In this document: in pieces, positions 1 through 64,000 of the stretch | Layout of the letters: every line of letters starts with the position of its first letter | How positions within the stretch are numbered: the stretch's first letter is position 1 | Origin: Armatimonadota bacterium | GTDB lineage: Bacteria > Armatimonadota > Fimbriimonadia > Fimbriimonadales > Fimbriimonadaceae | Length of the DNA: 64,000 bases | Assembly: GCA_018268255.1 (NCBI GenBank) | Contig: JAFDWX010000008.1 | Coordinates: forward strand, 277,269 to 341,268 | Direction: 5' to 3' | Made by a program: the position numbers and the translations under genes | Notes under the pieces: model-generated | What the model saw: the letters and a program-made list of their open reading frames with translations, nothing else | Told to the model about the DNA's origin: nothing | Databases searched by the model: none

Positions 1-584
1 TGGGTCACCACAAATCCGTCGTTCGACAAGATGCGCAAGCAGTCTTGGTAAAAGACGTCCGTGAATAAACTGGCGCTGATCTCCCCATCCTCTTCTTCGT
101 AAGTATCCGTGGCATCGATTACGATCAGATCGTAGGGTTCAAGTTCATGCTTCACGAACGGGAAGGCGTCTCCGATGGTGAGGTGGACGCGCGGATCATC
201 AAACGCGCCATTGCTCAGGTTGGGAAGGTGCGTACGGCATGCATCGACAACCCCTTGATCGATTTCGACCATGTCGATACGCTCGAGCGGGTGCTTGCAG
301 AGTTCCCGGAGCACGCCACCATCGCCTCCGCCCACGACCAACGCTCTCTTTGGGTTGGATACAGCGCCGAGGGGAATGTGGACCAAAGCCTCATGATATG
401 CATGCTCGTCCAGCTCTGCGAGCTGGATATGGCCGTCCAAAAGCAGCATCTTCCCAAACACTTCTGTGTCCAGAATTTCGATGTGCTGAAACTCAGTCTG
501 GTTAGCAAAAACTCGGTCCGATACCTTCACGTTGAACGTGAATTTATCGGACCGAATTGGATATGAAAGCGAACTCCCGGCCAT
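1..584 (-). CDS. speE: Spermidine synthase-family aminopropyltransferase, partial (C-terminus off the left edge)
   Basis: Transfers the aminopropyl group of decarboxylated S-adenosylmethionine to a polyamine acceptor in the cytoplasm. The first 194 residues are visible, from the ATG at 582-584; the rest lies beyond base 1. Seen directly: YHE at about residues 63-65, the nucleotide-binding loop GGGDGGVLRE at about 85-94, VEID at about 106-109 and GDAF at about 138-141, all in family order. The usual D-x-x-D-P-x-G-P acceptor-site loop reads ATDTYEEE (about 158-165), so the acceptor may differ from putrescine. It starts 18 bp after the protease gene at 603-2837 and probably shares its transcript. 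A second, different family member lies at 17852-18781. Family certain, substrate not. Confidence 0.88.
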   Translation of the reverse strand, partial: MAGSSLSYPIRSDKFTFNVKVSDRVFANQTEFQHIEILDTEVFGKMLLLDGHIQLAELDEHAYHEALVHIPLGAVSNPKRALVVGGGDGGVLRELCKHPLERIDMVEIDQGVVDACRTHLPNLSNGAFDDPRVHLTIGDAFPFVKHELEPYDLIVIDATDTYEEEDGEISASLFTDVFYQDCLRILSNDGFVVT

Positions 585-602
585 CGTCGGGAGGATACCG
601 AG

Positions 603-2837
603 TTATGATCCGAACTGGTCGAAATGACTGCTCATGATCAGGTAATCGAAGATCGTAATGAACTTATCTCCATCGAGGTCTGCGCCTTCGTTGGGACTTG
701 AGAGCGCAACGGCCGTGTCGAACGCATTGCTCAGCATCACGTAGTCAAAAATCGAGACCACGTTATCCCCGTCACAGTCACCGTTCCTCAACGAGGCGTT
801 CACGTTGGAAGCACTGCTACTTGAGTTAAGATCGACCGTTCCAGCGTTGGATTTTAGCCAGTGGCTGGCCTTGATCTTTACCAAATAATCCCCGTTTGCC
901 GCGGGCATAGTCGCTGTGTAGTTGCCGCTGGCGTCCAAAGTGGTCGAAACCCATTGTTGGAGTTGCGTGCCGGCGGTGTTCCAAAGTTCGACGGTGATCG
1001 GTCTTTTGAGGACCGTGCCAAGAAACTCCTGCAGAGTGACTTTGCCGGAGATGGTCTTGGAGCCAACCACGTCCCCCGTGTTGACGAGCAACCGAAAGTC
1101 GTTCCAGGTTCCGACGTTGCCCGCTGTCGTGTCGTAAACATCGACTCGCCAAGTGCCGGTCGCCGACTCGCCCCAGAACGCGTTGCTCAAAAACGTCCAG
1201 TCAATGAGGCTCCCGTTATCGCTGGTCGAGCGGTAGCTCATTCGGCTGGTGTAACCCGATGGCGAGGTCACCTTGATTTGGATATCACCACGAAACGGGT
1301 GGGTGATTCGGGCTTTCACCCGGACATCTTCCACTTTTCCGCTGCCCGTCACTGTATAGGAACGTGAGACTGCTGCACCATTGTCGGGAATAGCAGTGCT
1401 GACATCGATGACGCCTGAATCAAACGTGACCCTTGGGGTCGTGCCAGCGTAAGTTGCAGCCTGCTGGGTGATCGCGTCCGCATCAATAAGGCCGAAACCG
1501 TAGTTCTGATTAAAGTGGTAGCCGGCGGCGTTTGTTCTCCAGCCTCCATCGCTCGAAAGCGTCGAATCTCCGGAGTTCACGATCTTGCACGTTCGAGCAA
1601 GAAGGTGTTTGGCGAAGCGACTATCCGCGTTCGGGTTGACTTGCTTGACCAGCGCCATGATGCCCACAACAAGGGGAGTCGCAGAACTCGTCCCTCCGAA
1701 CCCGTTGGTGTAGTTTTGGTCGGCCATGCCGTTATAGCCGAGCGATCCGGTTCGATCGGTGGTAGTAATGCCGAGACCACCGCTGGCGCTGCTGGGGGCG
1801 GTGCAGGTCACGTTCGCTCCGAAGCTGGAGTACGACGAGAAACTTCCCGTGCTTCCCAGGGCAGCAACCGTTACGACATCGCTGGAGGTCAGCAGATCCT
1901 GCTTGTTGGCATCCTGCGCCCAACTGCCTCGCCAGTTGCCCGCGGCATAGCAGTGGATCGTCTTGGCTGCCATCGAGAGCTCGGTAGCTGCCACTCCAAG
2001 GGGATCGGGAACAAACGGCTCCGTGTATCCATATGAGTGGTTCTTGACCTCAATAAAGTGATTGGGCAAAGCGCTGTGGAACATGACTGCGTCTGCCAAC
2101 TGGGCGTCGGTAAATGTGTCCGTAAACCCGATTCTCTGGCAGCTGACGCTTGCATTCGGAGCTGCTCCCGTAACACCGATTCCGTTGCCCCCTCTCGCTG
2201 CCGCCACGCCGGAAACTGAGGTGCCATGAAAATCGCCCGTCCCGGGAGCTGGATCAGCATCCCCACCAAAGAAATCGTAGCTATGGGTGGCCGAATAGTT
2301 GGCGCTAAGGTCGGGGTGCGTATATTCCATCCCATCGTCAACCACACCAATGGTCACTCCGAGTCCGGTGAGGTCCCGATTCCACGCGGGAATGATGTTG
2401 ACATCCAATCCCGCCGTCATCGTGTTGTTGAGGTGCCATTGGCCGTAGGAGCCGCTCCAGGGATAGTAAGGATCGTTCGGGGTGAACGCACATCGGACTA
2501 CCTTGGAAGCCCGGACCTGAAATACCTCGTTTTGGTGACCCCGCCGAGCATATTCAGAGGCCAGAGCTGAGGCGTACCGAACAGACGGCGCCGCAAAAAC
2601 ATGAAAATCGGGATTGCTTTCAAACGTGCTTTGGTATTGGAGCCCGTTGGCCATCGCAAATTCTGTGGGATTGGAATTCGGTGCCAATCGAACGACCACC
2701 TGGTTGGTGAATATAGGTTGGGTTGGCTGTGCGTGCCGGATCGTTTCGCGAGTGCTGAAATCCTCAAGGCGCGCACTCGGCGCCGCATACCCCTGTGACG
2801 CGACCACGACAAAACCCAAAAGCGCAATTCGTTTCAT
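603..2837 (-). CDS. Secreted subtilisin-like (S8) protease with P-domain and dockerin-like C-terminus
   Basis: Extracytoplasmic serine endopeptidase of 744 residues. A signal peptide (MKRIALLGFVVVASQGYA) comes first. The S8 domain carries the catalytic Asp in VVDDG (about residue 167), His in FHGTS (about 204) and Ser in GGTSSATP (about 384). A proprotein-convertase P-domain follows at about 480-590 (ITHPFRGD, ESATGTWRVDVYD), then a carboxypeptidase-regulatory-like beta-sandwich. The last 55 residues hold two calcium-binding dockerin-like repeats (GDCDGDNVVSIFDYVML and ADLDGDKFITIFDYLIM). The ATG at 2835-2837 is preferred because it puts the hydrophobic core directly after a lysine-arginine pair; a TTG four codons upstream (2849) is possible. 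Divergent from nuoG across about 200 bp. Target unknown. Confidence 0.93.
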   Translation of the reverse strand: MKRIALLGFVVVASQGYAAPSARLEDFSTRETIRHAQPTQPIFTNQVVVRLAPNSNPTEFAMANGLQYQSTFESNPDFHVFAAPSVRYASALASEYARRGHQNEVFQVRASKVVRCAFTPNDPYYPWSGSYGQWHLNNTMTAGLDVNIIPAWNRDLTGLGVTIGVVDDGMEYTHPDLSANYSATHSYDFFGGDADPAPGTGDFHGTSVSGVAAARGGNGIGVTGAAPNASVSCQRIGFTDTFTDAQLADAVMFHSALPNHFIEVKNHSYGYTEPFVPDPLGVAATELSMAAKTIHCYAAGNWRGSWAQDANKQDLLTSSDVVTVAALGSTGSFSSYSSFGANVTCTAPSSASGGLGITTTDRTGSLGYNGMADQNYTNGFGGTSSATPLVVGIMALVKQVNPNADSRFAKHLLARTCKIVNSGDSTLSSDGGWRTNAAGYHFNQNYGFGLIDADAITQQAATYAGTTPRVTFDSGVIDVSTAIPDNGAAVSRSYTVTGSGKVEDVRVKARITHPFRGDIQIKVTSPSGYTSRMSYRSTSDNGSLIDWTFLSNAFWGESATGTWRVDVYDTTAGNVGTWNDFRLLVNTGDVVGSKTISGKVTLQEFLGTVLKRPITVELWNTAGTQLQQWVSTTLDASGNYTATMPAANGDYLVKIKASHWLKSNAGTVDLNSSSSASNVNASLRNGDCDGDNVVSIFDYVMLSNAFDTAVALSSPNEGADLDGDKFITIFDYLIMSSHFDQFGS

Positions 2838-3044
2838 ATTTCTGGACAATTCCTAATAGTTGTGACGATCACTAGATTGTACAAGCAGTTCACGTTAAGC
2901 CCAAGCTCTATCGTGAAGTAGCTCTTAAATGTACGAGCGGAAAACCGTTTCCATTACGGGTCGCACCGAGGTAGCCCCCGGATAATCGCACCGTTTTCTG
3001 AGGTACAAGTGGGAGGTAGACACGTAGTCTTTTTCAGGTTCCTT

Positions 3045-5225
3045 ATGGCAGCGCTTGAATCACAAGAAATGGTCACGATCACGGTCAACGACGTGGATCT
3101 GCAGGTTCCCAAAGGGGAGTTGATCGTTGAATCCGTCAAGCGATTGGGGCTTGAGATCCCCATTTTTTGCTACCACCCCCGGATGAAGCCGGTTGGGATG
3201 TGCCGCATGTGCTTGGTGGAGGTGGGGTTCAAACAGCAGGACGGCACCGTCCGAAAAATGCCAAAACCTCAGGCGGGATGCACGCTGCCGGCAGACAATA
3301 ACATGGTCATCTACACGGACTCAGAGATGGTCCACAGAGACCGAAAGGGTGTCCTGGAATTCCTGCTTATCAACCACCCATTGGATTGCCCCATCTGTGA
3401 CCGGGGAGGGGAATGCCCCCTGCAAAACAACACGCTTTTCTACGGCCCGAGTACGAGTCGCTTCACAGAAGTCAAACGCCACGCGCTCAAAGCATTTCCC
3501 CTCAGCAAGTACGTGACTCTCGACTTGGAACGCTGCATTCAATGCGGCAGGTGCGTTCGTTTCACCGAAGAAATCAGCGGCGATTCGCAATTGGCATTTC
3601 GATTTAGGGGCGCTTCGATGCAGCCTTCGACCTTCCAGATGCACGAGTTTGAGTCGAAGTTCAGCGGTAACGTTATCGAGATTTGCCCGGTTGGAGCACT
3701 GACATCCAGCCGGTATCGCTTCCGCGCACGTCCATGGGACCTCGCAACCCGACCAGCGATTTGTACGAACTGCTCCAATGGATGCAACATCTGGTTCGAC
3801 TACCGAGCCGGAAAAATGGTCCGCATCAATGGGCGCACCAACGAGGCGGTCAACGAAGAATGGACGTGCGACCGCGGAAAGTTCGGCCACGATTGGTACA
3901 ACTCCGAGCGCAGATTGAAGCAGCCTATGCTCCGCAAGGGTGACAAAATGGTGCCCGTTTCTTGGGCTGAGGCCTATGAAGCGATCCTCCAAGCGTGTCC
4001 TCCAAGCGCAGGCAAAATGGGAGGACTCGTCGCCGGGACGGTTTCGAACGAGGGGCTATACCTCTTCCAAAAGATGCTGAGGGAAGTCTTCGGTAGCAAT
4101 CACGTCGATTACCGTTGGACGCGGAATCGGCTGTCGTCCAGTCATCCGTTGTCTGTTGGAGCCAATCCTTCGAACAAGTTGACGCCGATTGCCGCGTACG
4201 AATTGTTTGATTCGGCGTTGATCTTCGCGACCGCTCTTGCCGATGAGCAACCGATGATCTACCTTCGGCTCCGCAAAGGCTGGTCGTCCAAGGGCACTAA
4301 GGTCGTGGTCTTTGCCGATCGGCCAGTTGAGGAGAAGGGGTTCGCTGCCCTGACTGTGCACTATCGCCCCGGATCGGAGGATCACGTTGCCGAAGGGCTT
4401 CTGAAGGCTGGTCTGGCAGCCGGAAAGGTCATGGTTCCCGGCGAAGTTCGGGAGAAAATCGAAGCCCTGTCTTTCGACCGAATCGCCTCGTTCTGTGATG
4501 TAACCGAAGGTCAATTTAGGCAGGCCGTGGACCTGCTCTCGGGGACCGGCGTTGTCGTAAGTTCACAGTCCCTCCTGGATCTGCCTGAAGGCGTGAAAAC
4601 GCTTGAGATTCTTGCAGATTTTTCGAATGGCTTAGGCTTTGATTTCAACTGCTATGCACTTGGGGCGAACGACGAAGGCGCGGCTCGACTTGGCGTCCTT
4701 CCCGACCGGTTACCCAACGGGCGCCCTTTGGCGGAGCCAGGATTGGACACGGCGGGAATTTTGGATGCCGCCGCAAGGGCAAGAATTTCCGCGCTTTGGG
4801 TTGTCGAAGGAGATCCAATTTCTCGGTACCACGAAAAAGGTGATGTCGTCCTAGCATTGGAAAATGTCGACTTTTTGATCTACCAAGGGACGCTTGCCAA
4901 CGAAACGGCGAATTATGCGAGCGTCATTTTGCCGATGGAAGCTCCCGCGGAGCAAGAGGGCACCTACACCAATGTCGAGGGCCGAGTGCAGCGCATGATC
5001 CAAGTCGTCCAAGAGCCGGGCGACGCAAAGCAGGCTTGGCGTATCTTCGGAGAGATTTTGCTGAGGTCGGGCCACTCGAAGCCGTACTTCAGCGCTAGTG
5101 AGGTGATGGAGGAAATTGCACAGGTCGTGCCATCGTTTGGCGAGGTCACATACGATCGCTTGGAAGGAGAAGGACTTCATCTTCCCCTGGCGACCTCCAC
5201 GGACGTCCTTTCTGAAGTCAATTAA
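3045..5225 (+). CDS. nuoG: NADH-quinone oxidoreductase subunit G
   Basis: Large iron-sulfur subunit of complex I that passes electrons from the NADH module toward the quinone site; cytoplasmic peripheral arm. From the ATG at 3045 the protein is 726 residues. Cluster ligands are visible in order: C42, C53, C56, C79 for [2Fe-2S]; H111, C115, C118, C124 for the His-ligated [4Fe-4S]; C164, C167, C170, C214 for a second [4Fe-4S]; and C240, C243, C247, C275 at the molybdopterin-oxidoreductase-like domain. An in-frame GTG at 3009 is less likely and an ATG at 3069 is possible. First gene of the plus-strand complex I cluster; no nuoE or nuoF precedes it. Confidence 0.95.
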   Translation: MAALESQEMVTITVNDVDLQVPKGELIVESVKRLGLEIPIFCYHPRMKPVGMCRMCLVEVGFKQQDGTVRKMPKPQAGCTLPADNNMVIYTDSEMVHRDRKGVLEFLLINHPLDCPICDRGGECPLQNNTLFYGPSTSRFTEVKRHALKAFPLSKYVTLDLERCIQCGRCVRFTEEISGDSQLAFRFRGASMQPSTFQMHEFESKFSGNVIEICPVGALTSSRYRFRARPWDLATRPAICTNCSNGCNIWFDYRAGKMVRINGRTNEAVNEEWTCDRGKFGHDWYNSERRLKQPMLRKGDKMVPVSWAEAYEAILQACPPSAGKMGGLVAGTVSNEGLYLFQKMLREVFGSNHVDYRWTRNRLSSSHPLSVGANPSNKLTPIAAYELFDSALIFATALADEQPMIYLRLRKGWSSKGTKVVVFADRPVEEKGFAALTVHYRPGSEDHVAEGLLKAGLAAGKVMVPGEVREKIEALSFDRIASFCDVTEGQFRQAVDLLSGTGVVVSSQSLLDLPEGVKTLEILADFSNGLGFDFNCYALGANDEGAARLGVLPDRLPNGRPLAEPGLDTAGILDAAARARISALWVVEGDPISRYHEKGDVVLALENVDFLIYQGTLANETANYASVILPMEAPAEQEGTYTNVEGRVQRMIQVVQEPGDAKQAWRIFGEILLRSGHSKPYFSASEVMEEIAQVVPSFGEVTYDRLEGEGLHLPLATSTDVLSEVN

Positions 5226-5314
5226 CGTCTTTGATCTCTGGGCGTTGACGCCCGGATCGGTACGTCGCAGGGACCCCGAAGGTTCCATTTGAACGGGTAA
5301 AGTAACGAGGTTAT

Positions 5315-6622
5315 ATGCAGGAGTGGCTTGAGGGTCTTCACCCCGCAATATTGGCGCTGATCAAGGTGCTGCTGTTCGTAGTACCTCTCCTCATGCTCGT
5401 ACCCGGGCTGATCTGGTGGGAACGCCGTCTGCTCAGTTGGATGCAGGACCGAATTGGGCCGAACCGAACGGGAACCATCACGCTTAAGAGCGGCAAGAAG
5501 ATCAAGCTTTTTGGTTTGCTTCAACCCATCGCGGATGGCATCAAGCTCTTTTTCAAGGAAGATGTCACGCCGAACAGCATTGATCGGCTGATTTACTTTC
5601 TGGCACCGGCAATTGCTCTGTTTCCGGCCTTTGCGCTGGGAGGAACAGTGCCCTTGGGTCCAAGCTATGGGATCTACGGTCTACTGACTCCGATCGCTAA
5701 CGTCGACATCGGCGTTCTGTATTTCCTCGCCATTTCCTCGCTGGGAGTTTACGGCGTGGTGCTCGGGGGATATGCGAGCAACAACAAATACTCGCTGATG
5801 GGTGGTTTGAGAGGGTCCGCCCAGCTAATCAGCTATGAACTAGCGATGGGCGTATCGCTGGCCTGCATCGTCATGGCCTCAGGCTCGCTCCGGCTAACCG
5901 ATATTCTGAAGACTCAGGAGCAAGCTCTCTGGGGCGCAGTGCCTTGGCTCCAAAACTGGTTCATCTTTACCCCGTTCGGGTTGCTTTCCGCAGTGATTTT
6001 TGGCATTTGCATGGTTGCCGAAACCAATCGCGTTCCGTTCGACCTGCCCGAGGCTGAGAACGAGATTATCGCCGGCTATCACACCGAGTACAGCTCGATG
6101 AAGTTTGCGGTGTACTTCATGGGCGAATATGCGGCGATGTTCGTATTCAGCGGGATATTTGCCACTGTGTTTGTCGGTGGATACAACCTTCTCCCGATCA
6201 ACTGGGAATACCTGATGGACAGTCAGTGGGTTGGGCAGTTTGCCACGCTGATGCACAACTTGCAGTATTGGCTGGCTCCGTTGGTGTTCTTGTTCAAGTG
6301 TGCGGTCGGAATCACGTTCTACATCTGGTTCCGGGCAACACTCCCGAGGCTCCGATATGACCAACTGATGTCCTTGGGCTGGAAAAACTTGCTTCCAACT
6401 GCCGTGCTCAATTTCATTGTCGTGGCGATTTGGATCCTGGTGACCAAGATCCACAGCACGCTGATGGGCATTGTCGCAGGAGCCTTGGCGTACGTCCTCC
6501 TTTACTTCTTATTCAAGAGCTTTTTGGGTGCGACGCGCGACAAACCGATTTTGCAGAAACGAACTTTGGACTACATGCCCGAACCTCCCAAGCCTCAATC
6601 CAATCCGGTGACGGGCGCATGA
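5315..6622 (+). CDS. nuoH: NADH-quinone oxidoreductase subunit H
   Basis: Membrane subunit of complex I (ND1 homologue) that forms much of the quinone chamber. Signature stretches are present: WWERRLLSWMQDRIGPNR near residue 31, SLGVYGVVLGGYASNNKYSL near 145 and the ETNRVPFDLPEAENE loop near 237. At 435 residues it is longer than the usual 320-350; the extra length is a further membrane segment (about 388-408) and a hydrophilic tail rich in proline. An 89-bp spacer separates it from nuoG. Start is the ATG at 5315. nuoI, which normally follows nuoH, is absent here. Confidence 0.95.
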   Translation: MQEWLEGLHPAILALIKVLLFVVPLLMLVPGLIWWERRLLSWMQDRIGPNRTGTITLKSGKKIKLFGLLQPIADGIKLFFKEDVTPNSIDRLIYFLAPAIALFPAFALGGTVPLGPSYGIYGLLTPIANVDIGVLYFLAISSLGVYGVVLGGYASNNKYSLMGGLRGSAQLISYELAMGVSLACIVMASGSLRLTDILKTQEQALWGAVPWLQNWFIFTPFGLLSAVIFGICMVAETNRVPFDLPEAENEIIAGYHTEYSSMKFAVYFMGEYAAMFVFSGIFATVFVGGYNLLPINWEYLMDSQWVGQFATLMHNLQYWLAPLVFLFKCAVGITFYIWFRATLPRLRYDQLMSLGWKNLLPTAVLNFIVVAIWILVTKIHSTLMGIVAGALAYVLLYFLFKSFLGATRDKPILQKRTLDYMPEPPKPQSNPVTGA

Positions 6623-6674
6623 GTTCTGGCTTACGACAACAAATCATGGATGACTCAAGATTCGGAGGGAACGC

Positions 6675-7190
6675 GTGAACCTTCCTGTCACGGGCGAGCA
6701 GCTGACGTTCATGGCATTGGCGGGGATCGCCGCGCTTATGGCGGTGGGGGTTGTGGTTCTTAACAACCCTGTCCGATCGGCAATGTGCCTGGTGGTCAAT
6801 TTCTTTTTCCTCGCGTTCATCTACTTCACCCTGAACGCACAGCTTTTGGGAATTTCTCAGATACTGGTCTACACGGGTGCGATCATGGTCTTGTTCCTCT
6901 TCGTGGTGATGCTGCTCAACCTCGGCGGGAAGCAGATCTTCAAGGAGCGGAGAGATTTTAAACCGATCCTGGGAATGGTTGTCGGAGTCAGCCTATTCGG
7001 CATGATTTCCTCCCAACTTATCCTGCCCATGCTCAAGGTAGATCAGATTCGAGCAGACAACGCATACGGAGCACCGCAGAGCATCGGCAAAACCTTGTTT
7101 ACCAACTACGTCTGGCCCTTTGAAATCGCCAGCGTGCTGCTTCTGGTCGGAATCGTTGGATCGATTCTCTTGGCCAAGAGGAGGGTTTAG
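6675..7190 (+). CDS. nuoJ: NADH-quinone oxidoreductase subunit J
   Basis: Small hydrophobic complex I subunit (ND6 homologue) of 171 residues with five predicted membrane helices. The conserved ILVYTGAIMVLFLFVVMLL helix, which carries the pi-bulge of the family, lies at about residues 61-79. Translation starts at the GTG at 6675, preceded by a good ribosome-binding site (GGAGGGA at 6665-6671). It follows nuoH by 52 bp and precedes nuoK by 3 bp. Confidence 0.94.
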   Translation: MNLPVTGEQLTFMALAGIAALMAVGVVVLNNPVRSAMCLVVNFFFLAFIYFTLNAQLLGISQILVYTGAIMVLFLFVVMLLNLGGKQIFKERRDFKPILGMVVGVSLFGMISSQLILPMLKVDQIRADNAYGAPQSIGKTLFTNYVWPFEIASVLLLVGIVGSILLAKRRV

Positions 7191-7193
7191 GAT

Positions 7194-7562
7194 ATGGGAG
7201 CACCCGCACAACCGGTTCTTCAAAGTGTTCCCCTAGGCTGGTATCTGGCTTTGGGCCTGTTCACGTTCATAACCGGCGCGGTTGGAGTCGTTGTTCGCCG
7301 AAACCCGGTGGTCGTTTTCATGTGCATCGAGCTCATGCTGAATTCGGTGAACTTGACTTTTCTGGCGTTTGCCCGATATTCCCCGACGGTTGTGCCCGGA
7401 ATGGCGAACGATCCGCAGACCTGGATGACCGGGCAGATGATGGTGATTTTTGTGATGGCAGTGGCTGCGGCAGAGGTTGCCGTCGGGCTCGGCATCATCA
7501 TGGCAATTTTCAGGCTTCGTAATGAGGTCGATGTCGACGATATGAGTGCATTGAGAGGCTAA
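7194..7562 (+). CDS. nuoK: NADH-quinone oxidoreductase subunit K
   Basis: Antiporter-like small membrane subunit of complex I (ND4L homologue), 122 residues, slightly longer than the usual 100 because of about 20 extra N-terminal residues. Family features: three helices, the buried glutamate in CIELMLNSVNL (about residues 44-54) and the second in AAAEVAVGL (about 91-99). The ATG at 7194 lies 3 bp after the nuoJ stop, so the two are probably translationally coupled. Confidence 0.94.
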   Translation: MGAPAQPVLQSVPLGWYLALGLFTFITGAVGVVVRRNPVVVFMCIELMLNSVNLTFLAFARYSPTVVPGMANDPQTWMTGQMMVIFVMAVAAAEVAVGLGIIMAIFRLRNEVDVDDMSALRG

Positions 7563-7569
7563 CCCACGG

Positions 7570-9774
7570 ATGGATTTTAAGTTGATTTGGCTTGTCCTCG
7601 GGCTCCCGGTGCTCGGATTCTTGATCCAAGCTTTCTTTGGCGGAAGAGTGATCTCTCGCATGGGTGCTGCCTCCGGGCGCAAGGTCATGGGCTGGCTCGC
7701 TGTGCTGCCTATCGCGGGCGCATTCGGCGCCGCGGTCGGCATCACGATGGAACTCGCCAAGCGAGCTGCCGAGGACCGAGCGGTGGTGGAAACCCTGTTC
7801 AGCTGGATCAGGATTGCGAGCATCAACGTGCCGTTCGAGGTCCGCATCGATCCGCTCTCCATGACAATGGTGCTGATCATCACCGGCATCGGGGCGCTGA
7901 TCCATCTGTACGCCACAGGCTACATGGCCGAGGAAAAGGATTACTCCCGGTTCTTCACATACATGAACCTGTTTGTCGCGTTCATGCTCGTTCTGGTGCT
8001 TGGCAATAACCTCGTCTTGCTATTCATCGGTTGGGAAGGCGTAGGACTCTGCAGCTACCTTCTGATCGGCTTTTGGTACAAGGATCTCGCCAACTCGCGA
8101 GCGGCAAATAAAGCTTTCATCGTGAACCGAATCGGTGACTGGGGAATGACCCTGGGAATGTTCATGATCGTGGCGATGATTGCGGGGAATCTGGGACAGT
8201 TCCAAGGGGTGGAAGGCAGATACCTCAGTTATGACGTGGTCTTTAGCTCGACCGCGATCGAGATATTCCGCTCGAATCCAGGAATTACCACCGCCATTGC
8301 TCTCCTGCTCTTTGTGGGTGCGATGGGTAAATCGGCGCAGTTTCCGCTGTACATCTGGCTTCCGGACGCAATGGCAGGTCCGACTCCCGTTTCGGCTCTT
8401 ATCCACGCCGCCACAATGGTTACTTCAGGCGTCGTGTTGCTCAACCGCTGCAACGTGATCTTCCAACTTTCTCCGGTCGCTAGTTCAGTGGTCTGTGTCA
8501 TCGGGGCGTTTACAGCGCTTTTCGCTGCCCTTATCGCGTTCGGCCAGACCGACATCAAGAAGGTTCTGGCTTATTCAACGGTTTCTCAGCTCGGATACAT
8601 GTTCATCGCGTGCGGTGCGGGCGCCTACTGGGCCGGTCTGTTCCACGTGACGACCCACGCCTTTTTCAAGGCTCTGTTGTTCTTGGGCTCAGGCGCAGTT
8701 ATCCACGCCATGGCGCACAACCAGGACATGCGGAACTATGGAAACCTGCTGAAGTACCTGAAAATTACAGGATGGACGATGGTCATCGGATGGCTTGCGA
8801 TTTCCGGTGTGGCCGTCTGGACGTTCTTCGGATTCGCGGGCTTCTATTCCAAAGAGTCCATTCTGGGTGCGGCCTTTGGCAACAACTTCGCCTCGATCAA
8901 CGGAGTCAACTACGGGTTCTATTCCGCCGCCGTTGGTTTGCTGGTGGCATTGCTCACTTCGCTCTACATGACGCGCATGACGATGCTCACATTCTTCGGA
9001 AATGAAGAACGATGGAAGCTAATTCCCGCACACTCGCACGCCGAGCATAGCGATCACGCGCACCATGCGAGCCATGCGCACGAACACGAACACGACCATC
9101 ATGGCCCCGATGTAGAGTCGTTCTTCTTCAACGAGGAAGAACTCGCTTTAGCGCATGCGCACGAAGACCACGAGCATCATCACGAATTGGACGAAAACCA
9201 CGTGCCGCACGAAGTACCGACCAGCATGTGGATGCCGCTCGTCATTCTCGCGGCGCTATCGGTTCTCGGCGGTTTTGTGCTTGCGCAGAACAACGTCTTC
9301 GAATACTGGCTCTATCCCAAAGGTGAGCTGACGATCCTAGGCGAGTTGGAGCACCATCCGCATTGGCACGAACTCCTGGTCGGGCTCAGCACGGTCGCCG
9401 CATACGGAGGGATCTTGATCGGATACTTGATCTACCGGAAAGGGTTGCCCAAGAGCGAAGGTTGGGACCTGTCTGCGTGGAATCCGTTCCGAAGAGCCGC
9501 AGGCAACCAATTTGGCTACGACAAATCGATGGTGGACATCGGTGTAGACGGAGGAGGTGCCCTTGCGAATTTCTCCTGGAAAGTGCTTGACGCCAAGGGT
9601 GTGGACGGAGTTGTGAATGGCCTGGGAGGAATCAGCGCAGGGATCGGGCGCGCCTTTGGGGCTGTCCAGTCAGGATTTGTTAGGAGCTATGCGTTGCTGA
9701 TGATGTTGGGAGGTGCCGGATTGGTGGGTTACCTTGTGTACCTTCTCACGGTTGCGCAAGGAGGTGCACGATGA
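7570..9774 (+). CDS. nuoL: NADH-quinone oxidoreductase subunit L, with a histidine-rich loop
   Basis: Distal proton-pumping antiporter-like subunit of complex I, 734 residues. Core motifs are intact: GWEGVGLCSYLLIGFW (about 156-171), the lysine region MGKSAQFPLYIWLPDAM (about 253-269), STVSQLGYM (about 337-345) and HAFFKALLFLGSG (about 364-376). Between the antiporter core and the C-terminal part lies an unusual hydrophilic insert at about residues 487-556 (bases 9028-9238) with roughly 20 histidines interleaved with Glu, Asp and Ala. Such a stretch could bind divalent metal; this is an inference. The C-terminus resembles the lateral-helix region. Its stop overlaps the nuoM start by 4 bp (ATGA). 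Confidence 0.95.
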   Translation: MDFKLIWLVLGLPVLGFLIQAFFGGRVISRMGAASGRKVMGWLAVLPIAGAFGAAVGITMELAKRAAEDRAVVETLFSWIRIASINVPFEVRIDPLSMTMVLIITGIGALIHLYATGYMAEEKDYSRFFTYMNLFVAFMLVLVLGNNLVLLFIGWEGVGLCSYLLIGFWYKDLANSRAANKAFIVNRIGDWGMTLGMFMIVAMIAGNLGQFQGVEGRYLSYDVVFSSTAIEIFRSNPGITTAIALLLFVGAMGKSAQFPLYIWLPDAMAGPTPVSALIHAATMVTSGVVLLNRCNVIFQLSPVASSVVCVIGAFTALFAALIAFGQTDIKKVLAYSTVSQLGYMFIACGAGAYWAGLFHVTTHAFFKALLFLGSGAVIHAMAHNQDMRNYGNLLKYLKITGWTMVIGWLAISGVAVWTFFGFAGFYSKESILGAAFGNNFASINGVNYGFYSAAVGLLVALLTSLYMTRMTMLTFFGNEERWKLIPAHSHAEHSDHAHHASHAHEHEHDHHGPDVESFFFNEEELALAHAHEDHEHHHELDENHVPHEVPTSMWMPLVILAALSVLGGFVLAQNNVFEYWLYPKGELTILGELEHHPHWHELLVGLSTVAAYGGILIGYLIYRKGLPKSEGWDLSAWNPFRRAAGNQFGYDKSMVDIGVDGGGALANFSWKVLDAKGVDGVVNGLGGISAGIGRAFGAVQSGFVRSYALLMMLGGAGLVGYLVYLLTVAQGGAR

Positions 9775-11489
9775 ACGCCACCGGTTTTGGACTGCTCTCC
9801 GCGATGACTTTTCTGCCCATGTTGGGCGTGATTCTCCTGCTCATCTGGCCTGCTGAGGATGTCAAGGCAATCCGTGGCGTAACACTCGTCACCACCTTCA
9901 TCACCTTCATCCTGTCTTTGTTCGTCCTGATCCGGTTTACGGGCAACACCTACCACTTTCAGCTTTTGGAGCAAGTGCCGTGGATGCCGCAGATGGGCAT
10001 CAACTATAAGGTTGGTGTGGATGGCATCAGCATCTGGCTCATTCTTCTCACAACATTCCTGAGCTTCATTTCGGTCTTGTTCAGCAGCTACGTTAAAACA
10101 CGGGTGAAGCAGTACATGGCCTTTATGCTGCTGCTGGAAACCACGATGTTGGGCGTGTTCATCTCGCTTGACCTGATTCTCTTTTATGCTTTCTTTGAGG
10201 CTTCGCTGATCCCGATGTTCTTCCTGATCAACATCTGGGGCGGTGAACGGCGAACTTACGCTGCGGTGAAGTTTTTCATCTTCACTTTCGCCGGGTCCAT
10301 CTTCATGCTTGTCGGGATAATCGCCCTCAGCCAGATTTACCGGGCGCAATTCGGAAGCCTGACCTTTGACATTGTCAAGATTCAGAGCGCCATCGCACAA
10401 GGAAGCTTCTGGGTGAATTTCGTCCAGTGGCAGGTCTGGATATTCTGGGCGTTTGCCTTGGCTTTTTTGGTCAAATGCCCGATGGTTCCGTTCCATACCT
10501 GGTTGCCGGACGCCCACGTCGAAGCACCTACCGCTGGGTCGGTCATTCTGGCAGGCGTATTGCTGAAGATGGGCACCTACGGATTCCTGAGATTCGTGCT
10601 CCCGTTCTTCCCGGATGTAATCAAGGACCAAGTCCTGCCCATCATGATCCTAGCAGTGATCGGCATTATCTACGGCGCAGTCGTCGCAGCGGTGCAGGTC
10701 GATGTTAAGAAGCTTGTGGCGTATTCCTCGGTCGCGCACATGGGCTTTGTGATGCTCGGGATTTTTTCTCTCACTCACAACGGCTTGATGGGGGGCGCGA
10801 TGCAGCAACTGAACCACGGCATCAGCACCGGAGCACTCTTCCTTCTCATCGGTCTCTTGTACGAGCGCATCCACACCCGAATGTTCAAAGACCTGGGTGG
10901 GCTGAAAGCTCAAATGCCGATCTACGCAGCGATTTTCCTGATCGTGATGCTCAGTTCCGTCGGGCTGCCGACAACAAACGGCTTCATCGGCGAGTTTCTA
11001 GCCATGTTGGGAGCCTTTGAAGCCGCATTTGCCGGAGCCTACGGCTTGAATATCGGATTAAGCGTGATCGCTGGGTTCGGCGTCGTGTTGGCTGCGGTGT
11101 ACTTGCTGGTCATGTTCATGCGCACGTTCTATGGGCCGAACGAGAATCCAACCAACCAGAAATTGAGGGATCTCAAGCCATGGGAGATCGTCATGGCAAG
11201 TTCGTTCGTGCTCTTCATCTTCTGGGCCGGGCTCTATCCCAACACCTTCCTCGCCCCAATGGAAAAGAGCATCGGTGCCGTGCGAATGATGGCGATCAAC
11301 CCAGTTGGGCAGCGACCCAACTGGGATGATGTCCAGACCGAAATCGATGCCGATGGGAATTTGGTCAAAGTCGCAGTGCGAGACAGTTTCGCCAGCTATA
11401 CCTCGACCGAACTCATTGCTCCGGCGAATCTTCACTTTCCAGCGCCTGCACCCGTCGCTTCGCGGCCGGAGGTCATCGCCCGCCGATGA
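9771..11489 (+). CDS. nuoM: NADH-quinone oxidoreductase subunit M
   Basis: Second large antiporter-like proton-pumping subunit of complex I, 572 residues. Seen: YAFFEASLIPMFFLI (about 140-154, family glutamate), FLVKCPMVPFHTWLPDAHVEAPTAGSVILAG in the central lysine region (about 233-263), KKLVAYSSVAHMGFVML (about 314-330) and LNHGISTGALFLLIG (about 347-361). A hydrophilic tail of about 65 residues after the last helix (from about residue 508, rich in Ala, Pro and Val) goes beyond the usual family end. Overlaps nuoL upstream and the next gene downstream by 4 bp each, so the three are translationally coupled. Confidence 0.95.
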   Translation: MNATGFGLLSAMTFLPMLGVILLLIWPAEDVKAIRGVTLVTTFITFILSLFVLIRFTGNTYHFQLLEQVPWMPQMGINYKVGVDGISIWLILLTTFLSFISVLFSSYVKTRVKQYMAFMLLLETTMLGVFISLDLILFYAFFEASLIPMFFLINIWGGERRTYAAVKFFIFTFAGSIFMLVGIIALSQIYRAQFGSLTFDIVKIQSAIAQGSFWVNFVQWQVWIFWAFALAFLVKCPMVPFHTWLPDAHVEAPTAGSVILAGVLLKMGTYGFLRFVLPFFPDVIKDQVLPIMILAVIGIIYGAVVAAVQVDVKKLVAYSSVAHMGFVMLGIFSLTHNGLMGGAMQQLNHGISTGALFLLIGLLYERIHTRMFKDLGGLKAQMPIYAAIFLIVMLSSVGLPTTNGFIGEFLAMLGAFEAAFAGAYGLNIGLSVIAGFGVVLAAVYLLVMFMRTFYGPNENPTNQKLRDLKPWEIVMASSFVLFIFWAGLYPNTFLAPMEKSIGAVRMMAINPVGQRPNWDDVQTEIDADGNLVKVAVRDSFASYTSTELIAPANLHFPAPAPVASRPEVIARR

Positions 11490-12154
11490 CTTCTCGGGAA
11501 CGTATTCGATCCGCGATCAACGGTGAATCCATTGATCGCAAGCCTGCAGTCGTGTGGTCCGCATCGCCGGGTCACCGATGTGATGTGGTGATATCCGCAC
11601 TAGACACCTTAGAGCAGGCAATCGAAACGCATCCCGATCAAGTCGTGATCGTTGAGATTTATGGACCGTTCGGGAGATCGACTCGACGCGGTGTGAATCT
11701 GACAAAAATTCTCTCCGGCGATCCAAGTGCGGGAGGGGAAGCCCTGAAGCGAGTGAAAGATGAGGTGCGGGGTGACATTACTGAAGCCTTGCAGCGGGGA
11801 GCACACGGCGTTTTCTACCGTCTCGACGGAGCCTATCCCAGTGCCAACACGCCGATGGAATACGGCGGCCACTACCTTGAGATGGACCGTGAGCTTCTTG
11901 AAGCAGCAGCGGATGCTGATTTCAATTTGATTTATGTAGAAGGCGAGGAGGATATCTATCTCGACTTCGTTGCCGACCTTCCGGCGCATGCCATCACTTG
12001 GTCTTCCAGGCATGTGGAAATTCCAGTTCGGAGCGCCCGTGCGATGGCTCGAGGGCTTGTTGCACTAGACAATCCAGAAGCTGATATTTTTTTTGCGCGA
12101 TCTCAAGACGAGATCGACCGACTCTTAAGCCGCTCGGAGGCGGCTCCTGGGTAA
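11486..12154 (+). CDS. Short uroporphyrinogen decarboxylase-like protein inside the nuo operon
   Basis: A 222-residue soluble protein whose N-terminus (MTSRERIRSAINGESIDRKP) is the typical opening of the UroD/MtaA/CmuA family of TIM-barrel decarboxylases and methyltransferases. It is only about two-thirds of the family length. It keeps scattered family features (a GAHGVFYRLDGAYP segment, then a late DIFFARSQDEIDRLL helix), but the arginine-rich substrate loop of true HemE and the zinc ligands of methyltransferases are not apparent. The ATG overlaps nuoM by 4 bp and the stop is 6 bp before nuoN, so it is co-translated with complex I. Function unknown: a degenerate fold kept for a structural or assembly role, or a decaying insertion. 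Confidence 0.8.
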   Translation: MTSRERIRSAINGESIDRKPAVVWSASPGHRCDVVISALDTLEQAIETHPDQVVIVEIYGPFGRSTRRGVNLTKILSGDPSAGGEALKRVKDEVRGDITEALQRGAHGVFYRLDGAYPSANTPMEYGGHYLEMDRELLEAAADADFNLIYVEGEEDIYLDFVADLPAHAITWSSRHVEIPVRSARAMARGLVALDNPEADIFFARSQDEIDRLLSRSEAAPG

Positions 12155-12160
12155 ATCGAA

Positions 12161-13624
12161 ATGTACGACATTCGACCGCCTTCTGTCGATTGGTCCATGG
12201 TGACCCCTGTGGTGCTCGTGTTCCTAACGGGCTTGGCTGGCTTGCTGATCGAGATGTTCCGGCCGAAGCAGAACAACAACAGCATTGTTCTCACCAGCCT
12301 GGGAGGCCTCGCGGCAAGCTTCTTCGTTCTCTATGGCCAACTGTCAGCCGAAGCCGGCGAGACATTGGCGGGGATGGTCCTCAGAGACCGATTCGGCATT
12401 CTCCTGCAAATGGCTCTCGTCGGAGTGTGCTTTATCTCCATCTTGTTCAGCGAAGGATATTTGCGGGAGAAACGAATTCCATTTGGCGAGTTCTATCCGC
12501 TTGCGATTTGGTCCACGATGGGCGGCATGCTCATGGTGGCCTCCAACTCGCTCCTCATGATATTCATCGGGCTGGAGGTGCTCTCCATTTCGCTTTACGT
12601 TCTGGCAGGTTTGAGCCGCGCCGAACAGAAATCAGAAGAATCGGCTCTGAAGTACCTTTTGCTTGGGTCCTTCGCATCGGCATTTCTGCTATATGGCATC
12701 GCCTTTGTGTATGGAGCTTCGGGTTCAGTCCACCTATCCGGTGTGGTTAAGGCTTGGGCCACCAATCACGCGAATACCCAGCATATGCTGCTTTTCGGCA
12801 TGGGAATGATGTTGGTCGGCTTCGGGTTCAAGTCGGCTCTTGCGCCGTTCCACCAGTGGACTCCTGACGTCTATCAGGGCGCACCCACCAACGTCACAGG
12901 ATTTATGGCGGCAGGTTCCAAAATCGCCGCGATTGGAGCTCTTTTCCGGGTGCTCAGCGAATCTGTCGAATTGAGCCAGGCCTGGTTGCCTGCTCTCTTC
13001 TGGGTTGCGATTCTGACCATGGTGGTGGGCAACTTCGCCGCGTTGGTACAAAAAGACGTCAAACGCATATTGGGCTACTCTTCGATTTCAAATGCCGGTT
13101 ACATTCTGGCGGCGATATTGGCGCACGTGAAAGCTCCTGACAAAATTGGGGCCAATACGATCGTCTTCTACCTGTTCAGCTATGCAGTGATGACCTTGGG
13201 CGTGTTCGCTGTCATCAGCATGAATGCCAAAGATGGCCGAGAGGGAACTCGGCTGAGCGACCTAAATGGGCTTTGGAAGCGATCGCCCTTGGCTGGCGGA
13301 GTGCTCATCGTGTGCCTCGCCTCGCTCATCGGAATTCCGCTTACAGGCGGATTCTTCGGCAAGTTCATGATCTTTCAAGATTTGCTCACCGCCGATATGA
13401 CTCCTCTGGCCATCGTGCTGGCAGTCACTTCTGTCGTGAGCGTTTACTACTATCTCGGCATTGCTCACGCGGCGTGGGTGGCAGAAGAAGGCGCCACACC
13501 AGCAGAGAGCGCGCCGATGAACGCAGGACTCCAGGTGGCGTGCGTGACGTGCCTGGTCGGTGTATTTGTTATGGGAATATTTGGACAACCTGTTTTAAAC
13601 ATGATTGGAGGCATCGTCCGGTGA
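12161..13624 (+). CDS. nuoN: NADH-quinone oxidoreductase subunit N
   Basis: Third antiporter-like proton-pumping membrane subunit of complex I, 487 residues with about 14 predicted helices. Seen: FIGLEVLSISLYVLAG (about 134-149), ALKYLLLGSFASAFLLYG (about 162-179), ALAPFHQWTPDVYQGAPTNV (about 227-246) and KRILGYSSISNAGY (about 301-314). Starts at the ATG at 12161, 6 bp after the UroD-like gene. Its TGA overlaps the GTG start of the next gene, so the transcript continues into a sugar-phosphate isomerase. Confidence 0.95.
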   Translation: MYDIRPPSVDWSMVTPVVLVFLTGLAGLLIEMFRPKQNNNSIVLTSLGGLAASFFVLYGQLSAEAGETLAGMVLRDRFGILLQMALVGVCFISILFSEGYLREKRIPFGEFYPLAIWSTMGGMLMVASNSLLMIFIGLEVLSISLYVLAGLSRAEQKSEESALKYLLLGSFASAFLLYGIAFVYGASGSVHLSGVVKAWATNHANTQHMLLFGMGMMLVGFGFKSALAPFHQWTPDVYQGAPTNVTGFMAAGSKIAAIGALFRVLSESVELSQAWLPALFWVAILTMVVGNFAALVQKDVKRILGYSSISNAGYILAAILAHVKAPDKIGANTIVFYLFSYAVMTLGVFAVISMNAKDGREGTRLSDLNGLWKRSPLAGGVLIVCLASLIGIPLTGGFFGKFMIFQDLLTADMTPLAIVLAVTSVVSVYYYLGIAHAAWVAEEGATPAESAPMNAGLQVACVTCLVGVFVMGIFGQPVLNMIGGIVR

Positions 13625-14469
13625 AGCTGGGCGTTTCGATGTGGAGCTACGTGCACGCTTGGAAGGCGGGCAAGATCGACATACCTGGCTTCGTTCACGA
13701 GGCCAAGCGGATCGGCGCCGATGGTGTGGAGCTTCTCGATTTCTTCTATAAGGATCGTGAGAAAGAGCCTGCTTTGATCCAGAAGGCACTGGAAGAAACG
13801 GGACTACCCGTTGCGACTTTCAGCGTGGCGCAGAATTTTGCCAAACCCGATCCTCTCGATCGAAAAGCTGAGTTGGGCAAGATCGAGTTCGGAGTCAATG
13901 AAGCAGTGCGTTACGGTGCGAAAGTCGTGCGCGTCTTCGCCGGTGACGTCGCTGCGGACAGTCCGATCAACTTCGATGACGCACGGAATTGGATTGTCGA
14001 AGGACTCGCCGAGGCCAGTGTCTATGCTGAGTCGAACGGCATCAAGCTTGCTCTGGAAAATCACGGCAAACTTGCGGGCCGAAGCGATCAAGTGAAGGGA
14101 ATCATTGAGGATGTCCGAGTAAGATCTGGCGTTCAGGCTTTGGGAGCCAACCCGGATACCGGAAACTTTCTGCTGGTGGGTCAGCCCAGCCATGAGGCGA
14201 TTCGTGACGTTGCGAAGTACGCGAACATGGTCCACTTTAAGGACTTCACCCCCGCACCAGAGGGGTTTGACGGATTTGCCTACGGCGCATTGGATGGTTC
14301 CAAGTTCATCGGCACCGCGATCGGAGAAGGGTCTGTGAACCTCGCCGAGTGTGTCGCCGCTTTAAAATCCGCAGGATTTGAAGGCTGGTTGAACGTGGAG
14401 TACGAAGCGGAAGAAGATCCGTTCACGGGCGTAACTCGCTCCATCGAAAACGCGCGGAAGTTTATCTGA
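13621..14469 (+). CDS. Xylose-isomerase-like TIM-barrel sugar phosphate isomerase/epimerase
   Basis: A 282-residue AP-endonuclease family 2-type TIM barrel, the fold of many sugar isomerases and epimerases. Metal-site residues expected of the family are visible: the glutamate in GVELLDFFYK, LALENHG (about 143-149), NPDTGNF (about 177-183), MVHFKDF (about 202-208) and the terminal glutamate in LNVEYE (about 258-263). The GTG start at 13621 overlaps the nuoN stop (GTGA), the clearest evidence for this start. Its 3' end overlaps the convergent pyroglutamyl-peptidase gene by 8 bp. The sugar is not predictable, and no functional link to complex I is evident. Confidence 0.88.
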   Translation: MKLGVSMWSYVHAWKAGKIDIPGFVHEAKRIGADGVELLDFFYKDREKEPALIQKALEETGLPVATFSVAQNFAKPDPLDRKAELGKIEFGVNEAVRYGAKVVRVFAGDVAADSPINFDDARNWIVEGLAEASVYAESNGIKLALENHGKLAGRSDQVKGIIEDVRVRSGVQALGANPDTGNFLLVGQPSHEAIRDVAKYANMVHFKDFTPAPEGFDGFAYGALDGSKFIGTAIGEGSVNLAECVAALKSAGFEGWLNVEYEAEEDPFTGVTRSIENARKFI

Positions 14470-14992
14470 CCAAACGGTCAAGGATCGGGCGGATCGCAGT
14501 GAGTTGATCCGCCTGACCGATGGTCTCGAACGGGACCACGTGGACAAACCCAACCTTTTTCTCTGGAAACCTCCGCAGGCTCTCGTAGAGCAGGTAATTG
14601 CAGAGGTATGTTCCCGCATCTTTCGAGTACCGGACCAGGCGGTGTTTGGCGTCCCCACGGCCCCAGAGCGTTGCGGAGAGGTCTCTGCCGGTGGGGGCAA
14701 TTTTGGATTCTCGAGTGCGCCCTAGTACGTCGAGCTGAGTGCCAATCTCGTTCCTTGCCCGACGTTCCAGACAAACGGAATTGCGGTTGGCAGCGACACC
14801 AAGCGACATCAATGCGTCGAAATCCTCACCGACTTCCTCCAGAAACCGGTCAACTGCCTCGAACGAAACCTCCAATATCTCCAGCCGAGTGTGATACTCG
14901 GCACCAAGGGCTCTCGCCAAATGGCTGCTCGGATTGTCCTCGATATTTCCGAATGGTCCGAATCCGGTGAGAATGATCCGCTGGGACTTCAT
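14462..14992 (-). CDS. pcp: Pyroglutamyl-peptidase I (C15 cysteine peptidase)
   Basis: Removes N-terminal pyroglutamate from peptides in the cytoplasm. The ATG at 14990-14992 gives 176 residues, a little shorter than the usual 200-215. The opening LTGFGPFGNIEDNPS is the family signature. The catalytic Glu is at about 76 (VCLERRARN), Cys at about 131 (GTYLCNYLLY) and His at about 151 (FVHVVPF), with the spacing expected for clan CF. A longer in-frame upstream reading (to 15211) crosses the tRNA-Leu gene and is rejected. Convergent with the sugar isomerase, tail to tail. Confidence 0.9.
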   Translation of the reverse strand: MKSQRIILTGFGPFGNIEDNPSSHLARALGAEYHTRLEILEVSFEAVDRFLEEVGEDFDALMSLGVAANRNSVCLERRARNEIGTQLDVLGRTRESKIAPTGRDLSATLWGRGDAKHRLVRYSKDAGTYLCNYLLYESLRRFPEKKVGFVHVVPFETIGQADQLTAIRPILDRLVR

Positions 14993-15087
14993 TGTGGTTG
15001 GTTGCGCCGAGATTGGACTTATTCTGGATGGATCGCGAACTTTCGCGCTAGTTGCTTTCGTTGGTGCACGAGCACCTCTTGCTGGAA

Positions 15088-15158
15088 CTCGCCGATTCGG
15101 GGCAGAGCCCGGAGCGTGAGCGAAGGGCGAGGGAGTGGCCTTGGGCCGGATTGGCGAG
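15088..15158. repeat. Structured dispersed element, copy 3 (diverged)
   Basis: A 71-bp intergenic element lying 9 bp beyond the 3' end of the tRNA-Leu gene. It shares CGGAGCGT and GTGGCCT-x-GGGCCGG with the better-matched copies at 28448-28521 and 58799-58871. Its ends can pair over about 10 positions (CTCGCCGATT at 15088-15097 with GATTGGCGAG at 15149-15158, including two G-U type pairs). The outer stem uses different bases from the other copies (GCCGCC with GGCGGC) yet still pairs, which suggests selection on structure. Membership of this copy is less certain than the other two. Confidence 0.5.
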
Positions 15159-15167
15159 GAAATTCCA

Positions 15168-15253
15168 TGGTCCCCAGGGTGGGACTCGAACCCACACGCC
15201 CTTGCGGGCAAGGGATTTTAAGTCCCCTGCGTCTACCATTCCGCCACCCGGGG
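15168..15253 (-). tRNA. tRNA-Leu (anticodon UAA), CCA encoded
   Basis: Read on the minus strand, the gene begins CCCCGGGTGGCGGAATGG and folds with a 7-bp acceptor stem (CCCCGGG with CCTGGGG), a D-arm, an anticodon arm with loop CTTAAAA (anticodon TAA), a long class II variable arm (CTTGCCCGCAAGGG region), a T-arm (GTGGG-TTCGAGT-CCCAC), discriminator A and an encoded CCA at 15168-15170. The long variable arm and the UAA anticodon identify leucine. Confidence 0.97.
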
Positions 15254-15290
15254 AATTCCGGCTCCTCAGTATATCCAAAGGCGAAAAAGC

Positions 15291-15320
15291 TTGCGGATGG
15301 GGTGCAGACTGATGTACTAT
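15291..15320 (+). promoter_or_regulatory. Candidate sigma-70-type promoter for the rsgA leader
   Basis: TTGCGG (15291-15296) and TACTAT (15315-15320) are separated by 18 bp, and a start site would lie about 25 bp before the small ORF at 15351. Match to consensus is fair (4 of 6 at each box). The stretch otherwise lies between tRNA-Leu and rsgA. Confidence 0.4.
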
Positions 15321-15350
15321 AACCCTAACAAATACCCCGGAGGTGCAACC

Positions 15351-15422
15351 ATGATGAATAACCAAGTCCTTGATTCTGCAATGATCAGCCCCATCTGCGC
15401 TTCCCTTCTCACGTCCGCTTAG
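15351..15422 (+). CDS. Possible 23-residue leader peptide ahead of rsgA
   Basis: ATG at 15351 with a strong ribosome-binding site (CGGAGGTG at 15339-15346, 6 bp spacing) opens a 23-codon frame (MMNNQVLDSAMISPICASLL, then TSA) ending in TAG at 15420-15422. About 120 bp follow before rsgA, including a GGGGC...GCCCC hairpin (15454-15471) and a CGAGCCC...GGGCCTCG hairpin with one bulge (15508-15528). The rsgA frame is open across most of that gap but has no ATG or GTG. A regulatory leader peptide or a frameshifted N-terminus are both possible; no function recognised. Confidence 0.3.
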   Translation: MMNNQVLDSAMISPICASLLTSA

Positions 15423-15543
15423 GCGGCTCGACGTTCCGGAGATTCCCGCGTTTGGGGCACCCGTTCGCCCCAGTTCCGCAGTTTGTGCTGCTTGGAACCA
15501 GACCAGGCGAGCCCTTTCTGGGCCTCGTGGGAACCTCAGATCG

Positions 15544-16692
15544 TTGAAATTAACTTCAGAACAAATCAATCAGCTGCGAGAGACATTCAAGGCTCTCCCC
15601 AAAATTGAACAGAAGCGGTTGCTGGCCGAAGCTCGCCGCCGCAAAGACCTTTTCCAATCTCGTTTGTCTGCCAAGACCAATCGCGCCGAGCGCTTTCTGG
15701 ACGAAGAAGATCGCTCCAGTTTCCAACGGGCTCCAAAGTTGGATGTTGAGAGAATCGCAGTGGAACTCCTGGCCGAAGAGCAGCGTGAACCCGATTCGCT
15801 GAGCGATTTGGGACCCATCATTCTGGGCCAAGTCGTTTGGGTGGGGCCCCGATCCTACCAAATCCGCGTTGGAACTTCAGACAACTCGATGGAGATCCAT
15901 CCTGCGCTGGTACCCGCCCTGGGAGGACGGCTGTGCGTTGGGGATCACGTGAGGACCAGCGGTGGGAACATCGTCGGTCTCGAGGCCCGAACCACGCTGC
16001 TCTCGCGCCGAGATGGCCAAACCGGTGAACCGCTCCTGATTGCCGCGAACATCGATGCTGCGGTGGTCGTGGTCTCCGTGGTGGCACCGCCGCTGCACCC
16101 CCGCATCATCGACCGGTATTTGGTTGCGATTCGCTCAGGAGGAGCAGAGCCGATGCTGTTTGTGAATAAGGCAGATCTTCTCGATGAATCCAACCGGTGG
16201 GAACTGGATTGTCTGGCGGCGTATCGAAGTGCCGGAATGCCCATCGTGGTCGGTTCAGCTGAACGCGGCGATTCGATCCGTGAACTCCGAGCGCACCTTC
16301 GGGGGAAGACCTGCGTGTTCGTTGGACACAGCGGCGTCGGCAAATCCAGCCTTGTGAATGCCCTTGCGCCGTCGATTCACGCTAAAGTCGGCTCTGTGAG
16401 CGAGGGTTATGGGCGCGGAACCCACACCACAACGGCGAGCAGCCTATATGAAATCGGTGACGAGATATGTGTGATCGATACTCCGGGGGTTCGCAGCTTC
16501 CAACTGGATTCCATGGATCCACTGGAGTTGGCTTCCTATTTCCCGGAGTTTGTAGGGCTCGCGGATCACTGTCGATATCGGGATTGCGCCCATATCCACG
16601 AGCCGCGTTGTGCGATCAAAGCTGCGGTGGAAGCCGGCGATATACCGGAAGAACGGTACGACGCCTATCTTCGCTTGTTGGGGATTGAGTGA
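15544..16692 (+). CDS. rsgA: Ribosome biogenesis GTPase RsgA
   Basis: Circularly permuted GTPase that checks 30S subunit maturation. From a TTG at 15544 it is 382 residues, longer than the usual 290-350 because of an N-terminal basic helix of about 80 residues. An OB-fold follows (about 95-150). The permuted GTPase motifs come in the expected order: G4 NKADLLD (about 208), G1 GHSGVGKSSLVN (about 261) and G3 DTPGVRSF (about 312). A C-terminal zinc finger with His and Cys ligands (HCRYRDCAHIHEPRC) lies at about 343-357. The start is uncertain: no ATG is in frame until well inside, and the frame stays open upstream to 15385. Confidence 0.9.
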   Translation: MKLTSEQINQLRETFKALPKIEQKRLLAEARRRKDLFQSRLSAKTNRAERFLDEEDRSSFQRAPKLDVERIAVELLAEEQREPDSLSDLGPIILGQVVWVGPRSYQIRVGTSDNSMEIHPALVPALGGRLCVGDHVRTSGGNIVGLEARTTLLSRRDGQTGEPLLIAANIDAAVVVVSVVAPPLHPRIIDRYLVAIRSGGAEPMLFVNKADLLDESNRWELDCLAAYRSAGMPIVVGSAERGDSIRELRAHLRGKTCVFVGHSGVGKSSLVNALAPSIHAKVGSVSEGYGRGTHTTTASSLYEIGDEICVIDTPGVRSFQLDSMDPLELASYFPEFVGLADHCRYRDCAHIHEPRCAIKAAVEAGDIPEERYDAYLRLLGIE

Positions 16693-16713
16693 GAAATTGT
16701 GCGCACACATAAA

Positions 16714-17283
16714 TCATCCTATCTCAAGCTCAGCTAGACATACTGGTGCTCCGATCACATCTGGATCGGAGCCCAGTTCTCCGTAGTTGCGGGCTTCGAT
16801 CCAAGTGCCAAAACTTGAGCTTCCAGAGTTTAGGTCTAGTGTCAGGAATCCATGTACGACGCCCGAAATCATCAAATGTGGGTTTTTGGCGAGCTCACAG
16901 CCGACAACAGACAAAGTACCAAGCGCTTGGCACGGGATGGGTTCGCTGCTGGTTGCCCAACCGTGCAAAGTCTCAGCGGACAACTCTTGACTCAATCCAA
17001 TGAGGGTTATGGGTGTAATTGAATCAATCGTCCACTCGACGCCAGATTCGTACTGCCTAAGATTCCCAGTTATGACTGTGGCCGATCGATACAATTCTGG
17101 AACTTGCACGATGGTTTGCGGGCCGAGACCATGAAGGGATAGGGGCCACCTTGAGGGCCTAGACCTCTCTGAGGTTTTCGCTAAATAGCAGGGCGAAAGC
17201 CCGAGTCGCATTGGTGTCCGGGTCCCAAGACAAGGCGCAAATTCGTCAAGCGATATCGAGTCGATGGAAGCCCAGAGACGCAT
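16714..17283 (-). CDS. Hypothetical protein of 189 residues
   Basis: Not recognised. The C-terminal 130 residues (from about VQVPELYRSATVITGN) look like a genuine beta-rich soluble protein. The first 60 residues, rich in Arg, Ser and Pro, look less so, and an overlapping frame at about 17175-17260 also reads plausibly (SWDPDTNATRAFALLFSENL), hinting at a frameshift near residue 55. ATG at 17283 assumed. Lies in a patch of weak or broken genes between rsgA and speE and points the same way as the remnant at 17330-17795. No signal peptide. Confidence 0.45.
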   Translation of the reverse strand: MRLWASIDSISLDEFAPCLGTRTPMRLGLSPCYLAKTSERSRPSRWPLSLHGLGPQTIVQVPELYRSATVITGNLRQYESGVEWTIDSITPITLIGLSQELSAETLHGWATSSEPIPCQALGTLSVVGCELAKNPHLMISGVVHGFLTLDLNSGSSSFGTWIEARNYGELGSDPDVIGAPVCLAELEIG

Positions 17284-17329
17284 TGGATGAGGTTACCGAA
17301 ACCCCTCAGATATCAGAATCGACCTCGAG

Positions 17330-17795
17330 CTACAAGCCCAGCAGCAGAAACTCGTCGGCCGGTGAACGTCGAACTCCTTTGAGGAACTCCATTCTAACGG
17401 TATGGAAGCTAGTTGGCTCCGCAAGGTCATTGAGGGCGGCGTACGTTAGGAACCCATGCTCTTGGCCTCGATCTTCGCAATGAGCTTTTCTTCTCCCCTA
17501 ATGTCCATCTCTAGGATTCGAGCGTTCTTAGTTGCAGAATCGATAATTGCACTGACCAAATCTGGCTCGCGAATCCACCTCGTTTTCGGGAAGATGCTTG
17601 GCTGAATGCTGACAACCGCTCCAGCAGCTGCGCGTACATTCGATCTACTTGCAGATGGAAGACCTCGCTAAACTCAACTCGCTCAATTTCATCGACTTCT
17701 CCCGATGGTCCGATCAACTGAATAGCGAAGGCCGAATCCCCATTCTCGAGAATTCGGCCCCCCAAAGTACCGGCGTTGTCTGCCCAAGGGCAATA
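17330..17795 (-). pseudogene. Frameshifted remnant of an unidentified gene (three frames)
   Basis: Three minus-strand segments in successive frames each read like protein. Frame A, from about 17795, includes GRILENGDSAFAIQLIGPSG and EIERVEFSEVFHLQ and ends at 17511. Frame B, from about 17663 to a TAA at 17446, includes PSIFPKTRWIREPDLVSAII and NARILEMDIRGEEKLIAKIE. Frame C, from about 17513 to a TAG at 17330, includes TYAALNDLAEPTSFHTVRME and RRSPADEFLLLGL. Joined, they would give about 150 residues. Both shifts are in the same direction. Either a decayed gene or two single-base assembly errors. Function unknown. Confidence 0.5.
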
Positions 17796-17851
17796 TCCGA
17801 TTTATTCCCCGGAAGTTAGGTGCTCTTGCAGAATGCGACGGATGCGATCTA

Positions 17852-18781
17852 TCAGGCGGTCCAGACGAACGGTTCGGCATCAGTTAAAATACGCCCCTTC
17901 GTTTCCTTGGCCTCGATCAGATATTCGGGAAGTGTGAAACACGCTTGGTGAAATCGCGGAGTGTAGTATCGATTTTTCACTCCTCTAGCCGCAAAACGAC
18001 ATGCAATTTCTTCGGAAGTCAGCAAAAGCGGATCATGTTTTTTGCTTGCAAGGACAAAACCCCACGGCTGGAAGAACGTAGTTACAATTCCGTAGTAGCC
18101 AGCCACGTGGGCAAAACAGTCCATCGATTCCAGCGTCTTGATGCAGCTCACCATGCACTCCGGATAGTTTTCGTTTGCGGTACCCGCCTGGAGGGCAAGC
18201 ACACCATCGTCGCCCATCGCATCCGCGCAAATCTGAAAATACTCTTTCGTAAACAGCATCTGGCCCGGACCCTCCTCGTGAGGATTGGGCAGGTCGCTCA
18301 GGATTACATCGAATCCAGCGCCTTTATGGTCCACCAGCCACTGGCGAGCGTCGGTGTAGTGCATTGTGTTTCGTGGGTCATCGAACGCACCCTGATGCCA
18401 CTCAGGAAGGTGTTCTCGCGCCATATCGACGAGTTCCTTGTCGATATCGACCATGTGGCTTTCCTTCACCGTGTTGTGGGCGAGAGCCTCTCGTAAGGTC
18501 GCTCCCTCTCCGCCGCCGCAGACGACCACGCGAGTTGGGTTCGGGTGCAAGGTCATAGCTGGCTGGACCATACACTCGTGGAAGACGTACTCGTCCATCA
18601 GCGAAGTTTGGATGTTGTAATCCAAGAACAAACTTTTGCCAAAACGCGGGATTTCGCAGATCTGATATGTCTGAAACTGCGTTTTTCCCTCCAAAATCAT
18701 CTTGCTCACGCGAAATTGCCAAACCGCAGCATCGGTGTGGGTTTCGTTGATGAACATGCCTGTGGCGCCGTATTCACTCAT
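17852..18781 (-). CDS. speE: Aminopropyltransferase resembling thermospermine synthase (ACL5 type)
   Basis: Second spermidine-synthase-family enzyme in the window, 309 residues from the ATG at 18779-18781 (a GTG at 18802 would add seven). Seen: HECMVQPAMTLHPNP, the loop GGGEGATLREALAH, MVDIDKELVD, DLPNPHEEGP and LFTKEYF. GGGEG instead of GGGDGG, HPNP and the N/D-P-x-E-G-P loop recall plant ACL5 thermospermine synthases more than bacterial SpeE. It would use decarboxylated AdoMet made by SpeD, encoded 55-76 bp upstream on the same strand. A perfect inverted repeat sits between the two genes. Acceptor not certain: thermospermine, agmatine and cadaverine routes are all known in this family. Confidence 0.85.
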   Translation of the reverse strand: MSEYGATGMFINETHTDAAVWQFRVSKMILEGKTQFQTYQICEIPRFGKSLFLDYNIQTSLMDEYVFHECMVQPAMTLHPNPTRVVVCGGGEGATLREALAHNTVKESHMVDIDKELVDMAREHLPEWHQGAFDDPRNTMHYTDARQWLVDHKGAGFDVILSDLPNPHEEGPGQMLFTKEYFQICADAMGDDGVLALQAGTANENYPECMVSCIKTLESMDCFAHVAGYYGIVTTFFQPWGFVLASKKHDPLLLTSEEIACRFAARGVKNRYYTPRFHQACFTLPEYLIEAKETKGRILTDAEPFVWTA

Positions 18782-18806
18782 GTTAATTTTCTGAACAGAC
18801 ACAAGA

Positions 18807-18839
18807 GAATAGGTCCTATCAAACGCATAGGACCTATTC
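18807..18839 (-). promoter_or_regulatory. Perfect 13-bp inverted repeat between speD and speE
   Basis: GAATAGGTCCTAT (18807-18819) and ATAGGACCTATTC (18827-18839) are perfect complements around a 7-nt loop. No T-run follows on the minus strand, so it is not a classical terminator. The downstream arm contains AGGA, the only Shine-Dalgarno-like sequence before the GTG at 18802. The hairpin could hide the speE ribosome-binding site, stabilise the speD end, or be a protein operator. Confidence 0.6.
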
Positions 18840-18856
18840 GGTAGCTAATATTGGTC

Positions 18857-19474
18857 TTACCGCTCGACTTCGTTTTGAATGCCGCGGCGAACGACCAAGA
18901 ACTTCATTCGTCCTGGCTTGAACCTCTCTCGGAGAACATCCATGGCCTTGTGCACGTGCACGGTGCCGCCGCAGTAAAATAGATCGACTGCGGCATAGCC
19001 ATGCTCGGGCCAAGTGTGAATCGTGTAGTGCGATTCTTGGATGATCACCGCGCCTGAGACGCCATACGGCTTGAACTCATGGAACGATTGCTCGACCACA
19101 GTAGCCTTGCTTTGGACCGCTGCTTCGCGCATCGCATTTCCAACCGATGATTCAAGTTTTAGGGAATCTTGGTCGCAATCAAAAAGCTCCACCAAAAGGT
19201 GCGAACCGAGCGAAGGAGACTCACCGGGTTTAAACGGCAGACCTTCTTCGTCTTCGTGCAGCCACTTCGTAAAGGATTCGATATCCTCGCAGTGGATCAG
19301 AGTCCAACCGTGGTCGGTACTGATTTGAGGTGGGGCAACAGGAGCCAGCGACGGACGACGCGAAAATCGGTCGAGCACGCGTGAGAACCAGGTGTTGGGC
19401 GAGGTGGCTTGCGCCACAGGGACAAAGGCCGCGCACAGCGCAGCCACGGGTGCTATGTGTAGGATCTTATCCAA
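18857..19474 (-). CDS. speD: S-adenosylmethionine decarboxylase proenzyme with signal-like N-terminal extension
   Basis: Pyruvoyl enzyme that makes decarboxylated AdoMet, the aminopropyl donor. The bacterial class 1B core begins at about residue 90 (SHLLVELFDCD). The self-cleaving serine is S148 in IIQESHYTIHTWPE, with H153 and C168; the 5- and 20-residue spacings match Ser63/His68/Cys83 of Thermotoga SpeD. About 85 extra residues precede the core and begin MDKILHIAPVAALCAAFVPV, a lysine followed by a hydrophobic stretch ending AQA, like a signal peptide. The start is a TTG (19472-19474) with GAGGG 8 nt upstream; no in-frame ATG occurs before residue 114. Forms a unit with the downstream aminopropyltransferase. 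Confidence 0.9.
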   Translation of the reverse strand: MDKILHIAPVAALCAAFVPVAQATSPNTWFSRVLDRFSRRPSLAPVAPPQISTDHGWTLIHCEDIESFTKWLHEDEEGLPFKPGESPSLGSHLLVELFDCDQDSLKLESSVGNAMREAAVQSKATVVEQSFHEFKPYGVSGAVIIQESHYTIHTWPEHGYAAVDLFYCGGTVHVHKAMDVLRERFKPGRMKFLVVRRGIQNEVER

Positions 19475-19663
19475 TCAAGTTTCCCTCAGGAAGTTTAAAA
19501 CCCGTGCCGGACCGTCGAAAAATCGACGGGAGAAACCCGACCAGTCGACAAAAAGGGGAACTCCGGCAGGTCCCAACAATCGTTCTCTTTGGCCAAAGCT
19601 TTGAGATGCTATCCCATAACCCGGGCGATAGGCGCCCGAAACCCGAGAACTGGTTGTCTTCAT
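19475..19663 (-). CDS. Possible 62-residue upstream ORF in the speD leader
   Basis: ATG at 19661-19663, weak ribosome-binding site. It ends in a TGA (19475-19477) immediately followed, in the same frame, by the TTG start of speD. The leader also holds two clean hairpins: CCGTCGA-AAAA-TCGACGG (19512-19529) and CGGGCG-ATAGG-CGCCCG (19622-19638), plus strand spelling. The translated product (MKTTSSRVSGAYRPGYGIAS and on) resembles no family known to me. It may be an untranslated structured leader rather than a coding region; polyamine genes are often leader-controlled, but nothing here matches a known riboswitch. Confidence 0.25.
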   Translation of the reverse strand: MKTTSSRVSGAYRPGYGIASQSFGQRERLLGPAGVPLFVDWSGFSRRFFDGPARVLNFLRET

Positions 19664-19837
19664 TTCTGCTAGTACATAAAGTTCTTGTCCCCGAAGTGGG
19701 GCGATCTAAACAGAGAAAATGTTCCCTGCTCAGACGCGGATAAGCATTGTACCAAAGTCTTGTACCATTTGGCCCGAACTTCGATAGGTTTCGAGCGTTT
19801 CAGGCAAAACTATCGTCAAGTTAAGGAGGGGTTCGCC

Positions 19838-19891
19838 GTGGATTCGTTCGGCAGCGATTCTTGTGGACCCGATCGACGCGCCCTTAATTAG
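19838..19891 (+). CDS. Possible 17-residue small ORF with consensus ribosome-binding site
   Basis: AAGGAGGGG at 19823-19831 sits about 6-8 nt before a GTG (19838) that opens 17 codons (VDSFGSDSCGPDRRALN) and ends at TAG 19889-19891. It is the only strong Shine-Dalgarno in the 580-bp stretch between speD and the cyclase gene. The same stretch has a TTGTACCA direct repeat (19747-19754 and 19760-19767). Otherwise nothing is seen there. Low confidence. Confidence 0.25.
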   Translation: MDSFGSDSCGPDRRALN

Positions 19892-19973
19892 TTGACCTAA
19901 CAATCTTCAATGCCGGTAGTTCTACTGGCGCGTAGATTCACCAAGTCCTAGGACAAAGGACATGGGCTGGTGT

Positions 19974-20001
19974 TTGGATTTGCGCAAGGCACCTGTATAC
20001 T
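19974..20001 (+). promoter_or_regulatory. Candidate promoter of the cyclase-domain gene
   Basis: TTGGAT (19974-19979) and TATACT (19996-20001) with a 16-bp spacer give a good sigma-70-type match; the start site would be about 47 bp before the ATG at 20056. Confidence 0.5.
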
Positions 20002-20055
20002 GGTTTCAAGTTGGCTGTAACGGGAAACGTTCTAGCCAGCCAAGAGGGGCAAAAA

Positions 20056-21177
20056 ATGAGTGCGTCAGGAATGATGGAATCCATAGACGCCGGTAGTTCG
20101 AAACGGCGGATCATGGCTGTGCTGATGACCGATGTATATCGGTTTACCCAGCGCGTAAATATTGGCGAGGAGTCTGTAGTCGAGCGGCTGCAAAGCGATC
20201 TTCGCCGAATGGCCGAAGTGTGTGAGCAGCACGGTGGCAAAATCGTGGCCAATCGCGGCGACGGTCTTAAAGTCATCTTTGAAAGCTCGGTGGAGGCAGC
20301 GACCGCAGCCGTGGAACTTCAGCGGGAGCTGAGGAAAAAGAACGAGGAGCGTCCGGCTGAATCTCCTTCTATCGTGCATCGCATGGGAGTCCACGTTGGA
20401 GATGTGGTCCTCACTCAGGACCCGGTCACCGGATTACTAAATGTGAGTGGCGCGGCCGTAACCGTGGCAGCACGGTTGGAACAACGATGTCCGCCAGGCC
20501 AAGTCGCCTTTGTGGAAGACGTGGCGAACGACATCAAGCGGAATCTGAATCGAGTTCCTCTCGGATTCCTCGCGGCAGAATCGCTGAAAGATGTCCCTGG
20601 GACCACTCGGATTTGGACGACTAAGTTCGGCGGCGAAGTCTCTGAGATGCCGGGCGACCCGATGAATCCGATCATGGCTGCCCATCGGCGGGAGCGCGCT
20701 GAAATCAATAGTTTCATCGAGGAGATGCGCGGCGAAATCGCGGAAATGAAACGCAACACCACCATCATCAGCGTGTTGTGGATCGTGCTTCTGGCGATCG
20801 CGGGATATCAGATTTTTGCCCTAACCCAACGAGTGGGGGATTTGGAACATCCGACGAGTGACCGCTTTGCGGGGGCACCCTCGGCTGCCGTCCAGCCTGA
20901 CTCGGGCATGGCCGCTAGTTCCGAACGGGACTCAAGCGGACAGAAGGGCAACAAAGTCCGACAAGAGCCCCGTTCGAAAAGCGGCAAGGCTGACCGGTCT
21001 CAGGATCAACCTCAGGTTTCAGAAAATTCTGGAGAAGATGTAAGGCGCTACCGCCGCCAATACAGGGAAGACGCCAAAACGGAAGATACGCCACCGGAAA
21101 CGCCACCGAATGAATCGACACCTGCTCCACCTGAGCCAGATTCTGATCCAATGAAATCCACAAACCAAGGGCTTTGA
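20056..21177 (+). CDS. Class III nucleotide cyclase-domain protein with one membrane helix
   Basis: 373 residues from the ATG at 20056, chosen for its AGAGGGG ribosome-binding site (an in-frame TTG at 20011 lacks one). An N-terminal cyclase homology domain (about 15-190) keeps both metal aspartates, D26 in MTDVYRF and D69 in NRGDGLKVIF, and the arginine of the transition-state pair (R140 in VTVAARLE). The asparagine usually four residues before that arginine is threonine (T136), and the base-recognition lysine position is alanine (A65). A coiled stretch, a helix at about 236-256 and a 115-residue Pro/Ser/Glu-rich tail follow. The next gene encodes a Crp-type regulator with matching operator sites, suggesting cAMP or a related nucleotide as product. 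Confidence 0.88.
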   Translation: MSASGMMESIDAGSSKRRIMAVLMTDVYRFTQRVNIGEESVVERLQSDLRRMAEVCEQHGGKIVANRGDGLKVIFESSVEAATAAVELQRELRKKNEERPAESPSIVHRMGVHVGDVVLTQDPVTGLLNVSGAAVTVAARLEQRCPPGQVAFVEDVANDIKRNLNRVPLGFLAAESLKDVPGTTRIWTTKFGGEVSEMPGDPMNPIMAAHRRERAEINSFIEEMRGEIAEMKRNTTIISVLWIVLLAIAGYQIFALTQRVGDLEHPTSDRFAGAPSAAVQPDSGMAASSERDSSGQKGNKVRQEPRSKSGKADRSQDQPQVSENSGEDVRRYRRQYREDAKTEDTPPETPPNESTPAPPEPDSDPMKSTNQGL

Positions 21178-21229
21178 CCGGATTTCCGCGTTTCATGAGA
21201 TGATTCTAGGACCAAAGTCCGTTGTACAA

Positions 21230-21245
21230 TGTGACTTAGGTCACA
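21230..21245. promoter_or_regulatory. CRP-type operator 1
   Basis: TGTGACTTAGGTCACA, a perfect TGTGA-N6-TCACA palindrome, the consensus half-sites of E. coli CRP. It overlaps a possible -10 box (TACAAT, 21225-21230) and lies 46 bp before the start of the Crp-type regulator at 21291, so binding here would repress that promoter. Confidence 0.8.
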
Positions 21246-21252
21246 GGCCGGA

Positions 21253-21268
21253 TGTGATCTTGATCACA
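21253..21268. promoter_or_regulatory. CRP-type operator 2
   Basis: TGTGATCTTGATCACA, a second perfect TGTGA-N6-TCACA palindrome. Its centre is 23 bp from that of operator 1, about two helical turns, so two dimers would sit on the same face. It lies 22 bp before the regulator's ATG. Confidence 0.8.
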
Positions 21269-21290
21269 TTGCGAAAAATGGAAGGGCAAA

Positions 21291-21995
21291 ATGGACAGCT
21301 ATATCGACCATCTGAAAAAGGTGTCGCTATTCCAGGATCTGCAGGAAAACACCCTGCAACTCCTTAGCCAAGGGTGTCGCATCCGAAACTTTGGGGCACG
21401 CGACCACATGTTCCACCAAGGCGACCCCGGCGGAACGGTGTACATCATCCTATCCGGCCAGGTTTCCATCGAACGATTGATCGAATACGATGATCGCGAC
21501 GAGACGATCCAGATGGCGATTCGGGGCGAAGGGGAAGTCATCGGCGAGTTTTCGCTGTTCGACGACATTCCGCGCTCGGCGGATGCTCGCGTTGTCACTC
21601 CTGCTCGCGCGTTGATCCTGGACGGTCGGTACATCATGGAAACCCTTCGCCGCGACGACAAACTGGCAGCCTCCATTATTAGGGTGCTGTGCAAAAAGCT
21701 CGTCCAACAGATGGATCAGAAGACATCTCATCAACTGGAAACCGTGCGCACGCGATTGGTGAAAGAGCTCATCAATTTGGCTAAGGCAATGGGTGAAAAG
21801 GATGAGGACGGCGTCATCTGGATCAAAGGGAAGATTACGCAGGCCGACCTCGCCAACCGCATCGGGTGCAAGCGCGAGGTGGTGAATCGTGCTCTCGGAG
21901 AGATCGGCCGCGATGTGGTCGGCAGCCGCAACGGCCGAATCGGCATCTACGATCCGCGCGCCCTCAAGCGCATGGCTGGCCCGGTTTTGGGATAA
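21291..21995 (+). CDS. Crp/Fnr-family transcriptional regulator, cAMP-binding type
   Basis: 234 residues: a cyclic-nucleotide-binding domain (about 1-120), a dimer helix and a C-terminal winged helix. The phosphate cassette reads GEFSLFDDIPRSA, keeping the Glu, Arg and Ser that contact cAMP in CRP (E86, R95, S96 here). The recognition helix reads KREVVNRAL, preserving R180, E181 and R185 of E. coli CRP as R195, E196 and R200, the residues that read the GTGA half-site. No iron-sulfur cysteine cluster of the Fnr type is present. ATG at 21291. Two perfect CRP-type sites lie directly upstream, so autoregulation is likely. Ends 3 bp before the convergent beta-helix gene. Confidence 0.93.
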   Translation: MDSYIDHLKKVSLFQDLQENTLQLLSQGCRIRNFGARDHMFHQGDPGGTVYIILSGQVSIERLIEYDDRDETIQMAIRGEGEVIGEFSLFDDIPRSADARVVTPARALILDGRYIMETLRRDDKLAASIIRVLCKKLVQQMDQKTSHQLETVRTRLVKELINLAKAMGEKDEDGVIWIKGKITQADLANRIGCKREVVNRALGEIGRDVVGSRNGRIGIYDPRALKRMAGPVLG

Positions 21996-21998
21996 ACG

Positions 21999-24224
21999 CT
22001 ACTTCAAGTTGATCTTCTGTGGGCCGACGCCTTCGATCGGGCCAGGGGTGGGGTGTGAGCCGCGCTTTTTGCCGACGAAATCCGTGTCCAGCGTGACCTT
22101 GCTCCCATCGGGATTCTCGAACTCCAGCTTCGGCACAATCGCCTTGCCCATACTGGCGCTGGTGGCGATTGCGGTTCGGGCGGTGCGCAAAGCATCCACC
22201 GGTTCGTACTCCAGAGTCCAACCGCCATCTTTTTCGGTCAGTAAACACCGCAACGGCACGTCCAATCGCAGCGGATCGGCCTCCAGCCGATAGGGCTTGG
22301 CACCCTCCAGATACACGTTCCCGGCTGCTAGCGAGGCCTGCTCAAAGGCATCGTAGACCGAAAGATCTCGGGCAATGATGTTGTTGAAGAACCGATTATC
22401 GCCGCCGCGAGTCTGCACCAGGCCAGCGACCTTTGTGGAGTGCGCAGGGTGATAAGGCGTCTCGCGATTAGGCTCCGGATGCGGACTGATTCTGCCCAGG
22501 ATGAGGTTGTGAACGAAGTAGCTGCTATCCGAAATGTCCAAAACGCTGCGGTTGGAAAGCAGAAAGTTATGGTCGATGAGCAGCGGCCCATGATCCACTT
22601 CCATAAAGATATCTTCCGCCAAGTTATCGTGAAATACGTTGTTGCTCACGCGGACACCTTGCGACATCCAATCCAACCATAGCCCCCGGATGGTGCGATA
22701 AATGTGGTTGTTCGTGATCTGAGTGTCGATGGCTCCGTGGAACTTGATTCCCGCCATTTCGGCGCCGGTGAAGTACCGCCGCACGTGAATGTCGTGGATG
22801 ACATTGCCGGTCACCACGGAGAATGCAGAACCCATGCTGCCCACGATTCCGGTTTGCTCGCAGTGTGAAATCCGGTTGTTGCGCACAATGTGGTGGCCGA
22901 TATGGTCGCGATCCCAAGGAATCTCAAACGCGTGAGCCCGCTTGATGGTTTCGACGTAGCCCTCGGCGCTGTTGGCAGAAGTATTGTCGAACTGGTCGCC
23001 GTGTTTTCCCAAGGCAACTCCCGAACAGGCGGAGTAATCGATGATGTTGTCTTCGATGATCCAACCCTTGCTCCAATGGGTGCCGATGAGGCCGATTTGT
23101 TCTGCGGTTGGCGGAGCCCAAGGTGTGGCCGCTTGGGTCAGATGGAATCCGCGAACCGTGATGTAGTTGATTCCCGGCTTTTCGGGATAGAAAACGCTCT
23201 GGCGAACGTTGATCTCCACCAAATTTTTGTTGGGGTCTGCGCCACCGAAATCGACGTACAAGTGAGTCTTTTCATCCCCGATCCGGGCAAACCAAAGGCG
23301 TTTTTCAACCTGATTCTGATGCAATGCTCGAAAGACCAAGGTGATGGCGTACTCGCCGCTGGTTTTTGGGATCGGCACCGAAAGGGTGGTCCAATTCTGC
23401 CATCCGCCCGTATCTTTCACGGTCGCAGTGGCCAGAAGCTCATCCTTTGTTCGGCCCTTGTAGATTTCGATCAATCCGCCGTCTGTAGCGCTGGCGACTT
23501 TGAGCTCGATATGGTCCGAGCCCTCTCCGAAATTAACGGGCTCAGCCATGGCCATGTCACCATCGGTGATGAACCCCAAGCAGGTGCCCCCGCCATCCAT
23601 CGGCGCGGTGCGGGGTCCGCCGAAGGCGTGGAGGTTCTCGGCGGATTTTTCGGTTCCGCGATTGGGTTTGAGCCACGCGATGTTGAGCAGATAGTCCTGA
23701 GAGCCCTGGAGCCTTGCTCGGATCGCGGCGCGTTCCGGATCGTAGACATCGAACTTTTCGGCAGCTTCTGCAAGCCACTCACCATTGAGATACACCGCGC
23801 CTGTGTGCAGTTTGAAGTAGGTGGGTTCATACCAATCACCGTGGATAAGGTCGGCAAACGGGTTAAAAACTCCGAACATCGAATTCGGCACTGTTGCTTG
23901 ATAAACGTTGCCCTGGTCGTGAGTCCATCCGGTGACGATCTCTGATCCTTTGATCTCGACTTTTTCGCCTTTGGCAGCTTGATAGGTGATGCGGTTTTTG
24001 TCGGAGGTCCCGCCCCGGGGAGGGTTGATTCGCTCGCGATAGGTGCCTTCGTGGACGGTGATGGTGTCTCCGGGCTGAGCCAACTCGGCCGCACGGGAAA
24101 TGGTGCGGAACGGTTTGGCGGTGGTGCCGGGGTTCTGGTCATTTCCGGCTGTGCTGACGTGAAATTCTGTGCCCATCGCTGCGATTGCTCCTGCCAAGAG
24201 GCTGATGATGCCGATCCACTTCAT
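21999..24224 (-). CDS. Secreted right-handed beta-helix protein with carbohydrate-binding-like domain
   Basis: 741 residues from the ATG at 24222-24224, which has GAGGAG just upstream. A signal peptide (MKWIGIISLLAGAIAAMG) precedes a DUF1565-type start (EFHVSTAGNDQNPGT, KPFRTISRAAELAQPGDTI) common to pectate-lyase-like proteins. A CBM6-like beta-sandwich (about 230-340, DHIELKVASATDGGLIEIYKG) interrupts it. Parallel beta-helix coils with repeated N-N-x-I/V-x-x motifs run at about 400-620 (IEDNIIDYS, VRNNRISHCEQTG, ITNNHIYRTI). Probably binds or cleaves plant-type polysaccharide outside the cell; substrate and catalytic residues are not identifiable. Convergent with the Crp gene. Confidence 0.85.
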   Translation of the reverse strand: MKWIGIISLLAGAIAAMGTEFHVSTAGNDQNPGTTAKPFRTISRAAELAQPGDTITVHEGTYRERINPPRGGTSDKNRITYQAAKGEKVEIKGSEIVTGWTHDQGNVYQATVPNSMFGVFNPFADLIHGDWYEPTYFKLHTGAVYLNGEWLAEAAEKFDVYDPERAAIRARLQGSQDYLLNIAWLKPNRGTEKSAENLHAFGGPRTAPMDGGGTCLGFITDGDMAMAEPVNFGEGSDHIELKVASATDGGLIEIYKGRTKDELLATATVKDTGGWQNWTTLSVPIPKTSGEYAITLVFRALHQNQVEKRLWFARIGDEKTHLYVDFGGADPNKNLVEINVRQSVFYPEKPGINYITVRGFHLTQAATPWAPPTAEQIGLIGTHWSKGWIIEDNIIDYSACSGVALGKHGDQFDNTSANSAEGYVETIKRAHAFEIPWDRDHIGHHIVRNNRISHCEQTGIVGSMGSAFSVVTGNVIHDIHVRRYFTGAEMAGIKFHGAIDTQITNNHIYRTIRGLWLDWMSQGVRVSNNVFHDNLAEDIFMEVDHGPLLIDHNFLLSNRSVLDISDSSYFVHNLILGRISPHPEPNRETPYHPAHSTKVAGLVQTRGGDNRFFNNIIARDLSVYDAFEQASLAAGNVYLEGAKPYRLEADPLRLDVPLRCLLTEKDGGWTLEYEPVDALRTARTAIATSASMGKAIVPKLEFENPDGSKVTLDTDFVGKKRGSHPTPGPIEGVGPQKINLK

Positions 24225-24391
24225 GGTTTCTCCTCGGTTCCCCTTAACACCCTTAGTTTGCCCTGAACTTGGTTTCGTGGTTAGTCGGGGTGTGTGCGGA
24301 GCCAGCGATTTTGCTCGAAACCCTGGTTTCCGGCAACTTGCGGGGTGCTCTGCTTCCAAGTGGTGTTAATCTGTATGTATTGAGGACGGAA

Positions 24392-25585
24392 ATGGCAAGA
24401 GCTTGCGTTCGAAACGAAATCGTAGATTTTAGGGAGCGGTTCTTGGGGTCGCGGGGGACCAAATCTAGTTTCCTCACCTTTGCGTTAGCGTTCTCGGTTT
24501 CGGTGGCGCATGCTGCGCCACCGAAATATCGCGCCATTGAACTGCTAGATACGACTGGCGAATTGCAGAGGATTCAGCCTTCTGATATCTCTGACACAGG
24601 AGTGATCGTTGGTGGTGTAACTATTCAGAACAAAGAACGGTTGATGGTGTACAACCATGGCATTCTGCAAACTCTTACGGGGCCTAAGGGCTTGCCATAT
24701 TTTGGTTATGCGACAGCAAATAACGCGGCAACTGTGAGCGCAGTCGAATACGAGGTCCAGTACTACAACGGCGTGGGCTATATCGTAGGTGGTTCTTTCG
24801 GAGTTGATCCAGGAGGACAGCCGTACGAACTTGGCCAAGTTGGTCAGTATTTGTATGATATCAACGACCAGAATCAGCGTGTCGGTTTGCAAAATCTCAC
24901 CGGAGTGATGGAAGCGGTGATCCATCAAAACGGCCAGTTTACGACGCTTAAAGCGGGACCTATGTTGATGAATAAGGCAGTGGCGATCAACAATGCCGGG
25001 ATAATCGGCGGGATCACCATGGACACTGCAGGTCACAGCCAAGCCCTTCGATGGGATTCTGCCGATAGTGAACCTACGGTTATCGATTTACCCGGCTACA
25101 ACTCGCAAGTGGCGCGAATCGCTTCAAACGGAACGCTCGTGGGAGTTGCAAGGCATCGAACCGACGCGGACATTGCTGATCAGTTGTTTATTTGGCGAGG
25201 CAACATGCTCACCCACATGGATGTTGGGAAATCTGTTCGGTCTCAAGTGGAGATTACGGGTGTAAACAACGCAGGTTACATCGTCGGCAACCTATCAATC
25301 CTCGGCTCGGGGTCCGATGGTGTTGGTTTCTGGGACCCAGCCGGCAATCGGTATGGACTCCAAGACCTTATCATCAACCAGGAAGGGCTCAACCTGGGTT
25401 CCGATGACTACGTAGGTGGGATGAATGAAAAAGGCGAAATGGTTGCCCGACTCACTCGCAAAGACAGGTACCGAGCTATTTACCTTCTTCAACCCGTCCC
25501 TGAACCAGCCAGTCTTGCCTTGTTGAGCGCAGGAGTCGCCGTCATCCTCAAGCAACGGCGTCGGCAGCCTACCGCTCGGCTGTAA
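24392..25585 (+). CDS. PEP-CTERM protein with HAF repeats
   Basis: Secreted surface-type protein of about 397 residues. A signal-like segment (SSFLTFALAFSVSVAHA) precedes repeats of the HAF type (DISDTGVIVGG, AINNAGIIGG, GVNNAGYIVGN, GMNEKGEMVA) and a C-terminal sorting signal: VPEPASLALLSAG, hydrophobic helix, RRR. PEP-CTERM proteins are cut and released or anchored by an exosortase, which is not in this window. Two starts are plausible: the ATG at 24392 (GAGGA ahead) or a TTG at 24443 (AGGGAG ahead), which would give a signal peptide of normal length. Confidence 0.85.
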   Translation: MARACVRNEIVDFRERFLGSRGTKSSFLTFALAFSVSVAHAAPPKYRAIELLDTTGELQRIQPSDISDTGVIVGGVTIQNKERLMVYNHGILQTLTGPKGLPYFGYATANNAATVSAVEYEVQYYNGVGYIVGGSFGVDPGGQPYELGQVGQYLYDINDQNQRVGLQNLTGVMEAVIHQNGQFTTLKAGPMLMNKAVAINNAGIIGGITMDTAGHSQALRWDSADSEPTVIDLPGYNSQVARIASNGTLVGVARHRTDADIADQLFIWRGNMLTHMDVGKSVRSQVEITGVNNAGYIVGNLSILGSGSDGVGFWDPAGNRYGLQDLIINQEGLNLGSDDYVGGMNEKGEMVARLTRKDRYRAIYLLQPVPEPASLALLSAGVAVILKQRRRQPTARL

Positions 25586-25678
25586 TTCCCGAAAACCTGG
25601 GCTAGACTTGCTCGTCTGGGATGCGCTATACTAAATGGCTCAGAAAAAGCGGACCAGCGCGACCAGGACCAAAAAACT

Positions 25679-25846
25679 ATGGCCAAGAAAGGCGAAAAGC
25701 GAGAAATCATCCGGCTCGTTTGTACCGAGGACGGGAAGAATTATTATACGACCACCAAGAACAAGGTGAACACCGAGGGCAAGTTGGAGCTGATGAAGTA
25801 CAACCCGAACCTTCGAAAGCACACGCTGCACCGCGAGAAGAAGTAA
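25679..25846 (+). CDS. rpmG: 50S ribosomal protein L33, zinc-free form
   Basis: 55 residues, too short for many gene finders. [20 protein letters not shown], then [12 protein letters not shown] and KHTLHREKK are unmistakable L33. Of the four zinc cysteines of the C+ form only the first (VCTE) remains; the others are Asp/Gly and Asn/Leu positions, so this is a C- type. A possible promoter lies upstream (TAGACT 25603-25608, 18 bp, TATACT 25627-25632). L32 follows after 16 bp. Confidence 0.93.
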
Positions 25847-25862
25847 AAGGATCGACTGAAAA

Positions 25863-26045
25863 ATGCCCAACCCAAAACGACGGTTTAGCCATCAGCGAAC
25901 AGCAAAGCGACGAACCCACTACACCACCGATCTGCCCGAGCTTCAGCCGAACAAGCAGGTCGGAGGCCAGCCGTTCCATCTTCGGCATCATGCCACTCCG
26001 GACGGCTATTACAAGGGTCGCCGCCTCCCTGGATTCAAGGACTAA
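25863..26045 (+). CDS. rpmF: 50S ribosomal protein L32, zinc-free form
   Basis: 60 residues opening MPNPKRRFSHQRTAKRRTHY, the conserved N-terminus of L32. The two CxxC pairs of the zinc form are absent: the second half has no cysteine at all (LPELQPNKQVGGQPFHLRHH), while the closing GYYKGRRL is kept. ATG at 25863, 16 bp after rpmG and presumably the same transcript. The 141 bp after it hold only possible stem sequences (GTCCCG with CGGGAC; palindrome GGCCCTAGGGCC at 26132-26143). Confidence 0.92.
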   Translation: MPNPKRRFSHQRTAKRRTHYTTDLPELQPNKQVGGQPFHLRHHATPDGYYKGRRLPGFKD

Positions 26046-26186
26046 GCACTCTACCTACCTTGTCCCGGCCCCGCCGGTGCTCCAATCTGACCGCCGACGG
26101 GACCAGGCAGGGCAGCCTAGTCCCCATGGCTGGCCCTAGGGCCTTGCCAATCTCCAATTTTGATCTGACATTTAGGTGATCCACCC

Positions 26187-28007
26187 TTGGCAAAGACTCT
26201 TGAACTCAAACCAGAAGAAGTAATCGCGCGTCAATACGCAGACCGGCTCATTCTCGGATCGCTCACCGAAATCCATTCCGCAGTAAAGTTGAGCGAGTTG
26301 GCCGAGAAGCTCCAGGCAGACGGAATCGGCCTCGCCGCCATCCGATCTTTGCTCGCCAGCAACCCGCATCGATTTTCGTACGTCGATCGCCGCTGGGTGC
26401 CTGCATCGCGCGTTGAAAGCGAGGGACGACCTCTCAACTGGATTCTCTTCACCACGGTCGACCGATTCGGCGGGCCGATGCCGCTTTCCCTTCTAATCAA
26501 GGAAGTTGCGAGCATTAAGGAAGAGGATGAGGAATCGGTGGCCGAAACAGTGCTCCGCATGATCGAGCGCGACCCCAATCTGTTTTTGACCGACGATAAC
26601 GCAGTCGCTCTGCGAACCTGGGTATTTAGCGCCATCGATGAAAGTGTCGAGCGAGCGCTGGCTATGGAAGGCGTCACCATGGATGAGGTCGACGCGATCA
26701 ATAAGAAACTCGGCGATAAGTTCGATTGGCGGGCCGATAATGCGATTGAGAAGGCTCTGAGCGTGACGGCACCGGTGAACGTTCGTGCCCTGGGTGCCGC
26801 GGCTTGGCTGGTGCTCAATCCGCAGGTTTCTCACGCTGCACTGCTATATAACTGGAAGTCCTTTAACGCCAAGCTCCTTGCGCTGCCCGGATTCGTTTAC
26901 GGCGCAGAAGGTGTGATCACCAGCGAAGCGGATGCCAAAAAGTGGATCAGCACCGCCGTTAAGCTTGCTGAGCGCATCGCACCGTCGGTGGAAATCGACG
27001 ACTCGGCACCCATCGAGGTCAAGGCCGAGGACGTCGAGCGCATGGCTGGCAAAATCCGATCCGGCGATGCCACCGTTACAGCGACCAAGCTGCTCGAAGA
27101 GAACTACGAAATCACGCCGAGCGTCAAAACGTTCCCCTACGATTTGGAGAACTTGGTCAATGCGCTCAAGGCCCAAGCTGGATTGTGGTGGGTCGGCGGC
27201 GACCGCTTCCGGTCCGAGAATTCCGCTCCGGACTTTGTGGAATCTATTCCGGAGATCTTCCAGTTCGCTTATTCCGATCAGGTGGACGAGGAAGGCGAGT
27301 TGGTGGATGTGGAACTCACCGACGAAGGGCTCAGCACCACGTTGCGCAAGCTGCTCAACCACCCGCTGGCGACTGACGTATTGGATGAGGACATCATGCC
27401 CGCTCCTAAGCAGGTGCCAGATTCTTTGCGACTGGTCCTCAAGCCGATCCACCGTGAACTCGGAACATTCCCGATGTGCCAATTCCCAACAGGGTTTATC
27501 TCTGGCAGCCCCAAACTCCAAGAGTTGATCTTTGTCGACCCAAGTGGAAAGGAAATGCAGGTTTGGGCGAATTTGGAGGCTCGACTGCTTTTCGGTCTGT
27601 TCAACTTCCTTGAGCAGCCGGTCGAATCGGGCGCAGTCTTCAGTGTCACTAAGACTCCGAAGCCGAATGTTTTCGATTTCGAGTGGCTGGATCAGCACGA
27701 CCCGGTTGTGTTTATCACAAGCCAGCGAATGGAAGAACTCCGAGACATCCAGGCGCGATCCGAAGGAATGTCCACCTTTGAGATTCTGCAGGAAGTCATG
27801 ACCCACCATCCAAAAGGCGCGGACTTCTTGACCATTCTCTGGGAAGTGAACGTGGTTCGACGGTCGACCCGACGGCTCGTTGCATCGCTTCTCAGCAGCT
27901 ACCACTGCTTCTATCAGCGATCCGGTTCTCCGGTGTGGCATTACGATGCGAAGAAGGTGGAGCAGGGCTTCGACAAGACCAAGAGAAAGTTCGTTATCAA
28001 GCGATAG
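26187..28007 (+). CDS. Unidentified 606-residue cytoplasmic protein with N-terminal winged-helix-like region
   Basis: Not recognised. No signal peptide or membrane segment. The first 90 residues (LTEIHSAVKLSELAEKLQAD, then IRSLLASNPHRFSYVDRRWV) look like a HARE-type or other winged helix followed by a second copy (WILFTTVDRFGGPMPLSLLI, then MIERDPNLFLTDDNAVALRT). The rest is acidic and mixed alpha/beta; the last 100 residues contain a further helix-rich segment (STFEILQEVMTHHPKGADFL). Starts at a TTG (26187) with AGGTGA about 7 nt upstream. It sits among three ribosomal protein genes (rpmG, rpmF before; rpsT after), which hints at a transcription or translation role, by context only. Confidence 0.85.
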   Translation: MAKTLELKPEEVIARQYADRLILGSLTEIHSAVKLSELAEKLQADGIGLAAIRSLLASNPHRFSYVDRRWVPASRVESEGRPLNWILFTTVDRFGGPMPLSLLIKEVASIKEEDEESVAETVLRMIERDPNLFLTDDNAVALRTWVFSAIDESVERALAMEGVTMDEVDAINKKLGDKFDWRADNAIEKALSVTAPVNVRALGAAAWLVLNPQVSHAALLYNWKSFNAKLLALPGFVYGAEGVITSEADAKKWISTAVKLAERIAPSVEIDDSAPIEVKAEDVERMAGKIRSGDATVTATKLLEENYEITPSVKTFPYDLENLVNALKAQAGLWWVGGDRFRSENSAPDFVESIPEIFQFAYSDQVDEEGELVDVELTDEGLSTTLRKLLNHPLATDVLDEDIMPAPKQVPDSLRLVLKPIHRELGTFPMCQFPTGFISGSPKLQELIFVDPSGKEMQVWANLEARLLFGLFNFLEQPVESGAVFSVTKTPKPNVFDFEWLDQHDPVVFITSQRMEELRDIQARSEGMSTFEILQEVMTHHPKGADFLTILWEVNVVRRSTRRLVASLLSSYHCFYQRSGSPVWHYDAKKVEQGFDKTKRKFVIKR

Positions 28008-28020
28008 AGTTCCCTGAGAA

Positions 28021-28052
28021 GGAGCGATTCGGGTACTATCTCAAATCGCTCC
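28021..28052 (+). promoter_or_regulatory. 9-bp stem hairpin in the rpsT leader
   Basis: GGAGCGATT (28021-28029) pairs perfectly with AATCGCTCC (28044-28052) around a 14-nt loop, 41 bp before the S20 start. No T-run follows, so it is more likely a leader structure or operator than a terminator. A TACTAT box (28033-28038) inside the loop, 17 bp from TTCCCT (28010-28015), may be a promoter -10. Confidence 0.45.
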
Positions 28053-28093
28053 ACACAAGCAATGTGCCCGGCAGCACACGATAGAAATAGACT

Positions 28094-28357
28094 ATGGCAA
28101 ACATTAAATCGATGAAAAAGGATCTGCGCCGCAACGCGAAGCGACGCGCAGTCACCCTTGGAGTCAAGAGCTCCCTAAAGACCTACATCCGAAAAATTAA
28201 AAAGGCCGATTCTCCGGAATCTGCAGTTGCCGCGGCAACGGTTGCCCAGAAGGCTCTCGGCAAGGCTGCACAGCGCGGAATCATCCACAAGAACCAAGCT
28301 GCTCGCCGCATTTCGCGCGCGATGAAAGCTGCCAAGAAGGTCGAAGCCGCCAAGTAA
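28094..28357 (+). CDS. rpsT: 30S ribosomal protein S20
   Basis: 87 residues, highly basic, all helical. MANIKSMKKDLRRNAKRRAV is the conserved 16S rRNA-binding start, and GIIHKNQAARRISRAMKAA the conserved C-terminal helix. ATG at 28094. A strong terminator follows at 28384. The leader holds a stem-loop (28021-28052); S20 is known to control its own translation in E. coli, so a role in autoregulation is possible but unproven. Confidence 0.95.
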   Translation: MANIKSMKKDLRRNAKRRAVTLGVKSSLKTYIRKIKKADSPESAVAAATVAQKALGKAAQRGIIHKNQAARRISRAMKAAKKVEAAK

Positions 28358-28383
28358 TTCGCCGTTGCCGGGTATAGAACGCA

Positions 28384-28425
28384 GACCAGCCGATCCAGGA
28401 ATCTGGATCGGCTGGTCCATTTTTG
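28384..28425 (+). terminator. Rho-independent terminator after rpsT
   Basis: A perfect 15-bp stem (GACCAGCCGATCCAG at 28384-28398 with CTGGATCGGCTGGTC at 28403-28417), loop GAAT, followed within 2 nt by a run of five T. Ends the rpsT transcript. Confidence 0.92.
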
Positions 28426-28447
28426 GACATTAAGCGTGGCTCCGTAT

Positions 28448-28521
28448 GCCGCCCGGGCGGAATCTTGGGCGGACGCGGAGCGTCGGGGTCCCAGGATGGG
28501 GCGTGGCCTCGGGCCGGCGGC
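28448..28521. repeat. Structured dispersed element, copy 1
   Basis: A 74-bp GC-rich intergenic element just beyond the rpsT terminator. It matches 58799-58871 over its whole length with about ten differences (both contain GCGTCGGGGTCCCAG and GCGTGGCCTCGGGCCGGCGG). Its ends pair (GCCGCC with GGCGGC). An inner hairpin GACGC-GGA-GCGTC is kept in the other copy with a changed loop (GAA). No coding frame. See also 15088-15158. Confidence 0.75.
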
Positions 28522-28624
28522 GAACCCGAACTCTGGCCCGTCCACTAGAGAAACCGGTATGTGCCAAAAGTCCCACCGCACACTTCCTTTACCGTAGCAT
28601 GGGTATTGGAGGAAACCAAAGAAA

Positions 28625-29125
28625 ATGGTTGTTGTAGGTGATGTATTTGCAGTAGTGTCGATTTTGGTCGGCGTGTTTTTGACTGGTTTTGCGGCCATAT
28701 TTGGCCTGGGCCTGTTGTTTGGCGGCAAGGTGGAAACTGCTTCGATGGGTATCGAGACCGCCCCATTCAAGCGGCTCATCTTAGGAATTGGTGTCGGTTT
28801 GCCGATGGCAGCAATCGCAATTGCACTTGCTAGTGTGCCAATGCCTCTCGTCAAGCTTTTTGGCATTACGATGCTCATGTTCGTACTAGCCATCGCTCTG
28901 TTTGGAATGAGTGGGCTTTCTTGGCTCATCAGCAAGCGAATGCGCCATCTCGACCCGAGCACAACGCCTCAGCAGGCATTTTCTCGCGCAACGATGATCC
29001 TAGTCGGTGCTTCGCTCTTTCCGCTGGTGGGCTGGTTCCTCATCGCCCCAATGGCAATCTTTGCCGGGTTTGGGACTGGCTTGGTGGCTCTCTTCAAGGC
29101 TCCTGAAGCACAATGGACCGCATAG
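28625..29125 (+). CDS. Small integral membrane protein (4 helices)
   Basis: 166 residues with four hydrophobic segments (about 5-33, 53-70, 75-98 and 128-153) and a basic cytoplasmic loop (KRMRHLDPS). No catalytic motif recognised. ATG at 28625; a GGAGG lies about 11 nt upstream. Its 3' end overlaps the DUF1800 gene by 13 bp, so it is the first gene of a three-gene unit with DUF1800 and DUF1501 proteins and may help their export or anchoring; that role is inferred from position only. Confidence 0.75.
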   Translation: MVVVGDVFAVVSILVGVFLTGFAAIFGLGLLFGGKVETASMGIETAPFKRLILGIGVGLPMAAIAIALASVPMPLVKLFGITMLMFVLAIALFGMSGLSWLISKRMRHLDPSTTPQQAFSRATMILVGASLFPLVGWFLIAPMAIFAGFGTGLVALFKAPEAQWTA

Positions 29126-30507
29126 ATTCTGCTAAGGCCGCCGCAATCGGCCTCGGCGCAGTGGCGCTAGCTGGCTGCGAACGGTTCATCACAACTGCGT
29201 TGCCGGAAAATTTCGAACCCGGTTCGGCTCCCGAGGAAAGTCGATTCTTGGCGAGAGCTGGGTTCGGAGCTCGCCCTGGCGAGGCAGAGGCGCTCAAAGT
29301 CCAGGGCCAACAAGCGTGGATCGATTCGCAACTCAAAGGTGACGCAGAAGAGCCAAACACCCTTCAGAGTCGATTGTTCAAACTCGACGTCTTGCGGTTG
29401 GACACCAGCGATCTGTTCGACCTTCCGGAAGGCGAGGTTATGCGGCAGTTGCAGACCGCGGCCATCTTGCGAGCGGTCTACTCACCCAACCAACTGCGAG
29501 AGCGGATGGTGGACTTTTGGGTCAACCATTTCAACATCTATGCTCCTAAGGAGGATGGAACCTTCTTCTTGGCTCGCGATCAAGAAACGGTGGTCAGGAA
29601 GCATGCACTGGGCTCCTTCCCCGAGATGGTCAAGGCGAGCGCGCACAGCCCAGCTATGTTGAGATACCTCGACAATGCTGGCAACAAAAAGGGCCAGCCG
29701 AACGAGAATTACGCTCGGGAGCTTATGGAACTTCACACACTGGGAGTCGATGGAGGCTATACCCAGAAGGACGTCCAAGAAGTGGCTCGCTGCCTGACAG
29801 GCTGGACCGTTGAGAACCGATTTATGCGACCCCGCGGGAAGTTTCGCTTTGATTCCAATCTCCACGATACAGGCGAGAAACACGTGCTCGGGCACGTCAT
29901 CCCAGCCAACGGCGGGGAACAGGATGGCGAGCGCGTGCTAGAGATTGTTGCGATGCACCCGTCGACGGCCCGTCATCTTGCGCGCAAACTCTGCCGATAT
30001 TTCGGACTCACAGAAACGGCCTCTCGCATAGAGAATCTGACCAGGACGTATTTGGACAATCAGGGCCAAATTGCACCAGTGGTTCGACTTGTTGTTGAAG
30101 ATGCTGAGTTCACCGCACCGGAATCGCGCGTTGTGAAGCGTCCGTTCGACCTCATCGTCAGCGCCATCCGTCAGTTCGGCGGCGACACAGACGGACGCAA
30201 GCCCCTTATTCAGCATCTGGATGCGATGCGACAACCGTTGTTGAATTGGCCCATGCCCGATGGCTTTCCCGTGGATACCGAAGCCTGGGAAACAACGTTG
30301 CTCGCACGATGGAATTTCGCCCTGGCTCTCAGCGAAGATCGCATCGGTGGCACCTCTATCCCCAAACGAGAACTCGAAAAAAAGGGCAAGGATCAGGTGG
30401 CGACCCTTGCCGCAAAACTAGCATTGAATCGAACGGAGGAGCAGGGGTTCTCATTTACCAAGAACATTGCGCTCTGCGTCGCCTCGCCCGATTTTCAATG
30501 GAGGTAA
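29113..30507 (+). CDS. DUF1800 family protein
   Basis: 464 residues. The N-terminus (KAAAIGLGAVALAGCERFIT) looks like a lipoprotein or atypical signal with lipobox LAGC. Family features follow: HFLxRAGFGA-like start (FLARAGFGARPGE), MVDFWVNHFNIY, ENYARELMELHTLGVDGGYT (about 197-216), VARCLTGWT and LARKLCRYF. DUF1800 genes almost always precede DUF1501 genes, as here. The pair is abundant in Planctomycetes, Verrucomicrobia and Armatimonadota and is linked to secretion of surface proteins, biochemistry unknown. Start ATG at 29113 overlaps the preceding gene. Confidence 0.92.
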   Translation: MDRIDSAKAAAIGLGAVALAGCERFITTALPENFEPGSAPEESRFLARAGFGARPGEAEALKVQGQQAWIDSQLKGDAEEPNTLQSRLFKLDVLRLDTSDLFDLPEGEVMRQLQTAAILRAVYSPNQLRERMVDFWVNHFNIYAPKEDGTFFLARDQETVVRKHALGSFPEMVKASAHSPAMLRYLDNAGNKKGQPNENYARELMELHTLGVDGGYTQKDVQEVARCLTGWTVENRFMRPRGKFRFDSNLHDTGEKHVLGHVIPANGGEQDGERVLEIVAMHPSTARHLARKLCRYFGLTETASRIENLTRTYLDNQGQIAPVVRLVVEDAEFTAPESRVVKRPFDLIVSAIRQFGGDTDGRKPLIQHLDAMRQPLLNWPMPDGFPVDTEAWETTLLARWNFALALSEDRIGGTSIPKRELEKKGKDQVATLAAKLALNRTEEQGFSFTKNIALCVASPDFQWR

Positions 30508-30511
30508 TAAT

Positions 30512-31795
30512 TTGACGAACGACTGGACTTATTGTGATGGTAATGGGAAGTTAACTGGCAGAATCTCGCGACGGAATTTCTTGGCAGGCACTTCTGCGAC
30601 TCTGCTCGCGGCCGCTCTTGGCTCAAGCGCACTGGCGCAAGTTCTGGTCTCGGAGCAACCCAAAACCCAGAATACGCTGGTAGTGATATTTCTAAGAGGT
30701 GGAGCAGATGGACTGAATTGGGTAGTCCCGTACTTTGAGTCTGGATACTACGCCGCTAGACCAAGCCTCTCCATTCCGGCACCGAATTCCGCCGGGGGAG
30801 ACAAGGCCAGAGCGTTTGACCTCGATGGAAAGTTTGGCCTCCATCCGTCATTCGGCGCATTGCGTGATCGCATTGGAGAAGGAGAAGTTGCGTTTGTCCA
30901 TGCGTGCGGTTCCGGAGATAGGACCCGGTCTCACTTCGAGGCGATGAGTTTGATGGAGCGCGGCCTATTCCGCGAAGAATCCGGTAACTGGCAGGGTTGG
31001 CTAGGAGCCTATCTCAAAGCGGTGCCTCGATCCGATGCGGCAGTTCGGGCAGTGGCGATTGGCAGTTTGATGCCAGATTCACTCACGGGGTCCTCAGCTT
31101 TGGCGCTTTCAAGTTTGCAGGATCTTCACATCGATTCACAAGATACAGACCAAATTTCGGCACTTCGTAAATCCTACGCCGACGCACGAGGAGACCGGAT
31201 GGGTGACGCTGGCTCACGGCTCTTCCAAGCCTTGGACCGACTCAAGGACCTGAACGCCAAGACCTATCGGCCAGGAGGCAATGCCAAGTACCCGGTCTCT
31301 GATCTTGGGGAAGGGCTGCGTCAGGTTGCCATGCTGATCAAGGCACGGGTCGGGCTGGAAGTAGCCTGCCTCGACCGTGGAAGCTGGGACACCCATGTCT
31401 CTCAAGGTTCAACCACCGGCTGGTTCGCGGACAATGTTCAAGATGTGGCCGACTCTCTTGAGGCATTCCGGCGCGATCTGGGATCTGGGATGGAAAACGT
31501 CACGGTCGTCGTCCAAACCGAGTTTGGGCGCCGAGTTCAGGAGAATGTCGTGTTGGGCACGGACCATGGAAGAGGATCTGTGATGATGGTAATGGGAGGA
31601 GGCGTCCGAGGCGGCATGGTCCATGGGGCATGGCCGGGTTTGGGCAAAGAGGATTTGGACGAAGTCGGAGACCTACGCGTCGTCAATGACTACCGCAATG
31701 TTCTGGGCGAAATCCTCACCAAGAGATTTGGGCTGAGGCATGCGAACCAGGTCTTTCACGACCTCGACTATCGAACTCTGGAGGTTCTTGCCTAG
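30512..31795 (+). CDS. DUF1501 family protein, Tat-exported
   Basis: 427 residues from the TTG at 30512, preceded by GGAGG with 8-nt spacing and lying 4 bp after the DUF1800 stop. A twin-arginine signal is clear (ISRRNFLAGTSATLLAAALG, cleavage near ALAQ). The body is an alkaline-phosphatase-like fold of the sulfatase superfamily: VVIFLRGGADGLNWVVP, CGSGDRTRSHFEA, EFGRR, DHGRGSVMMVMGGGVRGG. Metal-type aspartate and histidine positions are kept. Partner of the DUF1800 protein. Its 3' end overlaps convergent deoB by 4 bp. Confidence 0.93.
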   Translation: MTNDWTYCDGNGKLTGRISRRNFLAGTSATLLAAALGSSALAQVLVSEQPKTQNTLVVIFLRGGADGLNWVVPYFESGYYAARPSLSIPAPNSAGGDKARAFDLDGKFGLHPSFGALRDRIGEGEVAFVHACGSGDRTRSHFEAMSLMERGLFREESGNWQGWLGAYLKAVPRSDAAVRAVAIGSLMPDSLTGSSALALSSLQDLHIDSQDTDQISALRKSYADARGDRMGDAGSRLFQALDRLKDLNAKTYRPGGNAKYPVSDLGEGLRQVAMLIKARVGLEVACLDRGSWDTHVSQGSTTGWFADNVQDVADSLEAFRRDLGSGMENVTVVVQTEFGRRVQENVVLGTDHGRGSVMMVMGGGVRGGMVHGAWPGLGKEDLDEVGDLRVVNDYRNVLGEILTKRFGLRHANQVFHDLDYRTLEVLA

Positions 31796-32913
31796 AACTC
31801 GGGCTTCCAATCGATGCCAAGGTGGTCGGCAACAAGTTTCCCGACGTGCCACATACCGCCTTTGTCCGGTTGTCTCCCCGATAGTGGCCCATTGACGACG
31901 CAGCAGGGAACATACTCTCGCGTGTGATCTGTGGAGACATCGGTGGGGTCGTTGCCGTGATCGGCGGTGAAGACCACCAGATCCTCGGACGAGATTTTTC
32001 TCAAAATCTCGGCTGCCGTTCCGTCGAATGTCTCCAGACACTTGGCGAATCCTTCGACATCATTCCGATGCCCGTACAGCATATCGAAGTCCTCGAAATT
32101 CACAAAGATGAATCGGGCGTCTGAATCGAGGGCTCGCCAGAGCATTTGAGCATGTTCAGAATTGTTCTGGGTCCTCACGACTTCGCGAAATCCTCGCTTG
32201 TTGAAGAGCTCGGGGACAACTCCAATGCCGTAGACATCCCCAATCGCGTCGACAAGATTCGTTCGAGGCGGAATCGGGAAGTCTTTTCGGTTTTCAGTAC
32301 GCTTGAATCCTTCCTGTTGGGTGCCCACGAACGGGCGGGCGATCACTCGCTGGACGTCGTCGGGGTCAACTAACATTTCGCGAGCGATTCGGCACCATTC
32401 GTAGAGCGTTTCGACTGCGACAACCTGCTCGTGGCACGCGATTTGGAAGACGCTGTCCGCGCTGGTGTAGACGATAGGAAATCCTGTATCCACGTGCAGT
32501 TGGCCCAATTCGGCAATGATCTGCGTTCCGCTGGCTGGCTTGTTACCCAGAGTTTGGGTTCCGATTTTGGACTCGAACGCCTTGATCAGTTGAATCGGGA
32601 ATCCGTCAGGGTAGGTCGGCGCCGGTTTGGCCGTGTGGATTCCCATCATTTCCCAATGACCCGTGACGGAGTCCTTGCCCATGGAAATCTCCCGAAGTCG
32701 GCCGTAAGCGACATCCGAGCGTGGTGGCGCAGGATCTTGAACTCCGGCTACTGTAAAGAAACCCAACTCACTTAAAGTAGGAGCGTGGATGCCTCCGACG
32801 GCGTTCCAAGTGCGGGCGATGGTATTGGGCTCGTGCGGATCGCCAAACCCCGCAGCATCAGGAGCAAATCCTGCTCCACAACCATCCAACACAACTACAA
32901 TCGCACGGCGCAT
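31792..32913 (-). CDS. deoB: Phosphopentomutase
   Basis: Interconverts (deoxy)ribose 1- and 5-phosphate in nucleoside salvage; cytoplasmic, two metal ions. 373 residues, slightly short of the usual 390-405. Seen: VVLDGCGAG (metal Asp near residue 9), the phosphothreonine segment GKDSVTGHWEMMG (about 79-91), NFEDFDMLYGHRND, VVFTADHGNDPT and STDHTREYVP (metal ligands near 325-345). The ATG at 32911-32913 is unambiguous. Stands alone, convergent with DUF1501. Confidence 0.95.
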   Translation of the reverse strand: MRRAIVVVLDGCGAGFAPDAAGFGDPHEPNTIARTWNAVGGIHAPTLSELGFFTVAGVQDPAPPRSDVAYGRLREISMGKDSVTGHWEMMGIHTAKPAPTYPDGFPIQLIKAFESKIGTQTLGNKPASGTQIIAELGQLHVDTGFPIVYTSADSVFQIACHEQVVAVETLYEWCRIAREMLVDPDDVQRVIARPFVGTQQEGFKRTENRKDFPIPPRTNLVDAIGDVYGIGVVPELFNKRGFREVVRTQNNSEHAQMLWRALDSDARFIFVNFEDFDMLYGHRNDVEGFAKCLETFDGTAAEILRKISSEDLVVFTADHGNDPTDVSTDHTREYVPCCVVNGPLSGRQPDKGGMWHVGKLVADHLGIDWKPEF

Positions 32914-32943
32914 AGAGTTGATTATGCGCCGTGCAGAGTTTTC

Positions 32944-33396
32944 TTACTTCTTGGAAGTTGTGGAGTCGCTGGGGACGTTATTACCTCCGCCTCCAACTTT
33001 GGCTGGACCCTCTGGTGGCAAAGCCATTCCGTCCGCTGGTCGAGTCGGGGCACCACCGCCAAATCCACCCGGTTGGCCGTTGAATCGACCCTGTGGAACC
33101 GGCAGTTGGGTCGTACCCACTACCTTCAAGTTAGATTCGTTTATTTTGATGACCTCGTTTCCTCGGAGAATAAAAAGATTGCCACCATCGGCAACCATCT
33201 GGGCACCACCGCCGCCCATCATCATTCCACCGCCCTGCATTCCGGGTGCCATGCCCGGACGCCCTGGGCCAGGCTGAGGTGGTGCTCCAGGGGCACTGTC
33301 AGGAGCCATGCCTTGCGCGAGCGATCGTACCGAGAATATGCCCACCATGCTGAGTAGCGCAAGCCCGGTCAGGGCCAAAGTCCATTGTCGTTTCAC
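32944..33396 (-). CDS. Secreted Gly/Pro/Met-rich small protein
   Basis: 150 residues. Signal peptide MKRQWTLALTGLALLSMVGI, likely cut near SLAQ. The mature part begins with low-complexity Ala/Pro/Gly then Met/Gly (MQGGGMMMGGGG, about 54-65), a short beta-like segment (GNLFILRGNEVIKINESNLK) that recalls WD/NHL-type or surface-layer fragments, then a Gly/Pro tail ending SKK. ATG at 33394-33396 with GGAGG about 8 nt upstream. Function unknown; a methionine-rich stretch can bind copper, which here is only a suggestion. Confidence 0.8.
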   Translation of the reverse strand: MKRQWTLALTGLALLSMVGIFSVRSLAQGMAPDSAPGAPPQPGPGRPGMAPGMQGGGMMMGGGGAQMVADGGNLFILRGNEVIKINESNLKVVGTTQLPVPQGRFNGQPGGFGGGAPTRPADGMALPPEGPAKVGGGGNNVPSDSTTSKK

Positions 33397-33415
33397 TGAA
33401 TACCTCCACGTGGCA

Positions 33416-33454
33416 GGGGGAATTACGCCCCCATATCGGGATAGACGCCCGATA
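33416..33454. other. Two tandem hairpins between DUF4434 and the small secreted protein
   Basis: TATCGGG (33434-33440) pairs with CCCGATA (33448-33454), and GGGGG (33416-33420) with CCCCC (33428-33432), each around a 7-nt loop. Together they fill much of the 86-bp gap between the minus-strand genes. No T-run, so a weak terminator or mRNA-end structure is the most likely role. Confidence 0.4.
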
Positions 33455-33482
33455 CTGCATTTTGATCAGCTTTGGACGAGAA

Positions 33483-34397
33483 TTATCTAGCTGTTGTGCA
33501 AAGTTCGTAATGCTGAGCGTATCGATTGAAAAGATTGTGCGCAGCCGGATAGCACGAATGGGGGGACATAAAGTGGGGGAATTCGAACGTGATGATTTTC
33601 TCAGCCACAGCGCTTGCCGTTTCCAGTTTGAATCTAAGGTAGCGCCAGTCCGCTGGTGGAAACTTGATCGGCATGTCTCGATCGAAGGACTCAAGGTTGG
33701 ACCAAATGCTCACGTTGTACCGTTTGCCAAGTTCACCGATCCCGGTGATGAATGTGGGGAGCTCCTGATAATGAACCTGCCCATCTTGAAAGGCACAGAT
33801 GTCAATCGTTTCGTGGGTCTCGGCAAAGATTCGATCCCAATGTTCAAAACTCTCGTCGAGTGTTAGGGCGTTCTCGCCCATTTGTTTTGCCCCCTGCGGA
33901 TACGGCGAGATCAGCACGGGGAGATTGCGTAAAGACTTGCAGTGGCCCCCGATGTGGTTAAACAACTCGATTATATGAGCATCGTTGCGGCCCGTTTCGT
34001 GGGAGAGATACCAGCCCTTGAAGCTTGGGTGATGGCCATACCGTTCGATGGCCTCATCCAAAAATGCCTTGTTGATTTCAACTTCTTTCCACCAATTGCG
34101 ACGCCACCAGTGGAAGCCTGAATCATAAGTGCCAAGAAATACGCTCAACCCGTACTCATCAGCAAGCGAGTAGAACATCTCGCCCAGGTCCTCATAAATC
34201 GGGAGAAGATTTGGAAGGCTGCGAGCGGGGAAGATGCATTTGTTTTGGTAGCCCGCTCGGATGATGATGACTGTGTCGATTCCAATCGATTGATAGAGGG
34301 CGAATTCCTTGCGCCAATCCAACTCAGACCAGTTTTGGCTGGGAATATCGTGCGTTATCTCGTCCAGAAAGGTCCCACTGATAGGAAGCGACTTCAT
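33483..34397 (-). CDS. DUF4434 family protein (glycosidase-like TIM barrel)
   Basis: 304 residues with no signal peptide. Features of DUF4434: an N-terminal GTFLDEITHDIPSQNW, WRKEFALYQSIGIDTVIIIR, YDSGFHWWRRNWWKE, then FKGWYLSHETGRND with a glutamate where clan GH-A glycosidases place the acid/base residue, and DICAFQDGQVHY. The fold is likely an (alpha/beta)8 barrel. The lack of a secretion signal is unusual for this family, which is mostly extracytoplasmic. ATG at 34395-34397. It lies 45 bp after the metal-ATPase gene, on the same strand. Substrate unknown. Confidence 0.85.
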   Translation of the reverse strand: MKSLPISGTFLDEITHDIPSQNWSELDWRKEFALYQSIGIDTVIIIRAGYQNKCIFPARSLPNLLPIYEDLGEMFYSLADEYGLSVFLGTYDSGFHWWRRNWWKEVEINKAFLDEAIERYGHHPSFKGWYLSHETGRNDAHIIELFNHIGGHCKSLRNLPVLISPYPQGAKQMGENALTLDESFEHWDRIFAETHETIDICAFQDGQVHYQELPTFITGIGELGKRYNVSIWSNLESFDRDMPIKFPPADWRYLRFKLETASAVAEKIITFEFPHFMSPHSCYPAAHNLFNRYAQHYELCTTAR

Positions 34398-34442
34398 TTT
34401 CCTGCCCAGTTTAATATGTATAGACAGGAGATTGCCCAGGCA

Positions 34443-36464
34443 TTATTGTCCGGGTCCCCGCAAAAGCCTCAGTCCGTTGAGGATTACAAGCACGGTTGAA
34501 CCTTCGTGGCCAACCACGGCAAGCGGCAACGGCATCTCTTTGCTTATCTGCGCGAGGAATGGCATCTTGCCCCAGAAAAAGGAGAGGATCGTTAGAGTGA
34601 GGATCATTCCCGCCGCGAACAGCAGATTGGCTCGAATGACTCGGTTGGCCATCTTTCCCAGCCGGATTAGCTCTGGAATTCGCTCAATACGATCCTGGAT
34701 CAGGACAACATCCGCTGCCTTCAGCGCGACCTCGCTGCCTAACCCTCCCATGGCGATGCCAACGCGCGCCAACGCCAATGCAGGAGCGTCGTTGACTCCA
34801 TCTCCCACCATCATCACGCTTCTGCCTTCCTGATTCCAAGCCTCGATGATTCCGCTTTTGTCTTGGGGCATCAGATGAGCCTTGACCTCATCCACGCCAA
34901 CCTCCGCAGCAATGGCCTTTGCAGTCGATTCGTTGTCTCCGGTTAGCATGGCGATCTTCTTCACACCAGCTCGATGAAGTGCCGCAACGAATTCTTTGGC
35001 GGATTCGCGCGGAGCATCCTGCATCCCAAAGCAGGCCCACCGGTTGCCGTACTTCATCAATACGCTTGTCAGGCCTCGGCTCTGCATCTCCTCGACATGC
35101 TCTCTGAAGTTGATCGGTAAGGCATCGCTTGGATCCTCGAAAAACTTCGTCTGACCAATTTTGACCTCGGTCTCGTCGACCTTGGCCACGACTCCGTAGC
35201 CTGGAACACCTTTGTGTTCCTCCGCGTGCGGGATCTCGACTTCATGCGATCTGGCGGCGGCAACAATCGCTTCTGCAATGGGATGCGTGCTAAACAACTC
35301 TGCTGTGGCAGCATAGCGGAGCGCTTCTTGGGCCAGCCCTGTTAAAGTATCCCCTCGGTGCCAGCACTTGATGTTCTCACACGTCTCGCAGTTCCTGGCA
35401 CAGCCCAATGTGGACACGCCGCCTGGACTTGGTGTGCCGCTCTCGGAGGTCTCAGGCACTTGTGCACAAAGACAAATTTCAACCACCATCGGTCGACCGA
35501 CGGTCAGGGTTCCCGTCTTGTCGAGAGCGATCGTGTCCACGTTGCCTGCAGCCTCGATGAACTCGCCTCCTCGGACTAGGATTCCGCGTCTGGCAGCAAA
35601 GGCAAGAGCACTCAACGTGCTTGCGGGAGTGCTGATGACCAGCGCACATGGACTCAGGGCAACCAACAGGATCAGGGCTGAATACAGTGCGGAGCCCATC
35701 TCCTGGCCCAGGATCAGACGGACGACGAGAACCAGGGCAAATGCACCCAGGACGAACAAAGTGTAGCGCTGCCCAAACCAATCGCTAATTCGCTGACCGC
35801 TGGCCTTGCTGTCTTGAGCCTCTTGCACCAGGTTGACGACCTTGTCTAAAGTCGTGTCTCCAGGAGCCGCGGTGACCCGCAGAACCATCATGGAGTCCTG
35901 ATTCATGGTGCCGGCCATGACTCGTGAGCCAGCTTGGAGGTCCACGGGGCGCGATTCGCCAGTCATTGCGGATTCGTCAATTCTCGCTGAGGTTTCCAGT
36001 TCGCCATCGGACGGGATGATTTCGAAGGGCAAGACCCGGACACGATCACCGACTGCCAACTGGGATGCAGCGACCTCTTCATCTTGATCCGAGGAAATAC
36101 GCAGGGCCTTTTCCGGCTTTAGCTTCATCAGTGAAGCAATTGCGGACTCAGTTTTAGAAAGGCTCATCGCCTCCAACGTGTGAGAAAGGCTAAACAGGAA
36201 GAGCAACGCTGCCGCATCGCTGATATGGCCCACCACGATGGAACCGACTGCCGCCAACACCATCAGAAGATTGACATCGATGCTCTTCTCACTGAGCGAT
36301 TCCCAGGCTTCGATGAGGGCGAAATATCCGCCGCATGCGACGGCCAGGTACCCCACCCATACAGGCACGCCCGGAAGGATGCTGATGATGAAGAAGATTC
36401 CGCAACCGATCGTGAGAAGCGCTTCAGGATCCTGGTACCAACGGCGCTTGTGTCCTGCCATCAA
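34443..36464 (-). CDS. P1B-4-type heavy-metal P-type ATPase with Cys-rich insert
   Basis: 673-residue metal-exporting ATPase of the inner membrane. Core motifs: TGES (about 169), SPCAL in the transport helix, DKTGTLTVG (phosphorylated Asp about 313), HP locus (STHPIAEA), TGDN and VGDGVNDAPALA. SPC plus a late HEGSTVLVILNGLRLL is the signature of the P1B-4 subgroup (CoaT/CtpD type: Co, Fe, Zn). It has no N-terminal metal-binding domain. Between the DKTG motif and the nucleotide domain it carries an insert with seven cysteines and a histidine (CLCAQ, CARNCETCENIKCWH; about 330-370) that could bind metal. Start at the double Met at 36464/36461. Confidence 0.93.
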   Translation of the reverse strand: MMAGHKRRWYQDPEALLTIGCGIFFIISILPGVPVWVGYLAVACGGYFALIEAWESLSEKSIDVNLLMVLAAVGSIVVGHISDAAALLFLFSLSHTLEAMSLSKTESAIASLMKLKPEKALRISSDQDEEVAASQLAVGDRVRVLPFEIIPSDGELETSARIDESAMTGESRPVDLQAGSRVMAGTMNQDSMMVLRVTAAPGDTTLDKVVNLVQEAQDSKASGQRISDWFGQRYTLFVLGAFALVLVVRLILGQEMGSALYSALILLVALSPCALVISTPASTLSALAFAARRGILVRGGEFIEAAGNVDTIALDKTGTLTVGRPMVVEICLCAQVPETSESGTPSPGGVSTLGCARNCETCENIKCWHRGDTLTGLAQEALRYAATAELFSTHPIAEAIVAAARSHEVEIPHAEEHKGVPGYGVVAKVDETEVKIGQTKFFEDPSDALPINFREHVEEMQSRGLTSVLMKYGNRWACFGMQDAPRESAKEFVAALHRAGVKKIAMLTGDNESTAKAIAAEVGVDEVKAHLMPQDKSGIIEAWNQEGRSVMMVGDGVNDAPALALARVGIAMGGLGSEVALKAADVVLIQDRIERIPELIRLGKMANRVIRANLLFAAGMILTLTILSFFWGKMPFLAQISKEMPLPLAVVGHEGSTVLVILNGLRLLRGPGQ

Positions 36465-36481
36465 TAACTTAGGATACTAGA

Positions 36482-36536
36482 TTGGCTTCGACAGATTCGA
36501 ATAGAACTTGAATTTGCCGAAGCCAAACAGTTGGGC
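36482..36536. other. 9-bp inverted repeat between the RND and metal-ATPase genes
   Basis: TTGGCTTCG (36482-36490) is the exact complement of CGAAGCCAA (36528-36536), 37 bp apart, with a small palindrome (ATTCGAAT) inside. It fills the 72-bp gap that begins at the RND stop. It could end the efflux transcript (no T-run) or be an operator for the ATPase. Confidence 0.35.
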
Positions 36537-39500
36537 CTACGCCGGGGAAGGCGTTGAACCGTCGTCGGGATTCTCGAACTCGTGCGCCCACTCTTCCCGG
36601 TGTCTCTTCGAAATCAGCATCGAGAGGTCATCGAAAATTGTGTAGGAGCAAGGAATCACGAGGAGTGTGAGCATGGTGGACAGAGCCACGCCGCCGATAA
36701 TGATGATTCCAATGGTCTCCCGGAACTCCGATCCGCGGCCTATTGCAAGTGCTACCGGCAAGTTGCCGATGATCACCGCAAGGGTCGTCATCATGATGGG
36801 TCGAAGACGGGTTGGACCAGCTTCAACCAGCGCATCGAACCGCTTTTTGCCTCTGTGGCGCAAAGTGTTCGTGTAGTCGACCAAGAGGATCGCGTTCTTA
36901 CCAACCAATCCGACCAGCGCAATGATGCCGATAAAGCCCACGATATTGAGGTTCTTATCGGTCAAGATCAGCGCCAGGAGCGCACCAACCAAAGCTTGCG
37001 GCTGGGCCAACTGGACAATGAACGGATAGAGGAGGTTGTTATACAGTGCGGCGAGGAGCATGTAAACGAGGACAAGACCTGTCAACAGCGCGCCAAAGAG
37101 ATATTGACTCTCTCGCGCCTGCACGTCAGCTTGCCCAAGGTTCTTACGCTGAACTCCTGCGGGAATCAGCTTCTCGCGTTCCAACCAGTTATCGATTTCC
37201 ACCTGCTTGTTACCGGCGGCGAGGCCCGGAAGCAACTCAGCGGTAACTCGGATTTCCTCGATACGGTTTCGGCGGTCGATTTTGTCGAGAGCGAATCCAT
37301 TTTGGAGTGATGCGACGCTTGACAGGAGAATCGGATTCCCCTGGCTGAACCGGATCGGTACCGATCCGACCAGATCGGGATTATTGCGATCCTCAAGATC
37401 CATCATCACCCGAATGTCGTATTCATTGCCGCGGATTCGCAGCTTTGTATCCGTATTGCCTTCGTAGAGCGTCCTGAGCGCGCTGGCGAGTTCCGCGGTC
37501 GTGACGCCTGCATCGCCCATCTGGACTCGATCTGGGATGGCGCGAAGCTCCGGCTTGCCCGCTTTGGAACTGATATCGGGCAAGATAACGCCCTCGACGG
37601 CTCCACTGGCAAGGCCGTCACGGATTTTGGTGACGGTATTGATCAGCAGTTGCCGGTCATCGCTCTGGAAGGACATCTGGATCGGGGAACCGAAGCCTTG
37701 GGACTGGCCGACGCTGACGATCAGCTGTGCTCCTGGAATTCGGCCCAGCTTTTGGATCATGTCAGCGACGACCGCTGTGTCGCGTTGCGAGCGAACGCGC
37801 TCCGAGTGCTTTTTCCAGAATTGCAGCGTGTCCAAGAAGGCTGCGCGCTCATACAACGTGCCCGTAACCTGGGCATAGTTTGTTCCGGTATCGGCTGCGC
37901 TGAAACCGCCGCCTTTCGAACCGACTCGGCTGACGGTGTACTTAACGTCGGGGTGATCCATCACCTTCTTCTCGACTTCCTTCACCACGTTTTCAGTCGC
38001 CGAGAGGCTTGCACCTGGTGGTAGCTGAATGGAAATCTGTACCTGGCCGCTATCTGATTCGGGGAAAAATTGGAATCCGAATAATGCTGAACCTTTGTAT
38101 TGTCCATACAAAAATCCAATGCTTGCGACGACAGGGAAGTAGAGCCCAAAGAGCAACCCGGCCATCAGGAACTTGATGAATCCATGGCCGCGGAACAGAT
38201 TGATGAGGCCGACAATCAAGCCGATTGCCAACGAGATCACGACCATCGGGATACCCGAGCTAAATGCGGCGCCGATGTTTGGAGCACTGCCTCCGAAGAG
38301 AGCCACGAACACGCCGATGAGAACTACGAAGCCCGTGATAAAGACAAACCAGCGGTGGGCCAGGGCCCATCGCAACGCCCGCCCGTAGTGAGCTTCGAGT
38401 CCGGCAAACCGCTTATCAAACCACTGGGCAAACCCACCCTTAGGATGCTCCATGTCCTCGCCAGCACGATACCAACGGGCGGCGAGTAGAGGAGTGATGG
38501 TGAACGAAACGAACAGTGAAAGCGTGACAGCTATCGCGAATCCAAATCCAAGGGGCTTGAAGAACTGGCCCACAATGCCACCCATCAAGCCGACCGGGAT
38601 AAACACCACGACGTCCGCCAAGGTGATGGAAATCGCAGCCAAGCCGATTTCGGAGCGTCCGTTAATCGCTGCTTCCATCGGTTCCTCGCCATGGCTCAGG
38701 TGCCGATAGATGTTCTCCAAAACGACGATGGCATCGTCCACCAACACACCGACTGCCAGCGACAGGGCAAGCATCGAAAGGTTATTGATGGTGAATCCAA
38801 ACAGCCTCATGAAAATGAGGGTCGCAAAAAGACAAATCGGGATCGCGATGCCAACGATCATCGTTCCACGGAAGTTGTGGAGAAAGACGTAGACGATGAC
38901 CGTGACCAGAAAAATGCCGAAGAACAGCGCGATGCCAAGGTCCAAAAGCGACTCTGAAATCTGGGTCGAAGAGTCGAAAGTCTCGACAAACGAGATCCCA
39001 AATTCCGCTTCGACCTGCTTGGTCAGGACATCGGCCCTTTGAGAGATTTCAATCGCGTTGCCTTCTTTCGACTTTTGGACAGAGAGGATTACCGAATCCG
39101 AACCGTTCAATCGGCTATTGGATCGGCGTTCGCTGATCGTGTCCACGACCGTCGCAATATCCTTGAGGCGGACGGAAATTGCTTTTGAGCCTTGGCGAGT
39201 TTGGTCCTGGATGTTGATGATGGTCTCGCCAACATCCTTTGCTGTGGCATATTCGCCCAACACTCGAACACTGGTTTCAGCATTTCCGGTTACGATCCGT
39301 CCGGCAGGAACATTGAAACTGGCGGCAGATATGGCTTGCTGAATTTCGAGAATGCCGACTCCATAAGCCATGAGCCGATCTTTGCGAATCCGCACCTGAA
39401 TCTCACGGAGGTCGCCACCGCTGACGTTGACGTTCGCCACACCGTTGATCTGCCCGAAACGGTCTTTAACCTTCTGATCCATCAGATCTCGCAGCTGTGC

Positions 39501-39950
39501 GGCCGAAAGGGTCTTGCTGCTCACTGCATAGGTGAGGATCGGAGCGGAAGAAGTGTCTTGCTTGGAGACAATTGGCTTCTCAGCTTCACGCGGCAGCACG
39601 CCCACTACCGTATCGACCTTGGAGCGAACGTCGTTCAGTGCCACGTCCATGTTGATGCCGATCTCAAATTGGAGGACAACGGACGAGACACCCTCTTGCG
39701 AGGTTGAAGTGGCTTCCAGCAGACCGTTGACCCCTGAAATTGCGTCTTCGATCTTCCTGGAAATTTGTGAGTTGATTTCGTCCGGCCCAGCACCGGGGTA
39801 GACCGTTACAATCGTGATAAATCCAAATTGAACGTCTGGATTCAACTCCTTCCGCATGCCCTGGTAGCCCCAGACACCGCCCAGCAGGCATAGGGCGATG
39901 AGCATGAACATGAAGATGGGCCGCGACAGCGCAAGACGTGTTAGGCCCAT
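36537..39950 (-). CDS. RND-family efflux transporter (AcrB/HAE1-like)
   Basis: 1137-residue inner-membrane proton-driven pump that works with the adaptor and TolC protein encoded upstream. Seen: N-terminal helix and ISRKIEDAISGVNGLLEATS-like porter start; the paired proton-relay aspartates in VGVLVDDAIVVLENI (TM4 region, about 415); the second half starting with YMLLAALYNNLLYPF, then VGLVGKNAILLVDYTN (lysine of TM10) and RLRPIMMTTLAVIIGNLPVA. It is about 100 residues longer than AcrB because of an extra hydrophobic segment at about 540-620. Stop-to-start gap to the adaptor is 1 bp. Drug or metal substrate unknown; the HAE1-like DD pair argues against a pure metal (HME) pump. Confidence 0.95.
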   Translation of the reverse strand: MGLTRLALSRPIFMFMLIALCLLGGVWGYQGMRKELNPDVQFGFITIVTVYPGAGPDEINSQISRKIEDAISGVNGLLEATSTSQEGVSSVVLQFEIGINMDVALNDVRSKVDTVVGVLPREAEKPIVSKQDTSSAPILTYAVSSKTLSAAQLRDLMDQKVKDRFGQINGVANVNVSGGDLREIQVRIRKDRLMAYGVGILEIQQAISAASFNVPAGRIVTGNAETSVRVLGEYATAKDVGETIINIQDQTRQGSKAISVRLKDIATVVDTISERRSNSRLNGSDSVILSVQKSKEGNAIEISQRADVLTKQVEAEFGISFVETFDSSTQISESLLDLGIALFFGIFLVTVIVYVFLHNFRGTMIVGIAIPICLFATLIFMRLFGFTINNLSMLALSLAVGVLVDDAIVVLENIYRHLSHGEEPMEAAINGRSEIGLAAISITLADVVVFIPVGLMGGIVGQFFKPLGFGFAIAVTLSLFVSFTITPLLAARWYRAGEDMEHPKGGFAQWFDKRFAGLEAHYGRALRWALAHRWFVFITGFVVLIGVFVALFGGSAPNIGAAFSSGIPMVVISLAIGLIVGLINLFRGHGFIKFLMAGLLFGLYFPVVASIGFLYGQYKGSALFGFQFFPESDSGQVQISIQLPPGASLSATENVVKEVEKKVMDHPDVKYTVSRVGSKGGGFSAADTGTNYAQVTGTLYERAAFLDTLQFWKKHSERVRSQRDTAVVADMIQKLGRIPGAQLIVSVGQSQGFGSPIQMSFQSDDRQLLINTVTKIRDGLASGAVEGVILPDISSKAGKPELRAIPDRVQMGDAGVTTAELASALRTLYEGNTDTKLRIRGNEYDIRVMMDLEDRNNPDLVGSVPIRFSQGNPILLSSVASLQNGFALDKIDRRNRIEEIRVTAELLPGLAAGNKQVEIDNWLEREKLIPAGVQRKNLGQADVQARESQYLFGALLTGLVLVYMLLAALYNNLLYPFIVQLAQPQALVGALLALILTDKNLNIVGFIGIIALVGLVGKNAILLVDYTNTLRHRGKKRFDALVEAGPTRLRPIMMTTLAVIIGNLPVALAIGRGSEFRETIGIIIIGGVALSTMLTLLVIPCSYTIFDDLSMLISKRHREEWAHEFENPDDGSTPSPA

Positions 39951-39951
39951 T

Positions 39952-41454
39952 TCAGTTTCCTGTTGCTCCTGGTTGCGTTGGGTTCGATGGGGAAGTCGGT
40001 TCGGAAGGTTTCGCAGCCGATGATTGAATTTTTATCTTGGCTCCATTGGCCAACTTATCTTGTCCACGAACAACAATTTGCATGCCCTCCGGCAAACCAT
40101 CGATACGAGTAAAGCCTCCCTGTTCACCCAAGACCTTGATCGTGTGAACCACTGCTTTGGTACCGGCTGCCTCAAAGACTGTCGCTCCTTCGGTACCCCG
40201 GATAACGGTTGCCGTCGGCACGACCAGAGCATCTTCGATTTTGTCGACATCGAGATAGCCTCGGGCAAACATTCCCGGTCTCAGTTCTCCGGTCTCGCCT
40301 TCCAAAACCACGCGGACCTTGAAGATTCGTCCCACATTCGCGCCGACAGGACTGATCCCCGCAACTCGGCCCGCAAACTCTCGATCAACCGAGGTGACTT
40401 TTACGCCGATGGGCATACCGGGTTGCACCTGGCTAATTTGAGCTTCTGGCACCTGACCTTCAAAATAGACCGAACCTCGGCTGACGACTCTTGCAACGGG
40501 TGTGCCTGGAGCGACATAGGTGCCGGCCTGCAGAGGTGTCCCGGAAACGTTACCGCTGAACGGAGACCTAATGGTCGCGTCATCGATGGCCTGTCTCGCA
40601 AGAGCCACGCTCTCTTCCGCAGACTCGACACTCGCACGCGCGGATTCAACGCGCAACTGAAATTGCACATCAAGGTTCTGGTTGGAGCGTGCGATGCGGA
40701 CCTGCTCTTGGGCAGCAGCGACCTGCTGTCTTGCCGCAGCAATATCCTCTGATCGTGCTCCATTTTGGAGGATACGCTCGGCTTCCAATGCGCTTTCGTA
40801 TTGGCTGAGTGCTGCACGGTAGGCATTGCGAGTCTGATCTGCGGCAGATTGGGAAATCGCGCCCTGCCGAAGGAGTTCGTCGTTCCGCTCCATTTCCCGT
40901 CTGGCCGTTTCCATGTTGCTCCTTGCCGAATCAACCTGGGCGGTTGCCTGTCGACGTTCTTCATCCCGAGCACCTTTCAAGAGCTTTTCGAGAGATGCCT
41001 GAGCAATATTCAGCTGTGCTTGAGCAGAAGCCACCGAGGCCTTAGTTCGAACCGGACCCTGCTTGAGATCTGCGAGCGCTTGATTATATTGAGATCGAGC
41101 AGAACTTGCAGCAGCTTGAGCTTGTCGCAGTCGGCGCAGTGCATCGCCGGTCTCTTGCCGCGCGATGACCTGGCCGGCCGAGACAGCATCGCCATCTTTG
41201 ACGTAAACGGCTGTGATCCTGCCCGCCACCTTGGCACCAACTTGTGAGTCATCGCCGGTTTGGAGGCTTCCAGTGATCTCGATCTGCGTTGAAAATGGAC
41301 GAGACTCGACGGGGACGACCTCGACTGCAATCGAATCATCGGCGATGAGCTCAGCAGTTCGCTTTGCTGATTTTTGGGCCTCGCGGTTGACACACCCTGT
41401 AACGAGCAGCAACGCCAAAGCGAGAATCGAGAACGCTGAAAGCCGTATTTTCAC
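39952..41454 (-). CDS. RND efflux periplasmic adaptor (membrane fusion lipoprotein)
   Basis: 500 residues. Lipoprotein signal with lipobox LLVTGC (Cys about 21) anchors it to the inner membrane. Then come a lipoyl half-motif (GRITAVYVKDGDAVSAGQVI), a very long coiled-coil hairpin (about 105-290, rich in Ala, Gln, Arg and Glu), the second lipoyl half (IRSPFSGNVSGTPLQAGTYV), a beta-barrel (GMPIGVKVTSVDREFAGRVA) and a membrane-proximal domain. Ends in a Ser/Pro/Thr-rich tail. The hairpin is longer than in AcrA, implying a tall periplasmic tunnel. Overlaps the TolC gene by 4 bp. Confidence 0.94.
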   Translation of the reverse strand: MKIRLSAFSILALALLLVTGCVNREAQKSAKRTAELIADDSIAVEVVPVESRPFSTQIEITGSLQTGDDSQVGAKVAGRITAVYVKDGDAVSAGQVIARQETGDALRRLRQAQAAASSARSQYNQALADLKQGPVRTKASVASAQAQLNIAQASLEKLLKGARDEERRQATAQVDSARSNMETARREMERNDELLRQGAISQSAADQTRNAYRAALSQYESALEAERILQNGARSEDIAAARQQVAAAQEQVRIARSNQNLDVQFQLRVESARASVESAEESVALARQAIDDATIRSPFSGNVSGTPLQAGTYVAPGTPVARVVSRGSVYFEGQVPEAQISQVQPGMPIGVKVTSVDREFAGRVAGISPVGANVGRIFKVRVVLEGETGELRPGMFARGYLDVDKIEDALVVPTATVIRGTEGATVFEAAGTKAVVHTIKVLGEQGGFTRIDGLPEGMQIVVRGQDKLANGAKIKIQSSAAKPSEPTSPSNPTQPGATGN

Positions 41455-42749
41455 TGATTGTCTCCGGGAGTGGTGGGTAGCGCATCTGTTCCGACTGCAA
41501 GCTGGAGATCAGCAAGAGCCGTCAAAAGTGCGAATCGAGCATTTGCCTGGGCGGCTTGGGCTCGAGTGACATTTTCCTGGGCCGTGGTTACATCGAGTGT
41601 GATTCCGCGACCGTTTTCGAATAGGAGGGTAGCGAGGCGATAGGCTTCTTCTGTCTCGGCGACCTGCTTATCTGCGTAAGCAAGCTGCTCTTGGGCGTTT
41701 TGGAATGCCAGAATCGCCCTTCGGACCTGAAGGCTCACGCCCAGGCGTGTTTGTTCGACCTGGATTCCAACTTGCTTTCGATCGAGCTCAAGCTGCCGAA
41801 TTCGCTCCTTAGTGACGCCTGAATCTGAAATGAGCCACGTCAATTGGAGCTGGCCAACAACCTGATTTTCCCGCTGGAACGGGGTCGCATCGATGACTCG
41901 GTTGTAGGAAACTCCCACGTTCAGTTGCGGTGCCAAGTCTCTGCTTGTGTACCGTTTGTTTTCCTCGATGGCCTTTTGGGAAGCTTCGAGTGCTTTGATT
42001 TCTGGCCGATTCTGGTAACCGAGTTCTTCGAGCTGCTCCGGTGAACCGGGGATGGCAGGCTGAGAGAAAGTCCTTTCAACGTCGAATGGGGTGTTGATCG
42101 GGCGCGCCAACAGGTTGTTCAAGGATTGCTTACTCAGCGTCAACGCGTTTTGGGCTGAAGCAAGAGCGCTTTGCGCTTGAGTGAGGGCGGTTTGGAGTCG
42201 GAGGACATCGTAGTGGGCCAGTCGACCCTGTTCTTCGAACAACAGAGCGTTCTTGAGACGGTCCTCGGCGTTCTTTACCGATTGCTGCTGGACGGCGACG
42301 TTCCAATTCGCCAGGACCACATTGTAGTAGCTCATGCGAACCTGGTTGCGTACGTTGTTGCTTTGAGTTCTTAGAGTTTGTTCGGCCGCGATTTTGTTGT
42401 ATCGGGCAGCCCCGATGGCATTTCGGATGTAGCCTCCTAGGTCGATTGGAAATCCAACGGTGAGTCCCAGGGTCTTGCTATCAGCATTGCCCCCGAAAGC
42501 GTTGCTCGGCTCAAATCGCTGATAGGTGGCAGAGGTCGAAACTCTTGGCCCCAGCGAGGATGTTGCGGCCCTTAGGGCACTTTCGGCTTTGGAAACACTC
42601 GTTTCCTGTATTCGTACGACAAACGCGTTGCGAGCGGCGATGCTCAGAGCATCGTCTAGACGCAACACTTGGTCGCCGGTTTCGGGAGTCGGCCCTGTGG
42701 GCACCTGCAAGACGGCTTGCATCCAAAAAGCCACGACGAGAGGGTTCAT
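41451..42749 (-). CDS. TolC-family outer-membrane efflux protein
   Basis: 432 residues with a short signal-like N-terminus (MNPLVVAFWMQAVLQ). Two repeated halves each contain long helices and short beta-strands: LRLDDALSIAARNAFVVRIQ opens the first and ENKRYTSRDLAPQLNVGVSY marks the second half; SYYNVVLANWNVAVQQQ and EEAYRLATLLFENGRG are typical. Forms the trimeric outer-membrane duct for the adaptor and RND pump that follow. Overlaps both neighbours by 4 bp (ATGA type), evidence for a tightly coupled operon. Confidence 0.93.
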   Translation of the reverse strand: MNPLVVAFWMQAVLQVPTGPTPETGDQVLRLDDALSIAARNAFVVRIQETSVSKAESALRAATSSLGPRVSTSATYQRFEPSNAFGGNADSKTLGLTVGFPIDLGGYIRNAIGAARYNKIAAEQTLRTQSNNVRNQVRMSYYNVVLANWNVAVQQQSVKNAEDRLKNALLFEEQGRLAHYDVLRLQTALTQAQSALASAQNALTLSKQSLNNLLARPINTPFDVERTFSQPAIPGSPEQLEELGYQNRPEIKALEASQKAIEENKRYTSRDLAPQLNVGVSYNRVIDATPFQRENQVVGQLQLTWLISDSGVTKERIRQLELDRKQVGIQVEQTRLGVSLQVRRAILAFQNAQEQLAYADKQVAETEEAYRLATLLFENGRGITLDVTTAQENVTRAQAAQANARFALLTALADLQLAVGTDALPTTPGDNQ

Positions 42750-42985
42750 TCGGCCCCTCCTTCTTCCTTAATACCTTGCAACATTTGTGCAAATTCCTCA
42801 AAAAATCCTAACATTGCTTCCAGTTTTGCGACCATTAGACCCTCATATATCGGGTGCTTCATCAGCAGAAGTTTGTCCCCTGGCTTGATGTTGAGTTGAG
42901 TTCGAGCTTCTGATGGAATAACGATTTGTCCACGTTCTCCCACCGTAGCCGATCCATAGAAGCAGTCACCTATTTCTACTGCCAT
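42746..42985 (-). CDS. AbrB/SpoVT-type DNA-binding regulator of the efflux operon
   Basis: 79 residues. The swapped-hairpin AbrB fold is clear: GSATVGERGQIVIPSEARTQ, LNIKPGDKLLLMKHP (about 12-46). A helical C-terminus with acidic end (MLGFFEEFAQMLQGIKEEGG) may mediate oligomerisation. It is the first gene of the TolC-adaptor-RND operon and overlaps TolC by 4 bp, so it is probably a local repressor. The ATG at 42983-42985 has AGGTGG upstream. The promoter region carries GTATGAAA repeats at 43009 and 43018. Confidence 0.9.
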   Translation of the reverse strand: MAVEIGDCFYGSATVGERGQIVIPSEARTQLNIKPGDKLLLMKHPIYEGLMVAKLEAMLGFFEEFAQMLQGIKEEGGAE

Positions 42986-43004
42986 TCATAACCACCACCT
43001 GTAA

Positions 43005-43025
43005 GTATGTATGAAAAGTATGAAA
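43005..43025 (-). promoter_or_regulatory. Candidate operator repeats upstream of the AbrB-type gene
   Basis: GTATGAAA occurs at 43009-43016 and 43018-43025, with a third GTATG at 43005-43009, 20-40 bp before the regulator's start. AbrB proteins bind short repeated, AT-richer sequences, so this is a plausible autoregulatory site. Confidence 0.4.
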
Positions 43026-43140
43026 CTTCTCCAACTGGAGGAGTCATCCTTAACACAAATGGATCCAAGGTAGCGATAATATTGACAAGGAAGTCAAGAT
43101 TGCAGTCGCTATGGCGAGGAGTTTGCAGGGCCTGTAGCGG

Positions 43141-43506
43141 CTACACGTAGGTAACGATCCGGCGCAGTACCTTTTCATTAACTGGCTTGACAATGCGGGC
43201 GAAAATGAAATCAGGCCAACCTGTCACGAAATCCAGGTCGTAGTCAGGTGGGGGAGCCAGCAGAACCAATCGGGTGGATTTTGCAATCGGGTGGGCCATT
43301 TTGGCAGCGGCAAATTCCTCGTATCCCGCGATCCGATGGGGCTCGTGGAAGGTTGCCACCTGGTCGAGGAACATGAGATCGGCATTTTCGCAAGAATCCA
43401 GAGCATCGCGCCAATTCCGAAAATACTGCACGTTTTCTCCCAGCCGAAAGGCCTCTTTGCAGCTGGTAATGACTTCTGGATCACTGGTGACGACAACAAG
43501 CTTCAT
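43141..43506 (-). CDS. Receiver-like (response-regulator fold) protein
   Basis: 121 residues from the ATG at 43504-43506. It opens MKLVVVTSDPEVITSCKEAF like a CheY-fold domain. ADLMFLDQVATF holds the aspartate of the phosphorylation strand or its neighbour, and FARIVKPVNEKVLRRIV has the conserved Lys-Pro of the fifth strand. The acidic pair of the first loop is reduced (one Asp in TSDPE), so it may be a pseudo-receiver. No output domain. Divergent from the ECF sigma gene at 43653. An in-frame upstream extension to 43674 would overlap the sigma start and is rejected. Confidence 0.75.
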   Translation of the reverse strand: MKLVVVTSDPEVITSCKEAFRLGENVQYFRNWRDALDSCENADLMFLDQVATFHEPHRIAGYEEFAAAKMAHPIAKSTRLVLLAPPPDYDLDFVTGWPDFIFARIVKPVNEKVLRRIVTYV

Positions 43507-43609
43507 CTCAATTCCAATCTTCTGGACGTATCTAAAGTGTAGGACGGTGCAACGGTGCTCCAACGAGACGAAATAGAAATTCTGTAAAAATATTTCTGAA
43601 ATGCGAGAA

Positions 43610-43634
43610 GCATCATCAACGTATGATATGATGC
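43610..43634. promoter_or_regulatory. Inverted repeat upstream of the ECF sigma gene
   Basis: GCATCAT (43610-43616) and ATGATGC (43628-43634) form a 7-bp inverted repeat with an 11-bp spacer, 19 bp before the sigma-factor ATG. Possible operator controlling the divergent pair. Confidence 0.35.
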
Positions 43635-43652
43635 GGAAGGTCGGAGAAAAAT

Positions 43653-44246
43653 ATGAAAGCGGGGTTGGAGCCAATGACGACAGGGAGAACGATGTCCGAG
43701 CGCGAGTTTGAATCGCTGTTTTTCCAGACGCGGCGCCGAGCTTACACGATGGCCTTGCAACTGACCCGAAACTCGGCTGAGGCAGAGGACTTGGTGCAAG
43801 AGACCTTTGTCAAAGCGTGGAAGGGCATCGATTCCTATATGCCCGGGCGACCGTTCCTCAATTGGTTGCTTCGGATCATGCAGCGCGCCTATCTCGATTT
43901 TCGCCGCCGAGAGAACCCCATTCGAAAGGCCGATTCGCTGAACTCCATGATCAGTCCGGCAGATGGAGAGGTCCAAGAACTTCCAATACCGGATCCAAAC
44001 GCCAATCCAGATCTGGAGCTGCTCCATCAGGAGTTTCGGCAGGAACTCTATCGAGCGCTGGACGAGCTACCCGACGTCTATCGAACAGCGATCATCATGT
44101 GCGACCTTGAAAATCTGAGCTACTCGGAAATTGCTGAGCGTCAGCAGACCACAATCGGAACCGTGCGATCACGTATTCACCGCGGAAGGCGAGTGCTTCG
44201 CGACATCGTAAATTCACGGGGCCTAGAATTGCCGGATGCTCTCTAA
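43653..44246 (+). CDS. ECF-type RNA polymerase sigma factor
   Basis: 197 residues. Region 2 is clear (FFQTRRRAYTMALQLTRNSA, EAEDLVQETFVKAWKGI, PGRPFLNWLLRIMQRAYLDF), as is region 4 (LDELPDVYRTAIIMCDLENL, SYSEIAERQQTTIGTVRSRI, HRGRRVLRD). Related to the SigE/RpoE-like ECF groups. No transmembrane anti-sigma gene is next to it; a 59-residue protein follows. ATG at 43653 with GGAG upstream; ATGs at residues 8 and 14 are possible alternatives. Confidence 0.94.
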   Translation: MKAGLEPMTTGRTMSEREFESLFFQTRRRAYTMALQLTRNSAEAEDLVQETFVKAWKGIDSYMPGRPFLNWLLRIMQRAYLDFRRRENPIRKADSLNSMISPADGEVQELPIPDPNANPDLELLHQEFRQELYRALDELPDVYRTAIIMCDLENLSYSEIAERQQTTIGTVRSRIHRGRRVLRDIVNSRGLELPDAL

Positions 44247-44280
44247 AAAACGATAATTGGGTGCCAATAATCCATGGTGT

Positions 44281-44460
44281 ATGCGAGTCGATCAAAGCAA
44301 CGCCATCCTTGGACTTCTCCGTCAGATTCAAGCGGAAAAAGCGAGTGGCGCCGCAAGTCAGCCTCAAGAGATCAAAAAGCCTGATCCAGAAAGCAAAGGT
44401 TCTCCAGATTTGCTCAAGCTTCTCGACGGCAAAGGCACACGACTCGATATTCGTGCTTAG
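44281..44460 (+). CDS. Small hypothetical protein after the ECF sigma factor
   Basis: 59 residues from the ATG at 44281 (MRVDQSNAILGLLRQIQAEK): a short helix, then a polar linker (SQPQEIKKPDPESKGSPD) and a second helix (LLKLLDGKGTRLDI). A TTG 24 bp earlier is possible. The position 34 bp after the sigma gene and the two-helix layout would suit a small regulator of it, but no family is recognised. Confidence 0.5.
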   Translation: MRVDQSNAILGLLRQIQAEKASGAASQPQEIKKPDPESKGSPDLLKLLDGKGTRLDIRA

Positions 44461-44504
44461 CAAAATCAGGGAGTGATTCTTGGTCCGGCTTTGTTTCGAA
44501 TTCT

Positions 44505-44822
44505 GTGAACTCTGAAGCAAGCCATTTGGTACACTCCCGGTCTGTGAGCAATAAGCGTCCCAAGAAACCGGTCTGGTGGAAGAACACCTATTTCTGGATC
44601 GGGTTCATTCTCATTGGCGTCGCAGCTTTTGGGCTCGTCCGTGGTGAGAAATCAATTAGGGATCCGGGCCAGAAGGAAGAATCCGGCCTTCCGCTCATCT
44701 ATCTTGGCGGGGCCGTAGTGATGTTGCTCAATGGTGTGCTGAGCCACCGCCAAACAGTGTTCAATTACCACCTAGAAATGGACGAGCGTGAGGAGAAGGA
44801 AAGCGTTCAGCAAGAAAATTGA
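44505..44822 (+). CDS. Small membrane protein (two helices)
   Basis: 105 residues. Basic N-terminus (NKRPKKPVWWKN), two membrane segments (about 28-44 and 62-80) and an acidic tail. Starts at the GTG at 44505; another GTG at 44544 would remove 13 residues and place the basic stretch at the front. No family recognised. It is followed almost directly by a zinc-ribbon gene. Confidence 0.6.
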   Translation: MNSEASHLVHSRSVSNKRPKKPVWWKNTYFWIGFILIGVAAFGLVRGEKSIRDPGQKEESGLPLIYLGGAVVMLLNGVLSHRQTVFNYHLEMDEREEKESVQQEN

Positions 44823-44824
44823 TT

Positions 44825-45028
44825 ATGGTTACATGCACTTCCTGCGGAAAGATCATCGATAAAGTCCCCAACTGGCTTCAGTCTGCAAACGTCGAATTCG
44901 TCTGCAACAACTGCCCCAACAGGCAGATTAAACCGATCTCACAGCTCGCCCAAGAGGTAGCTCAGGCAACGCGTAATAACGAAGAAGACCTGGCCGAAAT
45001 GGACGAACTCGAAGAAGACGAGGAGTAG
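44825..45028 (+). CDS. Small zinc-ribbon protein with acidic tail
   Basis: 67 residues from the ATG at 44825. A CTSC...CNNC pair (about 4-7 and 27-30) makes a zinc ribbon, followed by a helix and a tail of Glu/Asp (EEDLAEMDELEEDEE). Such small ribbons often act in nucleic-acid or protein contacts; no specific function can be assigned. Its last 67 bp overlap the convergent gene at 44962-45267. Confidence 0.7.
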   Translation: MVTCTSCGKIIDKVPNWLQSANVEFVCNNCPNRQIKPISQLAQEVAQATRNNEEDLAEMDELEEDEE

Positions 45029-45267
45029 TAGCTCGTCGGCTTCGATCGGATTAAGGTGATATTCTTCGGCGTCTGATGGAGGCCGAGATCCTCGGCGCAC
45101 AGGCGTTTGAGAGTTGTCGTATCCAGTCGCTGGTCATCTTCGACCGCAACGCAAGCGCGGAGATTGCCGTCATGCCACCACACTGAGGCATCAAGCACTT
45201 CCGTTACGCCCAAAAGATACTGCTCTGTAAGTTTTGGATCGATTCCACGGGGAAGAGTTGTCGTCAT
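44962..45267 (-). CDS. Hypothetical protein, convergent overlap with the zinc ribbon
   Basis: 101 residues. The first 75 (MTTTLPRGIDPKLTEQYLLG, then VTEVLDASVWWHDGNLRACV) look like a real small soluble domain, possibly related to the C-terminal domain of ligases of the AMP-binding family by its T-P-K-N-I ending. The last 20 are a serine run (SSSSSSSSISARSSS) that is simply antisense to the acidic codons of the opposite gene. Either the true end is a programmed overlap, or a stop has been lost. No family recognised with confidence. Confidence 0.5.
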   Translation of the reverse strand: MTTTLPRGIDPKLTEQYLLGVTEVLDASVWWHDGNLRACVAVEDDQRLDTTTLKRLCAEDLGLHQTPKNITLIRSKPTSYYSSSSSSSSISARSSSLLRVA

Positions 45268-45339
45268 CTCGGATTAAATCATTGGTGATATCGGCGTAAA
45301 GATTAGTGCCGAACATCCAACATTTACGAGTTTTTTCGA

Positions 45340-46065
45340 TTATCCTTTTAGGGCGAGCAAAGCCTGATACTGTTCGAGGTTGTCGATATCAGCCCCTATG
45401 CTCGGGTGCTGAGTTTGAACTGCGCGAACCTCTCCACCCAGGAACCGGCTCACATCCGTTTCCAACTGCCGGAGGGAAACAGAACTCGGCACAACTCTAT
45501 TGAGAATCAACCGGACAAGCGTGCCGAATCCGACTTGCTGGCCTAGCCTGAGTGGGCTCTTGCGGTTGGCGTATGCCTGCTCTAGCTTCGGGAGCGAATG
45601 GCGCATCATTGCGGTGTTGATCAGAGAAATGTTTCCGCCTGTAAAGGACCCCTCGCGTAGCTTGAGCGAGGTCCGTTTCATCCCAGGGTAGTCCCTTTCG
45701 GCGAGTTCCATGGGAATAACAGGATAGTTCAGTAGGAGTTTTGGGTCCGAATGCTCCAGGTAGTCCTCAACAGCGTCTGCGGTGATGAAGGGTAGGTCTG
45801 CTGTCGCCAAGAGGAAAGTCTCAGAATTAATCTCATGTAGTCCGTTGGCTAAGCTTTGTACAAAACTGTTGCCCGGAGCTACTGTTCTTGATCTCGAAAA
45901 TGATTGCGGTCCAACGATGACCGGCTCTCCGAATGGCGCCGTGGCGTCCAGAACGATTTCCACCATTTTCTTGCCTTTGTAGGGTAAGTCGGCGCGCCAT
46001 TCCAGTCCCGAGAATTCCTGCAGGTCAGGCGTACAGCGGCCAGCAGCTAAGATGAGGATATCCAT
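45340..46065 (-). CDS. MobA-like nucleotidyltransferase (NTP_transf_3 fold)
   Basis: 241 residues from the ATG at 46063-46065, with AGGGAG upstream. MDILILAAGR is a shortened nucleotide-binding start (the usual LAGGxSxRMG signature is incomplete). LLATADLPFITADAVEDYL carries the metal-binding aspartate, GGNISLI is typical of the fold, and the end IGADIDNLEQYQAL resembles MobA/IspD-like enzymes. Its start overlaps ispE by 19 bp. Substrate unknown; with ispE adjacent, a role in nucleotide-sugar or isoprenoid precursor activation is possible but unsupported by motifs. Confidence 0.8.
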   Translation of the reverse strand: MDILILAAGRCTPDLQEFSGLEWRADLPYKGKKMVEIVLDATAPFGEPVIVGPQSFSRSRTVAPGNSFVQSLANGLHEINSETFLLATADLPFITADAVEDYLEHSDPKLLLNYPVIPMELAERDYPGMKRTSLKLREGSFTGGNISLINTAMMRHSLPKLEQAYANRKSPLRLGQQVGFGTLVRLILNRVVPSSVSLRQLETDVSRFLGGEVRAVQTQHPSIGADIDNLEQYQALLALKG

Positions 46066-46865
46066 TGACTCTCCCTTCTTGTAAGCGTTGGCACGGTCCA
46101 ACTTGCTGCGAATCGCCTCATGTCTTCGGCTGCATCTTCTGCGCTGGTTTTTGACTCGAAAAACCCAAAGACCGCCGAGCCGCTCCCGCTCAACCCCGCT
46201 GATGTGGAACCAAGGGACCGCAGCCGTTCGATGAGGTCCGAACACTCGCAAGGTGCCACGCGCTCAAAATCATTGTAAGTCGCGTCTGAATCGGTAGGAA
46301 AATCGAGCCAAGCTCGCTCGTGCTGATCCAACTGCGCATAGGCTCCCGCCGTGTCCACTCCCACCTCAGGTTTGGAGATGACGAGCCACCGAGGCTCCGA
46401 ATCGTCCAATGGAACCAACTCCTGCCCATATCCCGTGGCTCGTGCTCGCCCCCCGACCAGAAAGAACGGTACGTCTGCGCCTACTGCTTCGGCGACGGTT
46501 GTTGCATGATCCCACGGGAATGTCCCCACGATGGTCGCCAGAGCCCGCAACAAGCCAGCTGCATCGGAACTCCCCCCACCCAACCCACTTTGGGAAGGGA
46601 TTTGCTTGATGAGCTTAACGTGCAGCGGAGGCAAGTCCACCGCCTCCTTTACCAGTCGCAGAGTTTTGGTAAGCGTGTTCTCCGCCGGGAGATCCATGCC
46701 CGTGCACTCTATTTTCGTTTGATCGGCGTCGGTGGAAACAACGAGTTCATCATAGAGGCCGACAGCCTGGAAAATCGTGCGGATAGGGTGGTAGCGCCGA
46801 ATATCCGGAGGGCCAACACTCAAGAATGTGTTGATTTTTGCCGGACATCGCACGGTGACGACCAT
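46047..46865 (-). CDS. ispE: 4-diphosphocytidyl-2-C-methyl-D-erythritol kinase
   Basis: GHMP kinase of the MEP isoprenoid pathway; phosphorylates CDP-ME with ATP. 272 residues from the ATG at 46863-46865 (a TTG at 46883 is possible). Motifs: VRCPAKINTFLSV (motif 1, about 5-17), PSQSGLGGGSSDAAGLLRAL (ATP loop, about 90-109) and SGLSGSGSAVFGFF (motif 3, about 227-240). No other MEP gene is in the window. It overlaps the MobA-like gene, so the two are coupled. Confidence 0.94.
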   Translation of the reverse strand: MVVTVRCPAKINTFLSVGPPDIRRYHPIRTIFQAVGLYDELVVSTDADQTKIECTGMDLPAENTLTKTLRLVKEAVDLPPLHVKLIKQIPSQSGLGGGSSDAAGLLRALATIVGTFPWDHATTVAEAVGADVPFFLVGGRARATGYGQELVPLDDSEPRWLVISKPEVGVDTAGAYAQLDQHERAWLDFPTDSDATYNDFERVAPCECSDLIERLRSLGSTSAGLSGSGSAVFGFFESKTSAEDAAEDMRRFAASWTVPTLTRRESQWISSS

Positions 46866-46885
46866 GGATCGTGAGGATACCAAAC

Positions 46886-47722
46886 CTACGATTGCCCAGT
46901 TTGGATCTGCTCGGGAGGATCTTCGCGAACGGGAGTAGCCATTCCAATCGGAACCTCGTTAAAGGGGTTGATTTCCAATTCATCCAGGGCTTTGTCAATC
47001 GCTTCAAGCTGGAGCTTGGCCTCACCCAAAGCAGTGAAAAACTCGTTCTTTGAGATTTCAGGCTGGCGACCGGTTAATCGATAGCCCAGCATCTTGAGCC
47101 GTAAGTTGTCCAGTGTCGTCGTGAATACGGCCGCTTGCGCTTCTGTTCGTTGCACGCCGGAAATGACAGCAGCAAAATTCCGTTTGTACTCGGCAATGTT
47201 CTTATCCGCAATCTGATACAGCTCTGAGACCGTCCGATCCGAGGCCGGTGCGATCGGCGGTGGTGGTGGAAGCATCGCCGCATTGTAACGACCCTCACTC
47301 TTATCGATTTCGGTCAGCACCAAATCGGCTCGGCGCAGCGAATAGTAAAGCTGATCGGATACACGCTCGATGGTGGTAGGCATTTCGCTCAGGTCAGCAA
47401 TCTGCTCTTTCCGGAGATCCTTGACAGCCTGTCGAAACCGAACCATCCGTTCTTCAGCACTTCTCCAGGCTGATTCTAGATGTTTGTGCGTGAAAAAACG
47501 TCTCCGAGCAGCAGTAATCGCGCCGTACCCAAGCATTCCCAGCGTGCCCAGAAAGATCAGACCCATAAACGCCGAAAACCCCGCCAGGAACTGAAGGCCG
47601 TCCAGCCACCCAACGACGCACCAATAGAGGGCAATGATGTTCAATATTCCTGCCAAGAGCCTGGCAGGGTTCAGAAGTTCCTTGATGTAGAGCTCGCGGT
47701 TTCTCCGCTCGACTTCGTTCAT
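46886..47722 (-). CDS. Membrane protein with coiled-coil cytoplasmic domain
   Basis: 278 residues. Two hydrophobic segments (about 20-40 and 46-70), then a long helical region with heptad character (SAWRSAEERMVRFRQAVKDL, IADLSEMPTTIERVSDQLYY) and a proline break (LPPPPPIAP, about 151-159) before a second helical part and a polar tail. It resembles 5-bromo-4-chloroindolyl phosphate hydrolysis-type or DUF-like membrane helpers in layout only. Lies between ispE (20 bp) and gatA (9 bp), same strand. Function unknown. Confidence 0.75.
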   Translation of the reverse strand: MNEVERRNRELYIKELLNPARLLAGILNIIALYWCVVGWLDGLQFLAGFSAFMGLIFLGTLGMLGYGAITAARRRFFTHKHLESAWRSAEERMVRFRQAVKDLRKEQIADLSEMPTTIERVSDQLYYSLRRADLVLTEIDKSEGRYNAAMLPPPPPIAPASDRTVSELYQIADKNIAEYKRNFAAVISGVQRTEAQAAVFTTTLDNLRLKMLGYRLTGRQPEISKNEFFTALGEAKLQLEAIDKALDELEINPFNEVPIGMATPVREDPPEQIQTGQS

Positions 47723-47731
47723 CAGGATTGA

Positions 47732-49183
47732 TTACGGCATATTTGGCCTTCGGATTGCGTCAGGCAGGGCCCGTTCGACCGAATAGGCCATTTGGAGCAG
47801 CTTCTCATCACCCATTACAGGAGCCAGGAGTTGGACACCCACAGGTAGCCCATCACTGAAGCCTGCATTCAGCGATATCCCTGGGAAACCTCCCATATTG
47901 GCCGGGATGGTGCAGAAGTCGAGCAACTTGAGTTGAAGCGGATCGTCCGAGAGCTCACCGAGTTTGAAGGCCACCACTGGGCTGGCTGGTGTGAGTACCG
48001 CGTCAAAATCTTGAAAGGCCTGCTCAAATTTGGCGGCCATTTTGGCTCGAACCTTTTGCGCCTTCAAGTAAAAGGCGTCGTAATATCCTGCGGAAAGAGC
48101 ATACGTGCCGATCATGATGCGAGCCTTGACCTCGTGACCGAACAGGCGCCCGCGAGTCGCCGCTACAACTCCGATATGGCCCTGGCTCTCCTCTCGTGGG
48201 CCGTACCGCACTCCGTCGAATCGAGCCAAGTTACTGCTGGCTTCGGCTGGAGCGATGATGTAATAGGTCGTCACGCCTAGGCCGATTTCGGGAATGGAGA
48301 TTTCCGTGAACTGAACCCCTTCCCGAGTCAACGTCGCGACGGTTTCCTCCATGATCTGGCGGACTCCAGGTTCCAAAGCGCCCTCGAACATCTCTTTGGG
48401 CAGTGCGAATTTCAGCCCATTCAGCCTGCCTGACTTCAGGCCGCCAACCTTGATTTTTGCATCCTGAAGGCTGGTGCTGTCCCGATGATCGTGTCCGGAA
48501 ATCGCTTCCGCCAAGAGAGCGCAATCTTCCACGTTGCGGGCGAACGGCCCGATTTGGTCAAGAGATGATCCAAAGGCAACCAGGCCATAACGGCTGACTC
48601 GGCCATAGGTGGGTTTGTAGCCAACAATTCCGCACAGGGACGCTGGCATCCGGATGGACCCGCCTGTGTCGGATCCCAGCGAAAGTGGTGCCAGTTCCGC
48701 TGCAACTGCAGCTGCGGAGCCACCAGAAGATCCTCCGGGTGAGCGCGACGTATCCCATGGATTTCGAGAAGGCTTGAACGCCGAGTTCTCGCAGGATGTC
48801 CCCATGGCAAACTCGTCGAGATTCGTCTTTCCGAGGGTGACAAGACCCTGACTCGAAATCTGCTGCATCACGGTGGCGTCGAATGGCGGAACGTAATTCT
48901 CCAGAATTCTCGACGCACAAGTGGTGCGGAGGCCCTTGGTTGAAATATTGTCCTTGATCGCGATGGGAATCCCGGTCAGGGGTCCAGCCTCGCCGCGATC
49001 CAATAATTCCTGGGCGTGATCTGCCTCGGCAAGGGTCCGGGGTTCGTCAACTGTCAGGAAGCATCCGTATTTTTCATCCTCGTGACGGATACGATCCAAG
49101 TGGGCTTGGGCGACTTCTCGCGCACTGACTTGCTTGGCTCGGAGCATGCCGGCCAATTCGGTAGCAGTTTTCTGGGTGAGCAA
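47732..49183 (-). CDS. gatA: Glutamyl-tRNA(Gln)/aspartyl-tRNA(Asn) amidotransferase subunit A
   Basis: Amidase subunit that releases ammonia from glutamine for Gln-tRNA and/or Asn-tRNA formation. 483 residues. The Ser-cisSer-Lys triad is present: K in IAIKDNISTKG (about 78), the Gly/Ser run SPGGSSGGSAAAVAA (about 149-163) and GSDTGGSIRMPAS (about 173-185) with the nucleophile serine. PTYGRVSRYGLVAFGSSLDQ is conserved. Lies 6 bp after gatC; gatB is not in this window. Confidence 0.96.
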   Translation of the reverse strand: MLTQKTATELAGMLRAKQVSAREVAQAHLDRIRHEDEKYGCFLTVDEPRTLAEADHAQELLDRGEAGPLTGIPIAIKDNISTKGLRTTCASRILENYVPPFDATVMQQISSQGLVTLGKTNLDEFAMGTSCENSAFKPSRNPWDTSRSPGGSSGGSAAAVAAELAPLSLGSDTGGSIRMPASLCGIVGYKPTYGRVSRYGLVAFGSSLDQIGPFARNVEDCALLAEAISGHDHRDSTSLQDAKIKVGGLKSGRLNGLKFALPKEMFEGALEPGVRQIMEETVATLTREGVQFTEISIPEIGLGVTTYYIIAPAEASSNLARFDGVRYGPREESQGHIGVVAATRGRLFGHEVKARIMIGTYALSAGYYDAFYLKAQKVRAKMAAKFEQAFQDFDAVLTPASPVVAFKLGELSDDPLQLKLLDFCTIPANMGGFPGISLNAGFSDGLPVGVQLLAPVMGDEKLLQMAYSVERALPDAIRRPNMP

Positions 49184-49189
49184 TCTAGC

Positions 49190-49480
49190 TTATTCCTCGA
49201 TAATCGTCGGCACGACGAACAGGCCCGCGCGGGATTTCGGCGCGTTTTTGAGAACCATGTCGCGATCCAAAGGAAGCTCGATCACGTCATCTGCCCATAC
49301 ATTGCGTAAAGAAACGGCATGGGGCTTAGGATCGATTCCTTCCAGGTCCACGTCTGAGATATCCTGGAAGTGTCCGAGCAGGGCATTAAGTTCTTGCTGA
49401 AAAGCAAGAAGTTCGCTTTCGGTTAGTTCCAACCGAGCAAGCTTGGCCACATGCTGGACCTCGTCGAGAGTGATCGGCAT
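49190..49480 (-). CDS. gatC: Glutamyl-tRNA(Gln)/aspartyl-tRNA(Asn) amidotransferase subunit C
   Basis: 96 residues. MPITLDEVQHVAKLARLELT is the conserved start, followed by FQQELNALLGHFQDISDVDL and the late loop VWADDV; it wraps between GatA and GatB. The ATG at 49478-49480 lies only 6 nt from a TATAAT box, so the message may be leaderless. A longer in-frame reading up to 49759 has no support and overlaps the divergent gene. Confidence 0.94.
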   Translation of the reverse strand: MPITLDEVQHVAKLARLELTESELLAFQQELNALLGHFQDISDVDLEGIDPKPHAVSLRNVWADDVIELPLDRDMVLKNAPKSRAGLFVVPTIIEE

Positions 49481-49486
49481 AAAGAG

Positions 49487-49515
49487 ATTATAACGCAGGA
49501 ACGGCGATCTGACGA
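49487..49515 (-). promoter_or_regulatory. Promoter of gatC, apparently leaderless
   Basis: Read on the minus strand: TCGTCA (49510-49515), 17 bp, then a perfect TATAAT (49487-49492), with the gatC ATG beginning 7 nt further on. A start site at the usual distance would fall on or next to the A of the ATG. Confidence 0.6.
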
Positions 49516-51584
49516 TGTACGGCCACTCACGAAAGACAAAATACTCAGCGGTTGCCGCGGTCATCACGATCGTATCCATCATGGGATTGGCGGCGAAGGC
49601 CCTAAGACCGCTGATTCCGGCCGAATCTCGGCTAAACCAAGCTCTGCCGGAGGAGGACTTCTTCAAGTCCACGGAAACGGAGGATATTCCCTGGAGAAAA
49701 TTTGACAGCGATGCGTTTGCAGAGGCAAGGCGAACGAACAAGCCGATCATTCTCCTCATCGGCGATGTCTGCTCCTTTGCTGGGCGTCAGGCGGATGGAC
49801 CGCGTGGTTTCCAGGAGAAGGATCTGGCTGTGCGCATTCGCAAGGGCTATGTTCCGATTCGGTTGGATACCTCTGAAGTAGGAGGCTGGTCTTCTGCTTA
49901 CCTTCCATTTTCTAGAGCGGTCATTGGTTTCGATCCTCTGTTTCAGCTCATCATCTTGGATCCCAACGGGACGCCGGTCGACGCAGGACTGGCGGTCGAG
50001 CCTGGCGTGGCACTCGCCCGAAGTTGGATATCACGCCAATTGGATCGTGCCGACCAGGTCCTCAAGAACCCTGCGAGCAGTCAGTTTCTCCTTCGACACC
50101 AGGCTGACCTCGCTATGATGGAGAATCCGGCAACCTCCCCTTCATTTTCTGACCACCGAGACGCCCTAGAGGAGGTGATCGATCCGGTCTATGGTGGATT
50201 GGTCATGAATAAGCGGCAGCTTCTTCAGCCGATTTCCTGGGAATATCTGCTTGCGCAAGGCGGGATGGAGAGCGCCGACAAGTCTCTTCGCCCCCTCCTC
50301 TTATCCTCGCTCGTGGATTGGCTGGACGGCGGCTTTTTCCGACAATCGAGCCAGAACTCTTACGCCTATATCGAGTTCGATAAGCTTGCTCGGCCGAACG
50401 CTGAGATGGCACTCACCTTGGCGTTGCTGTACCAGCGAACCCAGACTCCGATCTATCGGTTTCACGCCATACGGACCTTCGATTGGCTCGTCGACCATAT
50501 GACTCAACGTGGGCTTGTCGTTCCGTACCAAATGGGCGATGAGGATGAGGTGCTTCGGAGTGAACGGTACTCATTTTCTCCATTGCTGCTCAGGGAGAAT
50601 TTTGAACCCGCTGAGAGACAGTGGTTGCGGCAGCATTTTGGCCTTCGCGCAGAGGAAGACCCCCAACTCACCATCAGAATCGACAGCGAAGAAGTTCTGG
50701 ACTCGCCAGACTTCACTCAGTACCTTCAGCGCCTTCGAAAACTCAAATCGGGCCGGAATCCGCACGTCGCGGAGCAGCCCCAAGCGGATGTTTCCTGCAG
50801 TGCGGTCGCGCGCCTCTTGGAATGCGCATGGGTCCTGGGCGACAAAAAGCGTATTGGCATAGCGGGCGACATGGTCGAGCGCCTCGAGGAGTTTCGTTCC
50901 GGACGGACGATCGGGAGGCGGCCCAGTGATTTCAACTTCGAGGGCGTCTGCCTAGCCGATTACTTGGGGTACTCGGATGCCATGCTTTGGGACTACCTTG
51001 TTTTCGGAAGGGCTGAGTCGCTCCTGTCTGGTCGGACGGCACTCATCGATGGTCTCAATCGGTTCGCTGGAACTCTTCCAGGAGAATATCTTGCCTCTCG
51101 TTTCACAGATACTGGCGCAGCACCGCAGTTCGTCCCGTCTCCATCACTGACCGACGACTTGGGCGAGTCGGCTTTGTCGAGTGCGGTCCGGTTGCTCGGT
51201 TACTACCAGGCTTTGGATCAGATTGGAGTAACTGCCCGTGTCGCAGGATCACAACCGCAGGAATCGCTGCCTTGCGTACCGAACCTGATCGTCGACCGAT
51301 TCGCCAGCATTGCCAACGAAATGCGCATTCGGGTTTCTGGTTTTTACCTAAACTCCCTACGAACCAAGGACGGCATTTTTGCGGTCTCGACCGGTCCGAA
51401 TGCGAGCCAATTGGCGAATCGGGTGCGCATCGACCACCCTGACACGATCATCGTCACCAGTTTTGGTGGCGAAGCTGGCCCAAAAATGAAGACACCGGGT
51501 CTTTACGGTGTTCACCACGGTCAAGTGGTGGGTCCCATGACCCCGGAGAAACTCTCTGATTGGCTGATCCGGGCGAGGCATTAG
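49515..51584 (+). CDS. Membrane-anchored DUF255/SSP411-like protein without the redox cysteines
   Basis: 689 residues. A single N-terminal helix (about 11-30) anchors it. A thioredoxin-like domain follows (IPWRKFDSDAFAEARRTNKP, IILLIGDVCSFAG, VRIRKGYVPIRLDTSE; about 58-185) that parallels the DUF255 start of YyaL-type proteins, but their CHWC is reduced to one cysteine (VCSFA). The C-terminal 480 residues form an (alpha/alpha)6-like region with DWLDGGFFRQSSQNSYAYIEFDKLARPNAE-type sequence seen in that family. Probably not a working disulfide enzyme; role unknown. Divergent from gatC. ATG at 49515. Confidence 0.75.
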   Translation: MYGHSRKTKYSAVAAVITIVSIMGLAAKALRPLIPAESRLNQALPEEDFFKSTETEDIPWRKFDSDAFAEARRTNKPIILLIGDVCSFAGRQADGPRGFQEKDLAVRIRKGYVPIRLDTSEVGGWSSAYLPFSRAVIGFDPLFQLIILDPNGTPVDAGLAVEPGVALARSWISRQLDRADQVLKNPASSQFLLRHQADLAMMENPATSPSFSDHRDALEEVIDPVYGGLVMNKRQLLQPISWEYLLAQGGMESADKSLRPLLLSSLVDWLDGGFFRQSSQNSYAYIEFDKLARPNAEMALTLALLYQRTQTPIYRFHAIRTFDWLVDHMTQRGLVVPYQMGDEDEVLRSERYSFSPLLLRENFEPAERQWLRQHFGLRAEEDPQLTIRIDSEEVLDSPDFTQYLQRLRKLKSGRNPHVAEQPQADVSCSAVARLLECAWVLGDKKRIGIAGDMVERLEEFRSGRTIGRRPSDFNFEGVCLADYLGYSDAMLWDYLVFGRAESLLSGRTALIDGLNRFAGTLPGEYLASRFTDTGAAPQFVPSPSLTDDLGESALSSAVRLLGYYQALDQIGVTARVAGSQPQESLPCVPNLIVDRFASIANEMRIRVSGFYLNSLRTKDGIFAVSTGPNASQLANRVRIDHPDTIIVTSFGGEAGPKMKTPGLYGVHHGQVVGPMTPEKLSDWLIRARH

Positions 51585-51610
51585 CCCCGATGATAGGGCA
51601 TAATATCCCC

Positions 51611-51698
51611 GGACAGGTCGCATAGTGGTCTAGTGCGCCGCACTCGAAATGCGGTGAGGTGCAAGCCTCCGTGGGTTCGAATCCCACCCTGTCCGCCA
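51611..51698 (+). tRNA. tRNA-Ser (anticodon CGA), CCA encoded
   Basis: GGACAGG pairs with CCTGTCC as acceptor stem. The anticodon arm CCGCA-CTCGAAA-TGCGG presents CGA. A class II variable arm (TGAGGTGCAAGCCTC) and a T-arm (GTGGG-TTCGAAT-CCCAC) are clear; discriminator G and CCA at 51696-51698. Lies between the DUF255-like gene and the protease, 27 bp after the former. Confidence 0.97.
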
Positions 51699-51702
51699 CC
51701 GA

Positions 51703-52866
51703 TCACCCCATTTTGATCGATTCCAGAAAGGTCTCGAGGTTCGCTGGACCGCTTTCGTCGCTGGCGGGATAGCTTAGCGTAACGATCCACATCTGATCCT
51801 TCTGCTTGAGCACCACGGAGCACTCCACCATGGCCTCATCTTTCTCCAAGTAGGACGCAATGACCACCTTGGCCTCCTGGAATCCTGAAACTTCAAACGG
51901 AAGGATCTTCGGCTCAGCTTTGGTTCCATCGTCCAGTTTGATCGCGCTCTTCTTGCGTTGCGATTCGATTTCCTCAGCCAGGGCCAGTGCCGAAGGGCAT
52001 TCACCCTTTTTGAACTGGAAATAGGTTGCGGCAATCTGATAGTCCCCTTGGTGGGTTCCACCGGCTCGAAATTTGGTCACAACCGTGGCGAGATCTGCTT
52101 GGATGGTGCTGTCAGAAACCGGGATCGGCACGGGTGAAAGAAACTGAAGTCCAGTGTGGGCGAATTCCGAGTTTTTCCAGGTGTTGAATTCTGCACTGTC
52201 TGCTGTTTTGACAAAAGAAGAGTTGTCTTGTGGAAGGGCGCAAACAGCGTGTTTCGAATCGAGTTGTGTGATGTAGGATGACGGAACCGCGAAATTCAAG
52301 TTCTGCCCATCCGTTAGTTGGTAACTCACCACACCAAGAGCTTCACCATACTTATCGAGTAACGGACTGCCACTATTACCAGCACTAACCGGAGCACTGA
52401 ATTGGATAACTTGTAATCCATCCTCAGTTCTCACCTGGTTCACAATCCCTTGGGAGATGGAAAATTCGAGTCCTTTTGGAGAGCCGATAACGTACGTATC
52501 GCTGCCGATATCGGGTACCGATCCCTTAAGACGAAGAAACGGATTCCCTTTGGTTTTGATCCTGATCAAGGCAACGTCTGCGGTCTGATTGCCGTCAATC
52601 ATTCCAATAACATCGGCAGTAGATCCATCCGCGAATTTTGCTACGACTTTTTCTGCGCCAGCGATGACGTGATAGGCGGTCACCGCATCGCCATTCGGCG
52701 AGATGAAGAAGCCCGTACCTGATCCCACTGTTTCCCCTTCCTTATCCTGGATCAAGAGCGTCACAACCGCTCGATGGGTCTGTTGATAGACCTCGGCCGC
52801 AGTTTGGGCAAAAACACTGACCAAAACATTAGTCAGGATAAATACGGTAGCAAACACCCGCTTCAT
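51703..52866 (-). CDS. Secreted trypsin-like (S1C, DegP-type) serine protease without PDZ
   Basis: 387 residues from the ATG at 52864-52866 (AAGGAG upstream). Signal peptide MKRVFATVFILTNVLVSVFA. Chymotrypsin-fold triad: His66 (AYHVIAG), Asp97 (TADVALIRI) and Ser165 (SAGNSGSPLL). The GSGTGFFIS and IGSPKGLEFSISQGIV motifs fit the HtrA/DegS group. The usual C-terminal PDZ is replaced by about 185 residues of unrecognised alpha/beta domain. Likely a periplasmic protease or a scaffold that senses misfolded protein. Convergent with tRNA-Ser. Confidence 0.9.
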   Translation of the reverse strand: MKRVFATVFILTNVLVSVFAQTAAEVYQQTHRAVVTLLIQDKEGETVGSGTGFFISPNGDAVTAYHVIAGAEKVVAKFADGSTADVIGMIDGNQTADVALIRIKTKGNPFLRLKGSVPDIGSDTYVIGSPKGLEFSISQGIVNQVRTEDGLQVIQFSAPVSAGNSGSPLLDKYGEALGVVSYQLTDGQNLNFAVPSSYITQLDSKHAVCALPQDNSSFVKTADSAEFNTWKNSEFAHTGLQFLSPVPIPVSDSTIQADLATVVTKFRAGGTHQGDYQIAATYFQFKKGECPSALALAEEIESQRKKSAIKLDDGTKAEPKILPFEVSGFQEAKVVIASYLEKDEAMVECSVVLKQKDQMWIVTLSYPASDESGPANLETFLESIKMG

Positions 52867-53008
52867 AAAGAACTCTCCTTTAGCGCCTTGTGCCATACCA
52901 GGCGGTCTATTTCCCAGGTAATTGCATGGACCATGACAAAACTGTTGTCATTTGACGAAAACAGCAATAGTGAGCGGAAAATTAACCCAAAGGTGGATCC
53001 GCACGACG

Positions 53009-53037
53009 CGACATTCTAGACAAATGTCGAGTAATCT
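53009..53037 (+). promoter_or_regulatory. Palindromic operator over the uvrB promoter
   Basis: CGACATT (53009-53015) and AATGTCG (53023-53029) form a perfect 7-bp inverted repeat with a 7-bp spacer. A possible -10 box TAATCT follows at 53032-53037, 9 bp before the uvrB ATG, so the repeat covers the -35 to -10 interval. The arrangement fits an SOS-type repressor site; the sequence is not the E. coli or Bacillus LexA box. Confidence 0.5.
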
Positions 53038-53046
53038 AGGCATAAG

Positions 53047-55119
53047 ATGATCGTCCAGTACGACACCCCGTTTGCCTTGGGAGGAGCGTTTGAGCCCAAG
53101 GGTGACCAAGCCTCAGCGATTCGAACTCTGCTCGACGGCATCGACTCTGGCTACCGGTTCCAAACCCTTCTAGGCGCCACCGGCACCGGTAAAACCTACA
53201 CCATGGCGAGCGTGATTGCGGCGGCTCAGCGACCGGCGCTCATCATTGCCCACAACAAGACCTTGGCCGCGCAACTTTGCCAGGAATTTCGTGCCTTCTT
53301 TCCAGAGAATTCTGTTCAATACTTCATCAGCTATTACGACTACTATCAGCCCGAAGCCTACGTACCCAACTCGGACCTTTACATCGAGAAGGACTCGTCC
53401 GTCAATGAGGAAATAGAGCGGCTCCGGCATGCGGCAACGCACGCGCTTTTGGAAAGGCGAGATGTCGTCATCGTGGCCAGCGTCAGCTGCATCTATGGAT
53501 TGGGCTCGCCGGATACCTACGCCGAAGGGGTTGTGACCTTTGAAGCGGGAATGGAATTCAATCTAGACGAAGTTCTCACTCGACTTGTCCAGATGCAGTT
53601 CACCCGGAACGACATGGTCCTGCAAAGAGGCACATTCCGGGTCAAAGGCGACCTAATCGAGATCCAGCCGAAAGATGAGGAGCTGGTGACTCGAGTGGAA
53701 TTTTTCGGGGACACCATCGAGCGGATTCGAGTGGTCGATCCGCTCACCCGAGAGGTCGTCGATGAACCGAGCAAGCTCTCTGTGTTTCCCGCCACGCACT
53801 ATGTGACTCCACTGGAGCGAATGGATGCGGTCCTCGAAATGATCGAAGAGGAAACTCGCCTCCAGCACGAGCTTTTTGTGTCTCAGGGCAAGTTGCTTGA
53901 AGCGCAGCGGCTTCGTCAACGAGTGGATTTCGACCTTGAAATGATGCGGGAAGTCGGGTTCTGCAATGGCATCGAGAACTACTCGCGCTATTTTGATGGA
54001 CGCGCGCCTGGAACTCCGCCGTACACGCTCCTGGACTTTTTGCCCAAGGAATCTCTCATCTTTATCGATGAATCACACCAGACCATCCCCCAAATCCGGG
54101 CGATGTTCAACGGAGATCGCCAGCGGAAATCGGTCCTTGTGGAATACGGTTTTCGTTTGCCGAGCGCGCTGGATAACAGACCTCTGAAATTTGAGGAGTT
54201 TCTGGAGCGGGTGCCCCAAGTGGTGTTCGTATCCGCCACGCCTGGTCCATTTGAGCAGGATGTGGCCGATCAAGTCGCTCAGCAGGTCATTCGGCCAACC
54301 TACGTGCTCGATCCTGAGATCAGCATTCGGGCCACAAAGGGCCAAATCGATGACCTCATCAACGAGATTCAGGTCCGAGTCGAGCGTGGAGAGAGGTCTT
54401 TGGTGACCACTCTCACCAAGAAGATGGCGGAAGACTTGACCAAGTACCTCCAGGATCTTAACGTTCGAGTGAACTACATCCACTCGGAAGTCCACTCCTT
54501 GGATCGCCCCGAGATACTCCGTGATTTGCGGCTCGGAGTCTATGATGTCGTGGTTGGGGTCAACTTGCTTCGTGAAGGACTGGACCTTCCGGAAGTCACG
54601 CTCGTGGCAATTCTGGATGCCGACAAGGAAGGATTCCTGCGATCCGAAACCAGCCTGATCCAGACGATCGGACGCGCAGCAAGGAACCAAGATGGATTGG
54701 TGATCATGTATGCCGACACCATTACGGGTTCGATGCAGTCTGCCATCGATGAGACCGATCGGCGTCGTGAAATCCAGCGGAAGTACAACGAGGAGCACGG
54801 AACGGCGCCTCGGACTGTTGCCAAGGAAGTGCGGGAAACCATCCGTGGGTACGAGGCAGTTGCGGAGGTCGCGGCGCAATACGACGATGAAACCAACTCT
54901 TTGATCGGCAAAGATGGTCTGCCCGTAAGGTTGGAGGATCTCCCACTCCTGATTTCCAATCTCGAAAAGGAGATGAAGGACCTTGCCAAGGTGATGGAGT
55001 TCGAAAAAGCCGCCCAAGTGCGCGATGAAATTGGTCGGCTCCGTGGTCTGATGGGCGTAAGTTCGGGGAAATCAAATCGCGAAAAGCGGCGCACGCGAAT
55101 CGGGTCAAAGCGATTCTGA
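53047..55119 (+). CDS. uvrB: Excinuclease ABC subunit B
   Basis: Damage-verifying helicase of nucleotide excision repair. 690 residues, normal length. Walker A GATGTGKT (about 43-50), the beta-hairpin YYDYYQPEAYVP (about 97-108), LIFIDESHQTIPQ (DEAD-like box), VSATPGPFE, GVNLLREGLDLPEV and QTIGRAARN motifs, and a C-terminal UVR domain (about 635-670, ISNLEKEMKDLAKVMEFEKA) that binds UvrC. ATG at 53047, possibly with a very short leader. Divergent from the S1C protease. Confidence 0.97.
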   Translation: MIVQYDTPFALGGAFEPKGDQASAIRTLLDGIDSGYRFQTLLGATGTGKTYTMASVIAAAQRPALIIAHNKTLAAQLCQEFRAFFPENSVQYFISYYDYYQPEAYVPNSDLYIEKDSSVNEEIERLRHAATHALLERRDVVIVASVSCIYGLGSPDTYAEGVVTFEAGMEFNLDEVLTRLVQMQFTRNDMVLQRGTFRVKGDLIEIQPKDEELVTRVEFFGDTIERIRVVDPLTREVVDEPSKLSVFPATHYVTPLERMDAVLEMIEEETRLQHELFVSQGKLLEAQRLRQRVDFDLEMMREVGFCNGIENYSRYFDGRAPGTPPYTLLDFLPKESLIFIDESHQTIPQIRAMFNGDRQRKSVLVEYGFRLPSALDNRPLKFEEFLERVPQVVFVSATPGPFEQDVADQVAQQVIRPTYVLDPEISIRATKGQIDDLINEIQVRVERGERSLVTTLTKKMAEDLTKYLQDLNVRVNYIHSEVHSLDRPEILRDLRLGVYDVVVGVNLLREGLDLPEVTLVAILDADKEGFLRSETSLIQTIGRAARNQDGLVIMYADTITGSMQSAIDETDRRREIQRKYNEEHGTAPRTVAKEVRETIRGYEAVAEVAAQYDDETNSLIGKDGLPVRLEDLPLLISNLEKEMKDLAKVMEFEKAAQVRDEIGRLRGLMGVSSGKSNREKRRTRIGSKRF

Positions 55120-55154
55120 AGTATGAGATCTGATTTATCACCTCGGGCAAGGGA

Positions 55155-55221
55155 TTGGCACGAATCCTGCAACAATGACAAATGCGGTCCGGAGACCTAC
55201 AAAGTAAGGTCATCCGGGCCG
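55155..55221 (+). promoter_or_regulatory. Sigma-54-like promoter and long hairpin before the HD-GYP gene
   Basis: TTGGCACGAATCCTGCA (55155-55171) matches the sigma-54 consensus TTGGCACG-N4-TTGCA with one mismatch. Downstream, bases 55185-55198 pair with 55207-55221 (CGGTCCGGAGACCT with AGGTC-A-TCCGGGCCG) into a 14-pair stem with one bulge and an 8-nt loop. The same 100 bp can also be read as two consecutive RNA hairpins (GGATT with AATCC inside the promoter-like motif), so a structured leader is an alternative. Confidence 0.45.
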
Positions 55222-55238
55222 ATATATTTTGGTAGTTC

Positions 55239-56240
55239 ATGGGTTCCGATCGGGGCAAACGATCCGGCAAATCAAGCTGGAAAGAGGAGAAGCAACAGCT
55301 GATCCAAATGAAATCCCCCAAGGGCATTTCGATGCTCGTGGCGAGGGCCTATTTTGTGCTTGGCGTGGGGCTCATCTTCGCCTTGCGCGTCAGTCAATCG
55401 GGATTTTCCGGTGACTGGGTCGGTCGAACCATTTCCATGGTGTCGGAATCAGAATTTTGGATTCAAAGCGCCCAAGCAACTCTCATCATCATCTTCTCGG
55501 CGCTGCTCCTGTACTTTGTCACCAACCGCGTGCTCGATCGTGTTTTCCGTGCACACCAACAGGTCGTCCAAAACCAGCTTGAGATCGTCCAGAGACTCGC
55601 CGCTGCGGCTGAAATGCGCGACGGCGCCACGTATGACCATTGCTATCGAGTGGGACGATTTGCAGAAGAAATCGCCCTCCACCTGGGGGTGACCAAGGAC
55701 TCGGCACGCCTGTTGTTTCTCGCCTCGCAACTTCACGACGTTGGGAAGATCGCGATTCCAGATGCGATTCTCCACAAACCGGGAAGGCTCGAACCGCATG
55801 AGCGCAAGCTGATGGAGGGCCACGTTGAGCTTGGCGCCGCGATGCTTGCAGGGGTGAGCACTCCGATGCTTAAGCTGGCCGAGGTGATTGTTTGGACCCA
55901 CCACGAGAAGTTCGACGGCACTGGTTATCCCCGTCGCCTGAAGGGAGCTGAAATCCCGCTGGAAGGGCGAATCGTTGCAGTGGCCGACGTATTTGATGCC
56001 TTGGTCATGGACCGACCCTACAAAATGGGAATGCCCATCGAGCGCGCTGTCGACATCATCCAAAAGGACGCGGGCACACACTTCGATCCTGAGGTGGTCA
56101 ACGCCTTCATGAGGGCGCTCCCTCGCATCCGCATGATCAACGGTGGTGCCGGTGAATATGCCGGGAACAGCGTTTTGAATATGCGTGAAGATGAGGCGCT
56201 GAAACTCATCAAGCAGCATCCGTTTGATAAAGCTGCTTAG
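55239..56240 (+). CDS. Membrane HD-GYP domain phosphodiesterase
   Basis: 333 residues. A basic N-terminus, two membrane helices (about 33-50 and 78-97), a short coiled coil, then an HD-GYP domain (about 120-310). Conserved stretches: HCYRVGRFAEEIA, LHDVGKIAIPDAIL (metal HD), HHEKFDGTGYPRRLKG with the GYP, and VADVFDALVMDRPYK. Such enzymes hydrolyse cyclic di-GMP or cyclic GMP-AMP to linear products; all metal ligands I can place are kept, so it is probably active. ATG at 55239 has no clear ribosome-binding site; Met at residues 24 or 32 are alternatives. No GGDEF gene is nearby. Confidence 0.92.
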   Translation: MGSDRGKRSGKSSWKEEKQQLIQMKSPKGISMLVARAYFVLGVGLIFALRVSQSGFSGDWVGRTISMVSESEFWIQSAQATLIIIFSALLLYFVTNRVLDRVFRAHQQVVQNQLEIVQRLAAAAEMRDGATYDHCYRVGRFAEEIALHLGVTKDSARLLFLASQLHDVGKIAIPDAILHKPGRLEPHERKLMEGHVELGAAMLAGVSTPMLKLAEVIVWTHHEKFDGTGYPRRLKGAEIPLEGRIVAVADVFDALVMDRPYKMGMPIERAVDIIQKDAGTHFDPEVVNAFMRALPRIRMINGGAGEYAGNSVLNMREDEALKLIKQHPFDKAA

Positions 56241-56794
56241 TAATCGATCGGCTTGGGCAGATTGCCTTTCACCGATTCGATATCGATCGGCTGAGTGGGC
56301 TTTCCAATTTTTGCTTCCAGTGTCGTAACGAGTTTGTCCACACTCCCCGAGGTTAACTGGTCTGCTCGTACGGCAACATGGCTATCCTGCGTTACAAATA
56401 TCGTCGACGGCCCTTGAGAGAAGTGGTATTGAGTCGTGTAGAACCCGTCCGGGTCCGGAAACACCGTGAATTTGACTTTGTTTAACTTAAGCCAGGCGAC
56501 ACACCCTGCCTCAGTCCCTGCATAAACACCCAGCACTTTAACCTTGTCTCCGTATGCCTCTTGGATCAGCTCAAAGAGAGCTAGAGACTTCTTTCCTTGA
56601 TCGAGTTTCGCGGGAATAAAGACCGCTACAACCGGGCGTTCTTTGAGTTGATCCAGCAGTGAATAGTGCTGATTATCTTGGGGCGACAAGCCTTTGAATG
56701 GCACGGCCAGTTCGCCTTTCGGGCGGAGAGATTCCAGAGTGCAGCCAGACGTGAGAAGCACAGTGAGGAGGAGGAGGTATCGCGCGATCCTCAC
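56237..56794 (-). CDS. Thioredoxin-fold lipoprotein
   Basis: 185 residues from the GTG at 56792-56794, which overlaps the stop of the DUF423 gene (GTGA) and sets the start. Lipoprotein signal YLLLLTVLLTSGC (Cys about 18). The mature part resembles the AhpC/TSA-like thioredoxin fold: RPVVAVFIPAKLDQGKKSLA, VLGVYAGTEAGCVAWLKLNK, FTVFPDPDGFYTTQYHFSQG, PSTIFVTQDSHV with the cis-proline. The redox CxxC is missing (PAKLDQ at the site), so catalysis is doubtful. Convergent with the HD-GYP gene, overlapping by 4 bp. Confidence 0.82.
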   Translation of the reverse strand: MRIARYLLLLTVLLTSGCTLESLRPKGELAVPFKGLSPQDNQHYSLLDQLKERPVVAVFIPAKLDQGKKSLALFELIQEAYGDKVKVLGVYAGTEAGCVAWLKLNKVKFTVFPDPDGFYTTQYHFSQGPSTIFVTQDSHVAVRADQLTSGSVDKLVTTLEAKIGKPTQPIDIESVKGNLPKPIDY

Positions 56795-57177
56795 GCCGCA
56801 CTCTCCGACTTTCCGTCCGCTAGAAACGCCGCTACCACAAAAAGCCAACCGCACAAAAATGCAACTCCTCCGATGGGGGTGATGGCACCGAGTACTTTAA
56901 TGTTCGAAAGCGCCAGAGCATAAAGAGACCCCGAAAAAATGAGAATCCCGATAAGAAATGCCAATTGAGCACGGACTAGGTGAGCAACGGCCAATTTCGA
57001 GCCCATCGCAGCGAGCGCAACCATGGCCACAGAGTGCAACTGCTGATAGTGGGCACCAGTTTGGAATACCGCAACCATGTCGGGGGTTACCATGGCCTTG
57101 AGGCCGTGAGCTCCAAAGGCTCCGGCTGCAACTCCCAAAAAGGCCAATATCGCGCCCAATGCACCGAACCTGCGCAT
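56791..57177 (-). CDS. DUF423 family membrane protein
   Basis: 128 residues from the ATG at 57175-57177 (a GTG at 57183 is possible). Four membrane helices; the family signature GVAAGAFGAHGLK lies at about 17-29 and HYQQLHSVAMVALA in the second helix; GGVAFLCGWLFVVAAF ends the protein. DUF423 (YgdD/YwdK) proteins are small inner-membrane proteins of unknown function. Coupled to the following lipoprotein gene. Confidence 0.92.
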   Translation of the reverse strand: MRRFGALGAILAFLGVAAGAFGAHGLKAMVTPDMVAVFQTGAHYQQLHSVAMVALAAMGSKLAVAHLVRAQLAFLIGILIFSGSLYALALSNIKVLGAITPIGGVAFLCGWLFVVAAFLADGKSESAA

Positions 57178-57222
57178 GCCCACGAGGGTACCAGCATCGC
57201 CTTATGCCAAAATTGAGGTCAC

Positions 57223-58785
57223 ATGAGTAAAGAAGGGATCACTTCTCGTAGCGAGAGCTTTGCCGACTGGTACACCGACCTTGTCGTCCGCGCTGGATTG
57301 GCCGATTATTCACCGGTCCGTGGATGCATGGTGATCAAGCCGCATGGTTACGCGATGTGGGAGTTGATCCAACAGGGCTTGGACACGATGTTCAAAGAAA
57401 CGGGACACGTTAACGCATGCTTCCCCCTCATGATCCCCAAGTCATTTTTCAGCAAGGAAGCCCAGCACGTGGAGGGTTTTGCCAAGGAGTGCGCGGTCGT
57501 GACTCACTATCGCCTAAAGAACGATGGCGAAGGGGGCGTCACCGTTGACCCAGAAGCCAAGCTGGAAGAAGAGCTTATTCTTCGCCCGACCAGCGAAACA
57601 ATCATCTGGGACACCTATCGCAATTGGATCCAGAGCTACCGCGATCTCCCGATCCTTGTCAATCAGTGGGCCAACATCATCCGATGGGAGCGCAGAACTA
57701 GGCTGTTCCTAAGAACCACAGAATTCTTGTGGCAAGAGGGGCACACGGCGCACGCGACCTACGATGAAGCGGAGCATGAGGCTCGACGGATGTTGGAAGT
57801 CTATCGTCGATTCGCCGAGGATTGGTTGGCCGTGCCGGTCTTAACAGGGGTGAAAAGCGAAGGCGAGAAATTTGCCGGTGCTGATCACACCTACTGCATC
57901 GAAGCACTGGTTCAAGACAAACGAGCTATTCAAGCTGGAACATCCCACCATCTGGGCCAGAACTTCGCCAAGGCCTTCGACGTGAAGTACTTGAGCAAGG
58001 AGGGGCAGCTGGAGTACGTCTATGCAACGTCCTGGGGTGTATCGACCCGGCTTATCGGAACCTTGATCATGGCTCACAGCGATGATAAAGGCCTGATCTG
58101 TCCTCCTCGCGTCGCCCCCATTCAGGTTGTGATTTTGCCGATGGGAAGAGATGAGGAGACCCGTGCGCGAACCTACGGTGCTGCCGATCAGTTGGCCTCC
58201 GAGCTCAAGGCGATTGCTTGGAGCGGTCCTGACCTTTCCGAACTTGAATATGACGTCCCCGAATTGATGCATCCGCTCGGGTCTCGCATTCGAGTCCACG
58301 TGGATAAGCGCGAGAAGGAATCTCCAGGATTCAAGTTCAACGACTGGGAGCTTAAGGGCGCTTGTTTGAGAGTGGAACTCGGACCGCGCGATTTGGAGTC
58401 CAGTTCGTGCGTCGTTGTCCGGCGCGACAGGGGCGAAAAGGTCACCGTTTCGCTGAGCGAGGCTTCAGCCTATATCTCAGAACAACTCAATGCGATGCAA
58501 GGTGACCTCTACACGGCCGCCTTGGCTAGACAGCATGAAAACACGTTTTGGGTGGACACTTGGGACGAGTTCGAGAAGATTTTTGAGGGAGAAGGTGGAG
58601 CTGGCTTCGTCATGGCTCACTGGGATGGAACCCAGGAAACGGAGGACATCATTTCCGAGAAAACCAAGGCTACGATTCGGTGTATTCCGTTCGAGCCGCT
58701 CCGTGAAGGGGATGATCAGCCTGGCACTTGCATCCTCACAGGAAAGCCGAGCAAACAGCGCGTCGCGTTCGCGAAGGCCTATTGA
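57223..58785 (+). CDS. proS: Prolyl-tRNA synthetase, archaeal/eukaryotic type
   Basis: Class II aminoacyl-tRNA synthetase, 520 residues. Motif 1 region ([20 protein letters not shown]), [20 protein letters not shown], motif 2 [30 protein letters not shown] and motif 3 [20 protein letters not shown] are present. An anticodon-binding domain and the C-terminal zinc-type domain characteristic of the ProRS type 3 end in AFAKAY, the typical final Tyr. It lacks the large editing insertion (INS) of the E. coli form. ATG at 57223 with GAGG just upstream. Confidence 0.96.
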
Positions 58786-58798
58786 CGCAATAAGATGA

Positions 58799-58871
58799 GC
58801 CGCCGGGGCGGGATGATGGGCGACGCGAAGCGTCGGGGTCCCAGCATCGGGCGTGGCCTCGGGCCGGCGGC
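58799..58871. repeat. Structured dispersed element, copy 2
   Basis: 73 bp between proS and the flavoprotein gene. The cleanest copy: ends GCCGCCGG and CCGGCGGC are perfect complements, and an inner CGACGC-GAA-GCGTCG hairpin has six pairs. Nearly identical to 28448-28521 over its length and related to 15088-15158. No coding frame; too far from the previous stop and with no T-run for a simple terminator. Confidence 0.75.
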
Positions 58872-58903
58872 AGCTGTGAATTCAGATATTCTCTAAGGAC
58901 GAG

Positions 58904-60139
58904 ATGTCAAGGGTTGCCGTTGTTGGGGGAGGTGCTGCAGGACTGATCGCGGCGTGGCGTGCCGCTTCCCTCGGCGCAGAAGTTGACTTGTTTGAAAAAA
59001 CTGGAAGGCTGGGGACCAAGATCCTCATCTCAGGCGGGGGAAAGTGCAACATCACGCATGATGGCCCGATCGAAAACGTCTTGAAGTCCTTTCGGAAGAA
59101 CGAGGCTTTGTTCCTTAGACCCAGTTTCTACAGATTCAAACCAGAGGACATCCTTGCCATTCTGACCTCACGGGGTCTCACTGTTTACACACGCGATGAT
59201 GGGCGGATTTTCCCGGTCGATCAAACCGCCAAAGACGTCGTGGCGATTCTGACGCAGGTCGTTCGTGAATCTGGCGCCCGAATTCACCTCAATTCACCCG
59301 TTTCGAAACTCCTTCGGAACTCAGCGGGAGTCCGGGCTCTGCTTGCGAACGACAAGGAGTGGGAGTTCGATCGGATCGTGCTGAGCGTTGGCGGATCCAG
59401 CTATCCCAATTCAGGCACCACAGGCGATGGATGGCCCTGGGCTGCGGAATTGGGACACTCCATTGTTCCCATCAGGGCCGCTCTCGCACCGGTCGCTCTG
59501 GATCCTAAGCCCGCAAGTGACTGGGCAGGCGTCGCACTCCGAAATGTGGTCGTTAAGGGTCGCCAACACAGCAAGGAAATCACTCGCTGGCGCGGCGATC
59601 TTCTTTTCACACATCAAGGCTTGAGCGGCCCGACTATCCTTGGGATCACACGAGACATCGCCGAGCGCATGGACGCGGGGGGAGTATCGATCGAGGTGGA
59701 CTTTTTGCCGGACCTTTCTTTCGAAGAACTTGGGCGAGAGTTTTTGGAGGTCGCGGCAGCCCACTCAAAGAAACACGCTACATCGTTGATCGACCCCACT
59801 ATTCCCAGTCGACTGCGACCAACTATTCTAGAGCTCGCGGGAATTGAGCCTGAAACCGTTCTCAGCCAGATCCCCAAAAAAGCCCGGAATCGGCTCATCG
59901 AGATCGTAAAAGGATGGCATTTGGGAGTGGTAAGCGAGGTGCTCTTGGAGAAGGGGGAAGTGGTGGCCGGAGGAATCAGCTTGACGGAGGTAGATCCCTC
60001 GACGATGGAGAGCAATAAGTGTCCGGGACTTTTTTTGGCGGGCGAAGTCCTCGACATTGCTGGACCGGTGGGTGGATACAACTTGCAAGCTGCTTGGTCA
60101 ACTGGTTTTGTCGCAGGAGAATCTGCGGCAAAGCCGTAG
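58904..60139 (+). CDS. FAD-dependent oxidoreductase (HI0933/YhiN family)
   Basis: 411 residues. Dinucleotide-binding start VAVVGGGAAGLIAAWRAASL (about 4-23) with the acidic end of the second strand (VDLFEK), then GTKILISGGGKCNITH, the family signature, DGRIFPVDQTAKDVV, SVGGSSYPNSGTTGDGWPWA and a C-terminal GLFLAGEVLDIAGPVGGYNLQAAWSTGFVAG-type FAD motif. Flavoprotein of unknown physiological substrate found in most bacteria. ATG at 58904 with AAGGACGAG upstream. Confidence 0.92.
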   Translation: MSRVAVVGGGAAGLIAAWRAASLGAEVDLFEKTGRLGTKILISGGGKCNITHDGPIENVLKSFRKNEALFLRPSFYRFKPEDILAILTSRGLTVYTRDDGRIFPVDQTAKDVVAILTQVVRESGARIHLNSPVSKLLRNSAGVRALLANDKEWEFDRIVLSVGGSSYPNSGTTGDGWPWAAELGHSIVPIRAALAPVALDPKPASDWAGVALRNVVVKGRQHSKEITRWRGDLLFTHQGLSGPTILGITRDIAERMDAGGVSIEVDFLPDLSFEELGREFLEVAAAHSKKHATSLIDPTIPSRLRPTILELAGIEPETVLSQIPKKARNRLIEIVKGWHLGVVSEVLLEKGEVVAGGISLTEVDPSTMESNKCPGLFLAGEVLDIAGPVGGYNLQAAWSTGFVAGESAAKP

Positions 60140-60172
60140 GCTCGGACGTCTAAGAAGGGAGTGGCACCTCTC

Positions 60173-60625
60173 ATGAACAAAAGCACCGATAGTCTGGGAA
60201 ATCTTGCATTGTTAGTATTGAGAGTAGTAGCGGGGGCCATCCTATTTTATTATGGTTCGCAGAAATTTCTTGGATGGTTTGGCGGACCCGGGATGTCTGC
60301 AACCATTACTGCGTTCAGCAAGAACATGGGAATTCCAACTCCACTTACGGTGCTTGCAACCGTCGCGGAGTTTTTCGGTGGGTTGGGCCTAGTGGTAGGC
60401 ATCTTCACACGAGTTGCCGCGTTCGGAGCGTTCTGCACGATGGCGGTGGCAACTTTCACCCAGGTTCGTGGGGTGAAGACACTCGTTGCCAGTGCGGACA
60501 ACATGTTCCCCATCAAAGATGCCACCTATCCTCTGGCGCTTGCGGCGATTTGCCTGGCAATCCTACTACTCGGAGCGGGCGATTGGAGCCTGGATAAGAG
60601 GTTTTTCGGACGTCAACGTCGGTAA
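60173..60625 (+). CDS. DoxX family membrane protein
   Basis: 150 residues from the ATG at 60173 (AGGGAG upstream; a GTG at 60161 is possible). Four membrane helices with the DoxX features LRVVAGAILFYYGSQKFLGW and EFFGGLGLVVGIFTRVAAFG, then TYPLALAAICLAILLLGAGD. Inner-membrane protein often linked to oxidative stress or respiratory electron transfer; exact role unknown. It lies 33 bp after the flavoprotein and 9 bp before the lyase. Confidence 0.9.
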   Translation: MNKSTDSLGNLALLVLRVVAGAILFYYGSQKFLGWFGGPGMSATITAFSKNMGIPTPLTVLATVAEFFGGLGLVVGIFTRVAAFGAFCTMAVATFTQVRGVKTLVASADNMFPIKDATYPLALAAICLAILLLGAGDWSLDKRFFGRQRR

Positions 60626-60634
60626 AGTGAGGTT

Positions 60635-61534
60635 GTGATTCGCCCACCGATCGATTCCCCGGGAACGCAACTCCGAAATCTTATGGCTCAAGGCATTGTC
60701 GTAATGCCGGGCGCATTTTCGCCGCTTACCGCGTTGGCGGCTTACAAAAAGGGTGCGGCCGCAGTTTATTTGAGCGGCGGGGCGATAACAAACAATTTGC
60801 TGGGCCTTCCGGATATTGGCCTGATAAGTTTGGATGAAATGGTCTCAGTTGCAGCCCGGGCTTGCCAGGTTGCTCCCATACCGATCATTTGCGATGCGGA
60901 TACGGGTTTCGGAGAGGCTTGGAACGTCGTTCGAACCGTAATCGAAATGGAGCGAGCTGGGTTAGCGGGGATTCACATGGAGGACCAAGTTAATCCGAAA
61001 CGATGTGGGCATCTTGATGGTAAGGAGCTCATTTCAAGAGAGCAGATGTGTGAGAAAATTCGCGCTGCCGTATCCGCTAAAAAAGACCCGAACTTTGTCT
61101 TGATAGCTAGGACGGATGCTCGAGGAGTCGAAGGAATCGGCTCCGCACTAGAGCGGGCCAGATCCTATGCTCAGTGTGGCGCCGATGCGATCTTCCCTGA
61201 AGGGTTAAGCTCCGAAGACGAATTCGCGTACTTCCGAAACAATCTCCCTGATGTTCCACTGCTCGCCAACATGACTGAGTTCGGAAAGACACCGCTCATT
61301 CCGGCCACGAAGTTTGAGGAGTTGGGGTATCAAATGGTGATCTATCCCGTAACCGCACTGCGCGTAATGCTTCACTCCGTAGAGAATTTCTACGAAGATC
61401 TTCTCGCTACCGGAACGCAAGCGGGTTGGATGGATAAAATGGCAACTCGGGCCGCCCTTTATGACACAATCGACTATGCAGAGTTTGCGTCTGGAGACTC
61501 AGCTTGGAGCGATTTTGCCGGGAGACAAGTGTAG
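60635..61534 (+). CDS. prpB: Isocitrate lyase/PEP mutase superfamily, 2-methylisocitrate lyase-like
   Basis: 299-residue (alpha/beta)8 lyase. The metal site DADTGFG (about 87-93), IHMEDQVNPKRCGHLDGKEL with the catalytic cysteine in KRCGH (about 122-126), ARTDARGVEGIGSALERARS and IYPVTALRVMLHS are all typical of PrpB. It would cleave 2-methylisocitrate to pyruvate and succinate in propionate breakdown; no prpC or prpD is in the window, so an oxaloacetate-hydrolase-like role cannot be excluded. GTG at 60635. Its stop overlaps the GTG of the next gene by one base. Confidence 0.88.
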   Translation: MIRPPIDSPGTQLRNLMAQGIVVMPGAFSPLTALAAYKKGAAAVYLSGGAITNNLLGLPDIGLISLDEMVSVAARACQVAPIPIICDADTGFGEAWNVVRTVIEMERAGLAGIHMEDQVNPKRCGHLDGKELISREQMCEKIRAAVSAKKDPNFVLIARTDARGVEGIGSALERARSYAQCGADAIFPEGLSSEDEFAYFRNNLPDVPLLANMTEFGKTPLIPATKFEELGYQMVIYPVTALRVMLHSVENFYEDLLATGTQAGWMDKMATRAALYDTIDYAEFASGDSAWSDFAGRQV

Positions 61535-62112
61535 TGAGTTACGGAGTTGAGGGAGAGAGAGTTCGATTGGTCCCAATAGATGCCGATAAGCATCTATTGA
61601 ATTGCCAGCTATGGCTCAATGACGAAGATGTGATCCAGTGGCTTGGCGTCGGATTCAAGCCGATCACGATGCTCGCTGAGAGGGATTACTTTGACAATGC
61701 CGCACGAGGTGACAACAGTAACATCATTTGGGCGATTGAGCTGCTGGATGGGACGCACATCGGCCAAATCGGAATTCATCACCTAAGCCACTTTCACAAA
61801 AGCGCCACCACTGGAATCCTCGTTGGCAGTAAGGACCACTGGGGCTTTGGATACGGAACGGAGGCGGCGATGCTTCGCTCTTATGCGGCATTCCATATGA
61901 TCGGTTTGCGCATACTCTACTCCGAATACCTCAGCGGAAATACTCGTTCTGGAGCAATGCAGAAGCGCGTCGGATACTTAGAGTGGGGCAAGAAGCCGGA
62001 GTGCTGGTGGAAGATGGGCGAGTACCGCGATATGGTGCAGACTTTCTTTACACGAAATCGTTGGTTGGACCTAAGCCGGGGAGCCAAGGTGTATGCTCCG
62101 GTCAAAGACTAG
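61534..62112 (+). CDS. GNAT-family N-acetyltransferase (RimJ/RimL-like)
   Basis: 192 residues from the GTG at 61534 (GGGAG about 10 nt upstream), overlapping the lyase stop by 1 bp. VRLVPIDADKHLLNCQLWLN is the usual opening of the RimJ/RimL group; GQIGIHHL, the acetyl-CoA loop DHWGFGYGTEAAMLRSYAAF and EYLSGNTRSGAMQKRVGYLE follow. Acetyl acceptor unknown. Convergent with the glycosyltransferase, 3' ends overlapping by 4 bp. Confidence 0.9.
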   Translation: MSYGVEGERVRLVPIDADKHLLNCQLWLNDEDVIQWLGVGFKPITMLAERDYFDNAARGDNSNIIWAIELLDGTHIGQIGIHHLSHFHKSATTGILVGSKDHWGFGYGTEAAMLRSYAAFHMIGLRILYSEYLSGNTRSGAMQKRVGYLEWGKKPECWWKMGEYRDMVQTFFTRNRWLDLSRGAKVYAPVKD

Positions 62113-63134
62113 AGAGAACTGTAGAAAGCAATTGTTTGCTGCCCAATTACCTTCCAGGAAAACGGCGACAGGTCTGGCTTTTCGATTTGTTCTGATGCTG
62201 TCGAAATGGCGTTTTTGAGAACCTCAGACGTAAACTTGCTATCGTATGTCATTATCCATTGGTAACCGACCTGAGCCTGCAGTTCGGGAATCGAACCCAA
62301 GGAAGGCAGAAGCGCAGGGACGCCACACGACAGCGCATAAAGTGCAGACCCACTGTTAACAATATCGGAATAGGGAAGTGCTAGCAGATCGCACGCCTTT
62401 GCCCATTTTTCCAAATCTTCATCGCTAAGAAACTCCAAGTTGAGCCGAATATTGCTGGACTCTTGGGCCGCGGCTTCTATTTCGGCTTTTAGGCTGGCGG
62501 ACCGGCAACTTCCACCGACGGCGAGCAGGCAATTCGGGTGATTGAGGTCTCGAAACTTCTTGATAAGGAGTGGGATGTTCTTGTAGTCCCTTATCGCTCC
62601 AAAAGACCCAACGATTGTTAGTGTGCGATCTAGCCCGAGTTCTGTACGAGCGCTCGTTTTGTCGACTTTATCGGAGAGCATGGAAAAGTAGTCTCCATGC
62701 GGAATAACGGCTTGAGGTTTCTTCGGAGTCTTGGGATATTGCTGGTTGTAAGCGATTCGAGATGACTCCGACAGAAAGACAAAGCCATCCACAAGCTTTG
62801 GCCATTTCTTGTAGAATGCGGTCTCCAATTGTGGATAGAGGCGCTCATGGGGGCGAAGATTGTGAACAGTCCACACAACTTTTCCCCCTCGCATTCTGGC
62901 GACCCTCGCGTGTAGAAAAAGTTTCGCCATCTTCAGCCTGGCAAGTGCCGGACTATTGGCAGTTAAGCAGTATTCTGGCCAATGAATGTGGAGAATATCT
63001 GGTGCCCTTTCAAGAAAGATCTCCTTGAATGTGGCTTCCCGAACCGTTGCGCCCGCTTGTTCAAGGGCTTGACACAGAAGCGAGTTGTAGGGATTGGTGC
63101 TGTTCGATCTTCCTGGAAGCTGGGCAACTACCAT
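62109..63134 (-). CDS. Glycosyltransferase (GT-B fold, GT4-like)
   Basis: 341 residues. N-terminal acceptor-side domain (ILHIHWPEYCLTANSPALAR; VVWTVHNLRPHERLYPQLET) and C-terminal donor domain (VGSFGAIRDYKNIPLLIKKF, then CDLLALPYSDIVNSGSALYA, with the E/S-x7-E position partly changed). HIHWPE and HNLRPH are typical of the GT4 subgroup that builds exopolysaccharide or O-antigen. No membrane helix. ATG at 63132-63134 overlaps the stop of the fucose synthase gene (TAATG), so the two are coupled in a surface-polysaccharide unit. Confidence 0.9.
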   Translation of the reverse strand: MVVAQLPGRSNSTNPYNSLLCQALEQAGATVREATFKEIFLERAPDILHIHWPEYCLTANSPALARLKMAKLFLHARVARMRGGKVVWTVHNLRPHERLYPQLETAFYKKWPKLVDGFVFLSESSRIAYNQQYPKTPKKPQAVIPHGDYFSMLSDKVDKTSARTELGLDRTLTIVGSFGAIRDYKNIPLLIKKFRDLNHPNCLLAVGGSCRSASLKAEIEAAAQESSNIRLNLEFLSDEDLEKWAKACDLLALPYSDIVNSGSALYALSCGVPALLPSLGSIPELQAQVGYQWIMTYDSKFTSEVLKNAISTASEQIEKPDLSPFSWKVIGQQTIAFYSSL

Positions 63135-64000
63135 TAGTGAGATACGAGCGTAGCTTGATAGGCTTCGTAAGCAGCTCGAATTCCGGATTCGAGATCATAC
63201 TTCGGTCGCCATCCCATCCCGAACAACCGAGAAACGTCGTTGGTCTTTTCGGGGAATCCGTCAGGTTTGGTAGTATCCCACTCGATTGTGCCCGAGTGGC
63301 CGACTACTTTCTGCACAGTTTCCGCAAGTTCCTTAATCGATATGGAGGTGCCAACTCCGATGTTCACCATATTTGGCACCGAATCCTGCTCCATAAGGAA
63401 GATGATGGCGTCGGCAACATCGTCGCTAAAAAGGAACTCACGACGCGGGGATCCGGTCCCCCAACAAGTTACTGGTGCGTTGCCAGCTAATTTGGCTTCG
63501 TGAAATTTCCGAATAAGTGCTGGCAGCACGTGCGACGTCTGCAAATCGTAGTTATCGCCTGGTCCATACACGTTAGGTGGCATGCATGTAAAATATTGTC
63601 GGCCGTACTGCTTGCTGATCGAATCAGCTAACACGAGGCCAGCGATTTTTGCTACCGCATATGGAGCGTTGGTGGGTTCAGGTTTTCCGGTGAGCAGAGC
63701 ATCTTCGGGAATAGGTTGCGGAGTCTCCCGTGGATAAATGCAGGACGAGCCCAGGAAGCAAAAGTGGTCTATCCCGACTTCATGGGCGCCCCACATCAAA
63801 TTGCATTCCATGACCAAATTCAAGCCGATAAAATCGGCAGGATAGGTGCTGTTTGCGCCTATGCCACCGACTTTGGCCGCTGCCATGACAATGGCATCAG
63901 GTGTTTCAGAAGATAGAAATGACTTAACCGCTGCCTGGTCCATGAGGTCTAAGGAACTGCGGTCCCTAACCACTAAGTTCTCATACCCCTTTGATCGAAG
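63134..64000 (-). CDS. fcl: GDP-L-fucose synthase, partial (N-terminus off the right edge)
   Basis: NADP-dependent short-chain dehydrogenase/epimerase that makes GDP-fucose from GDP-4-keto-6-deoxymannose. 288 residues are visible; the frame stays open to base 64000 and the expected nucleotide-binding N-terminus lies beyond. Seen: KVGGIGANSTYPADFIGLNL, GSSCIYPRETPQPIPED with the catalytic Ser, NAPYAVAKIAG with Tyr and Lys (Y-x3-K), MPPNVYGPGDNYD and WGTGSPRREFLFSDDVADAI. Next gene is a glycosyltransferase, so fucose-containing polysaccharide is likely. Confidence 0.95.
   Translation of the reverse strand, partial: LRSKGYENLVVRDRSSLDLMDQAAVKSFLSSETPDAIVMAAAKVGGIGANSTYPADFIGLNLVMECNLMWGAHEVGIDHFCFLGSSCIYPRETPQPIPEDALLTGKPEPTNAPYAVAKIAGLVLADSISKQYGRQYFTCMPPNVYGPGDNYDLQTSHVLPALIRKFHEAKLAGNAPVTCWGTGSPRREFLFSDDVADAIIFLMEQDSVPNMVNIGVGTSISIKELAETVQKVVGHSGTIEWDTTKPDGFPEKTNDVSRLFGMGWRPKYDLESGIRAAYEAYQATLVSH

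Follow-up and report, generated by a model that had tools for sequence, protein, structure and literature searches.

A class III cyclase-like gene and the Crp-family regulator gene that follows it may form a conserved two-gene, autoregulated cyclic-nucleotide operon of the Fimbriimonadaceae, in which the cyclase likely makes a messenger of altered base that is read by the Crp protein (a rough probability of 0.45 for this reading as a whole). Both maker and reader have moved off the residues that confer cAMP specificity in canonical proteins, and the best reading of these changes is either that the messenger is a cyclic nucleotide of a non-canonical kind or that the cyclase-like protein serves as a non-catalytic regulatory subunit. 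The pair lies in the window, the whole 64,000-nt stretch of DNA that was analysed, and its features are collected in Table 1. Both reading frames have the coordinates given in the original prediction, which also described correctly the two perfect TGTGA-N6-TCACA sites, with centres 23 bp apart, inside the 113-bp intergenic gap, and the regulator residues proposed to read DNA (R195, E196 and R200) and to contact cAMP (E86, R95 and S96). It missed that the cyclase is without the purine-specifying Lys and Asp and the transition-state Asn, and that the Crp protein is without Thr127 and Ser128.

Table 1. Features of the cyclase-crp locus (positions in the window).
Feature	Position	Strand	Basis or remark
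Class III cyclase-like gene (373 aa)	20056..21177	+	PF00211, E 9e-8; AlphaFold model; tree clade
Altered active-site motif A65-N-R67-G-D69-G-L-K72	20248..20271	+	Alignment with operon cyclases
Predicted transmembrane helix IISVLWIVLLAIAGYQIFA	20764..20820	+	Hydropathy scan; helix 205-263 in structure model
Near-perfect palindrome GGACCAAAGTCC	21209..21220	.	Immediately 5' of putative crp -10
Putative -10 box TACAAT	21225..21230	+	Inferred; hexamer match only
Operator 1 TGTGACTTAGGTCACA	21230..21245	.	Perfect CRP consensus
Operator 2 TGTGATCTTGATCACA	21253..21268	.	Perfect CRP consensus; 23 bp from operator 1
Likely crp ribosome-binding site GGAAGGG	21280..21286	+	Sequence
Crp-family regulator (234 aa)	21291..21995	+	PF00027 and PF13545 (HTH_Crp_2); R195/E196/R200 recognition helix

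Profiles of the cyclase and of the Crp protein were searched over 291 Armatimonadota genomes. Operon-type cyclases score 150-656 bits, with the next best at 122, and operon-type Crps 309-357 bits, with the next best at 203. The top-scoring proteins of both kinds come from an identical set of eight Fimbriimonadaceae genomes, in every one of which the two genes are adjacent and in the same order. This check on relatives, proposed with the prediction, bears out the linkage, and the genomes that keep the pair include G001, of the same genus as the window genome (G000). By longest-ORF starts the genes overlap in six of the eight, and are separated by 30 bp in one and by 113 bp in the window. G002, also of the same genus, gave no Crp match at E<=1e-20, no operon-type cyclase match at E<=1e-12, and no sites. 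Cyclase and Crp are tied by genome position and by shared presence and absence. The operon cyclases form one clade with support of 100/100; the tree holds seven of the eight, that of G155 having been dropped at domain extraction. Apart from distant cyclases of Alphaproteobacteria, a profile search of genome contigs with the cyclase family returned only the two relatives already known. The linkage, the clade, the conservation and spacing of the sites (below) and the residue changes are all computed.

Crp genes also stand beside other, distantly related class III cyclases, at L211 and L213 (G069 and G068, of another family of the phylum), L016 (G025) and L014 (G033), and within Armatimonadota the two kinds of gene seem to have become linked on several occasions. 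In G009 (L112) and G149 (L120) cytochrome oxidase-like genes run convergently to the operon; in the window and in G001 its neighbour is a SpeD-like gene.

The cyclase domain is N-terminal, and is followed by a single predicted C-terminal transmembrane helix and then a low-complexity tail rich in Pro, Ser and Thr; by hydropathy scan a transmembrane helix is encoded 3' of the cyclase domain in all eight operon genomes. The domain belongs to PF00211, the class III cyclase homology domain, and Foldseek matches the AlphaFold model to class III cyclase structures (2w01, the best at E 9.5e-12, and 1wc1). The structure models were built on shallow alignments (3-5 rows) and are trusted for the cyclase domain and the general Crp fold only; the active-site residues were read from an alignment with 3mr7 and paralogues. 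The metal-binding Asps (D26, D69) and the transition-state R140 are invariant in the eight operon cyclases, as are an Arg at D-2 (R67) and a Lys at D+3 (K72), giving the motif xRGDGxK. Every one has lost the purine-specifying Lys at D-4 (Ala in six, including the window, then Ser and Thr) and the canonical Asp, which is Asn in the window and elsewhere Glu, Gln (three times), His, Thr or Val, so that a Thr at this second purine-specifying position (Asp/Thr) is present in G155 only. The transition-state Asn is likewise lost, being Ala in seven and Thr in the window. The residue set of a class III adenylate cyclase (purine-specifying Lys with Asp/Thr, and transition-state Asn) is not found.

The loss of Asn alone appears tolerable, since Ma1120 has Ala in its place and is an active cyclase (PMC4215837). 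The atypical mycobacterial class III enzymes Ma1120 and Rv1900c resemble the operon cyclases in having the Asn replaced and the Arg retained, but Ma1120 keeps the Lys-Asp pair, which the operon cyclases have lost, with R67 and K72 gained. The base selectors of AnPycC (K104 and F109, around D106) lie at D-2 and D+3, and those of EaPycC (R142 and Q144, before D146) at D-4 and D-2 (PMC11224242). Because these Pycsar selectors share their offsets with the changes seen here, the base pocket of the operon cyclases looks rebuilt rather than randomly decayed. Pycsar PycC and its CNBD receptors are further alike in the class III fold and in placing receptor specificity at the Ser128 position, but they differ in the residues themselves and the sequence match is weak. 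A Pycsar pyrimidine cyclase was rejected: the PADLOC match to PycC is weak (E 4e-6), the neighbour is a Crp-type transcription factor rather than a TIR or membrane effector, and the cyclase profile scores (136 bits for 3mr7, 72 for Ma1120 and 19 for BcPycC, 7r65) are closer to the purine cyclases. An origin in phage or defence was also discarded: a search of 50,697 phage records gave no match, and PADLOC only weak ones to PycC and CNBD.

The joint loss of Lys, Asp and Asn could equally mark a dead enzyme. The cyclase-like protein would then be a non-catalytic regulatory subunit that partners a canonical cyclase from another locus, or that tethers or inhibits Crp at the membrane, and the messenger of Crp, probably cAMP, would come from other cyclases. 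Sources for it exist: besides the operon cyclase, each of the eight genomes has three to eight further matches to PF00211, and in several of these D-K-D-D/T-N-R is complete. The window genome encodes five PF00211 proteins, and among the four outside the operon G000:C3:176734 is canonical at all of these residues. Any cAMP that is used may thus have another source, and the claim that the module is self-contained is not established. The gcyB-gcyC subunits of Rhodospirillum (R.) centenum, clustered with the CRP homologue CgrA, are described as non-catalytic (PMC4681086), which also favours a regulatory role. Against this account, which we regard as possible but doubtful, both metal Asps, the Arg of the opposite half and the new Arg/Lys pair are invariant in 8/8, and a purely structural or one-half (C1-like) subunit would need no retention of both halves of a composite site. 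Since both halves of the active site are invariant, an active enzyme with altered specificity is preferred, with modest confidence. Several of the operon-bearing genomes also have cyclases of another degenerate class III clade, with the transition-state Asn changed to Asp, the Arg to His and the motif HSTAGDG (L059, G000:C8:225411, and L168-L171).

The regulator is a Crp-type protein by its domains (PF00027 at 1.8e-15, PF13545 at 2.1e-10), and its model matches the fold of GlxR and MtbCRP. It combines an R-E-x3-R recognition helix with TGTGA-N6-TCACA operators; the Arg-Glu of the helix is kept in all eight Crps, the third residue being Arg or Lys. The other HTH-bearing Crp-type proteins seen in the window genome have a helix of the T-x-E-x-x-I-R type, and another Crp-like protein as reader of the sites was rejected, with no other Crp-type gene seen in the genome carrying R-E-x3-R. 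The phosphate and ribose contacts, Gly-Glu and Arg-Ser/Thr (E72, R82, S/T83), are likewise kept in 8/8. E. coli CRP/CAP, M. tuberculosis CRP and C. glutamicum GlxR share the fold, these contacts, the recognition-helix residues and the consensus operator, and the operon Crps differ from them in being linked to a cyclase gene and at positions 123, 127 and 128: Arg123 is Lys in every one, Thr127 has given way to Ser in six, to Gln in the window and to Ala in G001, and Ser128 is replaced throughout by Met (as in the window), Ile or Thr. The Thr127/Ser128 adenine contacts of a cAMP-specific CRP are not present in the window protein. Position 128 selects adenine in CRP and uracil in PycTIR (PMC11224242). 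However, the loss of Ser128 is suggestive rather than proof of altered specificity, because MtbCRP has Asn at the aligned position and its complex with cAMP has been solved (3i54).

These changes bear on two further readings. It would be unlikely, though in keeping with the altered residues, that the pair amounts to a dedicated transcriptional second-messenger system based on something other than cAMP (possibly cGMP, cCMP, cUMP or another nucleotide), its maker encoded beside its reader and its target being CRP-consensus DNA. A conventional module, with cAMP made by an atypical neighbouring cyclase and sensed by a cAMP-responsive Crp, would fit the nearest solved relatives (purine cyclases and cAMP-binding CRPs), the dispensability of the Asn in Ma1120 (PMC4215837), the hydroxyl provided by Ser at the Thr127 position in six of the eight Crps, and operators that equal the E. 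coli consensus; it is nevertheless improbable, with the purine-selecting Lys and Asp both missing from all eight cyclases, Ser128 from all eight Crps, and Gln and Met at 127 and 128 in the window. What was first proposed, an autoregulated module of cAMP type, is thus upheld as regards the module, by the CRP recognition helix, the footprinted sites and the kept linkage. The "cAMP-type" part is not supported, as the cyclase is without the canonical base-selecting residues and the regulator without the adenine-selecting Ser.

The suggested genome-wide search for TGTGA-N6-TCACA (3.19 Mb) finds seven exact sites, compared with one for the reversed control and ca. 2.4 expected, and five of the seven are the full TGTGATN4ATCACA palindrome (0.13 expected). 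A scan of the window with one mismatch allowed gave no match besides the two sites, and a gap of 113 bp would contain two perfect ones by accident with a probability of ∼3e-9. Across the eight operon genomes there are 38 exact sites vs 3 control matches; sites are commoner there than in operon-less genomes (p ∼2e-4, uncorrected for kinship). Tandem pairs with a centre spacing of exactly 23 bp occur in four genomes, that of the window, G157, G147 and G136, and in the last three they lie upstream of the whole operon, before the cyclase. One of these three pairs has two perfect sites, one a perfect site and one with 1 mismatch, and one a perfect site and one with 2 mismatches. Operator 1 and a -10-like hexamer share one base, the final T of the hexamer and the first of the operator, in the window (TACAAT), in G147 (TATAAT) and in G136 (TAAACT); in G157 the hexamer ends two bases 5' of operator 1. 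Under a simple model, the joint chance that divergent genomes share exact 23-bp pairs at one position of the promoter is ∼1e-14. With this phylogenetic footprint and the equal spacing in four genomes, the window sites look functional. Chance palindromes were rejected on the site counts, the gap probability and the recurrent spacing. That the palindromes are transcription hairpins or accidents rather than Crp operators is very improbable, for although two genomic copies elsewhere sit inside longer perfect hairpins, the window sites lack long arm extensions, pairs at exactly 23 bp recur at one promoter position, and the matching helix is absent from the other Crp-type genes seen in the genome.

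In the window genome there is no site, even at two mismatches, within ∼580 bp 5' of the cyclase gene. The operators therefore probably act on crp only in this genome, as though the regulated promoter had shifted to a place between the two genes. For this putative crp promoter no good -35 was found in the window, and a stricter promoter scan gave no match. Before the operon there is no operator in G001, G009 or G155, and a single degenerate site in G149. A less related crp gene in G052, from another family, has two sites 21 bp apart. Motifs resembling the near-perfect palindrome of Table 1 occur near sites in G033.

A wide regulon was also considered and dismissed: as judged by matching of the TGTGA-N6-TCACA pattern none is visible in the window genome, with only the seven exact sites, and one-mismatch sites are unenriched genome-wide (3 seen vs ∼4 expected, by hand estimate). 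Genes near the genomic sites are mixed (a GH2 hydrolase, and CsgG-like, PD40, MiaA and NIF3-like proteins), several of them exported. Two of the sites, G000:C1:55457 (L002) and C5:128650 (L004), are TGTGATN4ATCACA copies centred in longer perfect inverted repeats with arms of ∼12-13 bp, and may for that reason be hairpins and not operators. In G155 (C131, L186), two perfect CRP-consensus sites (3252 and 3795) lie near two small exported paralogues just 3' of the operon, a possible local regulon. In G001 (C12, L092), a CRP-consensus site lies 3' of a class III cyclase gene and 5' of tandem paralogous exported proteins.

In the mechanism that we favour, Crp would bind the tandem pair over the -10 and start region, and at full occupancy would repress its own transcription and, in the relatives, that of the cyclase too. 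The conserved sites argue for autoregulation, probably repression, which is the natural expectation because Crp at these positions would cover the start region. Its partner would be a membrane-anchored class III nucleotidyl cyclase, with metal Asps and Arg intact and the base pocket rebuilt, that most likely makes, or helps to make, a cyclic nucleotide of altered base specificity; Crp, with its adenine-selecting Ser128 replaced, would read the product. From sequence we infer that the cyclase is catalytic, what kind of messenger is used, which way regulation runs and that sensing takes place at the membrane.

The closest published design found is that of R. centenum, where gcyB-gcyC and cgrA are clustered behind a TGTGA-N6-TCACA site, and CgrA is cGMP-responsive with positive autoregulation (PMC4681086). 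The same architecture is seen here (cyclase gene, CRP homologue and TGTGA-N6-TCACA promoter clustered, with autoregulation inferred); the comparison is of architecture alone and does not imply homology. The R. centenum regulation is positive and its ligand cGMP, in contrast to the single membrane-anchored cyclase, clade-specific motif and tandem promoter-overlapping operator described here. Preceded by such a site and with subunits said to be non-catalytic, that cluster supports both the autoregulated design and a regulatory role for the cyclase-like protein. Xanthomonas XC_0250/XC_0249 is similar in linking a class III cyclase gene to a cyclic-nucleotide receptor gene, and differs in that the reader, XC_0249, is a cGMP receptor (PMC3770947), the operon reader being a DNA-binding Crp.

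No paper on Crp or cAMP signalling in Armatimonadota was found in the open-access literature, and the analysis offers an initial view, at the level of sequence, of how Crp signalling looks in this phylum. The nucleotide read by a Crp protein is normally assumed to be cAMP. A linked cyclase and Crp that have both changed at the residues that fix the base make the question of the messenger directly testable.
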